This document shows, piece by piece, positions 1 to 45,249 of a DNA stretch of 45,249 nucleotides. Origin of the DNA: Glaciihabitans sp. GTDB lineage: Bacteria > Actinomycetota > Actinomycetes > Actinomycetales > Microbacteriaceae. The stretch's first letter is position 1. Each line of letters starts with the position of its first letter. The notes beneath the pieces are model-generated. The model was not told where the DNA came from and ran no database searches. It was given only the letters and a program-made list of their open reading frames with translations. The stretch covers positions 1 to 45,249 of the forward strand of contig JADGOT010000318.1 of the NCBI GenBank assembly GCA_017882805.1, given 5' to 3'. The position numbers were made by a program, and so were the translations under genes.

Positions 1-42
1 CGCCGACGAGCAGCCTTGGCAAGGGACGGGAATTTGCCCCTC

Positions 43-813
43 ATGATCACGCGTCTCTTGCTCACAATTGCGTTCACGGGTGTGCTTCTCGGGCCCACGA
101 CTTCGCCGCCGTCGAGCTGCACTGCACTCGAGCGCCAAACCACCGGCTGCGTATCCGGCAACATCAACGGCGGAGGCGTGGACCTCAGCGGTCACAAGTC
201 GTCGCCGGGGAAGGGTCCTGGAACGGGGCCGGGCAAAGGAAGCACCAAGCCGACAGCGCCGGTGTGCCACGGGCTTCCGGCTGCCTGCCAGACGTTCATC
301 GTGATTCCGCCGGGCGGTGTCGGTAATCCTGCGATCACCATCAACGATCTCAAGAACTTCCCCGCGACGCCGGGCACCGACCACATGGAGCCGAATGGCT
401 GGATGGTCGTCGGGCTGGACACCAATTTCTATTCGGTCGTCGGGACCGAGACTGTCAACGGTGTTCTGCTCGGGCAACCGGCGAGCGTTCGTTTCACGCC
501 CTTCGCGTGGCACTGGACCTACGGCGACGGAACAAGTGCGACCCGCGGCACACCAGGTAAGACGTGGGCCGCCCAAGGCATCCCCGAGTTCGACCCCACC
601 CCGACCAGTCATGTGTATACGGCCGAGGGCACCTACTACATCGATCTCAGCATCACCTTCACCGCGGACTACAAGTACGCGACCGGAAGCTGGACCCGGG
701 TCTTCGGCACAATAACACTGCCCGCGAACCGCCTAAAGGCCACAGCGGGCAACGCTAAAACGGTTCTCGTGAACCACGATTGCAGCCAAAATCCGAACGG
801 ACCTGGTTGCTAG
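43..813 (+). CDS. Secreted PKD-like domain protein of unknown function
   Basis: About 256 residues. The ATG at 43 opens a short hydrophobic stretch (ITRLLLTIAFTGVLLG) that looks like a signal peptide, so the protein is probably exported. The reading frame stays open to the left edge and has an in-frame TTG at 16, so a longer N-terminus cannot be excluded. A low-complexity Gly/Pro/Lys linker follows the signal region. The C-terminal half carries a PKD-like pattern: WHWTYGDGTSA, then SHVYTAEGTYYIDLSITFTA, an extracellular beta-sandwich signature. Cysteines near both ends (SSCTALERQTTGC, HDCSQNPNGPGC) could form disulfides outside the cell. No catalytic motif is visible. Function unknown; a surface-binding or adhesive role is only a guess. 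Confidence 0.75.
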   Translation: MITRLLLTIAFTGVLLGPTTSPPSSCTALERQTTGCVSGNINGGGVDLSGHKSSPGKGPGTGPGKGSTKPTAPVCHGLPAACQTFIVIPPGGVGNPAITINDLKNFPATPGTDHMEPNGWMVVGLDTNFYSVVGTETVNGVLLGQPASVRFTPFAWHWTYGDGTSATRGTPGKTWAAQGIPEFDPTPTSHVYTAEGTYYIDLSITFTADYKYATGSWTRVFGTITLPANRLKATAGNAKTVLVNHDCSQNPNGPGC

Positions 814-866
814 AAAGGAGCCCCACGCACACCGGCAACCGCCAGCCTGCGCACAGCCAAGACAAA

Positions 867-872
867 TAGAAT
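867..872 (+). promoter_or_regulatory. -10 element (TAGAAT) for the HtrA-like protease gene
   Basis: TAGAAT lies 46 bases before the ATG at 918, which would give a leader of roughly 38 bases containing the good ribosome binding site AAAGGAG. No convincing -35 box is seen. Confidence 0.4.
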
Positions 873-917
873 GTTCAGGTTTGCGGCTCAAGCTTGCAGT
901 GCTGAAAGGAGCTCTTC

Positions 918-2234
918 ATGTCCGACGCACCATCGGAGCCCACCCGTCCCGCCTCACAGTACATCTCGGCAACGCAGCCGCTGTCATACACAAACCCGAC
1001 AGACCCAACCCCGCCAAAGAAGCGTGGGGGAGCGGGCATGGTCGTCCTCGCCGCGGCAGTCGCCGCGATCGTCGGCGGAGCATCCGGTGCCGGCATCGCC
1101 GTTGCCGTTGACTCCCACAACGGCGCCAGCTCCGGCTCGGCCAGCAACGGTGCGACCAGCATCACCGTCAACGACAAGAAGAACGCGACCGCGATCACAG
1201 CCGTTGTCGCGAAGGCATCGCCCTCCGTCGTGACCATCAACGTCACGGCATCGAATGAGGCAGGTACCGGATCAGGCATCGTCCTGACCGCAGACGGATA
1301 CGTCCTCACCAACACTCACGTCGTCACCCTCGACGGTGACACCGCCAACACGACCATCCAGGTCGAAACCAACGACGGACGCCTCCTCGCGGCCAAGGTC
1401 GTCGGCACCGACCCCATCGATGACCTCGCCGTCATCAAACTGCAGAACGTCAGCGGATTGCAGCCCGCCCAGTTCGCCGACTCCAGCAAACTCAACGTCG
1501 GAGACATGGCCATCGCCATCGGCGCACCGCTCGGGCTATCAGGAACCGTCACGAACGGCATCATCAGTGCGCTCAACCGCAGCATCACGGTCGCCTCTGC
1601 GGCGGCACCCAGCGGGGGAGACAGCTCCGGCGGCTCCGGCAGTAGCCCATTCAACTTCTGGAACTTCGGTGACGGCAGTGGTAGCACGGGAGCGCCGTCG
1701 ACCACGGCATCCACCACCATCGCCCTCTCGGTGATACAAACGGATGCCGCCATCAACCCCGGCAACTCGGGCGGCGCGCTCCTCGACAGTAGTGGTCGAG
1801 TCATCGGCGTCAACTGCGCAATTGCGAGCGCGGGTGCGTCATCCTCAGCCAGCGGCCAGACTGGCAGCATCGGCGTCGGGTTCGCGATCCCGTCAAACGT
1901 CGCGCTGCGCATTGCCACCGACATCATCAAGACAGGCAGCGCGTCGCACGGGCTGCTGGGAGCATCAGTCGAAGACGTCACCACCAGTGGCAGCGCCACC
2001 AGCTCAAAGACGGTGGGTGCGAAGATCGCCTCCGTAACAGCAGGAGCGGCCGCCTTCAACGCCGGGATGCAGGCCGGTGACGTCGTGACCAACTTCAACG
2101 GAATCCCCATCACGGGGGCGACCGACCTCACCGCGCAGGTGCGCGTGCTGCAGGCCGGAAGCAAGGCCCCGATCACTTACGTGCGAAGCGGAAAGGTGAT
2201 CAAAACCTCGGTCACGCTGGGCCAGTACAAGTAG
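918..2234 (+). CDS. HtrA/DegP-like membrane-anchored serine protease with PDZ domain
   Basis: 438 residues; the ATG is preceded by AAAGGAG at good spacing. A cytoplasmic N-terminus rich in Pro/Thr is followed by one membrane segment (about residues 41-64), so the protease domain faces outward. The trypsin-like triad is complete: His134 (TNTHVV), Asp169 (DDLAVIK) and Ser284 (GNSGGAL). A C-terminal PDZ domain (about 345-436) contains the usual AGMQAGDVV loop. Members of this family degrade or refold damaged envelope proteins. Between the Asp and the Ser there is a Gly/Ser/Ala/Thr-rich insertion (about 228-268) that is unlike the compact core and is probably a surface loop. Family assignment is secure; the substrate is unknown. 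Confidence 0.95.
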   Translation: MSDAPSEPTRPASQYISATQPLSYTNPTDPTPPKKRGGAGMVVLAAAVAAIVGGASGAGIAVAVDSHNGASSGSASNGATSITVNDKKNATAITAVVAKASPSVVTINVTASNEAGTGSGIVLTADGYVLTNTHVVTLDGDTANTTIQVETNDGRLLAAKVVGTDPIDDLAVIKLQNVSGLQPAQFADSSKLNVGDMAIAIGAPLGLSGTVTNGIISALNRSITVASAAAPSGGDSSGGSGSSPFNFWNFGDGSGSTGAPSTTASTTIALSVIQTDAAINPGNSGGALLDSSGRVIGVNCAIASAGASSSASGQTGSIGVGFAIPSNVALRIATDIIKTGSASHGLLGASVEDVTTSGSATSSKTVGAKIASVTAGAAAFNAGMQAGDVVTNFNGIPITGATDLTAQVRVLQAGSKAPITYVRSGKVIKTSVTLGQYK

Positions 2235-2325
2235 TTCACGCTGGCGCTCGTTCGACCCTGCTCGCGCTGGGCAAAACGCGCGCGCTGGTAGGCTGAGCCG
2301 ACCTCGTACGACGTATTGGAAGAAC

Positions 2326-3378
2326 TTGCCGACCAACGACAAAGTAGCGCCCGGTGTGTCCTACGTGATGCCGGTGCTCAACGAGCGGGCCTACGTCGAA
2401 GACGCAGTACGAACGATCCTCACGCAGCAGTACTCGGGCGAACAAGACCTGGTTCTGGCGCTCGGACCGTCCAGCGACGGCACAACGGAGATCGTTGAGA
2501 AGCTCGCGAAAGCCGACCCCCGCGTCAGCTTCGTGCACAACCCCGGCACCGACATTCCGGTCGGACTGAACCTCGCAATTGCGTCCACCGCCCACCCCAT
2601 CATCGTTCGCGTGGATGCCCACTCCGAGCTCGCACCCGGATACACGGAGCGCGCCGTCGAGACACTGGCGCGAACGAAAGCCGCCAACGTCGGCGGCGTC
2701 ATGGTCGCTAGCGGCAAGACGCCGTTTCAGACTGCGGTCGCGCGTGCCTACAACAGCAAGTTCGGACTCGGTGGTGCCAGCTACCACAGCGGTGGCAAGG
2801 AAGGTCCGGCCGAGTCGGCCTACCTCGGGGTGTTCCAACGCGAGACCCTCGCAGAGGTAGGCGGCTACGACGAGTCCCTGCGCCGTGGCGAAGACTGGGA
2901 ACTCAACCTGCGCATCCGCGAGGCCGGACACACCGTATGGTTCGATCCGGCGCTACGGGTCACCTATTGGCCGCGCGAGAACTGGCGCAAACTCACTCGA
3001 CAGTTCTTCACCACAGGAGTGTGGCGCGGCGAACTGGTGAGGCGCCACCCGCGCCACACCCCACTGCGCTTTTTCGCGCCACCACTTCTTGTGCTGGCGT
3101 TTATCGCCAGCATCGTCGGCGGTGCACTGCAGATCGCCGGGGTCATCCACTGGGGCAAGCTGAGCTATCTCGTCTTTGCCGTGCACACCGGGCTCGTCGC
3201 CTACATCCTGCTGCTGATCTACCTCGGCCTGATCTACGAGAACGGCAAGTCGTGGCGCGACCGCTGGTTGTTCATCCTCGTTCTTCCCACCATGCACCTG
3301 AGTTGGGGCGCCGGCTTTCTGCGCGGACTCTTTGCTGGCGGCCGCGACACGATGGATACGTCGAGAACCGACCTCTAG
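2326..3378 (+). CDS. Family 2 glycosyltransferase with C-terminal membrane segments
   Basis: About 350 residues from a TTG start. GGAAG just upstream is too close for a good ribosome site, so the in-frame GTG at 2352 is a possible alternative. The N-terminal two thirds is a GT-A fold: SYVMPVLNERAYVEDAV at the nucleotide site, VRVDAHSELAPGY as the DxD-like element, and ESAYLGVFQRETL with RRGEDWELNLRIREAG as the acceptor and ED regions. Three hydrophobic segments follow (from about residues 248, 280 and 315), as in membrane glycosyltransferases that build exopolysaccharide or lipid-linked sugars. It lies close to a large wall-polymer region, which fits a role in surface glycan synthesis. The sugar and acceptor cannot be told from the sequence. 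Confidence 0.88.
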   Translation: MPTNDKVAPGVSYVMPVLNERAYVEDAVRTILTQQYSGEQDLVLALGPSSDGTTEIVEKLAKADPRVSFVHNPGTDIPVGLNLAIASTAHPIIVRVDAHSELAPGYTERAVETLARTKAANVGGVMVASGKTPFQTAVARAYNSKFGLGGASYHSGGKEGPAESAYLGVFQRETLAEVGGYDESLRRGEDWELNLRIREAGHTVWFDPALRVTYWPRENWRKLTRQFFTTGVWRGELVRRHPRHTPLRFFAPPLLVLAFIASIVGGALQIAGVIHWGKLSYLVFAVHTGLVAYILLLIYLGLIYENGKSWRDRWLFILVLPTMHLSWGAGFLRGLFAGGRDTMDTSRTDL

Positions 3379-3391
3379 TGAGTCGAACCGG

Positions 3392-4771
3392 CTAGAACGG
3401 TGGCTTGTCTTCGGCTACCGTGTTGGTCGGTGCGCTGGGTTCCATCACTGTCTCAGGGTCAGTGACGTAAGGGGTTTTTGCGGGCGAGGTCCAGCGGAGG
3501 CTTCCGCCGCCGATCTGTTCGACCGTCCATGCGCTCGCGCCTTTGAGGGTGTGATGCTTTGGGCAGAGGCAGGCAAGATTGTCATGATTGGTTTGCCCGC
3601 CAAGCGCCCAGTCAAGGGTGTGGTCGACTTCGGATGCTCCGGCTCTTCGGTTGCAACCGGGGAATCGACAGGTTCCGTCTCGAACGCGGAGCCAGGTGCG
3701 GAGGTCTTTGGGGATTCGATATCGGCCCCGATCCAACGACAGCACGATTCCCGAGACTGGGTCTGTGATTAGTCGGCGCATCGTTCGAGAGAATGAGGCG
3801 ATTTCCAGCGCGGTCGCCGGGTCGATTGGGCCGTACCCTTCGACAGTCGCGGGCTCGTTGCTGCGCTTGAGAAGGGTCATAGCCGGCACAGTGACGAGCA
3901 AGGTCGGGCGGATGCTTCGATAGCGGGCGATGGGTCCGGCTCCGCGCCCGGCTGTGGTTCCAGTCTGGCCGTCCACATCCAGCAGGATGTCCACGAAGAT
4001 GTCCGATTTCAGCTGGGACAGTGTGCGCGACTCATCTGCGCCCTGATGTGAGCGCGCCAGTTCGGTGAGTCGGTTGTCAATCGCAATTCCGGCGACGGCG
4101 GAGACTCGTGCACCAACGAAGACCATGCCGTCCCTCTCGGGAATCAGCTCGGTACCGCGTTCGTCGGTTGCTTTTACCTGCCGCTGGATCATTGATTCGG
4201 GGTTCAAGCGCTCGCGGGTCTTGCGTACCGACTGCTCGAATCGGGAGGCAGTGTTCTTCTCTGCGATTGGAAGCATTCTCGCCTCGAGCTCGCGAACAGC
4301 TGCCGAATCGAGCCCGTAACTGTTGTCGACGAGGATCTGCGCGTGCCGGAAACTCAGCCTGCCCTCACCGAGAGCCAATAGTGTCGCGGGAAGTTGATTG
4401 ACCAGGGTCTGGCTCGTCTGGATAAGTCGCTCGGCTGTGCGATCGGGAATGTGCAGCGCGGCCGCGATCTCGCAAACGAATGCGCGACGTGACATCTCGA
4501 GAGAGGACTTAATCGGTGGGATTCCCGACGCGGGATCAACGGCTAAAGCCTCGCTGTATTTGCGGGCACGTTCAATCGCCTGCGTGCGGCGCGACATCGC
4601 CAGTCCGATGCGAAACTCCGACTCGACGACTTCATCCACCAGGGCACCCAGCGCATCCATGGGGCCCAGAGCATCCAAGGCACCCAGAGCATCCAGTCCG
4701 TTGCCGTAATCGTTAGTGGAACCAGACGAATCGGCGGGCCGGAAGGTCACACCCATGTCTTTACGTCCCAT
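3392..4771 (-). CDS. DUF222 / 13E12-family protein with C-terminal HNH endonuclease domain
   Basis: 459 residues, ATG start. The long helical N-terminal part has the DUF222 character common in multicopy actinobacterial 13E12-type proteins. The C-terminus carries an HNH nuclease signature: CRFPGCNRRAGASEVDHTLD, then GGQTNHDNLACLCPKHH, with Cys pairs that can bind zinc. The family is predicted to cut DNA, but its biological role is poorly known. Near the N-terminus, three 18-base units encode repeated DALGAL/DALGPM hexapeptides. It stands alone on the minus strand, convergent with the glycosyltransferase gene, with only 13 bases between the two stop codons. Confidence 0.93.
   Translation of the reverse strand: MGRKDMGVTFRPADSSGSTNDYGNGLDALGALDALGPMDALGALVDEVVESEFRIGLAMSRRTQAIERARKYSEALAVDPASGIPPIKSSLEMSRRAFVCEIAAALHIPDRTAERLIQTSQTLVNQLPATLLALGEGRLSFRHAQILVDNSYGLDSAAVRELEARMLPIAEKNTASRFEQSVRKTRERLNPESMIQRQVKATDERGTELIPERDGMVFVGARVSAVAGIAIDNRLTELARSHQGADESRTLSQLKSDIFVDILLDVDGQTGTTAGRGAGPIARYRSIRPTLLVTVPAMTLLKRSNEPATVEGYGPIDPATALEIASFSRTMRRLITDPVSGIVLSLDRGRYRIPKDLRTWLRVRDGTCRFPGCNRRAGASEVDHTLDWALGGQTNHDNLACLCPKHHTLKGASAWTVEQIGGGSLRWTSPAKTPYVTDPETVMEPSAPTNTVAEDKPPF
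4647..4695. repeat. Three-unit 18-base tandem repeat inside the DUF222/HNH gene
   Basis: The core CCCAG(C/A)GCATCCA occurs at 4647, 4665 and 4683, a period of exactly 18 bases. It keeps the reading frame and encodes the repeated hexapeptide DALGAL/DALGPM in the N-terminal segment. Confidence 0.85.
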
Positions 4772-4885
4772 GCGTTAATGCTGCATCATGCCTACGACAT
4801 TCGAAGGCAGACGCAATCTTTCACTGAAGTGGGACGCGGGCGGTCGCTTGTCAGGGAGTAGACGACGCGCCCCAGATAGCCGAAC

Positions 4886-5440
4886 CTAGTCGACGAGTTC
4901 CCGCACGTTGAGAATAGAACGCAGCCCCAGAGTTCGGCGAAGTGCTCGATCAGACATCCCGTCAACGACGACAGCGGCACCGATCAGCTCAGCCCCCGCC
5001 TGCCGAACCAGAGATTCCATCGCGGTAAGTTGCCCGCCGGTGTCCGCCCAATCGTCCACAACGAGAACGCGGTCCGTTGGCGTGATCAATCGCGCGCGAA
5101 TGCTCATGTCCAGGTTGCGGTCGCGGTAATCCGGAGGGGTAACAGCGGTGAGCCAAGGATCACTATCCGAAAGTCTTCTGTGGGTCTTCTCTACCCCGAC
5201 GAAACCAGCGCCCGCGCTTAGCGCAGCAAGAGCGCCGAGCGAATAGCCGCTCGCACTGGGACGCAGGACAACGGTTGGCGCGGACGCGTCGAACAATGCG
5301 CAGAGTTCAGCCCCGATCTGAGCGAGGATGACGGGGTCGCGCAACCATCCCATTCTGTCCGCGCCGTTCTGGGGTGCGCCGCGATCGTGAATCCAACGAA
5401 ATGACTCGATCAGTCGTTCGCTAAATTCCGTTCTGGACAC
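4886..5440 (-). CDS. Phosphoribosyltransferase family protein
   Basis: About 184 residues from a GTG start (VSRTEFSERLIESF). The frame is open further upstream, but that segment reads as low-quality Arg/Gly-rich sequence overlapping the neighbouring gene, and a TAGGTT -10-like box sits 5 bases before the GTG. The PRPP-binding loop is clear as VLVVDDWADTGGQL, the type I phosphoribosyltransferase pattern of acidic residues followed by TGG. An upstream stretch (VVLRPSASGYSLGALAALSA) probably shapes the substrate pocket. Similar proteins salvage purine bases, but the substrate is not determined. It lies downstream of the large TagF-like gene on the same strand and may be read with it. Confidence 0.8.
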   Translation of the reverse strand: MSRTEFSERLIESFRWIHDRGAPQNGADRMGWLRDPVILAQIGAELCALFDASAPTVVLRPSASGYSLGALAALSAGAGFVGVEKTHRRLSDSDPWLTAVTPPDYRDRNLDMSIRARLITPTDRVLVVDDWADTGGQLTAMESLVRQAGAELIGAAVVVDGMSDRALRRTLGLRSILNVRELVD

Positions 5441-5496
5441 GGTACAACCTAACGTGCGGTCGCCCCGCCGTGCCTCAGATATCGATGCCTGGCGGA

Positions 5497-8250
5497 CTAC
5501 TGCGCGTCCAGGATGCCCTCCGCGAGCATCCGCTTGACCACTCGCTCTCCGGCACCGCCGTCGTCGCGCGGGTTGAACCGTGCCTGCCACGATGCGTAGC
5601 GGTCGGCAAACTCGGTCGGGTTCGGTGAACGGATGGCCCGAACAAGTTCGGCCGCATCGCTGAGTACTGGCCCCGGCGCTACGGCCAGGAGATCGAAGTA
5701 GAAGCCGCGCAGGTCGTCGCGGTAGTGCGCCAGGTCGGGCGTGAAGAAGTACATCGGCTTGCCGGTCACGCTGAAATCGAACATGACCGACGAGTAGTCG
5801 GTGATGAGTGCATCCGCGATTAGGAACAGATCGGAGATGTCCGGGTAGCTCGTCACGTCGAGCACGCCATCGGCAACTACCTCGGCGCCGGGCTGCAGGC
5901 TGCGAGAGTGTCCACGGATGAGCGTGACGTAACCGCCGCCCAGCTGCTGGCTGAAGTGTGCGACGTCGAGGTGGTCGACCTTGCCGGGCCGATCGTCGCG
6001 CCAGGTCGGCGCATACAGCACGATCTTGGCGGACTTCGCGATGCCAAGACGCTTTCGAATGGCATCACCATCACCGGCGCGCAGGATGTCGTCCCTCGGG
6101 TACCCCTCCTGCCAGATCGGACCGCGAAACGCGTAGGCCGAGCGGAACACGTCCGCGCTGAACTGGTTCTGAGCGAGCATCACATCCCAATAGGATTTCT
6201 CCCGCTTGGTCGCCAGCGTCGTTCGCAACCCAACCCCGGGACGATCGAGAGCCAGCTGCTTGAGCGGCGTGCCGTGCCATGTCTGCACCACGGTCTGACC
6301 ACGCCGCCGGCGAAATCGCTTGCGCAACCAGTCATTGACCACCAGCGCGCGAGAGGATGCTCGCGCCTCCCACCACGCCGCGCTGCCCTCGATGATCGCG
6401 ACGGCGCCATCCGGAACCTCTACCGACGCGTCGACTACGCTCCAGTTTCGCGAAACGGAGGGGAGCAGTCGGGCGATCGCGCGATCAATACCGCGCGGAT
6501 TTGATGACACGTTCTGGCCGTAGTAGCTCTCGAAGAAAATCGAGTTGCGCGTGGCGCGACCGGCCCTGCGATAGCGCGAACGCAGCCTGGCCTGGTTGCC
6601 TGCCCCAACCTCGGCGTCGGTAAGAGGAGGCGCGAGCACGATCGACACCGCAGTGTCAAACGCGGGCATCGAGTAGCGGAAGAGCGCAGCCTGAAGGCCG
6701 GCCGTCAGCGGTGGTGCGACGATATCGGCATCGAGTGGTCGGCCCTGTGCATCCATCAAGCGAACCCGGTAACGGCCGCTGGGCGGTGGGAGTACGGGGC
6801 TCCCAAGGCGGGAGGTGAGCAGCGGAATGCGGGCGGTCCAGGTTGCTCCAGACTTCGTGATACTCCCGGCAAGATCGACGCGCGGGCCAGCGAGCAGCAC
6901 CGATGCGGGCGCCCCACCACTGGATGTTCCCGAAACGGTCAGCACCGACTCGGTCGACAACGCGACGGCGTCAATGCTCAGTGCGAGGGGCGGGACGGTG
7001 AAGGTCGGCTTGGGCCCTCGACCTATGCGGGAAACGATCTCGTCGTAAACGCGGGCGGTGTTCTGCCCGTCCGTGAAGCTGTAGACGCGGCGCGCGAGCC
7101 ACTGCGTGTGATCGGTCATGCGCTTTCGCGTCGCCGGCGCCGTGTCCGATTCGTTGAGGAGCTCGATCACGCTCGTCCAGCTCTCGGCCTGGAAGCCACC
7201 GCTGAAGTCCGAGAATGGTTCGTACGATCCGCGAGTCGACGAGTAGGTCACGACGTCCGGCGCGAGGAAAACTATCGGGCCGCCGACAAGCGAATAGTCG
7301 AAGGCGATCGAGGAGAAGTCGGTGATCAGGCCATCCACGGCGGGAAGCAGTGGTGTGATGTCGCCCTGCAGGTTCGAGCCGAGAAGCCGGATTCGCGGCG
7401 ACAACGCCACGCCAGCGTTATAGTCACCCACGCCGAGCGGATGCGAGCGAATCAAGAGGAGCGACTTCGAGCGGTCCAGGTAGGCGATGATCCGGGCCCA
7501 GTCAGGTGCTGTCGGGATGAGCGGATCCTCGGCCCCATCGCGCCAGGTGGGGGCATAGAGGAGCACTCGGTTGGGCAACTCGCTCGCGCCCAACAGTCCG
7601 GCGACCTTGGCGCGCGCACCGGCGCGGGTTTCTGTCGCCAGCACGTCATCTCGCGGATCGCCGGTCACGACGACACGATCGGCCGGAAGTCCGAACGCGG
7701 TGCGAATCCGAAATGCGGCAAGTGGCGACGCGGTCGTGAACAGTTGGATACCGCGAGCCGAGCGCACGTACGCAGCCCGAACCGCGCGGCGCACGATCCC
7801 GAATCGATTCAGCAGCGGTACCCGCACGGTTTCGGGGGAGTCGAGGTGAATGTGCTTGAACGGGATGCCGTGCCAGAGCTGAACCACGAATGCACCGTGG
7901 GTGCCGAATCGGTTCGCATCGCCGAAGCCGTGGGTGACCACGACGACACGGGCTCGGAGGGTGAGCCAGAAACCGCGAGGGCTCCGCGCCGACGCCGCCG
8001 TAATGTCGAGCTTCGCTGCATTCATCGCATCCGCCTGGTTGCGGGTCAGCCAAACCAGTTCCAGATCTGGATTGACGGCCCGGGTGTGCAGCAGCAGAGC
8101 CAGCGATCCCTCGCCGACACCGCTTCCGGATCCGAAGACCCAACGGGTGTTGCTGCGGGGTACAACCAGGCTGGCGAGAGCGCCGAGACCGTAAAGCGGG
8201 AGCGCGAGAACCTTCTTGACATTCCCTGTCGTGAAGGTGAAGCGGGCCAC
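5497..8250 (-). CDS. Tandem-domain CDP-glycerol glycerophosphotransferase (TagF-like polymerase)
   Basis: 917 residues, GTG start. Two Glyphos_transf domains are arranged head to tail. The first has LWHGIPFK (His127), LLYAPTWRDG (about 230), LIRSHPLG (His270) and ITDFSS (309-314). The second has TWHGTPLK (His659), VLYAPTWRDD (about 745), LIRGHSRS (His781) and ITDYSS (816-821). Both copies keep the two histidine motifs characteristic of TagF-type enzymes, which transfer polyol phosphate from a CDP-activated donor onto a growing teichoic acid chain. About 150 residues of likely beta-sandwich (420-560) separate the domains. Having two complete domains suggests either an alternating or primase-plus-polymerase activity; this is inference. 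A TACTGT box 6 bases before the GTG suggests a leaderless mRNA. Confidence 0.92.
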   Translation of the reverse strand: MARFTFTTGNVKKVLALPLYGLGALASLVVPRSNTRWVFGSGSGVGEGSLALLLHTRAVNPDLELVWLTRNQADAMNAAKLDITAASARSPRGFWLTLRARVVVVTHGFGDANRFGTHGAFVVQLWHGIPFKHIHLDSPETVRVPLLNRFGIVRRAVRAAYVRSARGIQLFTTASPLAAFRIRTAFGLPADRVVVTGDPRDDVLATETRAGARAKVAGLLGASELPNRVLLYAPTWRDGAEDPLIPTAPDWARIIAYLDRSKSLLLIRSHPLGVGDYNAGVALSPRIRLLGSNLQGDITPLLPAVDGLITDFSSIAFDYSLVGGPIVFLAPDVVTYSSTRGSYEPFSDFSGGFQAESWTSVIELLNESDTAPATRKRMTDHTQWLARRVYSFTDGQNTARVYDEIVSRIGRGPKPTFTVPPLALSIDAVALSTESVLTVSGTSSGGAPASVLLAGPRVDLAGSITKSGATWTARIPLLTSRLGSPVLPPPSGRYRVRLMDAQGRPLDADIVAPPLTAGLQAALFRYSMPAFDTAVSIVLAPPLTDAEVGAGNQARLRSRYRRAGRATRNSIFFESYYGQNVSSNPRGIDRAIARLLPSVSRNWSVVDASVEVPDGAVAIIEGSAAWWEARASSRALVVNDWLRKRFRRRRGQTVVQTWHGTPLKQLALDRPGVGLRTTLATKREKSYWDVMLAQNQFSADVFRSAYAFRGPIWQEGYPRDDILRAGDGDAIRKRLGIAKSAKIVLYAPTWRDDRPGKVDHLDVAHFSQQLGGGYVTLIRGHSRSLQPGAEVVADGVLDVTSYPDISDLFLIADALITDYSSVMFDFSVTGKPMYFFTPDLAHYRDDLRGFYFDLLAVAPGPVLSDAAELVRAIRSPNPTEFADRYASWQARFNPRDDGGAGERVVKRMLAEGILDAQ

Positions 8251-8297
8251 GTCTCGACAGTATCAGCCGTGATTAGACCGGCTGGCTCAGCGTGTGC

Positions 8298-8612
8298 CTA
8301 GAAGCTCACCCGCCAGAGGTACTCCTGGCCACCCGGCCGGAACCAGCGCACCAGCCCGATCGTGTCGTGAGCCAGATCGTGTCCCGAGATGACGATCTCG
8401 AGTGAGTCGCCCGCTTCGAGTGTGGCGGGCGCGGACGTTGGCATCATTCCCGCGCCGTACAGGTTGATCGTGACACCGGTCAGCCGCTCGAGCCCGAGGT
8501 TGCGCAACGTGAAGCAGTTCGGCGGCGCGGCTAGTCCGTCGCCGCGTTCGAACAGCCAGGGCACGCGATAGGCGGTCTCGGTCTGAAGAGCGGCAAGGTG
8601 GGTTCGGGTCAT
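8298..8612 (-). CDS. Small conserved-looking protein of unknown function
   Basis: 104 residues. The ATG at 8612 is chosen because a TAGCTT -10-like box lies 7 bases upstream; a TTG two codons earlier is less likely. There is no signal peptide or membrane segment. The predicted content is mostly beta strand (TGVTINLYGAGMM, DSLEIVISGHDLAHDT, GQEYLWRVSF), suggesting a small beta-sandwich. I do not recognise the family. It sits between the TagF-like gene and an uncharacterised protein that follows the teichoic exporter, all on the same strand, so an envelope-related role is possible. Confidence 0.6.
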   Translation of the reverse strand: MTRTHLAALQTETAYRVPWLFERGDGLAAPPNCFTLRNLGLERLTGVTINLYGAGMMPTSAPATLEAGDSLEIVISGHDLAHDTIGLVRWFRPGGQEYLWRVSF

Positions 8613-8650
8613 GCTCAAAAAGCTAGACGTCGCATCCGACCGCCCCGCAG

Positions 8651-9412
8651 CTACTGGGGGAGTGCGGCCTTACGCGGCTTCTGTGGAGGAGCAGCATTCA
8701 AGATGATCGGAAACTGGGCCGGTGCCGGGCCGAATGCCGTGCGCGAGCTCGTGACTACGCGTCGCCCGAGAAAATGGTTTCCCACGCCGCCAATGACCGC
8801 GCCGACACCAAACGGAATCGCGCGGCCGATGATGCCAGCGCCCTCGTTGGCTGCGAACTTCTTGAGAAAGAAGCTGCGTAGTCGTCGCGCGACGCCGCCG
8901 AGTGCCGACTTTGGCAGGTTCTTCGTGATTAGTTCGCCCCAGAACGCGGAGCGCGCCGGACCCCCTCCGACCACTTCGCTCGCGAGCTGTTCAACCAGAT
9001 CGCTGCCGGCGCTGCCGAGAATCATGGTCATCACCAGCGTTCGCGCGCGCTCCGGGTCGGTCACGGCGATGCCGTGCACCTCTGTGACCGATTGAGCGAA
9101 CAGGGCGCTCGCCTCGAGAAACCCCGCCGTCTCCGCCGACGACAGGGCAATGGATGCCACCGTACCGACGGCCGGGATCGCGGCCGTCGCACCGACGAGG
9201 GCACCACCAGTGGTCACCGCCGCGAGGTAGCGCCGCTCCAGGGTCTTGATGATTTCGGCTGGTGAGGCGTCCGGCTTTGAACGACGGATGCTGCGGATGT
9301 GGGCAAGCACGACCGGGCGCTGCACCGAGAGAACCCGGTCAACTGTGCGGCCGATCGCCGCCCCGCCTGGGAAGCCGCCGACCGGGCCTTTGCCACTGGG
9401 AACAATAGTCAT
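8651..9412 (-). CDS. Uncharacterised protein, possibly EcsC-like
   Basis: 253 residues, ATG start with AGGA just upstream, 5 bases after the stop of the ABC ATPase gene, so it is very probably co-transcribed with the exporter. Hydrophobic, small-residue-rich stretches (GGALVGATAAIPAVGTVASI, AIPFGVGAVIGGVGNHFLG) look like membrane-inserting or amphipathic helices. The overall pattern resembles the EcsC family, whose biochemical role is unclear. The C-terminus is Pro/Ala/Lys-rich. I hold the EcsC assignment at moderate to low confidence. The operon position suggests an accessory role in wall-polymer export. Confidence 0.7.
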   Translation of the reverse strand: MTIVPSGKGPVGGFPGGAAIGRTVDRVLSVQRPVVLAHIRSIRRSKPDASPAEIIKTLERRYLAAVTTGGALVGATAAIPAVGTVASIALSSAETAGFLEASALFAQSVTEVHGIAVTDPERARTLVMTMILGSAGSDLVEQLASEVVGGGPARSAFWGELITKNLPKSALGGVARRLRSFFLKKFAANEGAGIIGRAIPFGVGAVIGGVGNHFLGRRVVTSSRTAFGPAPAQFPIILNAAPPQKPRKAALPQ

Positions 9413-9417
9413 GGTTC

Positions 9418-10185
9418 CTACTTGTAGTCGGAGTTGTAGCGGTCGACAACCGCTTGAATTGGGCCGTCGAGTATGAGTTTTCCCTTGTCGAGGTACAGTC
9501 CCCGCTTACAGAAGCGCAGGAGGTCCGCCTCGCTGTGCGACACGAAGAACATCGTGCGCCCGCCAGCGAGCAGCTCGTCGATGCGTTTGTAACACTTCTC
9601 TTTGAACTGACGGTCGCCCACCGCGAGTACCTCGTCGACCAGGAGGATCGGTTCTTCGAGTCGGGAGATCACGGCGAACGCGATGCGCACGCGCATGCCG
9701 CTGGAGAGGTGCTTGTAGGGGGTATCCAGAAAGTCGCCGATGTCGGCAAAGTCGATTATTTCGTCGAACCGACTTTCGATTTCTTGGACGCTCATCCCGT
9801 GCAATCCGGCCGTGAGAAAAACATTCTCGCGAACACTCAGGTCGTCGACGAATCCACCAGTGATCTCGATTAGGGGCGCAACGCCACCGGAGACCGCGAC
9901 CCGACCCTCATCCGGAATCATCACGTCGGCGACCAGCTTGAGCAGCGTTGACTTGCCTTGCCCGTTGCGTCCGACGACGCCGACCGCCTCGCCCGGCTGC
10001 ACCGAGAAGCTCACATTGCGCAGCGCCCAGAATTCGTCCGGCCGGGCCCTGCGACTGCCCTCGGAGAACAGATCTTTGAAACTGCGACGGTGGCGGCGAT
10101 TGCGCTTGAACTGAATTCCGAGGTCGTGAGCGACAATCACCGGCGTGCTTGCCGTGGCTGCGTCAGTCGCTACTGGTCGGGCCAC
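9418..10185 (-). CDS. Polysaccharide/teichoic acid ABC exporter, ATP-binding subunit (TagH/Wzt type)
   Basis: 255 residues from a GTG start, with AAGGAA upstream at good spacing and only 2 bases after the permease stop. Walker A is GRNGQGKST (72-80), the signature is LSSGM (160-164) and Walker B is PILLVDEVLAVGD (about 179-191). The short N-terminal lead-in with a RRHRRSFKDLF segment and the VDEVLAVGD form of Walker B are typical of the TagH/Wzt/KpsT branch, which exports lipid-linked wall polymers. It has no long C-terminal extension, so it is the short form without a carbohydrate-binding tail. It pairs with the adjacent permease. Confidence 0.93.
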   Translation of the reverse strand: MARPVATDAATASTPVIVAHDLGIQFKRNRRHRRSFKDLFSEGSRRARPDEFWALRNVSFSVQPGEAVGVVGRNGQGKSTLLKLVADVMIPDEGRVAVSGGVAPLIEITGGFVDDLSVRENVFLTAGLHGMSVQEIESRFDEIIDFADIGDFLDTPYKHLSSGMRVRIAFAVISRLEEPILLVDEVLAVGDRQFKEKCYKRIDELLAGGRTMFFVSHSEADLLRFCKRGLYLDKGKLILDGPIQAVVDRYNSDYK

Positions 10186-10187
10186 GG

Positions 10188-11009
10188 TTACAGTTCCTTC
10201 AGCACGGCGCGCATGTTGCGACGGAATAGAAGAACTCCGATGCCGAGGATCAGGATCGACTCGATTGCGGCAATAATCACGGCGGGCCAGTCCAGCGCGC
10301 CGGCGAAGAACGACGCTCGGTAGATCGACATGATTCCGGTGAGCGGATTGAGGTCGAGAATGTGCTTAACGAGGCTGTCCTTGTTGAACCTGCTGATGCC
10401 GTAGACAATCGGCGTCGCGTAAAACAGCAGGCGAAGCACGAGCTTGATGGCCCGCTCGAGGTCCCGGAAGAAGACCACGATGGGCGCGATGATCAGGCCG
10501 AGACCGACGATGAGGATTGCCTCGAGCACGATGCCCAGAATCGAATAGAACGCGTCCCAGCGAATATGCGCCGGAGTGGTCGTGAACTCGCTGATCACGA
10601 CGAAGATCACCAGCACCGGAAGGCTCAGCAGAAACTCGATGCCCTTGGAGAGCGTGATTCTCATGACCCAGATCGAGCGCGGGATGCTGGTCGAGCGGAT
10701 GAGTTTGGCGTCCCGGATGAAGGCCCTTGCCATGTCGTTCATCGACCCGTTGAACCAGGTCCAGGGCAGCAGCGCGGTCATGAGAAAGACGATGTACGGA
10801 TCCTCGGCCGCCGACCCGCGGTTGAACACGATGACAAAGACAAAATAGTAGATCGCTGACATGAGCAGCGGGTCGAGAATCGACCACACGTAGCCCAGCG
10901 CCGAGGTGGTGTAGCGAACCTGAAGGTCGCGCTTGGTCAGCAACCACAGCGAATGACGGTAGCGCTGCGAGGCGGAGCGCTCACGGCGCGGCGCAACAAC
11001 AGCAGTCAA
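10188..11009 (-). CDS. Polysaccharide/teichoic acid ABC exporter, permease subunit (TagG/Wzm type)
   Basis: 273 residues, TTG start with GAGGGA upstream. An ABC-2 type membrane protein: a basic cytoplasmic N-terminus (RYRHSLWLLTKRDLQVRYTT), then about six membrane segments. The motif LGYVWSILDPLLM is characteristic of the TagG/Wzm family, as is the PLTGIMSIYRASFF loop near the C-terminus. With the ATPase two bases downstream it forms the exporter that moves undecaprenyl-linked teichoic acid or polysaccharide across the membrane. Its neighbours, a LicC-like cytidylyltransferase and a TagF-like polymerase, support a teichoic-type cargo. Confidence 0.93.
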   Translation of the reverse strand: MTAVVAPRRERSASQRYRHSLWLLTKRDLQVRYTTSALGYVWSILDPLLMSAIYYFVFVIVFNRGSAAEDPYIVFLMTALLPWTWFNGSMNDMARAFIRDAKLIRSTSIPRSIWVMRITLSKGIEFLLSLPVLVIFVVISEFTTTPAHIRWDAFYSILGIVLEAILIVGLGLIIAPIVVFFRDLERAIKLVLRLLFYATPIVYGISRFNKDSLVKHILDLNPLTGIMSIYRASFFAGALDWPAVIIAAIESILILGIGVLLFRRNMRAVLKEL

Positions 11010-11126
11010 GGTCCCTCATTCAGTCGAACTAACGCTCGACTTTAGCGTGGATACCTGACGAACCTATGTCATTGGAACGATCGGCGCAGCCGAGCTTGCC
11101 GGGCAGGGACCGGCAAGCCAAATGGC

Positions 11127-11819
11127 TCAGACGAACAGGTTCGCGCGTTCCAAGTCTTCGACGAAGTCGATCTCGACGGCATACAGGTCTGAGATGTCGA
11201 TTGGCTCGATGCGAAGGCCATCCTGCTCGATGCACAGCTCGAGGCCGCGCTCGAAGTAGTCCTGATCTGCGACGCGCTTGAGGTGGTGCAGCAGGATCGC
11301 CTTGTGGTTGCTCGAGATGTAGTTGATGCCGATTGCCTCACCGAGACCACCGACGACTGTCTTGGACAGGTCTTTGATGAAGCCCTCGGCGTCGACCGTG
11401 AACTTCACTTCTTCGTCGGACACCTGCGCGGTGTTGACGCAGACGAATGACTGGTCGCGCTCAATGTAGGAAGCGGCGCGTTCGAGCGCTTCCGGATCGA
11501 ACACCACGTCGCCGTTCATCCACAGCACGCCGCCCGAGGTTGATGCCTGCAGGGCACGCATCAGGCTCTTCGAGGTGTTGGTCTGGTCGTACTGCTCGTT
11601 GTAAACGAACGAAGCGTCGGGAAAGGCGTCGATAATGTGCTCAAGCTTGTAGCCGACGACGAGAGTCACCGGTGCCTGCTTACCGAAAGCCTGGTGGATG
11701 TTGTCGAACTGTTGCTGCATGATGCTGCGGCCGTCGTTCAACTGAGTGAGCGGTTTTGGGAGCGTTCGACCGAGGCGGCTGCCCATACCGGCAGCAAGTA
11801 TCACGACCTGCGTGCTCAC
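11127..11819 (-). CDS. LicC-like nucleotidyltransferase (phosphocholine cytidylyltransferase family)
   Basis: 230 residues, GTG start with a strong AGGAGA site 7 bases upstream. The nucleotide loop is AAGMGSRLGRTLPKPL (9-24) and the metal-binding element is NGDVVF (Asp104). YNEQYDQTNTSKSL (73-86) resembles the acceptor-site signature of LicC-type enzymes, which activate phosphocholine as CDP-choline for decorating teichoic acid. Sugar-phosphate nucleotidyltransferases share the fold, so the true substrate could be another phosphorylated compound. It is the first gene of the minus-strand export cluster. Confidence 0.8.
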   Translation of the reverse strand: MSTQVVILAAGMGSRLGRTLPKPLTQLNDGRSIMQQQFDNIHQAFGKQAPVTLVVGYKLEHIIDAFPDASFVYNEQYDQTNTSKSLMRALQASTSGGVLWMNGDVVFDPEALERAASYIERDQSFVCVNTAQVSDEEVKFTVDAEGFIKDLSKTVVGGLGEAIGINYISSNHKAILLHHLKRVADQDYFERGLELCIEQDGLRIEPIDISDLYAVEIDFVEDLERANLFV

Positions 11820-12021
11820 GATTCGTCTCCTGTGTGTTCGCCTTTGCCAGTAGCGGAAGATTTTGCTGACTGTTAACCAAAGGGATTACGTCTGGACACA
11901 CCGTTGTGCTTTTCCTAGATGTTAGTGGGCGCGCCTGTGCGTTCAGGGACTACATAGCGTGTTGTTGCCGATTTGTGATAGTCGGCAAAGTGAATCGTTT
12001 GCCGCTTGGTACGGTTGACCT

Positions 12022-12942
12022 GTGGATTCAGCACCTGACGCAGCCTCAGTTCCTCATACCCCGGTGAAGCGGCAGACTTCGTCGAAAGCCGCGACTCCGC
12101 GCGCAACCACGGGGGCAAAGACTCCGGTCCGCAAGGCTCCGGCGCGGGTGACACCGCCACGGGCGCCAAAGGCGAAGCCCGTCGAAACCGTCCTGGCTAT
12201 CCAGGGTCTGGTTAAGCGATTCGGCGAGACCATTGCCGTAGCGGGAATCGATCTGTCCGTTGACGCCGGCTCGTTCTACGGAATTGTCGGTCCCAACGGC
12301 GCGGGTAAGACAACAACTCTGTCGATGGTCACAGGGCTGCTGCGGCCGGACGCAGGCAAGGTTCTTGTGCACGGCGTGGACGTCTGGAGCGATCCGGTCG
12401 CAGCCAAGCGCAACATGGGGGTCCTGCCCGACCGCCTTAGGCTGTTCGACCGTCTCACCGGCGCGCAGCTGCTGTTCTATTCAGGCACGCTTCGTGGCCT
12501 GAGCGCCGAGACGGCGCGCTCCCGCACCGCCGACCTTGCGAGCGCGTTCGGTTTTGAGGATGCGCTCAATCGCCTGGTCACGGACTACTCCGCAGGAATG
12601 AGCAAGAAGATCGCTCTCGCGGCCGCCATGATCCACTCCCCACGCATCCTCATCCTTGACGAGCCGTTTGAGTCGGTCGATCCGGTGTCGGCGGCGAATG
12701 TGACCCAAATCCTGCGCAGCTATGTGGATGCGGGTGGAACCGTGGTCGTATCCAGCCACAGCATGGACCTCATCCAGCGCATTTGCGATCACGTGGCCGT
12801 GGTCGTCAACGGCGCAATTCTCGACTCAGGAACGATGGAGTCGGTGCGCGGGGGCAAGACGCTCGAGGCGCGCTTCGTTGAGCTTGCCGGTGGCCGCACG
12901 AGCGTGGAGGGCATGGCGTGGTTGAACAGCTTCTCCGACTGA
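12022..12942 (+). CDS. ABC transporter ATP-binding protein with disordered N-terminal extension
   Basis: 306 residues from a GTG start; a TACGGT box lies 6 bases upstream and there is no ribosome binding site, so the mRNA may be leaderless. The first 55 residues are Pro/Ala/Lys/Thr-rich and basic, probably disordered and absent from typical homologues. The ATPase core follows: Walker A GPNGAGKTT (90-98), signature YSAGMSKK (189-196) and Walker B ILILDEPFESVD (209-220). It overlaps the permease gene by 25 bases, so the two are translationally coupled and form one transporter. The substrate is unknown. Confidence 0.93.
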   Translation: MDSAPDAASVPHTPVKRQTSSKAATPRATTGAKTPVRKAPARVTPPRAPKAKPVETVLAIQGLVKRFGETIAVAGIDLSVDAGSFYGIVGPNGAGKTTTLSMVTGLLRPDAGKVLVHGVDVWSDPVAAKRNMGVLPDRLRLFDRLTGAQLLFYSGTLRGLSAETARSRTADLASAFGFEDALNRLVTDYSAGMSKKIALAAAMIHSPRILILDEPFESVDPVSAANVTQILRSYVDAGGTVVVSSHSMDLIQRICDHVAVVVNGAILDSGTMESVRGGKTLEARFVELAGGRTSVEGMAWLNSFSD

Positions 12943-14489
12943 AGCTGCGACTTCTCGGCAACGCGTTCCGTCGAAGCCGCTGGCACATCGTCGGTCTGGT
13001 ACTGGGGCTCGCTGCCGGACTGGGCATGGCGATCGCCGTCATCGTTGGACTCGTCGGACTTCGGTTCGCGCCCGTCGATGTTGCGGCTCACGGGGTCGAG
13101 GTATTCGGTGCCATCCTTATCCTCGGCTTCGTCATCGTTCCCCTTGTCTTTGGCGTCGACGATGTGCTCGACCCCCGCAGGTTCTCGCTCTACGGCATCC
13201 CAACGAGCAGGCTCGCGACGGCGCTGCTAGTGAGCGCGCTGCTCGGCATCCCGGCACTCGCGATGACCCTGATCTCTCTCGCCCAGATCGTGACATGGGC
13301 CAGAAACCCATTGTCGATTTTGCTTGCGATCATCGCGGTGCCCGTCATTGTTGGCACCTGCATCCTCTGCTCGCGGGTGTCGATCTCGGTGGCCGCGTTC
13401 CTTCTCTCCTCACGCCGATCACGCGATTCGGCCGGACTCCTCGGTTTCGTCGCCCTCGCGGTCTTCGCGATTGGGTTCATCCTGATCTACCGCACCAATT
13501 GGCTCGAACACGGGGCGGCCGTCCTCTCGGGGATCGCGCGTGTCGCTAGTTGGACTCCATTTGGGGCAGTCTGGGCTGCTCCAGCGGATGCCGCGGCCGG
13601 GAACGTAGGGCCCGCCCTGCTAAAGGAACTGATCGCGCTGGTCTTTCTCGGCCTGCTCTGGCTGGCATGGCGGCAGCTCGTCGCACTCATGCTGGTCACC
13701 CAGCCCCGCGCGGCGGAGGCCCGCAGCTATCGCGGGCTCGGCCTTTTTCGCGCGGCACCCGTCACTCCAGCCTCGGTGATCGCAGAACGCAGCTTCACGT
13801 ACTGGGTTCGGGATGCGCGGTATCACGCCTCCCTATTGGTCATCCCGGTCATCCCGTTTCTGCTCATGGTGCCGCTTCTGATTATTGGAGTACCCACCAA
13901 CGTCCTCGCACTGTTTCCGGTGCCGATCATGGCGCTCTTTCTCGGTTGGTCCGTTCACAACGACACTGCACACGACCACACGGCGATCTGGCTGCACATT
14001 GCCTCTGGAACCAGCGGCAGGGCCGATCGAATCGGTCGCGTAGTCCCGCCGCTCATCGTGGGAGTTCCCCTGCTGGTGGTGGCATCAATCATCTCTGCAC
14101 CGCTCTATGGCGACGAGGGCGTGCTGCCCGCTCTACTCGGCGTGGGGCTTGGCTTGCTCTTCACCGGACTCGGGCTATCGAGCGTTGGCTCGGCGCAATT
14201 CCCGTATCCCGCGGTCCGTCCGGGTGACAGCCCGTTCGCCGCACCTCAGTCGGTGGCGACAGCATCCTCACTTATTCAGGGACTTTCGTTCTTCGTGACA
14301 GTCGTTCTTACCTCGCCAGCGCTCTACTTTGCCGCGCTCGCTCTTTTCGTCCCCGGCTACTGGGCCTGGGCATCGCTCGCGCTCGGGACAATCCTCGGCG
14401 TGCTGTTCCTGTGGCTCGGAATCCTTTGGGGTGGGCGAATTTTCGACCGACGCTCACCGGAGATTTTGGGCGCAAGCATGCGAAACTAG
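12918..14489 (+). CDS. ABC transporter permease, multi-spanning membrane protein
   Basis: 523 residues from a GTG inside the ATPase gene. It has roughly a dozen hydrophobic segments, including LGLAAGLGMAIAVIVGLVGL near the N-terminus and ILGVLFLWLGILWGG at the C-terminus. The only strong clue to its role is coupling with the upstream ATPase. Its large size for an ABC-2 type permease suggests two fused half-permease bundles. The direction of transport is probably export but cannot be read from the sequence. Confidence 0.88.
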   Translation: MVEQLLRLKLRLLGNAFRRSRWHIVGLVLGLAAGLGMAIAVIVGLVGLRFAPVDVAAHGVEVFGAILILGFVIVPLVFGVDDVLDPRRFSLYGIPTSRLATALLVSALLGIPALAMTLISLAQIVTWARNPLSILLAIIAVPVIVGTCILCSRVSISVAAFLLSSRRSRDSAGLLGFVALAVFAIGFILIYRTNWLEHGAAVLSGIARVASWTPFGAVWAAPADAAAGNVGPALLKELIALVFLGLLWLAWRQLVALMLVTQPRAAEARSYRGLGLFRAAPVTPASVIAERSFTYWVRDARYHASLLVIPVIPFLLMVPLLIIGVPTNVLALFPVPIMALFLGWSVHNDTAHDHTAIWLHIASGTSGRADRIGRVVPPLIVGVPLLVVASIISAPLYGDEGVLPALLGVGLGLLFTGLGLSSVGSAQFPYPAVRPGDSPFAAPQSVATASSLIQGLSFFVTVVLTSPALYFAALALFVPGYWAWASLALGTILGVLFLWLGILWGGRIFDRRSPEILGASMRN

Positions 14490-14493
14490 AACG

Positions 14494-14772
14494 ATGAGCG
14501 AGATAGAGCAGACCGGCCCGGGCGCCGGTTCCGGCACCGGCACCGACACTCTTGATCGCGAGCTCGAGGAGCTCATTAACAATGAGCAGCTCGAAGAGGG
14601 CGACCACGAACGCTTCTCGCACTACGTCCCGAAAGACAAGATCCTGGAGTCAGCGCTCACCGGTAAACCGGTTAGAGCACTGTGCGGCAAGTTGTGGACA
14701 CCGGGTCGCGACCCGGAAAAGTTCCCGGTCTGCCCGACCTGCAAAGAGGTCTACGAAAAGATGAAGCCCTAA
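14494..14772 (+). CDS. DUF3039 family protein
   Basis: 92 residues, starting 4 bases after the permease stop. The conserved block HYVPKDKILESALTGKPV, then ALCGKLWTPGRDPEKFPVC and PTCKEVYEKM, is the DUF3039 signature of actinobacteria. Three cysteines (CGK...CPTC) could bind a metal as a small zinc-ribbon-like unit. The N-terminus is Gly/Thr/Glu-rich and probably disordered. Function is not known. A GC-rich hairpin follows the stop codon. Confidence 0.9.
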   Translation: MSEIEQTGPGAGSGTGTDTLDRELEELINNEQLEEGDHERFSHYVPKDKILESALTGKPVRALCGKLWTPGRDPEKFPVCPTCKEVYEKMKP

Positions 14773-14790
14773 GACTTACGACTTTGGTCG

Positions 14791-14804
14791 CCCCCGCTCG
14801 GGGG
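14791..14804 (+). terminator. GC-rich hairpin after the DUF3039 gene
   Basis: CCCCC (14791-14795), a 4-base loop GCTC and GGGGG (14800-14804), 19 bases after the stop. There is no T-run, which is usual for actinobacterial terminators. It separates the ABC/DUF3039 unit from the Roadblock cluster. Confidence 0.45.
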
Positions 14805-14830
14805 AGACGTGGCCATGAAGTGGTTCTGAC

Positions 14831-14836
14831 TAGAAT
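14831..14836 (+). promoter_or_regulatory. -10 element (TAGAAT) for the first Roadblock gene
   Basis: TAGAAT lies 40 bases before the ATG at 14876, giving a leader of about 33 bases that contains GAGG. No clear -35 is visible. It implies that the Roadblock/GTPase cluster has its own promoter. Confidence 0.45.
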
Positions 14837-14875
14837 CAAGTGTCTGCGTGCGAAGTTCCTAGCGAGGATCTTGAA

Positions 14876-15235
14876 ATGTCAAACGTCACCGAGTCACTAG
14901 AACGCCTTATCGAGCTTGCTGGCGCGCGAAGCGCGGCTCTCGTCGACAGTAGCTCGGGAATGGTCCTGGGCCACGCCGGGTCGGATGCCGGCCTCGAAAT
15001 CGCCGCTGCCGCGAACACCGAGGTCGTTCGCGCGCAACTGAAGTCAATGGTGAATCTGCATTCCGCAGACACTATCGACGACATCCTCATTACTCTCAGC
15101 ACTCAGTACGACATTGTTCGACCGCTAGCGGCGAACCCGTCGATCTTCCTCTACCTCGCCATGGACAAGAACAAGTCGAACATGGCCTTGGCACGCTACA
15201 AAGTCGCGGAGTGCGACGCTCAACTCGAGCTGTAA
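14876..15235 (+). CDS. Roadblock/LC7-like small protein (first of a related pair)
   Basis: 119 residues. The ATG at 14876 has GAGG 9 bases upstream; an earlier start at 14840 would lie at the promoter. The fold pattern is helix (SLERLIELAGARSA), strand (AALVDSSSGMVLG), helix, strands, helix, matching the Roadblock/LC7 superfamily that partners small Ras-like GTPases, as MglB does with MglA and CvnB with CvnD. The C-terminal block NPSIFLYLAMDKNKSNMALA, followed by RYK, is shared almost word for word with the next gene, so the two are paralogues. It sits at the head of a cluster with a GTPase and a third Roadblock protein. Confidence 0.8.
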   Translation: MSNVTESLERLIELAGARSAALVDSSSGMVLGHAGSDAGLEIAAAANTEVVRAQLKSMVNLHSADTIDDILITLSTQYDIVRPLAANPSIFLYLAMDKNKSNMALARYKVAECDAQLEL

Positions 15236-15240
15236 TTCGA

Positions 15241-15258
15241 CGGGGCGGTCGTACCCCG
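15241..15258 (+). terminator. Hairpin after the first Roadblock gene
   Basis: CGGGG (15241-15245) and CCCCG (15254-15258) flank an 8-base loop and are followed by AAAAT. A second GC-rich dyad (CCCCC at 15294-15298, GGGGG at 15314-15318, then TTTCTGT) lies downstream. Either could terminate or attenuate transcription between the two Roadblock genes. Confidence 0.35.
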
Positions 15259-15382
15259 AAAATCGCTGCAACGCGGCGAAATGCCTCCCATGTCCCCCTA
15301 AAGGCCCACAAGTGGGGGTTTCTGTCGCACCCGTGGCTTGGAATCATGGAGTTCTGAGCCCGACAGATGAGGAAGTGCTCCG

Positions 15383-15985
15383 ATGAGCGTTGATTCGAGA
15401 TCTCCAATCCGTTCCCTCCGTCGTTCCCCAAAGGAGCCCGAGCGCCCGGACTACTCCGAGCCCGACTTCTCTTCATGGGCAGCGAGGCTCGACGATTACA
15501 CCCCAGCGGCGCACGCCGCTCCGGCAACCACTGCCGCCGCAACAACACCAGCGGCGGTAGTCGCACCCGTTGCGGTAGTCGCACCCGTAGTGGAAGTGGC
15601 ACCCACTGCCCAGGCCTTGGATGATCGCCCGAGCCTCGAAGAGGTTCTCGAGAAACTCCTGAGTTTCGACGGCGCTCTGTGCGTTGCAGTCGTGGACAGT
15701 GAAACCGGAATGATTCTCGGTTCGGCCGGTTCCGGCGTTGAAATCGATCTCGCAGCCGCGGGCGCATCGGTCATCCTTCGTGCGCGCCTCGCAAGCACCC
15801 GGGCGTTGGGCACCAACGAAAAGATCGACGACGTGCTTATCTCGCTGACGAGCCAGGTTCAAATCATTCACCCGCTGCCCAGTAACCCGTCGATCTTTAC
15901 CTACCTCATCGGAGACAAGGCGAAGTCGAGTCTCGCAATGGCAAGGTACAAAGCAACTGAAGCGGATCCGCTGATTCGTCTGTAG
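15383..15985 (+). CDS. Roadblock/LC7-like protein with long Ala/Val/Pro-rich N-terminal linker
   Basis: 200 residues, ATG start with GAGGAAG upstream. Residues 1-80 are disordered: a basic and acidic start, then repeated APVAVVAPVVEVAP-type Ala/Val/Pro sequence. From about residue 83 the Roadblock-like domain follows (SLEEVLEKLLSFDGALCVAV), ending in NPSIFTYLIGDKAKSSLAMA then RYK, clearly homologous to the previous gene product. The linker may act as a flexible tether or hub for partner binding. An inverted repeat followed by TTTT comes directly after the stop. Its position beside a GTPase suggests a scaffold or regulator of the GTPase cycle; this is inference. Confidence 0.8.
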   Translation: MSVDSRSPIRSLRRSPKEPERPDYSEPDFSSWAARLDDYTPAAHAAPATTAAATTPAAVVAPVAVVAPVVEVAPTAQALDDRPSLEEVLEKLLSFDGALCVAVVDSETGMILGSAGSGVEIDLAAAGASVILRARLASTRALGTNEKIDDVLISLTSQVQIIHPLPSNPSIFTYLIGDKAKSSLAMARYKATEADPLIRL

Positions 15986-16013
15986 GCCGCGAACGGCGCG
16001 AAGGCGCGGTTTT
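15986..16013 (+). terminator. Candidate intrinsic terminator after the second Roadblock gene
   Basis: CCGCG (15987-15991) pairs with CGCGG (16005-16009), followed by TTTT, immediately after the TAG stop. It may partly separate the two paralogues from the downstream winged-helix/GTPase genes. Confidence 0.45.
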
Positions 16014-16080
16014 GGGGGCAGCGGGATCTCCGCATGTCACCGAGTGTTAGACGTGCAGGATTCAATTGGGGGGAAGCGGA

Positions 16081-16737
16081 ATGGCAGTCGAAGTTAACCA
16101 GGTTGCAGGTGAGCCAGCGTCAGTGTCGATGGGCTTTCCCGTAACCGTGGGCTGGACCCACGCGGCAATGGCGGTGTACTCGGTTCTGCGGTTGAACACT
16201 CCGGTGAACCTCAAGATGCACATCGAGATGCACAGTCCACTGCTCATCGATTTTCGTCATCACGCATTTTCGTGGTCCACTCCACTCGAAATTTTCCCCG
16301 TAGACGCCGTTCATACCGGACTTGAGACCGAACCCACTAGCGATGCAGCTCCACCGTTGTTTGAGCTCCCCGGCCAAGACCTCGACGGCCTGCTCTGGGA
16401 GATGGGCATCAACTCGTTCGGTGGCGCGCCTGCTTACTGGCTGCCTCCGGACGAGCGGTACCGGCTCACCCGGTGGCCGAACCTGACCCAGCACCGGCAC
16501 ACCATGCAACAGATGCAGATGATGGCAGTGCTCGGCAATACGTTCGTCAGCACGAGCGAGCTGGCTAAACTCACCGGTGCCGATGAATCTGACGCGCAGC
16601 GCCTCATCAACGCACTCAGCTTGATGCGTATTCTTACCCGCACCTCGGCGGCTCCGGCCGCGGTGGTGGTTGCCCCGACCGCTGCGACCAAGCGCCAAAG
16701 CCTCTTTGGGCGACTGCGCAAGCGGCTGGGGCGGTGA
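16081..16737 (+). CDS. Winged-helix-like protein in the Roadblock/GTPase cluster
   Basis: 218 residues. The ATG at 16081 follows a strong GGGGGAAG site. The N-terminal 130 residues form an unfamiliar mixed domain (TVGWTHAAMAVYSVLRLNTP, LLWEMGINSFGG) that I do not recognise. Residues about 144-187 read as a winged helix-turn-helix (AVLGNTFVSTSELAKLTG, then DAQRLINALSLMRIL). The C-terminus is basic (LFGRLRKRLGR). In conservon-type operons this position is held by a DUF742 winged-helix protein; this one is longer and I cannot confirm it as DUF742. It is probably a regulator or adaptor of the GTPase encoded 3 bases downstream. It may not bind DNA. Confidence 0.75.
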   Translation: MAVEVNQVAGEPASVSMGFPVTVGWTHAAMAVYSVLRLNTPVNLKMHIEMHSPLLIDFRHHAFSWSTPLEIFPVDAVHTGLETEPTSDAAPPLFELPGQDLDGLLWEMGINSFGGAPAYWLPPDERYRLTRWPNLTQHRHTMQQMQMMAVLGNTFVSTSELAKLTGADESDAQRLINALSLMRILTRTSAAPAAVVVAPTAATKRQSLFGRLRKRLGR

Positions 16738-16740
16738 CAG

Positions 16741-17307
16741 GTGGCTGAGCACGTCATACTTTTCACCGGTCCCATGGGAGCCGGTAAGACGACAGCAATC
16801 GAGAGCCTGAGCGAGATCGAGGTCGTACGGACCGAGGCGAACAATTCCGAACGGCACATCGCCGACAAGCCGACGACGACTGTCGCGCTCGACTACGGCG
16901 AGATTCTGATCGGCGCCGAGGAGAAAGTTCGTCTCTACGGCATCCCCGGGCAGAAGCGATTTGACTTCATGTGGGCCATCCTCAAGAAGCGTGCCAAGGG
17001 CATGATCTTGCTCGTGAACAGCGATGCCCCTGACCCGATCGAAGAAATGCTCTCGTTTATCGAAGAGTTTCGTGAACTGTACGACCGCGGCGGAGTTGTC
17101 ATTGGAGTGTCCCGTGCCGACGTGGTCGCCGGACCGACCCTGGGCGACTATTCTGACGCCCTGGAGCGAACAAACCCCGACATGGTTATCCCGGTGTTCA
17201 CGGTTGACCCGCGCAATCGCGATCAGATGGAAAACGTTCTGCTCGCGCTAATTGCTAATATCGAGATGCGTGCGATGTTTGGCATGATGACGACGGAGGC
17301 AGTGTGA
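16741..17307 (+). CDS. Small Ras-like GTPase (MglA/CvnD-type)
   Basis: 188 residues, GTG start 3 bases after the winged-helix gene. The P-loop is GPMGAGKT (10-17), the switch I threonines are in KPTTTVALDYG (43-53), and the G3 region is LYGIPGQKRF (65-74), which has PGQ in place of the usual DxxGQ as in MglA and conservon GTPases. The base-recognition motif is SRAD (124-127) instead of NKxD. The length matches a single G domain. Such proteins switch between GTP and GDP states and are controlled by Roadblock partners; MglA/MglB sets polarity in Myxococcus. The stop overlaps the start of a Roadblock gene by 4 bases, strong evidence that the two products work together. Confidence 0.9.
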   Translation: MAEHVILFTGPMGAGKTTAIESLSEIEVVRTEANNSERHIADKPTTTVALDYGEILIGAEEKVRLYGIPGQKRFDFMWAILKKRAKGMILLVNSDAPDPIEEMLSFIEEFRELYDRGGVVIGVSRADVVAGPTLGDYSDALERTNPDMVIPVFTVDPRNRDQMENVLLALIANIEMRAMFGMMTTEAV

Positions 17308-17696
17308 GTCCCGGTTTGCATACGAAGCCGGCGGTGGTAAAAGCCGCATCGGCACTGCTGACCGAAATGCAGGGCGTCTCAAGTTCCCTCACCTATGCCG
17401 CGCTGCTCACCGACGACGGCTTCGATGTCGCCAGACTGCCGGGGGAGACTGACGGCGCTAGGTTCGCCGGAATGGCGAGCTCGATGCAGGCACTCGGCGA
17501 TGCCGTGACCCACGAGTTGAAGATCGGCAACAGCGAGTACATCATCATCGCGTCCGGTAAGGGCTACGTTGTTCAGCTGCGAGTTCCGGGAAAAGAGCTC
17601 GTGCTCTCTGCGCTGTGGGACAACGACGCGACAGTCGGAAACGCGCTGGCAATTAGCCGCTCGTACGCGCAGAAAATGGCCGACCTACTAAAGTAG
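17304..17696 (+). CDS. Roadblock/LC7 domain protein, probable GTPase partner
   Basis: 130 residues; the GTG overlaps the GTPase stop (GTGA), so translation is coupled. The sequence is a clear Roadblock/LC7 domain: SLTYAALLTDDGFDVARLPG (about 28-47), FAGMASSMQALGDAVTHELK, EYIIIASGKGYVVQLRV, ending in a long helix. It is closer to the classical MglB/CvnB type than the two upstream paralogues. By analogy it may act as a GTPase-activating or localising partner. It ends 8 bases before the convergent mannosyltransferase gene. Confidence 0.9.
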   Translation: MSPGLHTKPAVVKAASALLTEMQGVSSSLTYAALLTDDGFDVARLPGETDGARFAGMASSMQALGDAVTHELKIGNSEYIIIASGKGYVVQLRVPGKELVLSALWDNDATVGNALAISRSYAQKMADLLK

Positions 17697-17704
17697 TTCG
17701 CGCC

Positions 17705-19330
17705 CTATCGGCTGAACTCCAGCACGTCGGTTTCGCTCCCTCGCCAGATATGCACGAGATGAAGACCCTGGCTCTCGATGTATCGCTCCTGTGTCGTCGA
17801 CGCTGGAGAGGCGAATCCCGGGTGCTCAAGAACGGCCCACAGAATGGGCGTGGCCTGCAGTTCTGCCTTGGCGTGGGACAGCGGCCACGCGGTACCCCAG
17901 ATCGCGGCGTGCTGCACCGCTGACTGTTTCAGGGTGATGTCGTGCAGGCTGGAGAGCACCTCCGGATACGCCTGGCTGATCTTGTGCATCGTGACTTTCA
18001 CGCCGGGCCGTGCGGGTCCGTAGTAAATGTCCTGCCCCGGCTTCGCGCGTGCCTGAATGATGGCTGCCGCCTGCTGCCAGTCGGTGCCATTTTTTGCAGT
18101 GGGGCCGCGCTGGGCGACGTAGATCGGCAGCACGAGCGCCGCTAGAGCCACGATTGTCGCGACGCGCAGCCAGGGCAGTCGAAGTCGCGTAATCGTTGCC
18201 CCCATCAGGAGAGCGACGGCCGGCGTAGTAAACGCAAAGTACCGTCCGCTGTACATCGGATGTGCTACCGCCGAGTAGATGAGGACCAGCGCCGTGGGAA
18301 GTACGACCCACGGGACGAGAATAGCGAGCGCGCTGACTGGCATTCTCTTCGGCGCAACCGGCCGAAAGCGGCGCCAGATCATTGGAGCGACGATGAGCAG
18401 CCAGCCCAGCGCCGCGACCACGATCACCGCCGTTGCCCACAGACTCGTCGGGGGAACCGGCACACCCCGACCAACAGTGGGCGTCGCGCCAGAGAAGTAC
18501 TGCGCGAACAGGAGCGTGTTGAGCGTGCCAGTCAGCGTCAGTGGGCCGAACGGCAGTTGCCCCGACTGAGTGAGTGAAAGTCGGTCGACCGGCAAGGACA
18601 GGAGCGCAGCGCCCGCCGCGCTGATGCCCCACCCGACGAGCAGTTGACGCGATCGCGTGAGCCTCTTTCGTGCCAGCACCAGTGTCACGCCGTGAGCGAT
18701 CACCAGCAGCGCCATGTAGATGTTGAGAAGGACCCCGATTGTGGCGAGACCGCCATAGAACGCCCACCAGCCGATGGTGCGGCGCTCGATAGCGCGAAGC
18801 AACAGGATCGTGAGCCAGACCGCGACTGCTGCGGTGAAGGCCAGCGATCGTGCCTCGATGCCCATCCAGGTCACTCGCGGCAGCATGAGGAAGACGAGTC
18901 CAGCAACGATCGCCAGGCGACGCCCGCCGAGTTTGTTGCCAAGAACGGCAACACCAGCGCAGGCGATTCCGACTGCGATCATCGACGGCACGCGAAGCGC
19001 GAAGTTGGATGTGCCAAAGGCTCCGATCCAGAAGTGCATCACGAAGTAGTACGTGCCATGAACGGCGTCGATGTTCTGCATCATCTGCCAGAGATGCGGG
19101 AGGCTTCGCAGTGCTGCCGTTTGCGTCGCAGCTTCGTCGTTCCATTTCGAGGGAACCCACGAGCCGATGGCCGCGACGAGGGTCGCGACGACCCCGAGCC
19201 ACAGCGGGTCAGTCCACCCGCGTCGCCGCGATACCTGCGGAGGCTCGGGGGCGCGCTCTCCGACGACGCGGTTGCGCGACCTCGGCGGCCTCGGAACTCC
19301 AACAAGTCGCTGAACACTCGTTTCGGTCAC
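17705..19330 (-). CDS. GT39-like membrane mannosyltransferase
   Basis: 541 residues, GTG start without a visible ribosome site. A basic, Arg/Pro-rich N-terminus of about 40 residues is followed by about a dozen membrane segments. The first outside loop contains WNDEAATQTAAL, the acidic pair typical of GT39/GT83-type C-family glycosyltransferases, and VHGTYYFVMHFWIGAFGTSN resembles the HPPLYY-type region. Such enzymes use polyprenyl-phosphate sugars as donors outside the membrane. The soluble C-terminal part (from about 415) is extracytoplasmic. The acceptor could be a wall polymer or a protein; this is not determined. Confidence 0.85.
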   Translation of the reverse strand: MTETSVQRLVGVPRPPRSRNRVVGERAPEPPQVSRRRGWTDPLWLGVVATLVAAIGSWVPSKWNDEAATQTAALRSLPHLWQMMQNIDAVHGTYYFVMHFWIGAFGTSNFALRVPSMIAVGIACAGVAVLGNKLGGRRLAIVAGLVFLMLPRVTWMGIEARSLAFTAAVAVWLTILLLRAIERRTIGWWAFYGGLATIGVLLNIYMALLVIAHGVTLVLARKRLTRSRQLLVGWGISAAGAALLSLPVDRLSLTQSGQLPFGPLTLTGTLNTLLFAQYFSGATPTVGRGVPVPPTSLWATAVIVVAALGWLLIVAPMIWRRFRPVAPKRMPVSALAILVPWVVLPTALVLIYSAVAHPMYSGRYFAFTTPAVALLMGATITRLRLPWLRVATIVALAALVLPIYVAQRGPTAKNGTDWQQAAAIIQARAKPGQDIYYGPARPGVKVTMHKISQAYPEVLSSLHDITLKQSAVQHAAIWGTAWPLSHAKAELQATPILWAVLEHPGFASPASTTQERYIESQGLHLVHIWRGSETDVLEFSR

Positions 19331-19395
19331 GTCACCAATTCTGCGCCGCGGTCCTGCACGCGCTCTGTGCCGGGAGTCCGCCTAACCTGAGAGAT

Positions 19396-20475
19396 CTACA
19401 AGGTCGGTGCGGCCCCGAGGCGAAGCGCCGTGGCGATCCCGGCGAGAATCCCTTCCATCGAGACGTTCGCTGTGACCGGGCTCGATGCGCCCGCTGATGC
19501 GGCCTGTTCGATGGCGGCCCGGATGCGATCGGCATCGCGGGACTCGAATCCCGTGGCGAGCAGGAGTGGCTTTCCGAGCGCTTGGATGTCGTGAACCACT
19601 GATGAGACGTCCGTCACGCACACGTCGGCGGCGGTGAGCGCCCAGCCGTAGTCGCCAGTGTCCACGACGTCGCCGCGATTCGCGGTCGCGAGAGCTCGCC
19701 GGAGGCGGGCATCCGCTTCCGAGCTCGCCGCACGCACCCTGCCGAGCCAGGGATGAGGTCGATAGATCAAGCGCAGATCGGGGGAACCGAGCACGGCAGC
19801 GACGATCTGCTCGCCGTGAGACTCGACGGAGCTGTAGTCCATGCTCGCGCGGTCGCCCTCCCAGGTGGGCGCGTAGAGAACGACTTTGCGGCCATCCGGT
19901 TGCCACGACAGCGGGGGCGATCCAACGAATCCGAGCCAGGGGCTACCGATAACCACGGCACTCGCGTCCGCGTCGTAGCCGCGTATGCCGCGAAGCTGAT
20001 CGATAGCAGCGGCATCCGCGACGAAGTCGAGGTCGTAAGCCTTCAGCTGCCGTGAGACCGACGATTCCTTGCCGCTCTCGCCATGGCCGATGAAGACGTG
20101 GACCGGGACAGCAAAACGCAACACTCGGAAGTTAAGAGCGTTGTGATTGGGATAGAGCACGACCCGTACCTGGTGGCTTTCAAGCACCCGTGCGAGTTCG
20201 GGAGCGCCGGATGCAAACGTGACGGCGACCGTTGTGTCACGGCGAACAGCGGCGAAGGTGGAGGGATCCGACGTGATGATCGCGGTGGGGTACTCGACGT
20301 TCAGCGCCTCGAGCACTCGATACCAGCGTCGCAGTTGGTAGAGGCTCTGCGGTGCATCGGCGAAGTAGACCGCAATGGGTGTCGTCGTCGGCGTCGTTCG
20401 CGCGATAGTGCGGGCGACGCGTCGCGCGCGCACCTTGGTCAGGATGATCGAGATCGACGTGCCTAGTGCGCTCAC
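19396..20475 (-). CDS. CDP-glycerol/ribitol phosphotransferase family protein, soluble form
   Basis: 359 residues; the GTG start overlaps the upstream stop by 4 bases. It has the Glyphos_transf layout but with altered motifs: FIGHGESGKESS (His131) in place of the WHG motif, LYAPTWEGD, LIYRPHPWLG and VTDVSSVVHD. There is a short hydrophobic N-terminus but no multi-spanning domain. It is the smallest of three adjacent paralogues in this operon. It presumably transfers polyol phosphate from a CDP-activated donor onto a wall or membrane polymer; donor and linkage are not known. Confidence 0.88.
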   Translation of the reverse strand: MSALGTSISIILTKVRARRVARTIARTTPTTTPIAVYFADAPQSLYQLRRWYRVLEALNVEYPTAIITSDPSTFAAVRRDTTVAVTFASGAPELARVLESHQVRVVLYPNHNALNFRVLRFAVPVHVFIGHGESGKESSVSRQLKAYDLDFVADAAAIDQLRGIRGYDADASAVVIGSPWLGFVGSPPLSWQPDGRKVVLYAPTWEGDRASMDYSSVESHGEQIVAAVLGSPDLRLIYRPHPWLGRVRAASSEADARLRRALATANRGDVVDTGDYGWALTAADVCVTDVSSVVHDIQALGKPLLLATGFESRDADRIRAAIEQAASAGASSPVTANVSMEGILAGIATALRLGAAPTL

Positions 20476-22136
20476 TTCACCGCCACCTCAGGAGTAGGCA
20501 GCGTGCGGACGCCTCGCGATGTACGCACGTGCTCGAGCGTGCGATCGACCTCACGCAGGAACCGGTCGAGCGGCGGGCTAGAGAGATCGCCAAGATAGCG
20601 CTCCGCAAGCTGGGCGCGAGCCTTGCTCTTTTGTGGCTCCGTCAATGCTTGCCCGACCGCCTCGCCAAGCGTGTCAACAGCGCCCGACTCAACCATGATG
20701 TACGGCCGATCGAGCGCGAGAAAGTCGACGAGATCACTCCCGACATCGGTCACCAGTACGTCCGCGGCCGCGAGCACGGCGTAGCGCTCGGTGAGGGTGC
20801 CCGCGATGACTGACGTGCCTCCGGCGTGACGAAGGCGGGTCACGAGGTGATCGCTCGCCTCGGCAAACTGGCTATTGAGGGTGCCGAGCGCCGGATGCGG
20901 CAGGTAGGTCACCGAGACATTCTCCCGCGTCAGCAGCGCTGTGAGCACGGCATCGCCGCTCGTGAGGATCGAGCTGTAGCCGTCCTCCGCGTAGTAGCCC
21001 TCCCAGGTCGGCGCGTACACGATCGACTTCTTCGGGCTGGGCTCCAGGGACCGGGCGAGTTCGAGCAGCTCTCCGACTTGCGGTCGGCCGGTAATTCGCA
21101 GCTGGTCCTCGCGCACACCGATGTTGGCGTCGAGGTATCTCTCCTTGGCGGCCTCGCCTGCGATCCAAAGCTCATCGAAGGCTCGCGATGCGGGGTTGGC
21201 GGCCTCGGCTTTGTCACTCTCACCGTGGCCGATGTAGACGTCGTACAGACCCGGGATGCGGAGCAGATTCTTGTTTGCTGAGGTGTTGCGCGGGTAAAGC
21301 GCGAGAGCGAAGGTGGGCACCTGTTCGACGAAGAACTCGATCGCCTCGGCGCCCACAAGGTGCACCAGCGGAATCCGGGACGGCGCGAGAGTGTCGAAGT
21401 GCCATGGCAGTCGATCGACCGTGAGGATCACCACGCGATGCTTCTCATTGAGGCGCTCGAGAACGCGCATCCAGTCGGTGATCGCGTAGGCGCTCGCGAT
21501 GCGCGCATTGAAATGCACGAGGATCTCAGGCGACTCCTCGCGTAGCGCAGCGGTGAGCGCCGCGAGTCGGGCCTGTTCGGATGGCATCCGCAGGTTGTGC
21601 GTCAGAGCCCTCGAGATAGGAACGAGAGTGCCGATGACCAGCCCGAGACAGATGACGCCGAGCAGCGCATATGCCCAGGGGTCCACGTCGTAAATTGCGA
21701 GAATGGGCGCCACGATCCAGACCGGGATGGCGACCAGGGTCGGCCCAGCGACGGGAATCACACGTATCGGGGTAGGGGCCGCGACGACGATATTGCGCCA
21801 GTCGGCTGTGCCGCGCCAGCGCCGGAAAACGAGTACCCGCAAGACGTGCCGTAGCAGGTGTAAGCCATGGAGCAGAGCGAGTAGGGTCGCGACCTCCCAC
21901 AGGGACACTGCGTCGGCATCCGCGTGCAGAACGACGATGGCGGTGGCGACGCTGATCAGGATAGCTGCGCCGGCCTGGTCCGCGTCACCGGACGTTCGCT
22001 CCGAAGTCTTCGACAGAACGGTCACAATCACCGTCGTTGCGTAGAGCGCAACGGCAATCATGAGCACTGACCAGTGCGTTACTGTCGCGGCGGCCGCGGC
22101 AAGCGCGGCGGCGATCAGGAGAATTCGACGGATCAT
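20472..22136 (-). CDS. Membrane-anchored CDP-glycerol/ribitol phosphotransferase paralogue
   Basis: 554 residues; the ATG overlaps the preceding stop (ATGA). Several membrane segments in the first 170 residues (ILLIAAALAAAAATVTHWSV, ILISVATAIVVLHA, PVWIVAPILAIY) precede a cytoplasmic Glyphos_transf-like domain. That domain has YIGHGESDKAEA, VYAPTWEGYY, VTYLPHPALG and VTDVGSDLVDFLAL. It shares the HGESDK variant with its two neighbours. The fused membrane part probably anchors the transferase next to its lipid-linked acceptor. Confidence 0.88.
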   Translation of the reverse strand: MIRRILLIAAALAAAAATVTHWSVLMIAVALYATTVIVTVLSKTSERTSGDADQAGAAILISVATAIVVLHADADAVSLWEVATLLALLHGLHLLRHVLRVLVFRRWRGTADWRNIVVAAPTPIRVIPVAGPTLVAIPVWIVAPILAIYDVDPWAYALLGVICLGLVIGTLVPISRALTHNLRMPSEQARLAALTAALREESPEILVHFNARIASAYAITDWMRVLERLNEKHRVVILTVDRLPWHFDTLAPSRIPLVHLVGAEAIEFFVEQVPTFALALYPRNTSANKNLLRIPGLYDVYIGHGESDKAEAANPASRAFDELWIAGEAAKERYLDANIGVREDQLRITGRPQVGELLELARSLEPSPKKSIVYAPTWEGYYAEDGYSSILTSGDAVLTALLTRENVSVTYLPHPALGTLNSQFAEASDHLVTRLRHAGGTSVIAGTLTERYAVLAAADVLVTDVGSDLVDFLALDRPYIMVESGAVDTLGEAVGQALTEPQKSKARAQLAERYLGDLSSPPLDRFLREVDRTLEHVRTSRGVRTLPTPEVAVK

Positions 22137-24070
22137 CCTGCCGCCCCGTCGACAGTGTCGGCGGTCAAGGTCGAGACGCCCATCGACCTGCCCTCCTGCA
22201 GTGGCGGAGTTGGGACGACGCGTGGCTCTGGGTACCGGCTCTTCGCGCGCTCGACCACCGCACTGACCTGGTCAACGAACGCCTTCACCGGGTCAGCCGA
22301 GATCGGCCCGAGCAGGTAGTCCGCGAGCGCAATTCGGGCTGCACGGCCTTCGGGGTCCCCCACTAGGGCGTGCGAGATTGCCTGGCTGAAGCCCTCGCCC
22401 TGTTGGCTGCTGAGGTCAGCGTCGATGACCCTACCCGCATCGCTCGAGGGAAAGGCGAGCAGAAAATCCGCGAGCTTTTCGTTGCGCGGGTTCGTCACGA
22501 GGTACGGCTTGTGCGATGCCAGGAAGTCGGTGAGGACGCTCGAGATGTCCGTGATCATGACGTCGGCACTGTTGAAGGCGGCGTAGAGCGAGACCGTACC
22601 GGTCTCGAAGACCTGGTGATCGCTTCCCGCCTCGGCCAGGAGTCGCGCGATCTCTTCCTGCGCTTCGAGCATGTCCGCACGACGGTGCCCGGACGACGGA
22701 TGGGGTTTGAACAGGATTCGTGGCTGGTTCGGCATCGCGAGCATCGCGCTCACCATTGCAACGCCCATGCTTGCCAGCGACGAGTAGTTGGACTGTTCGA
22801 GGAATCCTTCCCAGGTTGGCGCATACAGTACGGTCGGTCGGGGAAGGGTGATCTCGCTCGAGCCGTCGGCGGCAACCGTCGCGATCTCGGCCAGTTGGGG
22901 TCGCCCGACGGTCACAAACTGCTCGGGTCGGAAGCCCTCGCCGAGCGCGGTATACCGATCGACACCCGCCGGTCCAGATACCCAGATCTCGTCGAAGACC
23001 TTGCTGTAGGGGTTGTAGCTCGACACCTTGTCACTATCACCATGACCGATGAAGACCTGAAGTAGCCCGCGCAGGCGCATGATCTCAAACACCTTGTTCG
23101 CCGTCGTGGGATGTAGCACGACCTTGATGGATGAGACTGTCAGCAATTCAATGTCGCGCGCACGTCCCGCGAACAGCACCGGGATGTTCGTTGGCTCCAT
23201 GTTTGGAAGGTGCGCCGCCTCTTTCACTATGATCAGCGTGCGCGCCGTGAAGGCATTCGCGGTCTGGATCCAGACGTTGAGCGCGTATGTGCCACTCGCG
23301 GGAGCACTTACGTAGATCACGACCTCCGGAGCATAGGCGTCGAGCGCCGCACGAAGCGCGACGACGCAATCGGCGCGGGTGCCGAGGGCGAGAAGCCGTG
23401 CTCGAAGCACGATGCTCGCGACGCCGGAGGTAAATCCAAGAATCGCCGCGACGGCGCCAACGACCACGAGATCGATGCGTGCGCCGTCGGTCGCCAGGAC
23501 GAGCGGAACACCGCCGGCCAAAACCAGGGTCGGAATGAGAGCGACGATCGCCGAGATCGTGCCCGCAGGAGCGGGTACCGAGTTCCTCAGCCCCCACTGC
23601 CCGAACCCGCGCCAGGCGAGGCCCGTCACCTGGTAGCCGCGCGCGCGCCACTGATCGCCGAAGGTCGCGAGGAAGCACAGGACTGCCGCGAGGGGCAGTA
23701 CCCAGACGGTGGCACCATGGCGCAGGTTGTCGGCCGCGTTCGCGGACGCGAGAGCCAGCTGCAGAAACACCGCGAGCAGAATCAGCAGGAGGATCCGAAT
23801 CGCTCGGGAGATGCCGATGTAGCTGAGGGCGCGGTTGATGGGTGACCGCAGTACTGTCACCGCCACCTGCGAACCGATGCTGACCACGGTCCCTGAGAGA
23901 GTCAGCCAGGGATATTCGGCAAGTGCTCCGGCTGCCGCCATGGCGAGGCCGACAGCCTGGGCGCCGAGCAGGCAGAGGTCGACCAGCGAGATCCGGGTAA
24001 CGGAACTGCGGATACTCGCGCGGCGCGCTGGCGGCGCCGCTGCGTCCCGTTTCGCGCCGCGCTCAGCCAC
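22133..24070 (-). CDS. Membrane-anchored CDP-glycerol/ribitol phosphotransferase paralogue, longest form
   Basis: 645 residues from the GTG at 24070, 5 bases after the upstream stop. The frame is open further into the upstream gene, but that part would overlap it by over 200 bases. Several membrane segments occupy about residues 30-250. The C-terminal transferase domain has VFIGHGDSDKVSSYNP, VLYAPTWEGF, ILFKPHPSSGHR and ITDISSVLTDFL. PYLVTNPRNEKLADFLLAFP resembles the C-terminal part of TagF-type enzymes. It lies directly after the CDP-ribitol synthesis fusion, which suggests a ribitol phosphate substrate; this is inference. Confidence 0.87.
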   Translation of the reverse strand: MAERGAKRDAAAPPARRASIRSSVTRISLVDLCLLGAQAVGLAMAAAGALAEYPWLTLSGTVVSIGSQVAVTVLRSPINRALSYIGISRAIRILLLILLAVFLQLALASANAADNLRHGATVWVLPLAAVLCFLATFGDQWRARGYQVTGLAWRGFGQWGLRNSVPAPAGTISAIVALIPTLVLAGGVPLVLATDGARIDLVVVGAVAAILGFTSGVASIVLRARLLALGTRADCVVALRAALDAYAPEVVIYVSAPASGTYALNVWIQTANAFTARTLIIVKEAAHLPNMEPTNIPVLFAGRARDIELLTVSSIKVVLHPTTANKVFEIMRLRGLLQVFIGHGDSDKVSSYNPYSKVFDEIWVSGPAGVDRYTALGEGFRPEQFVTVGRPQLAEIATVAADGSSEITLPRPTVLYAPTWEGFLEQSNYSSLASMGVAMVSAMLAMPNQPRILFKPHPSSGHRRADMLEAQEEIARLLAEAGSDHQVFETGTVSLYAAFNSADVMITDISSVLTDFLASHKPYLVTNPRNEKLADFLLAFPSSDAGRVIDADLSSQQGEGFSQAISHALVGDPEGRAARIALADYLLGPISADPVKAFVDQVSAVVERAKSRYPEPRVVPTPPLQEGRSMGVSTLTADTVDGAAG

Positions 24071-24075
24071 GGAAA

Positions 24076-25512
24076 TCAGTCGTCGTCCTCGAGAGCTTCG
24101 GCAAGGCTGTCTACCGGGCTGCCGTCGCGTCGCACGTCGATGACGTGACCGGTGGCGCTCGAGATGAGGGTGTCGATCGAGGCGAGCGCGACGGCGCGGG
24201 CGCTCAGCAGCGTGTCGGCAGGCTCGTTGCCGAATGCCTTGGTGCGCAGGGGAGTGCGGGTGCGATCCGGGTTGATGACGTTGACCCGCACACCGTCGAC
24301 AACCCATTCGTCGGCAAGTGCCTGGGTGAAGTTGACGAGCGCGGCCTTGGTTGCGGAGTAAAGGCTGTATCCGCCGCGCCCCCGAGTGTACGAACTGGAA
24401 GTGAAGTTGAGAAGTTGTCCTGCAGTCTCGCGCAGGTACGGCAGCGACTCCTGCGCGATCAGGATTGACCCCACCAGGTTGACGTCGATGGTTTCGTAGA
24501 CGATGTCGTCTGACGCATCCTCAAGACGAGAAACGGCCAGCAGGCCCGTTGAATTGACGACATAGTCGATTCGCCCGGTGGCTTCGGCGGCCGCCTTGAG
24601 CGCATCCCGAACGTCCTGACGGTTCTGCACATGGGTCTTGGTCTCGGAGCGGCTGTACGAGAAGACGTGTGCACCAAAGTCTTTGGCAACCGCGCACACC
24701 TCGGCGCCGATTCCGTAGCCTCCGCCGAAGACGACGACGGTCTTGCCCTCGAGGCCGGCGACGCGGGTCTCTTCCGCCAGTTCTTTCGCGGTTGCGGAGC
24801 GCAGCTGGAACAGCTTGTCGGCCATCGCAATGTCGATCGGCTCGGTGACTTTCATGTTCTCGTCGGAGCCCGCGACAACGGCGATGCGGACATCGGGCGT
24901 GTAGCGCAGAACAACGGTGCAGTCATCCGTGGCGGTGAAATTCGGGTCGAGTTGCGCCTTCTCGTAGGCGGCTCGGATCGCGGACAGACGGAATCCCTGT
25001 GGAGTCTGGCCACGCCGGAGCTTCGAACGCGGAGGAACATCGATCAGGAATCCGTCGTCTGACACCTCGATGATTGTGTCTGCGGACGGAATGGCGGTGT
25101 CGACCGCGCTGTGCTCGTCGAGTGCGACGACACAGTCGTGGATTATCCGATTGTCGACGAACGGACGCACCGCGTCGTGGAACAGCACCTTGACCTCGTC
25201 ATCACCGAGGGCCTCGATGGCGAGCTGTGTTGTCTGGTTTCGGTCGCTTCCGCCCTCGAGGATGCGAGTGAGCTTTGGGTACTTTCCCGTGCTCCGGATG
25301 GCGAGGATCGGATCGAGGTGACCGGGCGTCATCATGACCAGAACTTCGTCTACATCGGAGGAATCGTTGAGGGCCTCGATGGTGTGCTCGACAACGGACT
25401 TGCCAGCGATCTTGATGAGCTGTTTGGGAAGATTGAAGCCGATTCGGGCGCCCACGCCACCGGCGAGAACGACCGCGACGGTGCGCAGATCGCTGCCTGA
25501 TGAAGAGGTCAC
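24076..25512 (-). CDS. Bifunctional IspD-type cytidylyltransferase / SDR reductase (CDP-ribitol synthesis, Bcs1/TarIJ-like)
   Basis: 478 residues, GTG start with a strong AAGGAGA site. The N-terminal half is an IspD/TarI-like cytidylyltransferase: VVLAGGVGARIGFNLPKQL (14-32), HDAVRPFVDN (112-121), and ATDDCTVV (194-201). The C-terminal half, from about 255, is a short-chain dehydrogenase: Rossmann loop FGGGYGIG (262-269), TSSS (371-374) and YSATK (Tyr385, Lys389). Fusion of these two activities is known in Haemophilus Bcs1, which reduces ribulose 5-phosphate and makes CDP-ribitol. It heads an operon of polyol-phosphate transferases, which fits well. Confidence 0.9.
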   Translation of the reverse strand: MTSSSGSDLRTVAVVLAGGVGARIGFNLPKQLIKIAGKSVVEHTIEALNDSSDVDEVLVMMTPGHLDPILAIRSTGKYPKLTRILEGGSDRNQTTQLAIEALGDDEVKVLFHDAVRPFVDNRIIHDCVVALDEHSAVDTAIPSADTIIEVSDDGFLIDVPPRSKLRRGQTPQGFRLSAIRAAYEKAQLDPNFTATDDCTVVLRYTPDVRIAVVAGSDENMKVTEPIDIAMADKLFQLRSATAKELAEETRVAGLEGKTVVVFGGGYGIGAEVCAVAKDFGAHVFSYSRSETKTHVQNRQDVRDALKAAAEATGRIDYVVNSTGLLAVSRLEDASDDIVYETIDVNLVGSILIAQESLPYLRETAGQLLNFTSSSYTRGRGGYSLYSATKAALVNFTQALADEWVVDGVRVNVINPDRTRTPLRTKAFGNEPADTLLSARAVALASIDTLISSATGHVIDVRRDGSPVDSLAEALEDDD

Positions 25513-25584
25513 GCGGTGTCTCCTTGGTTTGTCGCCCCAGTCTAAATGAGAAACTTCAGGGGCAACTGGTCACCCGGATCGTGA

Positions 25585-26883
25585 CTAGGAACGCACGTAG
25601 TTCGTTGGTATCGCGGGCTCGCCCTTACTGAGGCGCAGCGCGTCCTCGGGCAGCTCGGCGACCGCCTCCGCGCGGTGTGACCGGGCGAGGATCGTCCCGG
25701 CCGCGCCAAGGTAGGACTCGTCGATCGCTCCCCGCGTCACCAGTGGCACCAACAGAGGACGGGCTGTGACGGAGGCCTCGGGCGTCGAGCCGATGTAGAT
25801 GGTTTCCGCGACCGCGACACCGTCGGCGAGAGTGCGCACCGGGGATTTGCGTCCGCCGATCGTGGCTTTCGCAACTGACTTCTTGGCAACTGAGGTCCAG
25901 CCGCCAGCGTCGTCGCGCTTTGCCACAAGTTTGTAGACCAGCCCAGCTGCGGGATGCCCGGAGCCGGTCACCACCGAGGTACCCACGCCGAAGGAGTCCA
26001 CCGGTGCCGCGGCCAGCGCGGCGATCGCGTACTCGTCGAGGTCATTGGTGACGGTGATCTTCGTCTTGGTTGCGCCCAGCGAGTCCAATTGCGCGCGAAC
26101 GGCCGCGACCTGTGAGGGCAGATCGCCGCTATCGATGCGCACTGCACCGAGCTCGGTACCGGCAACCTTGATCGCCAACTCGACCGCCTTCGTGACATCA
26201 AAGGTGTCGACCAACAGCGTCGTGCCGGGGCCAAGGGCGGCAACCTGGGCCGCAAACGCGGCTTCCTCGGTGCTGTGCAGGAGGGTAAAAGCGTGGGCGG
26301 CGGTGCCCATCGTCGGAACTCCCCAACTTCGTCCTGCCTCGAGGTTGCTCGTCGCTCCGAACCCGGCAACGAATGCGGCGCGGGCGGCCGCGACTGCGGC
26401 TCGCTCGCTCGCTCGCCGAGATCCCATCTCAGCCAGAGGACGACCCTGTGCGGCAGTCACCATTCGGCTCGCGGCGCTCGCAACAGCACTGTCGTAGTTG
26501 AGCACGCTGAGAACTAGCGTTTCCAGCACGACGGTCTCGGCGAATCCGCCCTGCACGACGAGCATCGGGGATCCAGGAAAGTAGACCTCGCCCTCGCGGT
26601 AGCCCGAGATGCTCCCCGTGAATCGGTAGTCCGCCAGCCAGTCAAGTGCCGTGCTGCCGACGATCTTGTTTTCGCGCAGCCAGGCGAGCTCATCATCCCC
26701 GAATCGGAAGTCACGGATGAGCTCAAGCAGCCTGCCCGTTCCCGCAACAATCCCGTAGCGGCGCCCGGCGGGCAGGCTCCGGGCAAAGACCTCGAAGACG
26801 CACTCTCGATCGGACTGGCCGCTGCCGATTGCTGCGTCGATCATGGTCAGCTCGTAGCGGTCGGTGAGAAGCGCGCTGGTCAT
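25585..26883 (-). CDS. pncB: Nicotinate phosphoribosyltransferase
   Basis: 432 residues, ATG start. It catalyses ATP-assisted conversion of nicotinate and PRPP to nicotinate mononucleotide in the NAD salvage pathway. Family landmarks are [10 protein letters not shown] at the N-terminus, [39 protein letters not shown] and [11 protein letters not shown]. Length is normal. A TAGGCT box 6 bases before the ATG and the absence of a ribosome site suggest a leaderless mRNA. It is divergent from murI across 51 bases. Confidence 0.95.
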
Positions 26884-26889
26884 AAGTCC

Positions 26890-26895
26890 AGCCTA
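26890..26895 (-). promoter_or_regulatory. -10 element (TAGGCT) of pncB, probable leaderless promoter
   Basis: TAGGCT on the minus strand ends 6 bases before the pncB ATG, so transcription would begin at or next to the start codon. Confidence 0.45.
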
Positions 26896-26920
26896 GAGAT
26901 TCCCGAGGACCGCACTCACG

Positions 26921-26926
26921 TAAACT
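26921..26926 (+). promoter_or_regulatory. -10 element (TAAACT) of murI, probable leaderless promoter
   Basis: TAAACT ends 8 bases before the GTG at 26935. It overlaps the in-frame TTG at 26926, which argues that the GTG is the real start. Confidence 0.5.
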
Positions 26927-26934
26927 TGAGCATC

Positions 26935-27780
26935 GTGAGCGACGCACCCATCGGAGTATTCGACAGCGGTGTCGGCGGACTCACCGTGGCGAGGGCGATC
27001 ATCGACCAGTTGCCGCATGAATCCCTGCTCTACGTCGGCGACACCGCCCACTCGCCGTACGGACCCAAGCCCATCGCGGAGGTGCGAGAGTACGCGCTCG
27101 CGGTGCTCGACGATCTGGTCGACGAGGGAGTCAAGCTCCTTGTGATCGCGTGCAACACGGCGTCGTCTGCAATGCTGCGGGACGCTCGCGAGCGCTACAC
27201 CGAGGCGCGCGGGATTCCCATCGTGGAGGTCATTCATCCGGCGGTGCGCGCCGCGGTGAGACAGACCCGCACCAAGCGCATCGGCGTGATCGGAACCGTC
27301 GGCACCATCAACTCGCACGCCTACGACGACGCGTTCATAGCGGCATCCGATCTGGAAATCTTCAGCCAGGCGTGCCCACGATTCGTCGAATTCGTGGAAT
27401 CCGGCGTCACCAGTGGTGCCGAACTGTTCGCGGTCGCCGAGGAATACCTTGCGCCGCTCAAGGCCGCCGACATCGACACGCTCGTGCTGGGGTGCACGCA
27501 CTATCCGCTGTTGGCCGCCGCAATCCAGTACGTGATGGGCGAGGACGTGACTCTCGTGTCGAGCGCGGAGGAGACGGCGTACGACGTCTACCGAACCCTC
27601 GTAAAGCACGGGCTCGAGCGCACCAAACGCGAACCGTCGACGTATCGGTTTGAGGCAACCGGCGATAGCAAAAATGATTTTCTGCGGCTGGCGAGTCGCT
27701 TTCTTGGCCCCGAGGTGAACACCGTTGACCTCGTTCAGACCGGCACAGTGCCACTCATCCAAAGAGGAAACAACTCATGA
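26935..27780 (+). CDS. murI: Glutamate racemase
   Basis: 281 residues from GTG 26935 ([20 protein letters not shown]). It supplies D-glutamate for peptidoglycan. Both catalytic cysteines are present: Cys73 (IACNTASS) and Cys187 (LGCTHYPLL). The upstream TTG at 26926 lies inside the -10 box and is unlikely to be used. It is first of a murI-rph-rdgB operon; its stop overlaps the rph start as ATGA. Confidence 0.97.
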
Positions 27781-28499
27781 CCCGCTCTGACGGCCGTGCA
27801 GAAGACCAGCTCCGCGAGATCACGATCGAGCGCGGCTGGAGCAAACAGGCCGAAGGCTCGGCGCTCATCTCGTTCGGTAACACGCGGGTGCTTTGCACCG
27901 CATCGTTTACCAACGGGGTTCCGCGCTGGCTGGCCGGTAAGGGAAAGGGCTGGGTCACTGCCGAGTATTCGATGCTTCCGCGCTCGACGAATGACCGCAT
28001 GGATCGTGAGTCGGTCAAGGGCAAGATCGGTGGACGCACTCACGAGATCTCACGCCTCATCGGCCGGAGCCTCCGAGCCGTCATCGACATGAAGGCGCTC
28101 GGCGAAAACACCCTCGTTCTGGACTGCGACGTTCTGCAGGCCGACGGCGGAACCCGCACCGCGGCAATCACCGGTGCCTACGTCGCCATGGTAGATGCCA
28201 TCGAATGGGCTCGCGGCAAGGGCTTCATTGGGCAGAAGGCGACGCCGCTGATCGACAGCGTTTCCGCAGTCTCTGTCGGCATCATCGACGGCGTGCCCAT
28301 GCTCGACCTTGCTTACGTCGAGGACGTCCGTGCGGAGACCGACATGAACGTGGTCGTCACCGGTCGCGGACTGTTCGTCGAGGTGCAGGGCACAGCGGAG
28401 GGTGCGCCCTTCGACCGCTCTGAGCTGAACAACCTGCTCGATCTGGCTCTCGGTGGAACGACCGCGCTCGCGGAATTCCAGAAGGCCGCGCTGGCCTGA
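27777..28499 (+). CDS. rph: Ribonuclease PH
   Basis: 240 residues, ATG overlapping the murI stop, with AGAGGAAA upstream inside murI. A phosphorolytic 3'-to-5' exoribonuclease that trims tRNA precursors. The core motifs are intact: [20 protein letters not shown], then [20 protein letters not shown], and [16 protein letters not shown] at the C-terminus. Full length for the family. Part of the conserved murI-rph-rdgB order. Confidence 0.97.
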
Positions 28500-28501
28500 G
28501 A

Positions 28502-29080
28502 ATGGTGCTGAATCGACTGGTTCTCGCGACGCACAACGTGCACAAGGTCGAGGAGCTGCGTCGCATCCTGGGTCCGCGGCTCGGCGACATCGAGCTGATC
28601 GCGTACGACGGCCCGGAACCGATCGAGGATGGCGAGACCTTCGAGGCGAACGCGCTGATCAAAGCGCGCGCAGCGTTCGAATACTCGGGTCTGCCGGCTA
28701 TCGCGGACGACTCCGGAATCTCTGTCGCTGCGCTCGGTGGTGCCCCGGGTATCCACTCGGCCCGTTACGCCGGAACCCGGGACGACGGCGACAATCTTCG
28801 ACTGCTGCTCGAACGGATGACCGGGGTCCACGATCGCGCGGCCGACTTCACCTGCGCCGCCGCTTTCGTCGCCATCGGAATCGAGCACGTCGAGCTCGGA
28901 ATCTGGCCAGGCACGCTGTTACGTCAGGCCGCGGGTGGTGGTGGATTCGGCTACGACCCCGTCTTCCAACCCGAGGGGCTCGCCGTCAGCTCTGCCGAAC
29001 TCACCGCAGACGAAAAAAATGCGATTAGTCATCGTGCGATGGCATTCGGCAAACTCTTCGCGTACATCCACGCGCTCTAA
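28502..29080 (+). CDS. rdgB: XTP/dITP diphosphatase (RdgB/HAM1 family)
   Basis: 192 residues, 2 bases after rph. It removes non-canonical purine nucleotides such as dITP and XTP from the nucleotide pool. Motifs: LATHNVHKVEEL at the N-terminus, FEANALIKARAA, ADDSGISVAALGGAPGIHSA, GGGGFGYDPVFQPEG and a C-terminal ISHRAMAFGKL. Complete and of normal length. Confidence 0.96.
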   Translation: MVLNRLVLATHNVHKVEELRRILGPRLGDIELIAYDGPEPIEDGETFEANALIKARAAFEYSGLPAIADDSGISVAALGGAPGIHSARYAGTRDDGDNLRLLLERMTGVHDRAADFTCAAAFVAIGIEHVELGIWPGTLLRQAAGGGGFGYDPVFQPEGLAVSSAELTADEKNAISHRAMAFGKLFAYIHAL

Positions 29081-29106
29081 CCGGCAAGCGACGGCAGGAT
29101 GGTGTC

Positions 29107-30348
29107 GTGACGAACCGGCGCTCGACAACTCAGCGGCCACCCATTCGCGGTGTGCTGCTGCTCGGGCCCGCCTTCGTCGCTGCGATCGCCTACGTCGACC
29201 CTGGCAATGTCGCCGCCAACCTGAGCGCCGGCGCGAAGTATGGCTACCTGCTGGTGTGGGTGCTGGTCGTGGCCAACCTCATGGCGGGACTCATTCAGTA
29301 CCAATCGGCAAAGCTCGGGTTGGTTACCGGTCGGAGCCTGCCCGAGCTTCTGGGCGAGCGTCTGCACGCGCGCTCTCGAATCAGTTTCTGGGTGCAGGCC
29401 GAGCTCATCGCTGCCGCGACCGATCTCGCGGAGGTAATCGGCGGCGCTATCGCACTTCATCTGCTGTTCGATCTGCCACTCGTTGTGGGCGGGCTGATCG
29501 TCGGCATCGTTTCGATGATGCTGCTGGGCATCCAATCGCGATTTGGCCAGCGTCCGTTCGAGTTCGTGATTATCGGCCTGCTCGCGATCATCGCGATCGG
29601 TTTTCTCGCGGGGCTGGTCGTGCGTCCACCGGATGGTGCCGCAATAGTGGGTGGACTCGTTCCGCGTTTTGCCGGAACTGGGTCGGTGTTGCTGGCCGCG
29701 AGCGTACTCGGCGCGACCGTGATGCCGCACGCCATCTACGTGCACTCGGCCCTCGCCCGTGACCGGCACGGTCGCGGCGACGGCCTGGCGCACACGGGTC
29801 GGTTGCTGAGAATCACCAAGTGGGATGTTGCGATCGCGCTGACGCTGGCGGGCATCGTCAATGTCGGCATGCTGCTGCTCGCGGCAACCAACCTGCGGTC
29901 GGTGTCCAGCGTCGACACCATCGAGGGGGCGCACGCGGCGATCGCCGTCGCTCTTGGCCCTGCGATCGCTATCATCTTCTCGATCGGTCTTCTCGCGTCC
30001 GGTCTCGCATCCACGTCGGTCGGAAGTTACGCTGGCGCAACCATAATGGCGGGACTGCTACGCCGTCGCATCCCGATCCTGGTGCGTCGAACGGTCACCC
30101 TGATCCCCGCGCTCGTGCTGCTGTGGGTGGGCGCTGATCCGACCGCGGTTCTCATCATCAGCCAGGTGGTCCTGAGCTTTGGAATCCCGTTCGCACTGAT
30201 TCCTCTGCTTCGACTGACCAACGATGTTGCCGTCATGGGCGCATTTGCCAACACGATCGCTGTCAAGATTCTGCTGTTTGTCTCGGTCGTTCTGGTTGTT
30301 GGCCTGAACGCGACCCTGCTCGTTCTCGCGTTCCTCGGGAACTCCTAG
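29107..30348 (+). CDS. mntH: NRAMP family Mn/Fe transporter
   Basis: 413 residues, GTG start with AGGA upstream, 26 bases after rdgB. A proton-coupled divalent metal importer with about 11 membrane segments. The metal-binding residues are DPGN in the first segment (31-34) and MPH in the sixth (206-208). Only short spacing separates it from rdgB, so it is probably the last gene of that operon, and no room exists for a Mn riboswitch. Confidence 0.95.
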   Translation: MTNRRSTTQRPPIRGVLLLGPAFVAAIAYVDPGNVAANLSAGAKYGYLLVWVLVVANLMAGLIQYQSAKLGLVTGRSLPELLGERLHARSRISFWVQAELIAAATDLAEVIGGAIALHLLFDLPLVVGGLIVGIVSMMLLGIQSRFGQRPFEFVIIGLLAIIAIGFLAGLVVRPPDGAAIVGGLVPRFAGTGSVLLAASVLGATVMPHAIYVHSALARDRHGRGDGLAHTGRLLRITKWDVAIALTLAGIVNVGMLLLAATNLRSVSSVDTIEGAHAAIAVALGPAIAIIFSIGLLASGLASTSVGSYAGATIMAGLLRRRIPILVRRTVTLIPALVLLWVGADPTAVLIISQVVLSFGIPFALIPLLRLTNDVAVMGAFANTIAVKILLFVSVVLVVGLNATLLVLAFLGNS

Positions 30349-30360
30349 GCGTCAGGCGCA

Positions 30361-30366
30361 TAGGGT
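30361..30366 (+). promoter_or_regulatory. -10 element (TAGGGT) of the HEAT-repeat gene
   Basis: TAGGGT ends 6 bases before the GTG at 30373, consistent with leaderless transcription. Confidence 0.4.
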
Positions 30367-30372
30367 TGGGGA

Positions 30373-30915
30373 GTGCCTGACGCCGAGATCGTTCCCCTTG
30401 ACGCCTCACCGGGCGACCGCATTGCCCTCGCTATTGCACGGTTCGGGGAACGGGATGTTGCCGATCGCGCTGCAGCACTGCTGAGCGGCAACAACGAGGG
30501 CGAGGAGTTTCTACTCTGGGTCGGAGGTCGGCATGCGCAGGGAATTCTGGATGGCGCCCCGGCGCTGTACTGGCCCGAGGTGTGGGGCGCCCGCACACTG
30601 CTATACGCGTGGGATGAGCCTGCCGGCACGGTTGTTCGAACGGCGTTGGCGAATCAGGCCTGGCGAGTTCGCGAGATGTGTTGTCGCGTGGTTGCGGCGC
30701 GAGAGCTTCCGTTTGGTGCCGAGCTGGTGACCTTGCTCACCGACGAGGTCGCTCGGGTTCGCGGAAATGCCGCGCGAGCGCTGGGGGTTGTCGGCAACTA
30801 CGACCAGGCCCTCGAGGTCAAGAAGCTACTGAAAGACCCGGAGCTCGACGTGCGCAAGCAGACAGGTGCTGCGCTCAAGGTGCTCACCGAGCGGCTCGGT
30901 CGCTCGATCGACTAA
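30373..30915 (+). CDS. HEAT-repeat protein
   Basis: 180 residues from a GTG with no ribosome site. The C-terminal 80 residues are two or three HEAT-like helical repeats (LANQAWRVREMCCRVVAARE, LVTLLTDEVARVRGNAARAL, VKKLLKDPELDVRKQTGAAL). Such repeats mediate protein or nucleic acid contacts. No catalytic motif is visible. It is convergent with the DedA gene, with 3 bases between stops. Confidence 0.82.
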   Translation: MPDAEIVPLDASPGDRIALAIARFGERDVADRAAALLSGNNEGEEFLLWVGGRHAQGILDGAPALYWPEVWGARTLLYAWDEPAGTVVRTALANQAWRVREMCCRVVAARELPFGAELVTLLTDEVARVRGNAARALGVVGNYDQALEVKKLLKDPELDVRKQTGAALKVLTERLGRSID

Positions 30916-30918
30916 GCG

Positions 30919-31650
30919 CTAGCGGAGTTCGTCGGGACGAAGCGTCACTTCGGAGTCGGTGGGTGTCGGTGACGGGTGGCGGCGGGCACGGATGGCTCCC
31001 TGCACGTAGTGCACGATAGCGGCCAGCAGGGTCAGGACGACAACCGCGAGCAGTACAAGGTCGATGTACTTGGTCACGAAATTGGCGACCGGGGGGATAT
31101 TGCCAAGCAGGTACCCGATGGTCGTGAGTCCGCCGCCCCAGAGCAGTGCGCCGCACAGGTTGTAGAGGGAGTAGCGGCGACGTCCCATGTGCCCGACACC
31201 TGCCGCGACGGGGGCGAAGGTTCGAACGACGGGAACGAAGCGCGCAACAATGACCGCGAGGGCCCCGAACCGGTCGAAGAATTCGTTGGTGCGTTTGACG
31301 TTGCGAACGCTGAATAGCCCCGTCTCTTTGCGTTCGAAGATTCGCGGACCGGCCTTCCGCCCGATGAAGTAGCCCGACTCGCCGCCGAGAAACGCCGCGA
31401 AGCCGATGAGCAGTGCGACCCACCAGATGTCGACGTGGATGAGACGGTGCGTGCCGAAGGTCAGCAGGCCCGTGATGAGCAGCAGTGTGTCGCCGGGGAA
31501 AACGAATCCGACCAGCAGCCCGGTCTCGGCGAAGATGATCGCGCAAACGACAAGAAGCGCCCATGGTCCGGCGTCCTGGATGAGCGTGTTCGGACTAAGC
31601 CACGGGATAAGTGCAGTAAACAAAGTATTGGTCTCCGTTACGGGCGCCAC
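30919..31650 (-). CDS. DedA/VTT family membrane protein
   Basis: 243 residues, GTG start. The DedA signature is clear: FAETGLLVGFVFPGDTLLLI, GESGYFIGRKAGPRIF and the key FDRFGALAVIVARFVPVVRT region, followed by AGVGHMGRRRYSLYN. About five membrane segments. DedA proteins are linked to polyprenyl-phosphate or phospholipid flipping and to membrane homeostasis. In a bacterium with wall polymers this may help recycle undecaprenyl phosphate, but that is inference. Confidence 0.93.
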   Translation of the reverse strand: MAPVTETNTLFTALIPWLSPNTLIQDAGPWALLVVCAIIFAETGLLVGFVFPGDTLLLITGLLTFGTHRLIHVDIWWVALLIGFAAFLGGESGYFIGRKAGPRIFERKETGLFSVRNVKRTNEFFDRFGALAVIVARFVPVVRTFAPVAAGVGHMGRRRYSLYNLCGALLWGGGLTTIGYLLGNIPPVANFVTKYIDLVLLAVVVLTLLAAIVHYVQGAIRARRHPSPTPTDSEVTLRPDELR

Positions 31651-31744
31651 GGCGGCCGGTAGTCAGGGGTACGTCCCTGTCAGGGTACTAGGTGAAGTCA
31701 GGCAGAAGCATTGGTACGGACAATGGATCCTGAGAGTACGCGCC

Positions 31745-31750
31745 TAGTAT
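31745..31750 (+). promoter_or_regulatory. -10 element (TAGTAT) of a small membrane protein gene
   Basis: TAGTAT ends 6 bases before the ATG at 31757; no ribosome site is present, suggesting a leaderless mRNA. Confidence 0.5.
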
Positions 31751-31756
31751 CGCTGG

Positions 31757-32209
31757 ATGAAGCAGCGACAAGTCCCACCACTTGCCGTGCTGTTTTGGGT
31801 GGTTATCGCGGACTATCTGGCCCAGATTCCCTATTACATCGTGAACTACTACGTTCCTCATCGCGCTCTACCCACCCTCAGTTCCCTCGTTCTGCTTGGG
31901 CTGACTCTCGCCTGGTTCCTCGTCGGATACTTCGGCCTGCGGGCGCGCCGCCGGTTCGGCTACTGGGTGCTGCTGAGCTTCCTACTCGTGGAAGGACTCT
32001 TCTATCTGCACACGCTGGTATTCGGAGCGGTCGCCTTCCAACTCGCGAATCCCAATTTGGTCATCAAGGCTGTATTCCTGATTGGATACGCAACGGGAAT
32101 CGTTTCGCTGATCTACTTCGTCGCGCTCATTGTCTTCCGCAAACGACCTATCGGAATAGAAGGGCGAGCGTCGGTATCGCGAGCAGGATCGCAAGAACCA
32201 CGACCATGA
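31757..32209 (+). CDS. Small integral membrane protein of unknown function
   Basis: 150 residues with four hydrophobic segments (AVLFWVVIADYLAQIPYYIV, LSSLVLLGLTLAWFLVGYFG, YWVLLSFLLVEGLFYLHTLV, FLIGYATGIVSLIYFVALIV). Arg-rich loops lie between them. No family recognised and no obvious operon partner. Confidence 0.7.
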   Translation: MKQRQVPPLAVLFWVVIADYLAQIPYYIVNYYVPHRALPTLSSLVLLGLTLAWFLVGYFGLRARRRFGYWVLLSFLLVEGLFYLHTLVFGAVAFQLANPNLVIKAVFLIGYATGIVSLIYFVALIVFRKRPIGIEGRASVSRAGSQEPRP

Positions 32210-32292
32210 TGAGCACTCGGCCGGTGGAAACGGCTTGGTGGGCACCTGCCCGGGTACTAGTTAACGCTGGGTTGATCCGTAGGGTTGTGGCC

Positions 32293-33792
32293 CTACTTCC
32301 CGGATAGCCCCCATCTGGGAAACAGTACCCGGAACCCCTCGGTCAGTCCGCCGGTCAATGCGGCGGCTCCGTGTCCGCCGTCTGGCACCTCGAAAAAGGT
32401 GGACTTCCAGCCCGCCGCTCCCGCTGCCCGCGCGACTGCGGTCGCCTGAAGCCGGAAGAGCGCGTCATCCGAGGACACCGTGAAAACTCCCCACGAGTCC
32501 GGGTATCTTTTCGTGCCGAGAATCGTCACCGGCCAGGTTCGCTCATAGGCGTGCCAATCCCCATGAAAGTAACGGTTGACGGTCACCGTTGGTTCCTCCG
32601 AGCCCGCGTAGCCTTCGCCGGATATGTCGAGCACGTTGCCCCAGGTGAGAGGATATTTTGCGCCGAAATAGGCTGCGCACTCCCCGCCATTGGAGTATCC
32701 CGCAACGGTCCAGTGCGCCGGGTCTTGCAGAACGTGCAAATGGCGCCTGGCCCAGTTGACGACGTCTTTGCTGATGTAGGTCTCGGAGTTGCCGTACAGC
32801 GCGGTGTTCTGGCAGAGCGTGTCATTACCAGGACTACCGATCTGATCTGCAGCAAGCACGATGGGCGCTAGTCCGTGATTTTTCGCTGCGAACTGGTCGA
32901 GTATCTTGCCGGCGAACGTGGCGTCCGGGTTGCCGGGTTGGCCCATCATGAAGATCACCAGGGGAAGTCGAGGCGCATTCGCGACGAGCGCCGCGGGAGG
33001 CAGGTACACCTCAGCGGGGCGGGCTGTGAAGCCGGACAGTGTGCCGGGGATGATCACGGATCCCACTTTTCCCCAGGATGGCATGCCGACGGGCGGAACC
33101 CACGCGGTCCACAGTGGTGCGGCCGAGCCGTTTCCACCCGTGTGTGTCGGGCCCGAGGCCGGGTCTCCGGCTGCGGGGGGAAGGTGGATGCCGCTGTCCG
33201 CGTTGATCCCGAGCAGATCACCCACCGTTGGGTCGAGTCCGAACCACGCGTTGATTCCGACTGTCGCCGAGGCAACTGCGAGAACAATCGCGAAGGCGGC
33301 GACGATCTTTCGCCACCATGCCGACCTCCAGAAACTCGCAACGGCCAATCCAGCGGCACTCAGCGAGGCGGCGACGAAGAGCGAGATTGTCTTACCCACA
33401 TAGACGCCAAAAGTGTCGTCGGACCGAACCTGCCAGAGCACGACAAAGGCGATGGCCGCTCCCGCGAGAATTCCGATGGCCGCTGAGACGACGGTGAATC
33501 GGGACGGTCGCCTCGCTATCAGCACGATGATCGAAAGTGCGGCAAGCGTATAGACAATGACCGGCACGGGCCCGTCCATTATTTGGATCGTGAGGATTGC
33601 GACAGCGAGCGGGGACAGGTGCGGCGCCGTCCAGCTCTGGGACGCCAGTAGGACGGCGGCAATAACGAGCACCAACGCGATTGCCGCTGGGACGACGACG
33701 GATGGGCGAAGCAGACGTCGGCGAGTCGGCGGCGAATCCGGGAGCTCGGTATCGATCTCCCGACTCTCCTCACGGATGGGGTTGCTATTCAT
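32293..33792 (-). CDS. Membrane-anchored alpha/beta hydrolase (esterase family)
   Basis: About 499 residues from ATG 33792; alternative in-frame starts exist at 33831 (ATG) and 33852 (TTG). About five membrane segments occupy the first 180 residues. The C-terminal half is an extracytoplasmic alpha/beta hydrolase with nucleophile Ser367 (GYSNGGE), an acidic residue at 442-443 (SSDDA) and His474 (DGGHG). The arrangement is like the antigen 85/esterase D-type family, in which the membrane-domain version is frequent in actinobacteria. Possible substrates are envelope lipids or esters; not determined. Confidence 0.87.
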   Translation of the reverse strand: MNSNPIREESREIDTELPDSPPTRRRLLRPSVVVPAAIALVLVIAAVLLASQSWTAPHLSPLAVAILTIQIMDGPVPVIVYTLAALSIIVLIARRPSRFTVVSAAIGILAGAAIAFVVLWQVRSDDTFGVYVGKTISLFVAASLSAAGLAVASFWRSAWWRKIVAAFAIVLAVASATVGINAWFGLDPTVGDLLGINADSGIHLPPAAGDPASGPTHTGGNGSAAPLWTAWVPPVGMPSWGKVGSVIIPGTLSGFTARPAEVYLPPAALVANAPRLPLVIFMMGQPGNPDATFAGKILDQFAAKNHGLAPIVLAADQIGSPGNDTLCQNTALYGNSETYISKDVVNWARRHLHVLQDPAHWTVAGYSNGGECAAYFGAKYPLTWGNVLDISGEGYAGSEEPTVTVNRYFHGDWHAYERTWPVTILGTKRYPDSWGVFTVSSDDALFRLQATAVARAAGAAGWKSTFFEVPDGGHGAAALTGGLTEGFRVLFPRWGLSGK

Positions 33793-34094
33793 GCGTTGGG
33801 CAATTCGCTTTCGAGTTCGGTCCGAGGGCATCGGGCGTGTCGAGCATGACAATATCTCACAAAGGCGAGAACGCCAGCCTTGGCACAGTGACCGTCCGAA
33901 TGGTTGGAGTGATCTTCACCAACCTGTTGTGGTGGAGAATTCAGGAAATCGAACCTGACAAGGTGCCCCGATAGGCACATTCCCCTTGGAGTGTCGCGGG
34001 CGCAACTATATCGCTTCGATTGCATGTTACCCGCCCTGAACGGCGTGTCGCGATACGGGGGGAAAGTGAGAGCAACTCACGGCCGGTTGCTGAG

Positions 34095-34176
34095 TGCGGG
34101 AGAAGGGACTTGAACCCTCACGCCCGAAAGCACAGGAACCTAAATCCTGCGTGTATACCAATTTCACCACTCCCGC
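34095..34176 (-). tRNA. tRNA-Leu (anticodon UAG)
   Basis: 82 bases on the minus strand. The acceptor arms GCGGGAG and CTCCCGC pair perfectly, the anticodon arm CAGGA/TCCTG encloses TTTAGGT giving anticodon UAG, and there is a long variable arm as expected for tRNA-Leu. The T arm contains GGTTCAAGTCC. CCA is not encoded. It begins 8 bases after the stop of the upstream glycosyltransferase-like gene. Confidence 0.95.
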
Positions 34177-34184
34177 GGGCGTGC

Positions 34185-35093
34185 CTATTGTATCGGCGTG
34201 ATGTCCCTGGCAACTGTTCGCTGACGGATGCTGCTGCCGCTCGCACGGAGAACGTGGGCAAGCGTCGTGGTCGCACTACTCGGCAGAGTAAGTACTTCGA
34301 GAGGCTCACGAGCTCCGGCGAGCACCAGCTCGATGGGCAGCCCGGTGTCAAAGACCTGCACTCCCGGGAACTCCGCAACAGCGCTCAAGGTCCGATCCGT
34401 TTCGCGGCGGTGTGGCAGGTAGGCGAGATCGCCGGCCGCTGCCTCGGTGGCCACCCACGCCAGGTATTTGTCGATCGGGATCAGACCATCCACTGGGCGG
34501 GCGCTCCCCAGGAGCACTCGGTTGCCGGGAACCGCGATCGGTCGGGCGGTGCGCCGCACCCAGTCGAGCGTGTGTGGTCGAACGCGGATACCGCGGTCAG
34601 CGAGCGCGGTCATCCTGTCGTCTCCCAGCGCGAAGACGGTAGATATCTCGAGGCGTTCGCGGGAGGCCAGCCGAAGCATCCGGGTTCGGGCATTGCCGCC
34701 CAGCAAGGTCGCCAGCGATGACTCGTGCTGCGATGGCCGGGAAAAGCCGGTTCGTTCGAGCAACGCGTCAGCGAGCGCAATCGTGTGCGCGCCGTCATCA
34801 AGAAGGGTGACGTGGCCTGGCCGCAGCAGGGACAATGCCATCCGGAACTGCCCAGAGAATCCGTCACCGATCGCCCAACGGCGGTGACGGGAGAGCAGCT
34901 CCCATGGGATGCCGTAGTACGGCACGCACTCTGCGAACCGGGCCCCGCGTGCCAGCAGTTCCTCGGCGGTAGCCGCCATCTGCGCGCTACCCAGTCGCAG
35001 CGCGACGACGATCGGTTGGTCTTGGACCGCAGCCCACTCTGCCGCAGCGATCAGCTGCAATGGTGATTCGACCCAGGCTATTGCTTGGCTCAT
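34185..35093 (-). CDS. Putative GT52/polysialyltransferase-like glycosyltransferase
   Basis: 302 residues, ATG start. The N-terminus AIAWVESPLQLIAAAEWAAV and the element VTLLDDGAHTIALADALL match the pattern of GT52 and alpha-2,8-polysialyltransferase-like enzymes, which use CMP-sugars for capsule or surface glycans. The C-terminal half has a second nucleotide-fold-like part (NRVLLGSARPVDGLIPIDKY, YLPHRRETD). No membrane segments. The family call is by pattern only; the sugar is unknown, and no sialic acid synthesis gene lies in the window. Confidence 0.65.
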   Translation of the reverse strand: MSQAIAWVESPLQLIAAAEWAAVQDQPIVVALRLGSAQMAATAEELLARGARFAECVPYYGIPWELLSRHRRWAIGDGFSGQFRMALSLLRPGHVTLLDDGAHTIALADALLERTGFSRPSQHESSLATLLGGNARTRMLRLASRERLEISTVFALGDDRMTALADRGIRVRPHTLDWVRRTARPIAVPGNRVLLGSARPVDGLIPIDKYLAWVATEAAAGDLAYLPHRRETDRTLSAVAEFPGVQVFDTGLPIELVLAGAREPLEVLTLPSSATTTLAHVLRASGSSIRQRTVARDITPIQ

Positions 35094-35121
35094 GCGCCAA
35101 CGCTTGCAGTCCCGCTTGTCG

Positions 35122-35154
35122 GCCGAGTGAACTGGGCGAGTACGCCGAGTGAAC
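35122..35154. repeat. 11-base direct repeat GCCGAGTGAAC
   Basis: Two exact copies, 35122-35132 and 35144-35154, in the 73-base gap between the GT52-like gene and the LacI regulator gene. The second copy abuts the REP-like dyad. Purpose unknown. Confidence 0.6.
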
Positions 35155-35172
35155 CCTTCGACGAGCTCAGGG
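35154..35172. repeat. REP-like dyad CCCTTCGACGAGCTCAGGG
   Basis: A 19-base imperfect palindrome at the 3' end of the LacI-family gene; that gene's stop (35167-35169) is inside it. A closely similar sequence occurs at 42491-42505. The motif resembles a widespread bacterial repeat of the CCCTTCGACAAGCTCAGGG type. Confidence 0.6.
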
Positions 35173-36192
35173 AGCGGTGACGCGGGCGGTGCTGTTGCGG
35201 ATGAGCAGCTCAGCCTTCGCCTTGAGCGAGGTCTTCGAGGGGTGCGCGCCGCCCGCGAGCTCGCTAAGGAGGATGCGGGCGCCTCGTTCGCCGTGTTCGT
35301 ACGGGTCCTGCGCCATTGTGGTCAGCCCAAAGGATGCGGCGAGATCGTGATTGTCGATTCCGATCACGGAGAGTTCCTGTGGCACCCGGATGCCAGAGTC
35401 GCCGGCCGCGAGGATCGTGCCGATCGCCATCTCGTCTGAGCTGGCGAACACGGCCGTGGGCCGTGGCCCTGGTCGGGCGAACACCTGGTTCATCACATCT
35501 CGGCTCGCGGGCAGTGAGAAGTGACCGGACAGCAGTCGATCGGGCGGCACCGTGATGCCCGCTGCACGCGTGGCTTCGAGAAAGCCAGTCGTACGGTCCT
35601 CAGGCACCCGCCGGTTGAGCCCCTCGTCGTCGTCGCCGCCAAGGTGTGCAATGTCGCGATGGCCAAGATCCAGCAGGTGCTGCGTTGCGGTGCGGGCGAC
35701 ACCGCGCTCGTCGATTCCGATGTGACGGATGCCGCGTACCGGGCCGCCGATCATCATGAGCGGATGACCGACACTGAGCAACTGCTCGCGTTCACCGGCC
35801 GTGAAGTCCATGCCCACCGCGATGAGCGCATCCGTTCGCTTGCGCAGAATCGACCGATGAAAGACACGCTCCCGGTCGCCGCCTCGGCTTGCGAGGTTGT
35901 ACAGGATCATGTCGTAGTTGGCTTCGCGCAGTGCGGCGTCGACGCCCTCGATGACTGTTGTGTAGAACCAGCGGCTAACCGACGGCGCGACCAGCCCCAT
36001 CGTGAGAGTGCGGCCGGATGCGAGCCCCGACGCACTCGACGACGCGACGTAGCCGAGTTCATCGGCGATGCCTCGGATGCGTTCGCGGGTCGGCTCCGAA
36101 ACGTTCGGAAGCCCGCGCAGCGCCCTCGACACTGTCGCGATCGAAACGCCGGATGCACGCGCGACGTCATCAATGCTGGTCACGTCGTGCAT
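35167..36192 (-). CDS. LacI-family transcriptional regulator of the sugar locus
   Basis: 341 residues from ATG 36192; a longer open frame upstream is not LacI-like. The N-terminal helix-turn-helix is SIDDVARASGVSIATVSRAL, with hinge ERIRGIADELGYVASSSASGL, then a periplasmic-binding-protein-like effector domain. It is last in the minus-strand operon after the sugar importer genes. It is the natural candidate to bind the two AAGCG-type operators between the importer and the alpha-glucosidase genes. Effector probably a sugar taken up by the system. Confidence 0.93.
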   Translation of the reverse strand: MHDVTSIDDVARASGVSIATVSRALRGLPNVSEPTRERIRGIADELGYVASSSASGLASGRTLTMGLVAPSVSRWFYTTVIEGVDAALREANYDMILYNLASRGGDRERVFHRSILRKRTDALIAVGMDFTAGEREQLLSVGHPLMMIGGPVRGIRHIGIDERGVARTATQHLLDLGHRDIAHLGGDDDEGLNRRVPEDRTTGFLEATRAAGITVPPDRLLSGHFSLPASRDVMNQVFARPGPRPTAVFASSDEMAIGTILAAGDSGIRVPQELSVIGIDNHDLAASFGLTTMAQDPYEHGERGARILLSELAGGAHPSKTSLKAKAELLIRNSTARVTAP

Positions 36193-36269
36193 CACCCCAT
36201 CGAGTGGAAGTTTGCGCTCTAGGTGGTTTCGAGCGAGACAACTCTGCCACAGGCATTCGTCATACCGCG

Positions 36270-37235
36270 CTAACCCTTCGTCGCTCCGGCGAGAAGCCCT
36301 CGCACGAAGTACCGCTGGAGCGAGAAGAACACGATGAGGGGTGCGATGATCGCCAGGAAGGTTCCGGCCGATAGCAGGTACCACTGCTGGCCGTAGGTTC
36401 CGGCGAGGTCGACCAACAGCTTCGTGATCGGCGGGTTGTTACCCGCGAAGATCGTCGCTACGAGTAGATCGTTCCACACCCAGAGGAACTGCAAGATCGC
36501 GAAAGATGCGATCGCCGGTCTCGCCAGCGGGAGCACGATGCGGAAGAAAATCTGGCCGTGGCTCGCGCCGTCGATCTTGGCTGCCTCCATGATGTCGACC
36601 GGCAAAGCGGCGATGAAGTTGTGCAACAAAAAGATAGCGAGAGGCAGGGCGAAGATCGTGTGTGCGATCCAGATGCGCGCGAAGCTGCCGTCGGTGCCGC
36701 TCAGGTTTAGACCCGGGAATACTGCCCAGTGCCCGATGGTGACGCCGTTCGAGAACAGCAGCAGCAGCGGGACCAGTGCAACCTGAATCGGAACGACCTG
36801 AAGTGAGAAGACGCCGACAAACAGGATGTTTTTCCCTCGGAACTCGACCCAGGCGAACGCGTACGCCGCCAGCAGCGCGAGCGAGATCGGGATGAGCGTC
36901 GCTGGGATCACGATGACGAGCGAATTTACGAAGGACTGTCCGACGGTGAGTGTGTCGTTGAAGTTCAGCGTGTTCGTATAGTTCGAGATCGTCAAATCGG
37001 GATGGGTGAAGAAGGTCCACCAGCCCGATGTGTTGATGTCGGCCGGCTGGCGGAATGACGTCACGAACAGTCCGAACGTCGGAATTGTCCAGATGACCGC
37101 GATGACAACCGCCGCAATGGTGGCGCCCTTGCTCGACAGCCTCTTCTTGGAGTCGTTGAACGCCGCTGTCTCTGCACGAAGTGTTGCTTTTTCTACCCGC
37201 CGCGCGGAGCGGGGGTCAATGTCGGTGGCGATCAC
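36270..37235 (-). CDS. Sugar ABC importer permease (MalG-like)
   Basis: 321 residues, six membrane segments. The cytoplasmic EAA loop that docks on the ATPase is present (AAKIDGASHGQIFFRIVLPL). Its start overlaps the stop of the MalF-like gene by 4 bases. It belongs to the CUT1 family of oligosaccharide importers. No matching ATPase is encoded in this locus, so a shared MsiK-like ATPase elsewhere is likely, as in other actinobacteria. Confidence 0.93.
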   Translation of the reverse strand: MIATDIDPRSARRVEKATLRAETAAFNDSKKRLSSKGATIAAVVIAVIWTIPTFGLFVTSFRQPADINTSGWWTFFTHPDLTISNYTNTLNFNDTLTVGQSFVNSLVIVIPATLIPISLALLAAYAFAWVEFRGKNILFVGVFSLQVVPIQVALVPLLLLFSNGVTIGHWAVFPGLNLSGTDGSFARIWIAHTIFALPLAIFLLHNFIAALPVDIMEAAKIDGASHGQIFFRIVLPLARPAIASFAILQFLWVWNDLLVATIFAGNNPPITKLLVDLAGTYGQQWYLLSAGTFLAIIAPLIVFFSLQRYFVRGLLAGATKG

Positions 37236-38377
37236 AGTCCCAACCTCTGCTTCCGGATGTTGTTGGCGTTATAGATGAGGAACGGGAGGATGAGGATGAA
37301 TAACAGCACGGCCTCCGCGGACGACGTTCCCGTCTGCGGCGGCAGGTTCTCGAAGAGTCGAACCATTTGGAAGCTGATGACGCTCGTGTTGTTCTGCCCC
37401 TGCGTGGTCGCGGCAATGATGTCGTAGACCTTGAGGGACACGATGGCGATCGTGATCCAGACGACGATTATCGTGGGTCGGATGCCGGGAACTGTCACGT
37501 TGCGGAAGCGTGCCCAGGCATTTGCGCCGTCCAGCTCGGCCGCCTCGTTCTGCTCTTCGGGGATCCCCTTGATCGCCGCCGAAAGGAGCACCATGGCAAA
37601 TCCGGTCTGGGTCCAGATCAAGATGACGATCAGCAGCGCGATGTTGAGCGGCGAGGTTTGCAGCCAGTTCACCGGCTGGCCGCCGAACCAGACCACGATC
37701 TGGTTGAGCAGGCCGATCTGGGTGCCCTGCTGGTAGTCGTAGAAGAACTTGAAGATGATGGATGCGCCGACGAACGAAATCGCGACAGGCATGAAGACGA
37801 ATACCTTCAGCACCTTCTCTCCGCGACTCTTGTCGACGAAGACCGCGTAGGCGAGGCCGATCGCGGTGGCGATGATTGGCGTAATGATCACCCAGATGAT
37901 CTGGTTGCCGAGTGCAATCAAGCCCTGGTTAGCCGGGGCAAGAACGTAGCTGAAGTTCGCGATGCCGACGAATTTTGAACCGTCGTTGCTAAAGAACGCG
38001 GAAATGACCGTCTTGATAAGCGGGTAGAGAAGCCCGATAGCGAGAAGAAGCACAGCGGGCGCCATGAAGGCGATGAGCTGCAGCATCGAACCCTTACCCC
38101 CGCGCGCACGCAAATCGAGCAGAAATAGACCGGCGCCGAGAACTGCGGCGACTGGCACGAGCCACACGGCGTCGTTGTACACGCCGAGGACGAGCACGAT
38201 GATGGCGGGCACGGCAATCGCGACGACGAGCCGCATGATCGTGTAACCGCGTCCGGCTCGGGGCGCGAATTCAACGAAGAAGAGGATGAGTGCAACCACG
38301 ACGCCGAAGGCGACGAGGATGACGGGGATCTGGGCAAGTGGCGGCAATCCGGCCAGCCACTGGAAAAACGCTGTCAT
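37232..38377 (-). CDS. Sugar ABC importer permease (MalF-like)
   Basis: 381 residues from ATG 38377 with AAAGGG upstream. It has extra N-terminal hydrophobic segments (PVILVAFGVVVALILFFVEF, IAVPAIIVLVLGVYND) before the usual permease core, as in MalF-type subunits. The EAA loop is EAAELDGANAWARFRNVTVP. It forms a heterodimer with the MalG-like protein. Confidence 0.93.
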   Translation of the reverse strand: MTAFFQWLAGLPPLAQIPVILVAFGVVVALILFFVEFAPRAGRGYTIMRLVVAIAVPAIIVLVLGVYNDAVWLVPVAAVLGAGLFLLDLRARGGKGSMLQLIAFMAPAVLLLAIGLLYPLIKTVISAFFSNDGSKFVGIANFSYVLAPANQGLIALGNQIIWVIITPIIATAIGLAYAVFVDKSRGEKVLKVFVFMPVAISFVGASIIFKFFYDYQQGTQIGLLNQIVVWFGGQPVNWLQTSPLNIALLIVILIWTQTGFAMVLLSAAIKGIPEEQNEAAELDGANAWARFRNVTVPGIRPTIIVVWITIAIVSLKVYDIIAATTQGQNNTSVISFQMVRLFENLPPQTGTSSAEAVLLFILILPFLIYNANNIRKQRLGL

Positions 38378-38509
38378 GGGTGTAGCCCTTTCGAGTGCGA
38401 CGGTGAACTCAAATTGAGGAGAGCGGGGGAGCAACCCGCGAGGGCCGCTCGAGCACGGTGCGTGATCACACTGTGCCGAAGCGACCCTCGCGGGGTCAAT
38501 GGGTATTGC

Positions 38510-39871
38510 TTAGCTGGCGTTAGCCCATGCCGCCTGGATCTCGGCTTCGGCCTGTGCCTGAGGCATTCCATTCGTCCAGTCGACGATGCCCTTCCAGAAC
38601 GCGTTCTCCACGACGGTCGGCATTGCGTCATCCGCACCGAACCGGAACGTAGTGGACGAGCTCTGCAGCGTCTTGATGGCGCTCTGCAGCAACGGGTCGG
38701 CTTCCTTCGAAGCATCCAGACCCTTGTTCGCGCTGATGAACGACGCACCCTTGACCGTGATGAGGCTGTTTGCCCATGCTGAGCTCGACAGGTAGGTCAT
38801 GACCTTCTGCGTGGCGGCCTTGCTGTTGAAGGCTGCGGCGAAGTCGCCACCACCGACGACGGCGTGCGATCCGGACTTGACACCCGGCAGTGCGAAGGCC
38901 CAGACGTCACCGGTGGGTCCAACTGTCGGAACCGAGCCAGCGGCGGTCTTCGTGGTCGAGAAGCTCGCCTCGAGGAACGTGGCCTGGTTCGTCATTGCGC
39001 AGGATCCGTTCGCAACCTTCGCCGCGACGTCTCCGAACGCGGTCGAGTTGATCGATGCGACGTTGCCGAACCCGGCGTTCACGTACTTCGGGTTCTGCAG
39101 AATCTGACCGAGCAGGGTGAACGCCTTGTCGATCGAGCCATCAGTGAACTTCGTCTTTCCCTTGACCCACGAGTCGTAGGTCGAGGGGCCCGCCGAGCTC
39201 AGGACGACCTCAGCCAGGAAGTCGGCTCCCGGCCATCCCGAAGCAGTGCCGGAGTTGAAGCCCGCACAGAATGGCGCCGCCCCAGTAGTCGACTCGACCT
39301 TGCCGATGTCGGAGATCAGGTCGGAGTAGCTGGCGGGAACGGTGATGCCCCACTTCTTGAAGTCGGCCGGCGTGTACCAGATGTAGCCCTTGACGTTTGC
39401 GTCGAGTGGCGTGGCGTACATCTTGCCACCGCTCGATACGTAGCCCTGCCAGTCAGTGGAGAAGTTCTTCTTCACACTGGCTTCGGTGGCTGCACCGACG
39501 GTCGCAACCTTTCCGGACTGGATCGCGGCGTCGAGAAGACCCGGCTGGGGGAACATACCGATGTCTGGCAGGTCGTTGCCCTGGATCTTCGTGGCGATGT
39601 TGGTCGTGAAGTTTCCATCACCCGTGTACGTGATGGTGATGTTGTTCGCCTTGCCCCAGGCCGCCCACGAGGCGTTGAGCTCGGTTGCCTCTGTACCGGT
39701 GTCTGGACCGTAGATTGTCACCGTCTGGTGACCCGTCGTTCCGGCGCTGCTTGTCGAGCCGGGGTTTGCTGTGGTGCAACCCGCAAGCGCAATGCTGCCG
39801 ACTGCGGTTACCGCGAATGCGGCGAGAACGCGTCGGCGTGCTGCGGAAGAAAACACTCGTTGTGCTGTCAA
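38510..39871 (-). CDS. Sugar ABC importer substrate-binding lipoprotein (MalE-like)
   Basis: 453 residues. The TTG at 39871 is chosen because AGGAG lies 7 bases upstream; a TTG at 39877 would have only one base of spacing. Signal peptide with lipobox IALAGC, so the mature protein is lipid-anchored. The remainder is an extracellular solute-binding family 1 fold (DLPDIGMFPQPGLLDAAIQS, WYTPADFKKWGITVP). First gene of a MalE-MalF-MalG-LacI operon. Likely ligand is an alpha-glucoside, given the divergent GH13 gene. Confidence 0.94.
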   Translation of the reverse strand: MTAQRVFSSAARRRVLAAFAVTAVGSIALAGCTTANPGSTSSAGTTGHQTVTIYGPDTGTEATELNASWAAWGKANNITITYTGDGNFTTNIATKIQGNDLPDIGMFPQPGLLDAAIQSGKVATVGAATEASVKKNFSTDWQGYVSSGGKMYATPLDANVKGYIWYTPADFKKWGITVPASYSDLISDIGKVESTTGAAPFCAGFNSGTASGWPGADFLAEVVLSSAGPSTYDSWVKGKTKFTDGSIDKAFTLLGQILQNPKYVNAGFGNVASINSTAFGDVAAKVANGSCAMTNQATFLEASFSTTKTAAGSVPTVGPTGDVWAFALPGVKSGSHAVVGGGDFAAAFNSKAATQKVMTYLSSSAWANSLITVKGASFISANKGLDASKEADPLLQSAIKTLQSSSTTFRFGADDAMPTVVENAFWKGIVDWTNGMPQAQAEAEIQAAWANAS

Positions 39872-39941
39872 CTTCAAACTCCTCTTCGAGTTACCAATTC
39901 GCGCCGTGGCGGGGGTGCCTGTGCAGCGCGGTGCTGAGCCG

Positions 39942-39970
39942 AAGTTACAGTCAAACCCAATTCAATGCAA
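39942..39970 (-). promoter_or_regulatory. Promoter of the MalE-MalF-MalG-LacI operon
   Basis: On the minus strand: -35 TTGCAT (39965-39970), a 17-base spacer and -10 TAACTT (39942-39947). The -35 overlaps the first LacI-type operator, so repressor binding would block it. Confidence 0.6.
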
Positions 39971-39994
39971 GCGTTTTACGAAAGCGCTTACATT
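39966..39994. promoter_or_regulatory. Two LacI-family operators in the divergent sugar promoter region
   Basis: Site 1 is TGCAAGCGTTTTAC (39966-39979); site 2 read on the minus strand is TGTAAGCGCTTTCG (39979-39992), close to the LacI-family consensus TGNAANCGNTTNCA. Their central CG steps are 13 bases apart. Site 1 overlaps the -35 of the importer operon; both lie just upstream of the -10 of the alpha-glucosidase gene. Confidence 0.7.
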
Positions 39995-39998
39995 ACGG

Positions 39999-40004
39999 TA
40001 TAAA
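39999..40004 (+). promoter_or_regulatory. -10 element (TATAAA) of the alpha-glucosidase gene
   Basis: TATAAA ends 7 bases before the ATG at 40012. With no ribosome binding site, the mRNA is probably leaderless. Confidence 0.6.
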
Positions 40005-40011
40005 TTTCAGA

Positions 40012-41676
40012 ATGAATTCGCAATCCGCCGTGCTCTCGTCAGAGTCCCCGTTCCTCGAAAGCACAGAGTCCCCCCGCTCATGGTGGAATGACGCCGTCAT
40101 CTACCAGATCTATCCGCGGTCGTTCGCGGACTCTAACGGCGACGGGGTCGGCGATCTCGCCGGTGTCACCGCACGCCTCGACTATCTGGCGAAGCTCAGC
40201 ATCGACGCTATCTGGCTGTCACCGTTTTACGTCTCTCCGCAGGCTGACGCCGGTTACGACGTTGCGGACTATCGACAGGTCGACCCGCTGTTTGGCACGC
40301 TCGAGGACTTCGATGTGATGCTCGCCGCGGCGCACGCGCGGGGTCTGCGAGTGATTGTCGACGTGGTGCCGAATCACACGTCGAGCGCGCACGACTGGTT
40401 TGTCGCCGCACTCGCGGCAGGCGCGGGATCTTCGGCGCGAGCGAGGTACATGTTCCGCGATGGCACGGGCGAGTCTGGCGAGAATCCGCCGAACAACTGG
40501 CAATCCATCTTCGGCGGTCCAGCGTGGACCAGGACAACGGACGGCGAGTGGTACCTGCACATGTTCGACTCGAGCCAGCCCGACCTGAACTGGCGGAATC
40601 CGGACGTGCTCGACGAGTTTGACAGCATCCTCAGGTTCTGGCTTGATAGGGGCGTCGACGGATTTCGGGTGGATGTCGCGCACGGACTGATCAAGCACGA
40701 AGACCTTCCTGATCACGACTTCGGCGCGCCTTTCGAAGGCACGGGCAACTTCGGACCGATGTGGGATCAGGATGACGTTCACGACATCTATCAGCGCTGG
40801 AACCGTGTACTCGCCGAGTACGGCGGCGAGCGGATCATGGTTGCCGAGGCGTGGGTTTCCCCGCCAGAGCGTCTCGGCCGATACGTGCGCGCTGACGAGA
40901 TGCAGCAGGCCTTCAACTTCGAGTTCATGACTGTGGGTTGGGACGCGATGGGGTTGCGCCGTTCGATCGACGCGGCTCGAGCCATTACGGGCGAAGTCGG
41001 CGCCACAACGACCTGGGTCATGTCCAATCACGATGTGGTTCGTCACGTGTCTCGGCTGGGGCTGCCGGATCCGACATCCTGGCCAAAGGGAATCAGTGCG
41101 AGCGACCCGCAGCCCGACTACACACTGGGGCTGTCACGAGCCAGGGCCATGACCCTTCTGGTGCTTGCGTTGCCGGGCTCCGCCTACGTGTTCGAGGGCG
41201 AAGAACTTGGCCTGCCGGATCACACGACTCTCCGCGAGGAGGATCGGATGGATCCCGGCTTCTACCGCAGCGGCGGCCTGGATGTCGGGCGAGACGGCTG
41301 TCGCATACCGTTGCCGTGGGACTCCAGCGAGCCCGGATTTGGGTTCGGACCGGCCGGCGCGACCTGGCTGCCGCAGCCGCCCTCCTTCGGTGAGCTCGCG
41401 GTCGATCGCCAGGACGGCGTGGAAGGGTCGACCCTCGAGTTCTACCGCGCAGCGTTGCTGCTGCGACGCGAGAGAACTCTCGGGTTCGGTGACCTGAACT
41501 GGCATGTCTCCCGCCCGAGCGTTCTGCATTTCTCGAACTCGGGTGTGCGTGTGGTGGTCAACTTCGGCCATGGCCCGATCCCCTTGCCCCACGGGCTAGA
41601 CCTAATCCTGCCGAGCGGTCCTGGCGCGGTCGTCGCCGGCGAACTGCAGCCCAACCACGCGGTGTGGCTGGTCTAG
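40012..41676 (+). CDS. GH13 alpha-glucosidase (oligo-1,6-glucosidase/trehalose or maltose hydrolase type)
   Basis: 554 residues from ATG 40012. GH13 landmarks: AVIYQIYPRSFADSNGDGVG (28-47), DVVPNHTS (117-124), catalytic nucleophile Asp221 (GFRVDVAHG), acid/base Glu279 (MVAEAW) and Asp341 (MSNHD). No signal peptide, so it acts in the cytoplasm on imported sugar. It is divergent from the importer operon and shares its operators. Which disaccharide it prefers is not determined. Confidence 0.94.
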   Translation: MNSQSAVLSSESPFLESTESPRSWWNDAVIYQIYPRSFADSNGDGVGDLAGVTARLDYLAKLSIDAIWLSPFYVSPQADAGYDVADYRQVDPLFGTLEDFDVMLAAAHARGLRVIVDVVPNHTSSAHDWFVAALAAGAGSSARARYMFRDGTGESGENPPNNWQSIFGGPAWTRTTDGEWYLHMFDSSQPDLNWRNPDVLDEFDSILRFWLDRGVDGFRVDVAHGLIKHEDLPDHDFGAPFEGTGNFGPMWDQDDVHDIYQRWNRVLAEYGGERIMVAEAWVSPPERLGRYVRADEMQQAFNFEFMTVGWDAMGLRRSIDAARAITGEVGATTTWVMSNHDVVRHVSRLGLPDPTSWPKGISASDPQPDYTLGLSRARAMTLLVLALPGSAYVFEGEELGLPDHTTLREEDRMDPGFYRSGGLDVGRDGCRIPLPWDSSEPGFGFGPAGATWLPQPPSFGELAVDRQDGVEGSTLEFYRAALLLRRERTLGFGDLNWHVSRPSVLHFSNSGVRVVVNFGHGPIPLPHGLDLILPSGPGAVVAGELQPNHAVWLV

Positions 41677-41682
41677 GGTTTC

Positions 41683-41697
41683 CGGTCCACTAGACCG
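41683..41697. terminator. Candidate bidirectional hairpin between convergent genes
   Basis: CGGTC (41683-41687), loop CACTA and GACCG (41693-41697) lie at the junction of the alpha-glucosidase and ABC permease genes. Confidence 0.3.
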
Positions 41698-42466
41698 ATC
41701 GCTGGTATGCCCGGAATGCTCTGGTGGCCAACCAGGTCATGACGACGACCAGTGCCGCGAGCAGCGCCAGATTGCCCCAGATCGCCGCCCAATCGGGTGT
41801 GTTCTGCAGCGCATCGCGCCCGGCGATTACCGACCACTCGAACGGGTTGAAGCGCGCAACGTTCTGCACCCAAACGGGCGACAGCTTCGTGTCCATGATC
41901 GCTGAGCTCAGGAACATGAGCGGGAATGCGAGCACCTGCGAGATCGCGATGAGTGCGGTCTGCTGCCGAGCGAGCAGCGCTATCGCGTTCGACAGCGCGG
42001 CAAACACGAAGGTGATCAGGACGGCCGACAGCAGCAGGATCAGGATGCCGATCACGCCGCCACCAAACCGGGCCCCAGCGAGCCAGGAAACGCCGAGTAC
42101 GACGAGCGTCTGGATCACCGTAAGCACCGCCTGGTAGAGCATGTTCGCGACGATCATCCCGCCTCGCGATGTTGGCGAGGTTAGGAACCGATCCATGACT
42201 CCGCGGTCCATGTCCTGGATATAGGAGGTTCCCGCCCACGCAGCGCCGAACAGCGCCATCAGCATCACGATGCCGGGGGTCAGAAACTCGAGGTAGCTTC
42301 CGCCACCGCTGAATCCGGGGATGTTGACGACCGACTTGAATAGCGCGCCAAAGAGAAGCAGCCAGATGATCGGCTGGATCAGGTTGATGATCAGGTAGGC
42401 GGGGTTCCGCATGAACGCTCGGAGCTGTCGTGCGGTGAGAATCCCGGTGTGGGTGATGGCGGTCAT
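41690..42466 (-). CDS. ABC-2 type exporter permease (DrrB-like)
   Basis: 258 residues from ATG 42466, which overlaps the ATPase stop (ATGA). Six hydrophobic segments; MRNPAYLIINLIQPIIWLLL and GTSYIQDMDRGVMDRFLTSP are typical of daunorubicin-resistance type permeases. Forms an exporter with the adjacent ATPase. Substrate unknown; drugs or lipids are common for the family. Confidence 0.92.
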   Translation of the reverse strand: MTAITHTGILTARQLRAFMRNPAYLIINLIQPIIWLLLFGALFKSVVNIPGFSGGGSYLEFLTPGIVMLMALFGAAWAGTSYIQDMDRGVMDRFLTSPTSRGGMIVANMLYQAVLTVIQTLVVLGVSWLAGARFGGGVIGILILLLSAVLITFVFAALSNAIALLARQQTALIAISQVLAFPLMFLSSAIMDTKLSPVWVQNVARFNPFEWSVIAGRDALQNTPDWAAIWGNLALLAALVVVMTWLATRAFRAYQRSV

Positions 42467-43485
42467 GATGCGTTCTCCTTGGTGGTCCATGAGCTTGTCG
42501 AAGGGCCAGCAACGCTAAAGGCGTGGCCGGTGTATTTGAGGTAGACGTCGTCGAGGCTCGGCCTCGCGACGGTCGCGGAGGCGACCCCCAGATTCGCGTC
42601 ATCCAGTGCACCCAGAACCTGGGGTAGTGCGACCGCACCGACGTCGGCTCGACCGCGCAGGGTGCGCCCGTCGACGAGTACTTCGCTGAGCGCGCTCACC
42701 CGTGAGAGAGCGCGAAGCGCGGCGTCGAGGTCGGTCTCGGGTGCGAGCTCGACGAACACGGCATCGCCGCGCAGGCCGTTCTTGAGCTCGTCCGGGCTGC
42801 CGGTCACGACGATGCGGCCGTGATCGACGATAGCGAGCTGGCTCGCGAGCCGGTCTGCCTCCTCGAGGTAGTGCGTGGTGAGCAGCACGGTCATCTGCTC
42901 TGTCTTCGCCATGCTCTCGAGCTCCGCCCACATCTCCGCTCGGGCCTCGGGGTCGAGTCCGGTGGTTGGCTCGTCGAGGAACAGCACCTGTGGGTGGTGC
43001 ATGAGCCCGATCGCGACATCCAGCTTTCGCGCCATTCCGCCCGAGTACGTCTTGACTAGGCGGTCGCCAGAGTCGGCGAGCGAGAAGCGCTCGAGTAGTT
43101 GGGTGGCGCGTGCCTTGGCGTCGCTACCGCGCATTCCCTGCAACCGGCCCGCGAGCACCAGGTTTTCGCGGCCGGTGTCCATCGGATCGGTGACCGCCTT
43201 CTGGGCCACAAAGCCGATAGTTTTGCGCACTCGGTCGGGGTGTTTGAGTACGTCGATTCCGGCGATGATCGCACCGCCTGAGTCGGGGCGGGAGAGCGTC
43301 GAAAGGATCTTGACGCTGGTCGACTTGCCGGCACCGTTGGGGCCGAGCAGTCCGAAGATACTGCCCGGTTCTGCGGCGAAGCTCACGGAGTCGAGGGCGT
43401 GGATGCGCGGTTTACCGCGTCCACCCGGATAGGTCTTGACTAGTTCGCGAGCCTCGATGGCCGGCGATTCGATTGAACGTGCCAT
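42463..43485 (-). CDS. ABC exporter ATP-binding protein (DrrA-like)
   Basis: 340 residues. Walker A GPNGAGKST (48-56), signature YSGGMARK (147-154), Walker B VLFLDEPTTGLD (167-178). The C-terminal DrrA-type domain ends in PSLDDVYLKYTGHAF. The last residues (GPSTSSWTTKENAS) are encoded through a REP-like sequence at 42491-42505 and are probably a late addition. Confidence 0.94.
   Translation of the reverse strand: MARSIESPAIEARELVKTYPGGRGKPRIHALDSVSFAAEPGSIFGLLGPNGAGKSTSVKILSTLSRPDSGGAIIAGIDVLKHPDRVRKTIGFVAQKAVTDPMDTGRENLVLAGRLQGMRGSDAKARATQLLERFSLADSGDRLVKTYSGGMARKLDVAIGLMHHPQVLFLDEPTTGLDPEARAEMWAELESMAKTEQMTVLLTTHYLEEADRLASQLAIVDHGRIVVTGSPDELKNGLRGDAVFVELAPETDLDAALRALSRVSALSEVLVDGRTLRGRADVGAVALPQVLGALDDANLGVASATVARPSLDDVYLKYTGHAFSVAGPSTSSWTTKENAS
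42491..42505. repeat. REP-like sequence inside the 3' end of the DrrA-like gene
   Basis: GAGCTTGTCGAAGGG is nearly identical to the complement of the dyad at 35154-35172. Here it is translated as part of the C-terminal tail. Confidence 0.55.
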
Positions 43486-43644
43486 GGGTTACTCCTATTT
43501 GGTCAGGAGTCTCCGGGCGAAAAGCGTGCGCCAGTACAGTTGGGGTGAGCCTTGATAACTGTTTGCGCAGCTCTCGTTCGTCGAGAGACTTCAGGGTTTT
43601 GGTGGCTCGGATGTTCGCGCATCCGAGCCACCGCTTGGTTTGGC

Positions 43645-44562
43645 CTACTTCTTGTTTGAGTCTGCTGGGAACAGCATCCGCGCGAGAACGAGGAAGAACA
43701 CGGCCAGGCCCGCGAGCAGGGCCAGCCACGACCAGGCGAAGCCGACCGTGATGCTGAGCACTACGAAGCCGGCGAAGGCGAGCACCCAGATCACGACGGT
43801 GTAGAGGCCGAATCGTGCGGCGGACGCCGGGTCCTGGGAGAACCGGTCCTCGACCGCGTAGGCGCGATTGAGTTCTTTGACCCATGGCTTCTGGCGGTTG
43901 GTCTGCGTCACGCCGAGCGCGACGAATGCCATGAGCGAGACCAGCGCGAGGCCGCATCCGGTCACGAGCAGCCACAGCAGCGGATTGGCGAACCACGCCG
44001 CGGCAAAGCCGAGACCGGTGAGGCCCGCGAATGCGGCGAGGCCAAAGCCGAGCGCGCGGGTGGGCTTGGTCGGGTAGTGGTGCGACGTCTCGCGTCCGAG
44101 GGCGTGGGCAACAATCACCCCGAGGAACAGGCCGGCGAACACGGATTCGACCGGAAGGGCGGAAACGAGCCAGAAGTCGGCAATCCCGAGGCCACCGAGG
44201 ATTGATCCAACAGTGACTAGCGTGACACCGCAAGCGAGCAGCAGTGAGAGCAGCACGGTTCGCACGACGTAGCCGGGGCTCGGCTTGACGCGGTTGAGCG
44301 CGATCAGCTTGACCGCAGTGTCGGCGGGGCTCGTTGTCGGCTCACTGTCGCCGATCGAGTCCACGAGCTCGTTGATCGGCCCAAGTTCCTTGATGGCCTT
44401 GGCGGCTGCGGCGTCTGGCTTGCTGCCGTTGGTCTCGAGTTCGGTGACCCGCGCCTGCAGATTGCCGCGGATCTCTTCCTTCAGGTCGGCGGTTTCCGGC
44501 GTGCGAGGGATCTCTGCGAAGGCGTCGTCCAGGTACCGGTGGATGTTGTTTGTCGTAGCCAT
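43645..44562 (-). CDS. Membrane protein with permease-prefix N-terminal domain
   Basis: 305 residues from ATG 44562, overlapping the PadR stop (TAATG). The N-terminal 75 residues (HRYLDDAFAEIPRTPETADL, then ARVTELETNGSKPDAAAAKA) match the permease prefix domain 1 / DUF1700-like unit. About seven membrane segments follow. It lies between a PadR regulator and an ABC exporter on the same strand, an arrangement common in PadR-controlled stress or drug systems. Confidence 0.85.
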   Translation of the reverse strand: MATTNNIHRYLDDAFAEIPRTPETADLKEEIRGNLQARVTELETNGSKPDAAAAKAIKELGPINELVDSIGDSEPTTSPADTAVKLIALNRVKPSPGYVVRTVLLSLLLACGVTLVTVGSILGGLGIADFWLVSALPVESVFAGLFLGVIVAHALGRETSHHYPTKPTRALGFGLAAFAGLTGLGFAAAWFANPLLWLLVTGCGLALVSLMAFVALGVTQTNRQKPWVKELNRAYAVEDRFSQDPASAARFGLYTVVIWVLAFAGFVVLSITVGFAWSWLALLAGLAVFFLVLARMLFPADSNKK

Positions 44563-44930
44563 TAGTTGGTTCCCTTTGTTCCTAGAAGCGTGTTGATGAT
44601 GCGTTGGGTGGCGTTCCAATCGGAGACGTTCCGCGTGTAGACCGCTCGGCCGGCGTCGGTGATTCGGTAGTACTTCCGGCGGCCACCCTGCGTCTCGTCG
44701 CCCCAGTAGGCGTCGACGAGTCCGTCTTTGACGAGGCGGCGGAAGGTGGCGTAAAGCGTCGCTTCCTTGATCTCGTAGTCGCCGCCGGTCGCATCCCGAA
44801 TGGTCTTGTAGATCTCGAATCCGTAGCGTTCGGTGTCGCGCAGGGTGCCGAGCACGATCGTGTCTGTGTGCCCGCGCAGCAGGTCGGAGGCGAACGCCTC
44901 GGACTGCGGCGCGGTCTTGTTCGTGTCCAT
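44562..44930 (-). CDS. PadR-family transcriptional regulator
   Basis: 122 residues, ATG start. A winged helix (LRDTERYGFEIYKTIRDATG, EIKEATLYATFRRLVKDGLV) with the GGRRKYYRITDAGR wing is diagnostic of PadR. The C-terminal dimerising helix is short. A TACAGT -10 box 7 bases before the ATG with TTGTGG 17 bases further up suggests a leaderless promoter. It probably regulates itself and the downstream membrane protein and exporter genes. Confidence 0.93.
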   Translation of the reverse strand: MDTNKTAPQSEAFASDLLRGHTDTIVLGTLRDTERYGFEIYKTIRDATGGDYEIKEATLYATFRRLVKDGLVDAYWGDETQGGRRKYYRITDAGRAVYTRNVSDWNATQRIINTLLGTKGTN

Positions 44931-44937
44931 GTCCGGT

Positions 44938-44966
44938 ACTGTATCAGATCAACTACTATCCCACAA
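44938..44966 (-). promoter_or_regulatory. Promoter of the padR operon
   Basis: Minus strand -35 TTGTGG (44961-44966), 17-base spacer, -10 TACAGT (44938-44943), 7 bases before the ATG. Confidence 0.5.
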
Positions 44967-44980
44967 CAAAGTTCCCAACT

Positions 44981-45018
44981 CTCCTAATTCAGGAGCCTCC
45001 TGACCTCATTCAGGAGGC
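44981..45018. repeat. Overlapping inverted repeats upstream of the padR operon
   Basis: TCAGGAG C CTCCTGA (44989-45003) is a perfect 7-base dyad. GCCTCCTGA (44995-45003) also pairs with TCAGGAGGC (45010-45018) across a 6-base loop. A third dyad, CTCCT/AGGAG, spans 44981-44995. The central arm is shared, so the first two hairpins exclude each other. ATTCAGGA occurs at 44987 and 45008, and inverted at 45092-45099. Confidence 0.75.
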
Positions 45019-45106
45019 TGTGTGACTTGTGCGGCCAGCGGGGCGAATGTTCGCGGATTTCGGCAGCCAATCGCCCAGGAACGTCGACCAATTCCTGAAT
45101 ACTGAG

Positions 45107-45249
45107 ATGGTGAACGACAACATGAAGCGACTGCTGGTGCTCGCAGTGGACTACGGTCAAAAGTGGCCCTTGAGCGACATCATGAGTTCAGATCCACGTC
45201 CGGACTGGGACGCGATCATCAGCAGTCAGCTTCGCGATCGGCTGCGGGC
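45107..45249 (+). CDS. 5' part of an unknown gene, truncated at the window edge
   Basis: At least 47 codons without a stop. Possible starts are ATG 45107, GTG 45110 (6 bases after an AATACT -10-like box) or ATG 45047 in the same frame. The visible product includes MKRLLVLAVDYGQKWPLSDI. No family recognised, and the 3' end is outside the window. Confidence 0.45.
   Translation, partial: MVNDNMKRLLVLAVDYGQKWPLSDIMSSDPRPDWDAIISSQLRDRLR

What the first reader, a model, noticed from the sequence alone, without database searches (positions are those of the whole stretch)
14876..17696. Kinase-less conservon-like system: three Roadblock proteins, a winged-helix protein and a Ras-like GTPase
Streptomyces conservons (CvnA-D) combine a histidine kinase, a Roadblock protein, a DUF742 winged-helix protein and a small GTPase. 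Here the last three functions are arranged in order, and two additional paralogous Roadblock-like proteins precede them, one with an 80-residue Ala/Val/Pro tether. No kinase is encoded nearby. The GTPase stop overlaps the third Roadblock start by 4 bases. The operon lies between two wall-polymer gene blocks. The two upstream paralogues share an NPSIF.YL..DK.KS..A.ARYK signature that I do not associate with a named family.
Basis: partly seen in the sequence, partly recalled or inferred. Interest (0 to 1): 0.8.

Follow-up and report, generated by a model that had tools for sequence, protein, structure and literature searches.

The report
Kinase-free Ras-like switch operon
An actinobacterium carries a five-gene Ras-like molecular switch that resembles a switch system known from proteobacteria more than the kinase-based 'conservon' of actinobacteria, and it may help control type IV pili, using Roadblock-type adaptor proteins of a family that is usually annotated only as hypothetical.

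Summary
The five genes at 14876-17696 are real, under purifying selection and conserved as a cluster in part of the Microbacteriaceae. Gene 5 is an MglB-type Roadblock. Genes 1 and 2 have the Roadblock fold by structure prediction (gene 2 by identity to gene 1) but match no Pfam or NCBIfam family. Gene 4 is an MglA-type GTPase. Gene 3 has a winged-helix region but is not DUF742.

The conservon reading is not supported: no kinase nearby, no DUF742 in the genome, different GTPase G4 motif. Gene 3 is instead homologous (hhalign E 2.6e-22) to the partner protein of Group-3-type MglA GTPases of beta/gamma-Proteobacteria. With an iterated profile it lies beside 60 of 64 proteobacterial relatives of the GTPase and 0 of 9 conservon-type GTPases. 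The window system is a Group-3-type module in Actinobacteria that lacks the extra N-terminal region and adds an unnamed Roadblock family found in several phyla.

Across 299 Microbacteriaceae genomes, 26 of 27 with this GTPase carry a PilB-grade ATPase (120 of 272 without); by genus the link is weaker (p 0.023). In three genera the operon lies within 20 kb of pilus genes, but not in the window. Type IV pilus control is my leading, unproven output. Novelty: new variant of a known kind.

The parts
14876..15235 (+). R1 (R1 class, 'P1' in my scripts): 119-aa Roadblock-fold protein of an unnamed family; class consensus includes IEDILITL..QYHIIRP and F.YLVLDK.KSNLALAR
   Evidence: AF2 pLDDT 91.8, Foldseek/VIA to MglB, Ragulator and Roadblock chains; no Pfam/NCBIfam match; 43-88% identical relatives in Microbacteriaceae and Proteobacteria
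15383..15985 (+). R2: paralogue of R1 with an N-terminal basic segment, a [SG]W[AG][AQ][KR]L....P motif and an Ala/Val/Pro tether (domain from about 15623)
   Evidence: 47% identity to R1; motif aligned in the 5 R2-type proteins compared (post hoc motif; 0 of 20000 shuffles of the window tether held a stricter form of it)
16081..16737 (+). P3: middle domain + winged helix + cationic C-terminal tail SLFGRLRKRLGR (alternative start 16066)
   Evidence: hhalign to the proteobacterial partner protein, prob 99.5, E 2.6e-22, 189 columns including the tail; AF2 pLDDT 81.9, winged helix at residues 117-193
16741..17307 (+). MglA-type small GTPase; G1 GPMGAGKT, G2 TTTV, G3 GIPGQ, G4 SRAD, G5 DPR
   Evidence: Pfam ATP_bind_1 40 bits, MMR_HSR1 24.7 bits; motif table; tree
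17304..17696 (+). R3: MglB-type Roadblock/LC7 protein with the conserved Asp-Gly pair (D38 G39)
   Evidence: Robl_LC7 23.5 bits; D38/G39 invariant in 26 rows; phmmer to 7f8m 1.3e-6 and to the cvnB5 structure 3leq 4.8e-5

Best explanation
A Group-3-type MglA module, described so far almost only from beta/gamma-Proteobacteria, in a Microbacteriaceae bacterium. The GTPase is the switch. R3 is its MglB-type partner (GAP and/or GEF, inferred from MglB). P3 is the input/adaptor: its winged helix and cationic tail are the conserved core, and its N-terminus is exchangeable (receiver-like in Proteobacteria by published fold prediction, DUF2510 in other Microbacteriaceae, absent in the window). R1 and R2 are a second, paralogous Roadblock class that I infer forms an R1/R2 dimer which docks or scaffolds the GTPase, R2 being tethered through its conserved N-terminal motif. 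The output is most likely the activity or placement of type IV pili. Shown: gene identities, fold of R1, homology of P3, linkage, co-occurrence with PilB. Inferred: biochemical roles, R1/R2 pairing, P3 as input, pilus output.
For: P3 homology, E 2.6e-22. With an iterated profile a P3 lies within 3.5 kb on the same strand as the GTPase in 16 of 16 Microbacteriaceae and 60 of 64 proteobacterial loci, 0 of 9 conservon-type and 0 of 3 Deinococcota loci. Nearest R1-class domain 803-1252 bp from the GTPase (start to start) in 19 of 19 genomes that hold both. GTPase tree 98/77 with the 16 P1-linked proteobacterial rows. Published Group 3 description: unknown protein with winged helix, MglA, one or two MglB (PMC4316618 sections 13-15 and 18). 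Pilus link: PilB-grade PF00437 (E<=1e-100) in 26 of 27 GTPase genomes against 120 of 272 others, Fisher 3.6e-8 with genomes taken as independent. GTPase operon divergent from a T2SSE/pilin cluster in L137 (G218), and 3.7 kb from a prepilin peptidase-PilM_2 cluster with T2SSF and two T2SSE genes in L138 (G296). In Snodgrassella, which has a Group 3 mgl locus, an orphan mglB allele promoted colonisation, potentially by altering type IV pilus-dependent motility (PMC11112851, abstract and passages).
Against: The window's own operon is not near pilus genes: its PilB-grade and second T2SSE matches are on contig C24. At genus level the PilB association is weaker (10 of 11 GTPase genera against 41 of 74 others, p 0.023), and three PilB-bearing genomes of the window's own genus lack the GTPase. 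The three closest adjacencies are one genus and so perhaps one event. G3 is GIPGQ, not GTPGQ; the receiver-like N-terminus is missing; an MglB-type R3 lies within 3 kb of the GTPase in only 30 of 64 proteobacterial loci. Conservon kinship is not formally rejected (AU p 0.089), and the tree tool warned of long branches meeting where conservon and Deinococcota rows join. No biochemical data.
Confidence: 0.55

Rival explanations
1. A conservon (Group 2) that lost its histidine kinase and gained extra Roadblock genes.
For: Same apparent order Roadblock - winged helix - GTPase; actinobacterial host; R3 matches the S. avermitilis cvnB5 structure 3leq at 4.8e-5; an AU test does not reject window-clade + conservon (p 0.089).
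Against: No DUF742 found in the genome and P3 not DUF742; G4 motif SRAD instead of NxFD; identity to conservon-type GTPases about 30-35% against 37-52% in the best segment for the proteobacterial ones among the best 80 of 489 relatives; P3 homologue beside 0 of 9 conservon-type GTPases. In the family sample the one strong DUF742 hit (G079) has its own GTPase only 34% identical to the window's.
Confidence: 0.07
2. A signal-to-transcription system: the GTPase acts on P3, whose winged helix binds DNA and regulates genes, as proposed for Group 3 by Wuichet and Sogaard-Andersen.
For: Winged-helix match at residues 117-193; published proposal (PMC4316618 section 18).
Against: No DNA-binding family passes its Pfam cut-off for the window's P3. 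The best structural matches of the winged helix are SEA/GATOR1 chains (VIA Z 6.6-7.9), but these are not clearly above generic winged helices. The conserved cationic C-terminal tail would fit membrane or protein docking as well.
Confidence: 0.25
3. Control of envelope or wall-polymer assembly, as the flanking genes suggest.
For: Three Glyphos_transf genes, a PMT_2 protein and ABC systems flank the operon in the window.
Against: Such flanks did not appear in the three relatives whose neighbours I listed: L003 (ORF listing only), L137 and L138, the last two beside pilus genes. No wider survey of flanks was made.
Confidence: 0.1

Closest known systems
Group 3 MglA systems of beta/gamma-Proteobacteria (Wuichet and Sogaard-Andersen 2014, PMC4316618)
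   Same: Winged-helix partner protein with cationic C-terminal tail, MglA-type GTPase with lysine-less G4 and an arginine-bearing G5, MglB-type Roadblock, no kinase in the published description; R1-class gene linked in 17 of 64 proteobacterial loci
   Different: Host phylum; no extra N-terminal region on P3; GIPGQ in G3 and DPR in G5; two R1-class paralogues, one tethered
Actinobacterial conservon (CvnA-D, Group 2)
   Same: Roadblock, winged-helix-type protein and small GTPase in one operon in an actinobacterium
   Different: No histidine kinase, no DUF742, different G4 motif, additional Roadblock class, P3 not found beside the 9 conservon-type GTPases
MglA/MglB/MglC polarity module of Myxococcus xanthus
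   Same: Ras-like GTPase with several Roadblock proteins; R1 model superposes on MglB (Z 17.1) and MglC (Z 12.8)
   Different: GTPase lacks the Group 1 arginine next to the G2 threonine; RomR and Frz partners were not searched for; a polarity role is not shown
Ragulator/LAMTOR and GATOR1 (eukaryotic Roadblock scaffolds and GTPase regulators)
   Same: R1 model matches Ragulator chain B (Z about 17; LAMTOR2/p14 by recall); P3 winged helix matches SEA/GATOR1 chains weakly (Z 7-8)
   Different: No sequence homology shown; resemblance of fold only

Membership tests
Conservon (Group 2 MglA) | Histidine kinase gene in the operon | tested here: not met
   No HATPase_c on the window's contig (24 hits elsewhere) nor within about 45 kb of the operon in 4 relatives
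Conservon (Group 2 MglA) | DUF742 (CvnC) protein | tested here: not met
   P3 has no DUF742 match at E<=1; 0 matches in the 84%-complete genome
Conservon (Group 2 MglA) | G4 motif NxFD in the GTPase | tested here: not met
   Window reads SRAD
Conservon (Group 2 MglA) | GTPase falls in the conservon clade | tested here: inconclusive
   Conservon-type rows form their own 100/100 clade without it, but AU p 0.089 for the union
Group 3 MglA system | Partner protein with conserved C-terminal winged-helix region next to mglA | tested here: met
   hhalign E 2.6e-22; beside 16 of 16 Microbacteriaceae and 60 of 64 proteobacterial GTPases with the iterated profile
Group 3 MglA system | Receiver-like N-terminal domain on that partner | tested here: not met
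   The 218-aa P3 of the window aligns only with the part of the proteobacterial protein after about residue 130; the authors describe the architecture from their alignment and do not call it universal
Group 3 MglA system | GTPGQ in G3, no lysine in G4, DAR in G5 | tested here: inconclusive
   G4 without lysine met; G3 is GIPGQ and G5 DPR in the window
Group 3 MglA system | One or two coupled MglB proteins | tested here: met
   R3 is MglB-type with the Asp-Gly pair; R1/R2 come in addition
Group 3 MglA system | GTPase groups with beta/gamma-proteobacterial members | tested here: inconclusive
   One side of a branch with 16 P1-linked proteobacterial rows, support 98/77, not starred; that these rows are the authors' Group 3 rests on taxonomy, neighbours and motifs, their own list was not at hand
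Roadblock/LC7 superfamily (R1, R2) | Roadblock fold (helix-2 strands-helix-3 strands-helix) | tested here: met
   AF2 model of R1 and structural matches; R2 only by 47% identity to R1
Roadblock/LC7 superfamily (R1, R2) | Match to Robl_LC7 profile | tested here: not met
   0 families for R1 and R2; 3 of 31 class members match Robl_LC7 weakly, best E 0.039
MglA/MglB-type control of type IV pili | Mutants change piliation or twitching | not testable with these tools
   Only co-occurrence and adjacency were tested

The most novel reading that the evidence does not exclude
R1/R2 belong to an unrecognised Roadblock family present in at least four phyla (Actinomycetota, Pseudomonadota, Deinococcota, and by the hit tally Bacteroidota through Hymenobacter, whose hits I did not inspect). 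With P3 it makes a Ragulator/GATOR-like scaffold in which exchangeable sensor domains on P3 (receiver-like, DUF2510, perhaps a blue-light BLUF domain in Agarilytica) gate a Ras-like GTPase directly, without a kinase, to switch type IV pili.
Probability: 0.25. Interest if true: 0.75.

Novelty: new variant of a known kind. Interest (0 to 1): 0.5.

Why it matters
Group 3 MglA systems are described as nearly confined to beta/gamma-Proteobacteria (PMC4316618), and I met no biochemistry of them in the papers seen. Cultured Microbacteriaceae carry a compact version, in some genera near a type IV pilus locus, so whether these GTPases control pili becomes directly testable in monoderm bacteria. The R1/R2 class would add a Roadblock family that annotation usually leaves as 'hypothetical protein', and the exchangeable N-terminus of P3 suggests how signals could enter a bacterial Ras-like switch without a kinase.

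Tried and rejected
Conservon membership: rejected on kinase, DUF742 and G4 motif, with one inconclusive tree test. Homology of P3 to DUF4388 (PATAN) proteins that sit beside GTPases in Thermus or beside R1-class genes in Streptomyces: hhalign gives only E 0.006 and probability 6% over the HTH (for the proteobacterial P3), so not claimed. Profile-profile comparison of the R1 class with R3: no match (E 0.11); the link is by fold only. PDB search with the proteobacterial P3 profile found nothing useful for its N-terminal region, so 'receiver-like' is the authors' claim, not mine. BLUF-P3 fusion in Agarilytica: the BLUF domain is certain (E 8.1e-23), but the P3 part is weak (E 0.0037, hhalign E 0.024) and it is not counted as a P3, so only a lead. 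SEA/GATOR1 resemblance of the P3 winged helix: Z under 8 is generic by the tool's own note. Amphipathic-helix test of the tail: hydrophobic moment not unusual for its composition (12.7% of shuffles as high), so only 'cationic, conserved' is claimed. Promoter/terminator scan: none found. Wall-polymer flanks as a functional clue: not seen in the three relatives looked at. The HATPase_c list was cut off, so it was repeated on 5 genomes.

Limits: GTPase relatives are the best 80 of 489. Of the 9 'conservon-type' loci, 5 are annotated with kinase-like, Roadblock, DUF742 and GTPase genes (L082, L083, L129, L130, L131), one has a DUF742 hit (L108), and 3 without annotation (L085, L087, L128) were so called from their GTPase clade. 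In the tree I dropped 12 near-duplicate loci and then two long-branch rows. G079 (34% identity) was dropped from the 28 GTPase genomes before the PilB count. The iterated P3 profile was trained partly on the loci it then counted; with the seed profile the counts were 47 of 64, and 40 of 57 outside the seed. It also gave a weak cross-match to an HTH gene on the other strand in L083 (E 0.0004). Distances to PilB were read from the listings and cannot be measured across contigs; the adjacency p-values are crude and ignore kinship.
Full report
What is there. Five genes on the + strand at 14876-17696: R1 (119 aa), R2 (200 aa), P3 (218 aa from the ATG at 16081, or 223 from a TTG at 16066), a small GTPase (188 aa) and R3 (130 aa, start overlapping the GTPase stop by 4 bases). 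Between the window and its nearest relative (L002, a contig of the same length as the one in same-genus genome G262) all five have dN 0.06-0.13 against dS 0.72-0.94, so they are real genes under selection. The window's genome is a draft (3.0 Mb, 371 contigs, 84% complete) and the window is one whole contig.

Identity of each part. R3 is an MglB-type Roadblock protein (Robl_LC7 23.5 bits, just over the cut-off), with the Asp-Gly pair that PMC4316618 (section 15) reports for MglB of Groups 2-5 (invariant in 26 rows). R1 and R2 match nothing in Pfam or NCBIfam at E<=1. A model of R1 from a 31-row alignment (A2) has pLDDT 91.8 and the Roadblock order of elements. It matches a Streptomyces Roadblock domain (Foldseek E 8.9e-7; VIA Z 17.4, rmsd 2.2, 114 residues), MglB and a Ragulator chain. 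R2 was not modelled; it is 47% identical to R1 and adds a tether. In the 5 R2-type proteins compared, the tether begins with a basic stretch and a [SG]W[AG][AQ][KR]L....P motif while the rest of the linker diverges; the motif was defined after seeing them. The GTPase has G1 GPMGAGKT, G3 GIPGQ, G4 SRAD and G5 DPR. P3 contains a winged helix at residues 117-193, below the cut-off of every Pfam HTH model listed.

Kinship. The closest GTPases outside Microbacteriaceae are from beta/gamma-Proteobacteria (37-52% in the best segment; best 80 of 489 relatives kept). Conservon-type GTPases give about 30-35%. PMC4316618 (sections 13-15 and 18 read) describes Group 3 MglA systems as almost exclusively beta/gamma-proteobacterial and typically made of a protein of unknown function (receiver-like N-terminus, linker, winged-helix C-terminus), MglA and one or two MglB. 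P3 of the window family aligns with such a protein of Alcanivorax, Povalibacter and others over 189 columns including the last residues (hhalign E 2.6e-22). With a profile built from both sets, P3 lies within 3 kb on the same strand as the GTPase in 47 of 64 proteobacterial loci (40 of 57 outside the seed). After iteration it does so within 3.5 kb in 60 of 64, in 16 of 16 Microbacteriaceae, in 0 of 9 conservon-type and 0 of 3 Deinococcota loci. The R1 class is linked in 13 of 16 Microbacteriaceae and 17 of 64 proteobacterial loci, and an R3-type gene in 16 of 16 and 30 of 64. In the tree the 19 Microbacteriaceae GTPases and the 16 P1-linked proteobacterial ones are one side of a branch (98/77), and conservon-type rows form a separate 100/100 clade. 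An AU test of Microbacteriaceae plus conservons gives p 0.089, which is not a rejection.

Why it is not a conservon. DUF742 is not found in the genome. In 299 Microbacteriaceae genomes DUF742 passes its cut-off in 2, one of which (G079) has the only conservon-grade GTPase match. No HATPase_c lies on the window's contig, nor within about 45 kb of the operon in G036, G048, G218 and G257.

Input. The N-terminus of P3 varies: about 130 further residues in the seven proteobacterial P3 proteins aligned, a DUF2510 match in 6 of 15 Microbacteriaceae P3 proteins (by inference the six long ones), none in the window. On an Agarilytica plasmid a BLUF-domain protein sits between an R1-class gene and the GTPase; its C-terminal half resembles P3 only weakly. 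I infer that P3 carries the input, in place of the conservon kinase.

Output. Of 299 Microbacteriaceae genomes, 28 have the GTPase (27 without G079) and 24 the R1 class. Both are present in 19, the nearest pair always 803-1252 bp apart. A PilB-grade T2SSE ATPase (E<=1e-100) is in 146 of 299: 26 of the 27 GTPase genomes (the exception, G099, is 66% complete) against 120 of 272 others (Fisher 3.6e-8 with genomes as independent; by genus 10 of 11 against 41 of 74, p 0.023). None of the 5 genomes with the R1 class but no GTPase has it. In G218, G260 and G167 (one genus) the PilB-grade match is about 1.6 kb from the GTPase match, in G296 9.5 kb, in G257 about 18 kb (contigs limit this in drafts). 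In L138 (G296) the neighbours are a prepilin peptidase, PilM_2, T2SSF and two T2SSE proteins, one with MshEN; in L137 (G218) N_methyl pilin-like genes lie beyond the T2SSE genes. The window's own two main T2SSE matches are on contig C24, away from the operon. In Snodgrassella, whose mglA is Group 3, an orphan mglB allele was linked to colonisation, potentially through type IV pilus-dependent motility (PMC11112851, abstract and passages), and MglA stimulates type IV pili in Myxococcus (PMC7519303 and PMC7668184, search listings only). Pilus control is therefore my leading inference, at about 0.45; the identity as a Group-3-type module I hold at about 0.9.

Spread of the R1 class. tblastn finds it in 28 plasmid-collection records, among them 9 Streptomyces, 5 Hymenobacter and 3 Deinococcus. 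Of the 20 rows listed, 14 name a gene under the match and all 14 are 'hypothetical protein' (one also overlaps an MBL-fold gene). It is in 19 of 346 Actinomycetota genomes, the window's included. In two Streptomyces plasmids it sits with a DUF4388-like protein (below the Pfam cut-off) and a Roadblock protein, with no GTPase in the stretch by my profile, so the class is not bound to this GTPase.

Print. In the listings of seven searches I saw no paper on this system in Microbacteriaceae or on the R1 class; the library lacks most subscription journals. That longin and Roadblock domains are related and that Npr2/Npr3 carry winged helices is from PMC3521125 (passages).

Verdict. It is a new variant of a known kind with an unnamed Roadblock family, and a testable link to type IV pili.

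Noticed in passing
L118:5396-6124 (Agarilytica plasmid pSU2): BLUF blue-light domain protein encoded between an R1-class gene and a small GTPase plus Roadblock gene; C-terminal half weakly like P3, a possible light-gated GTPase module.
   Followed up: partly
L119:3233-5375 and L120:3031-5363 (Streptomyces plasmids): R1-class genes beside DUF4388-like and Roadblock genes with no GTPase found in the stretch; a second R1-like paralogue is present in each.
   Followed up: partly
L008, L011, L012, L013, L015, L017: P3 proteins with an N-terminal extension that matches DUF2510 (6 of 15), apparently in place of the proteobacterial N-terminal region; Salinibacterium amurskyense carries two copies of the system (L011, L017).
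   Followed up: partly
L148 (G228:C16:214500-225000): Two GTPase/P3/Roadblock sets close together with two R1-class genes and a third P3-like gene.
   Followed up: no
L149-L151 and L107 (genomes G211, G274, G073, G056): R1-class domains in genomes without the GTPase or a PilB-grade match, in longer open frames, some with acidic N-terminal stretches; start codons not settled.
   Followed up: no
window 15305-15324: A short CCCAC-AA-GTGGG inverted repeat followed by GGTTTCTG between R1 and R2, seen by eye; the terminator scan did not report it.
   Followed up: no
window 19399-24307: Three successive Glyphos_transf (teichoic-acid-type) genes on the - strand downstream.
   Followed up: no
L144:2995-3512 (Neisseria gonorrhoeae record): The GTPase homologue matches in two pieces, next to a P3-like C-terminal stretch and a Roadblock gene; left as found.
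   Followed up: no
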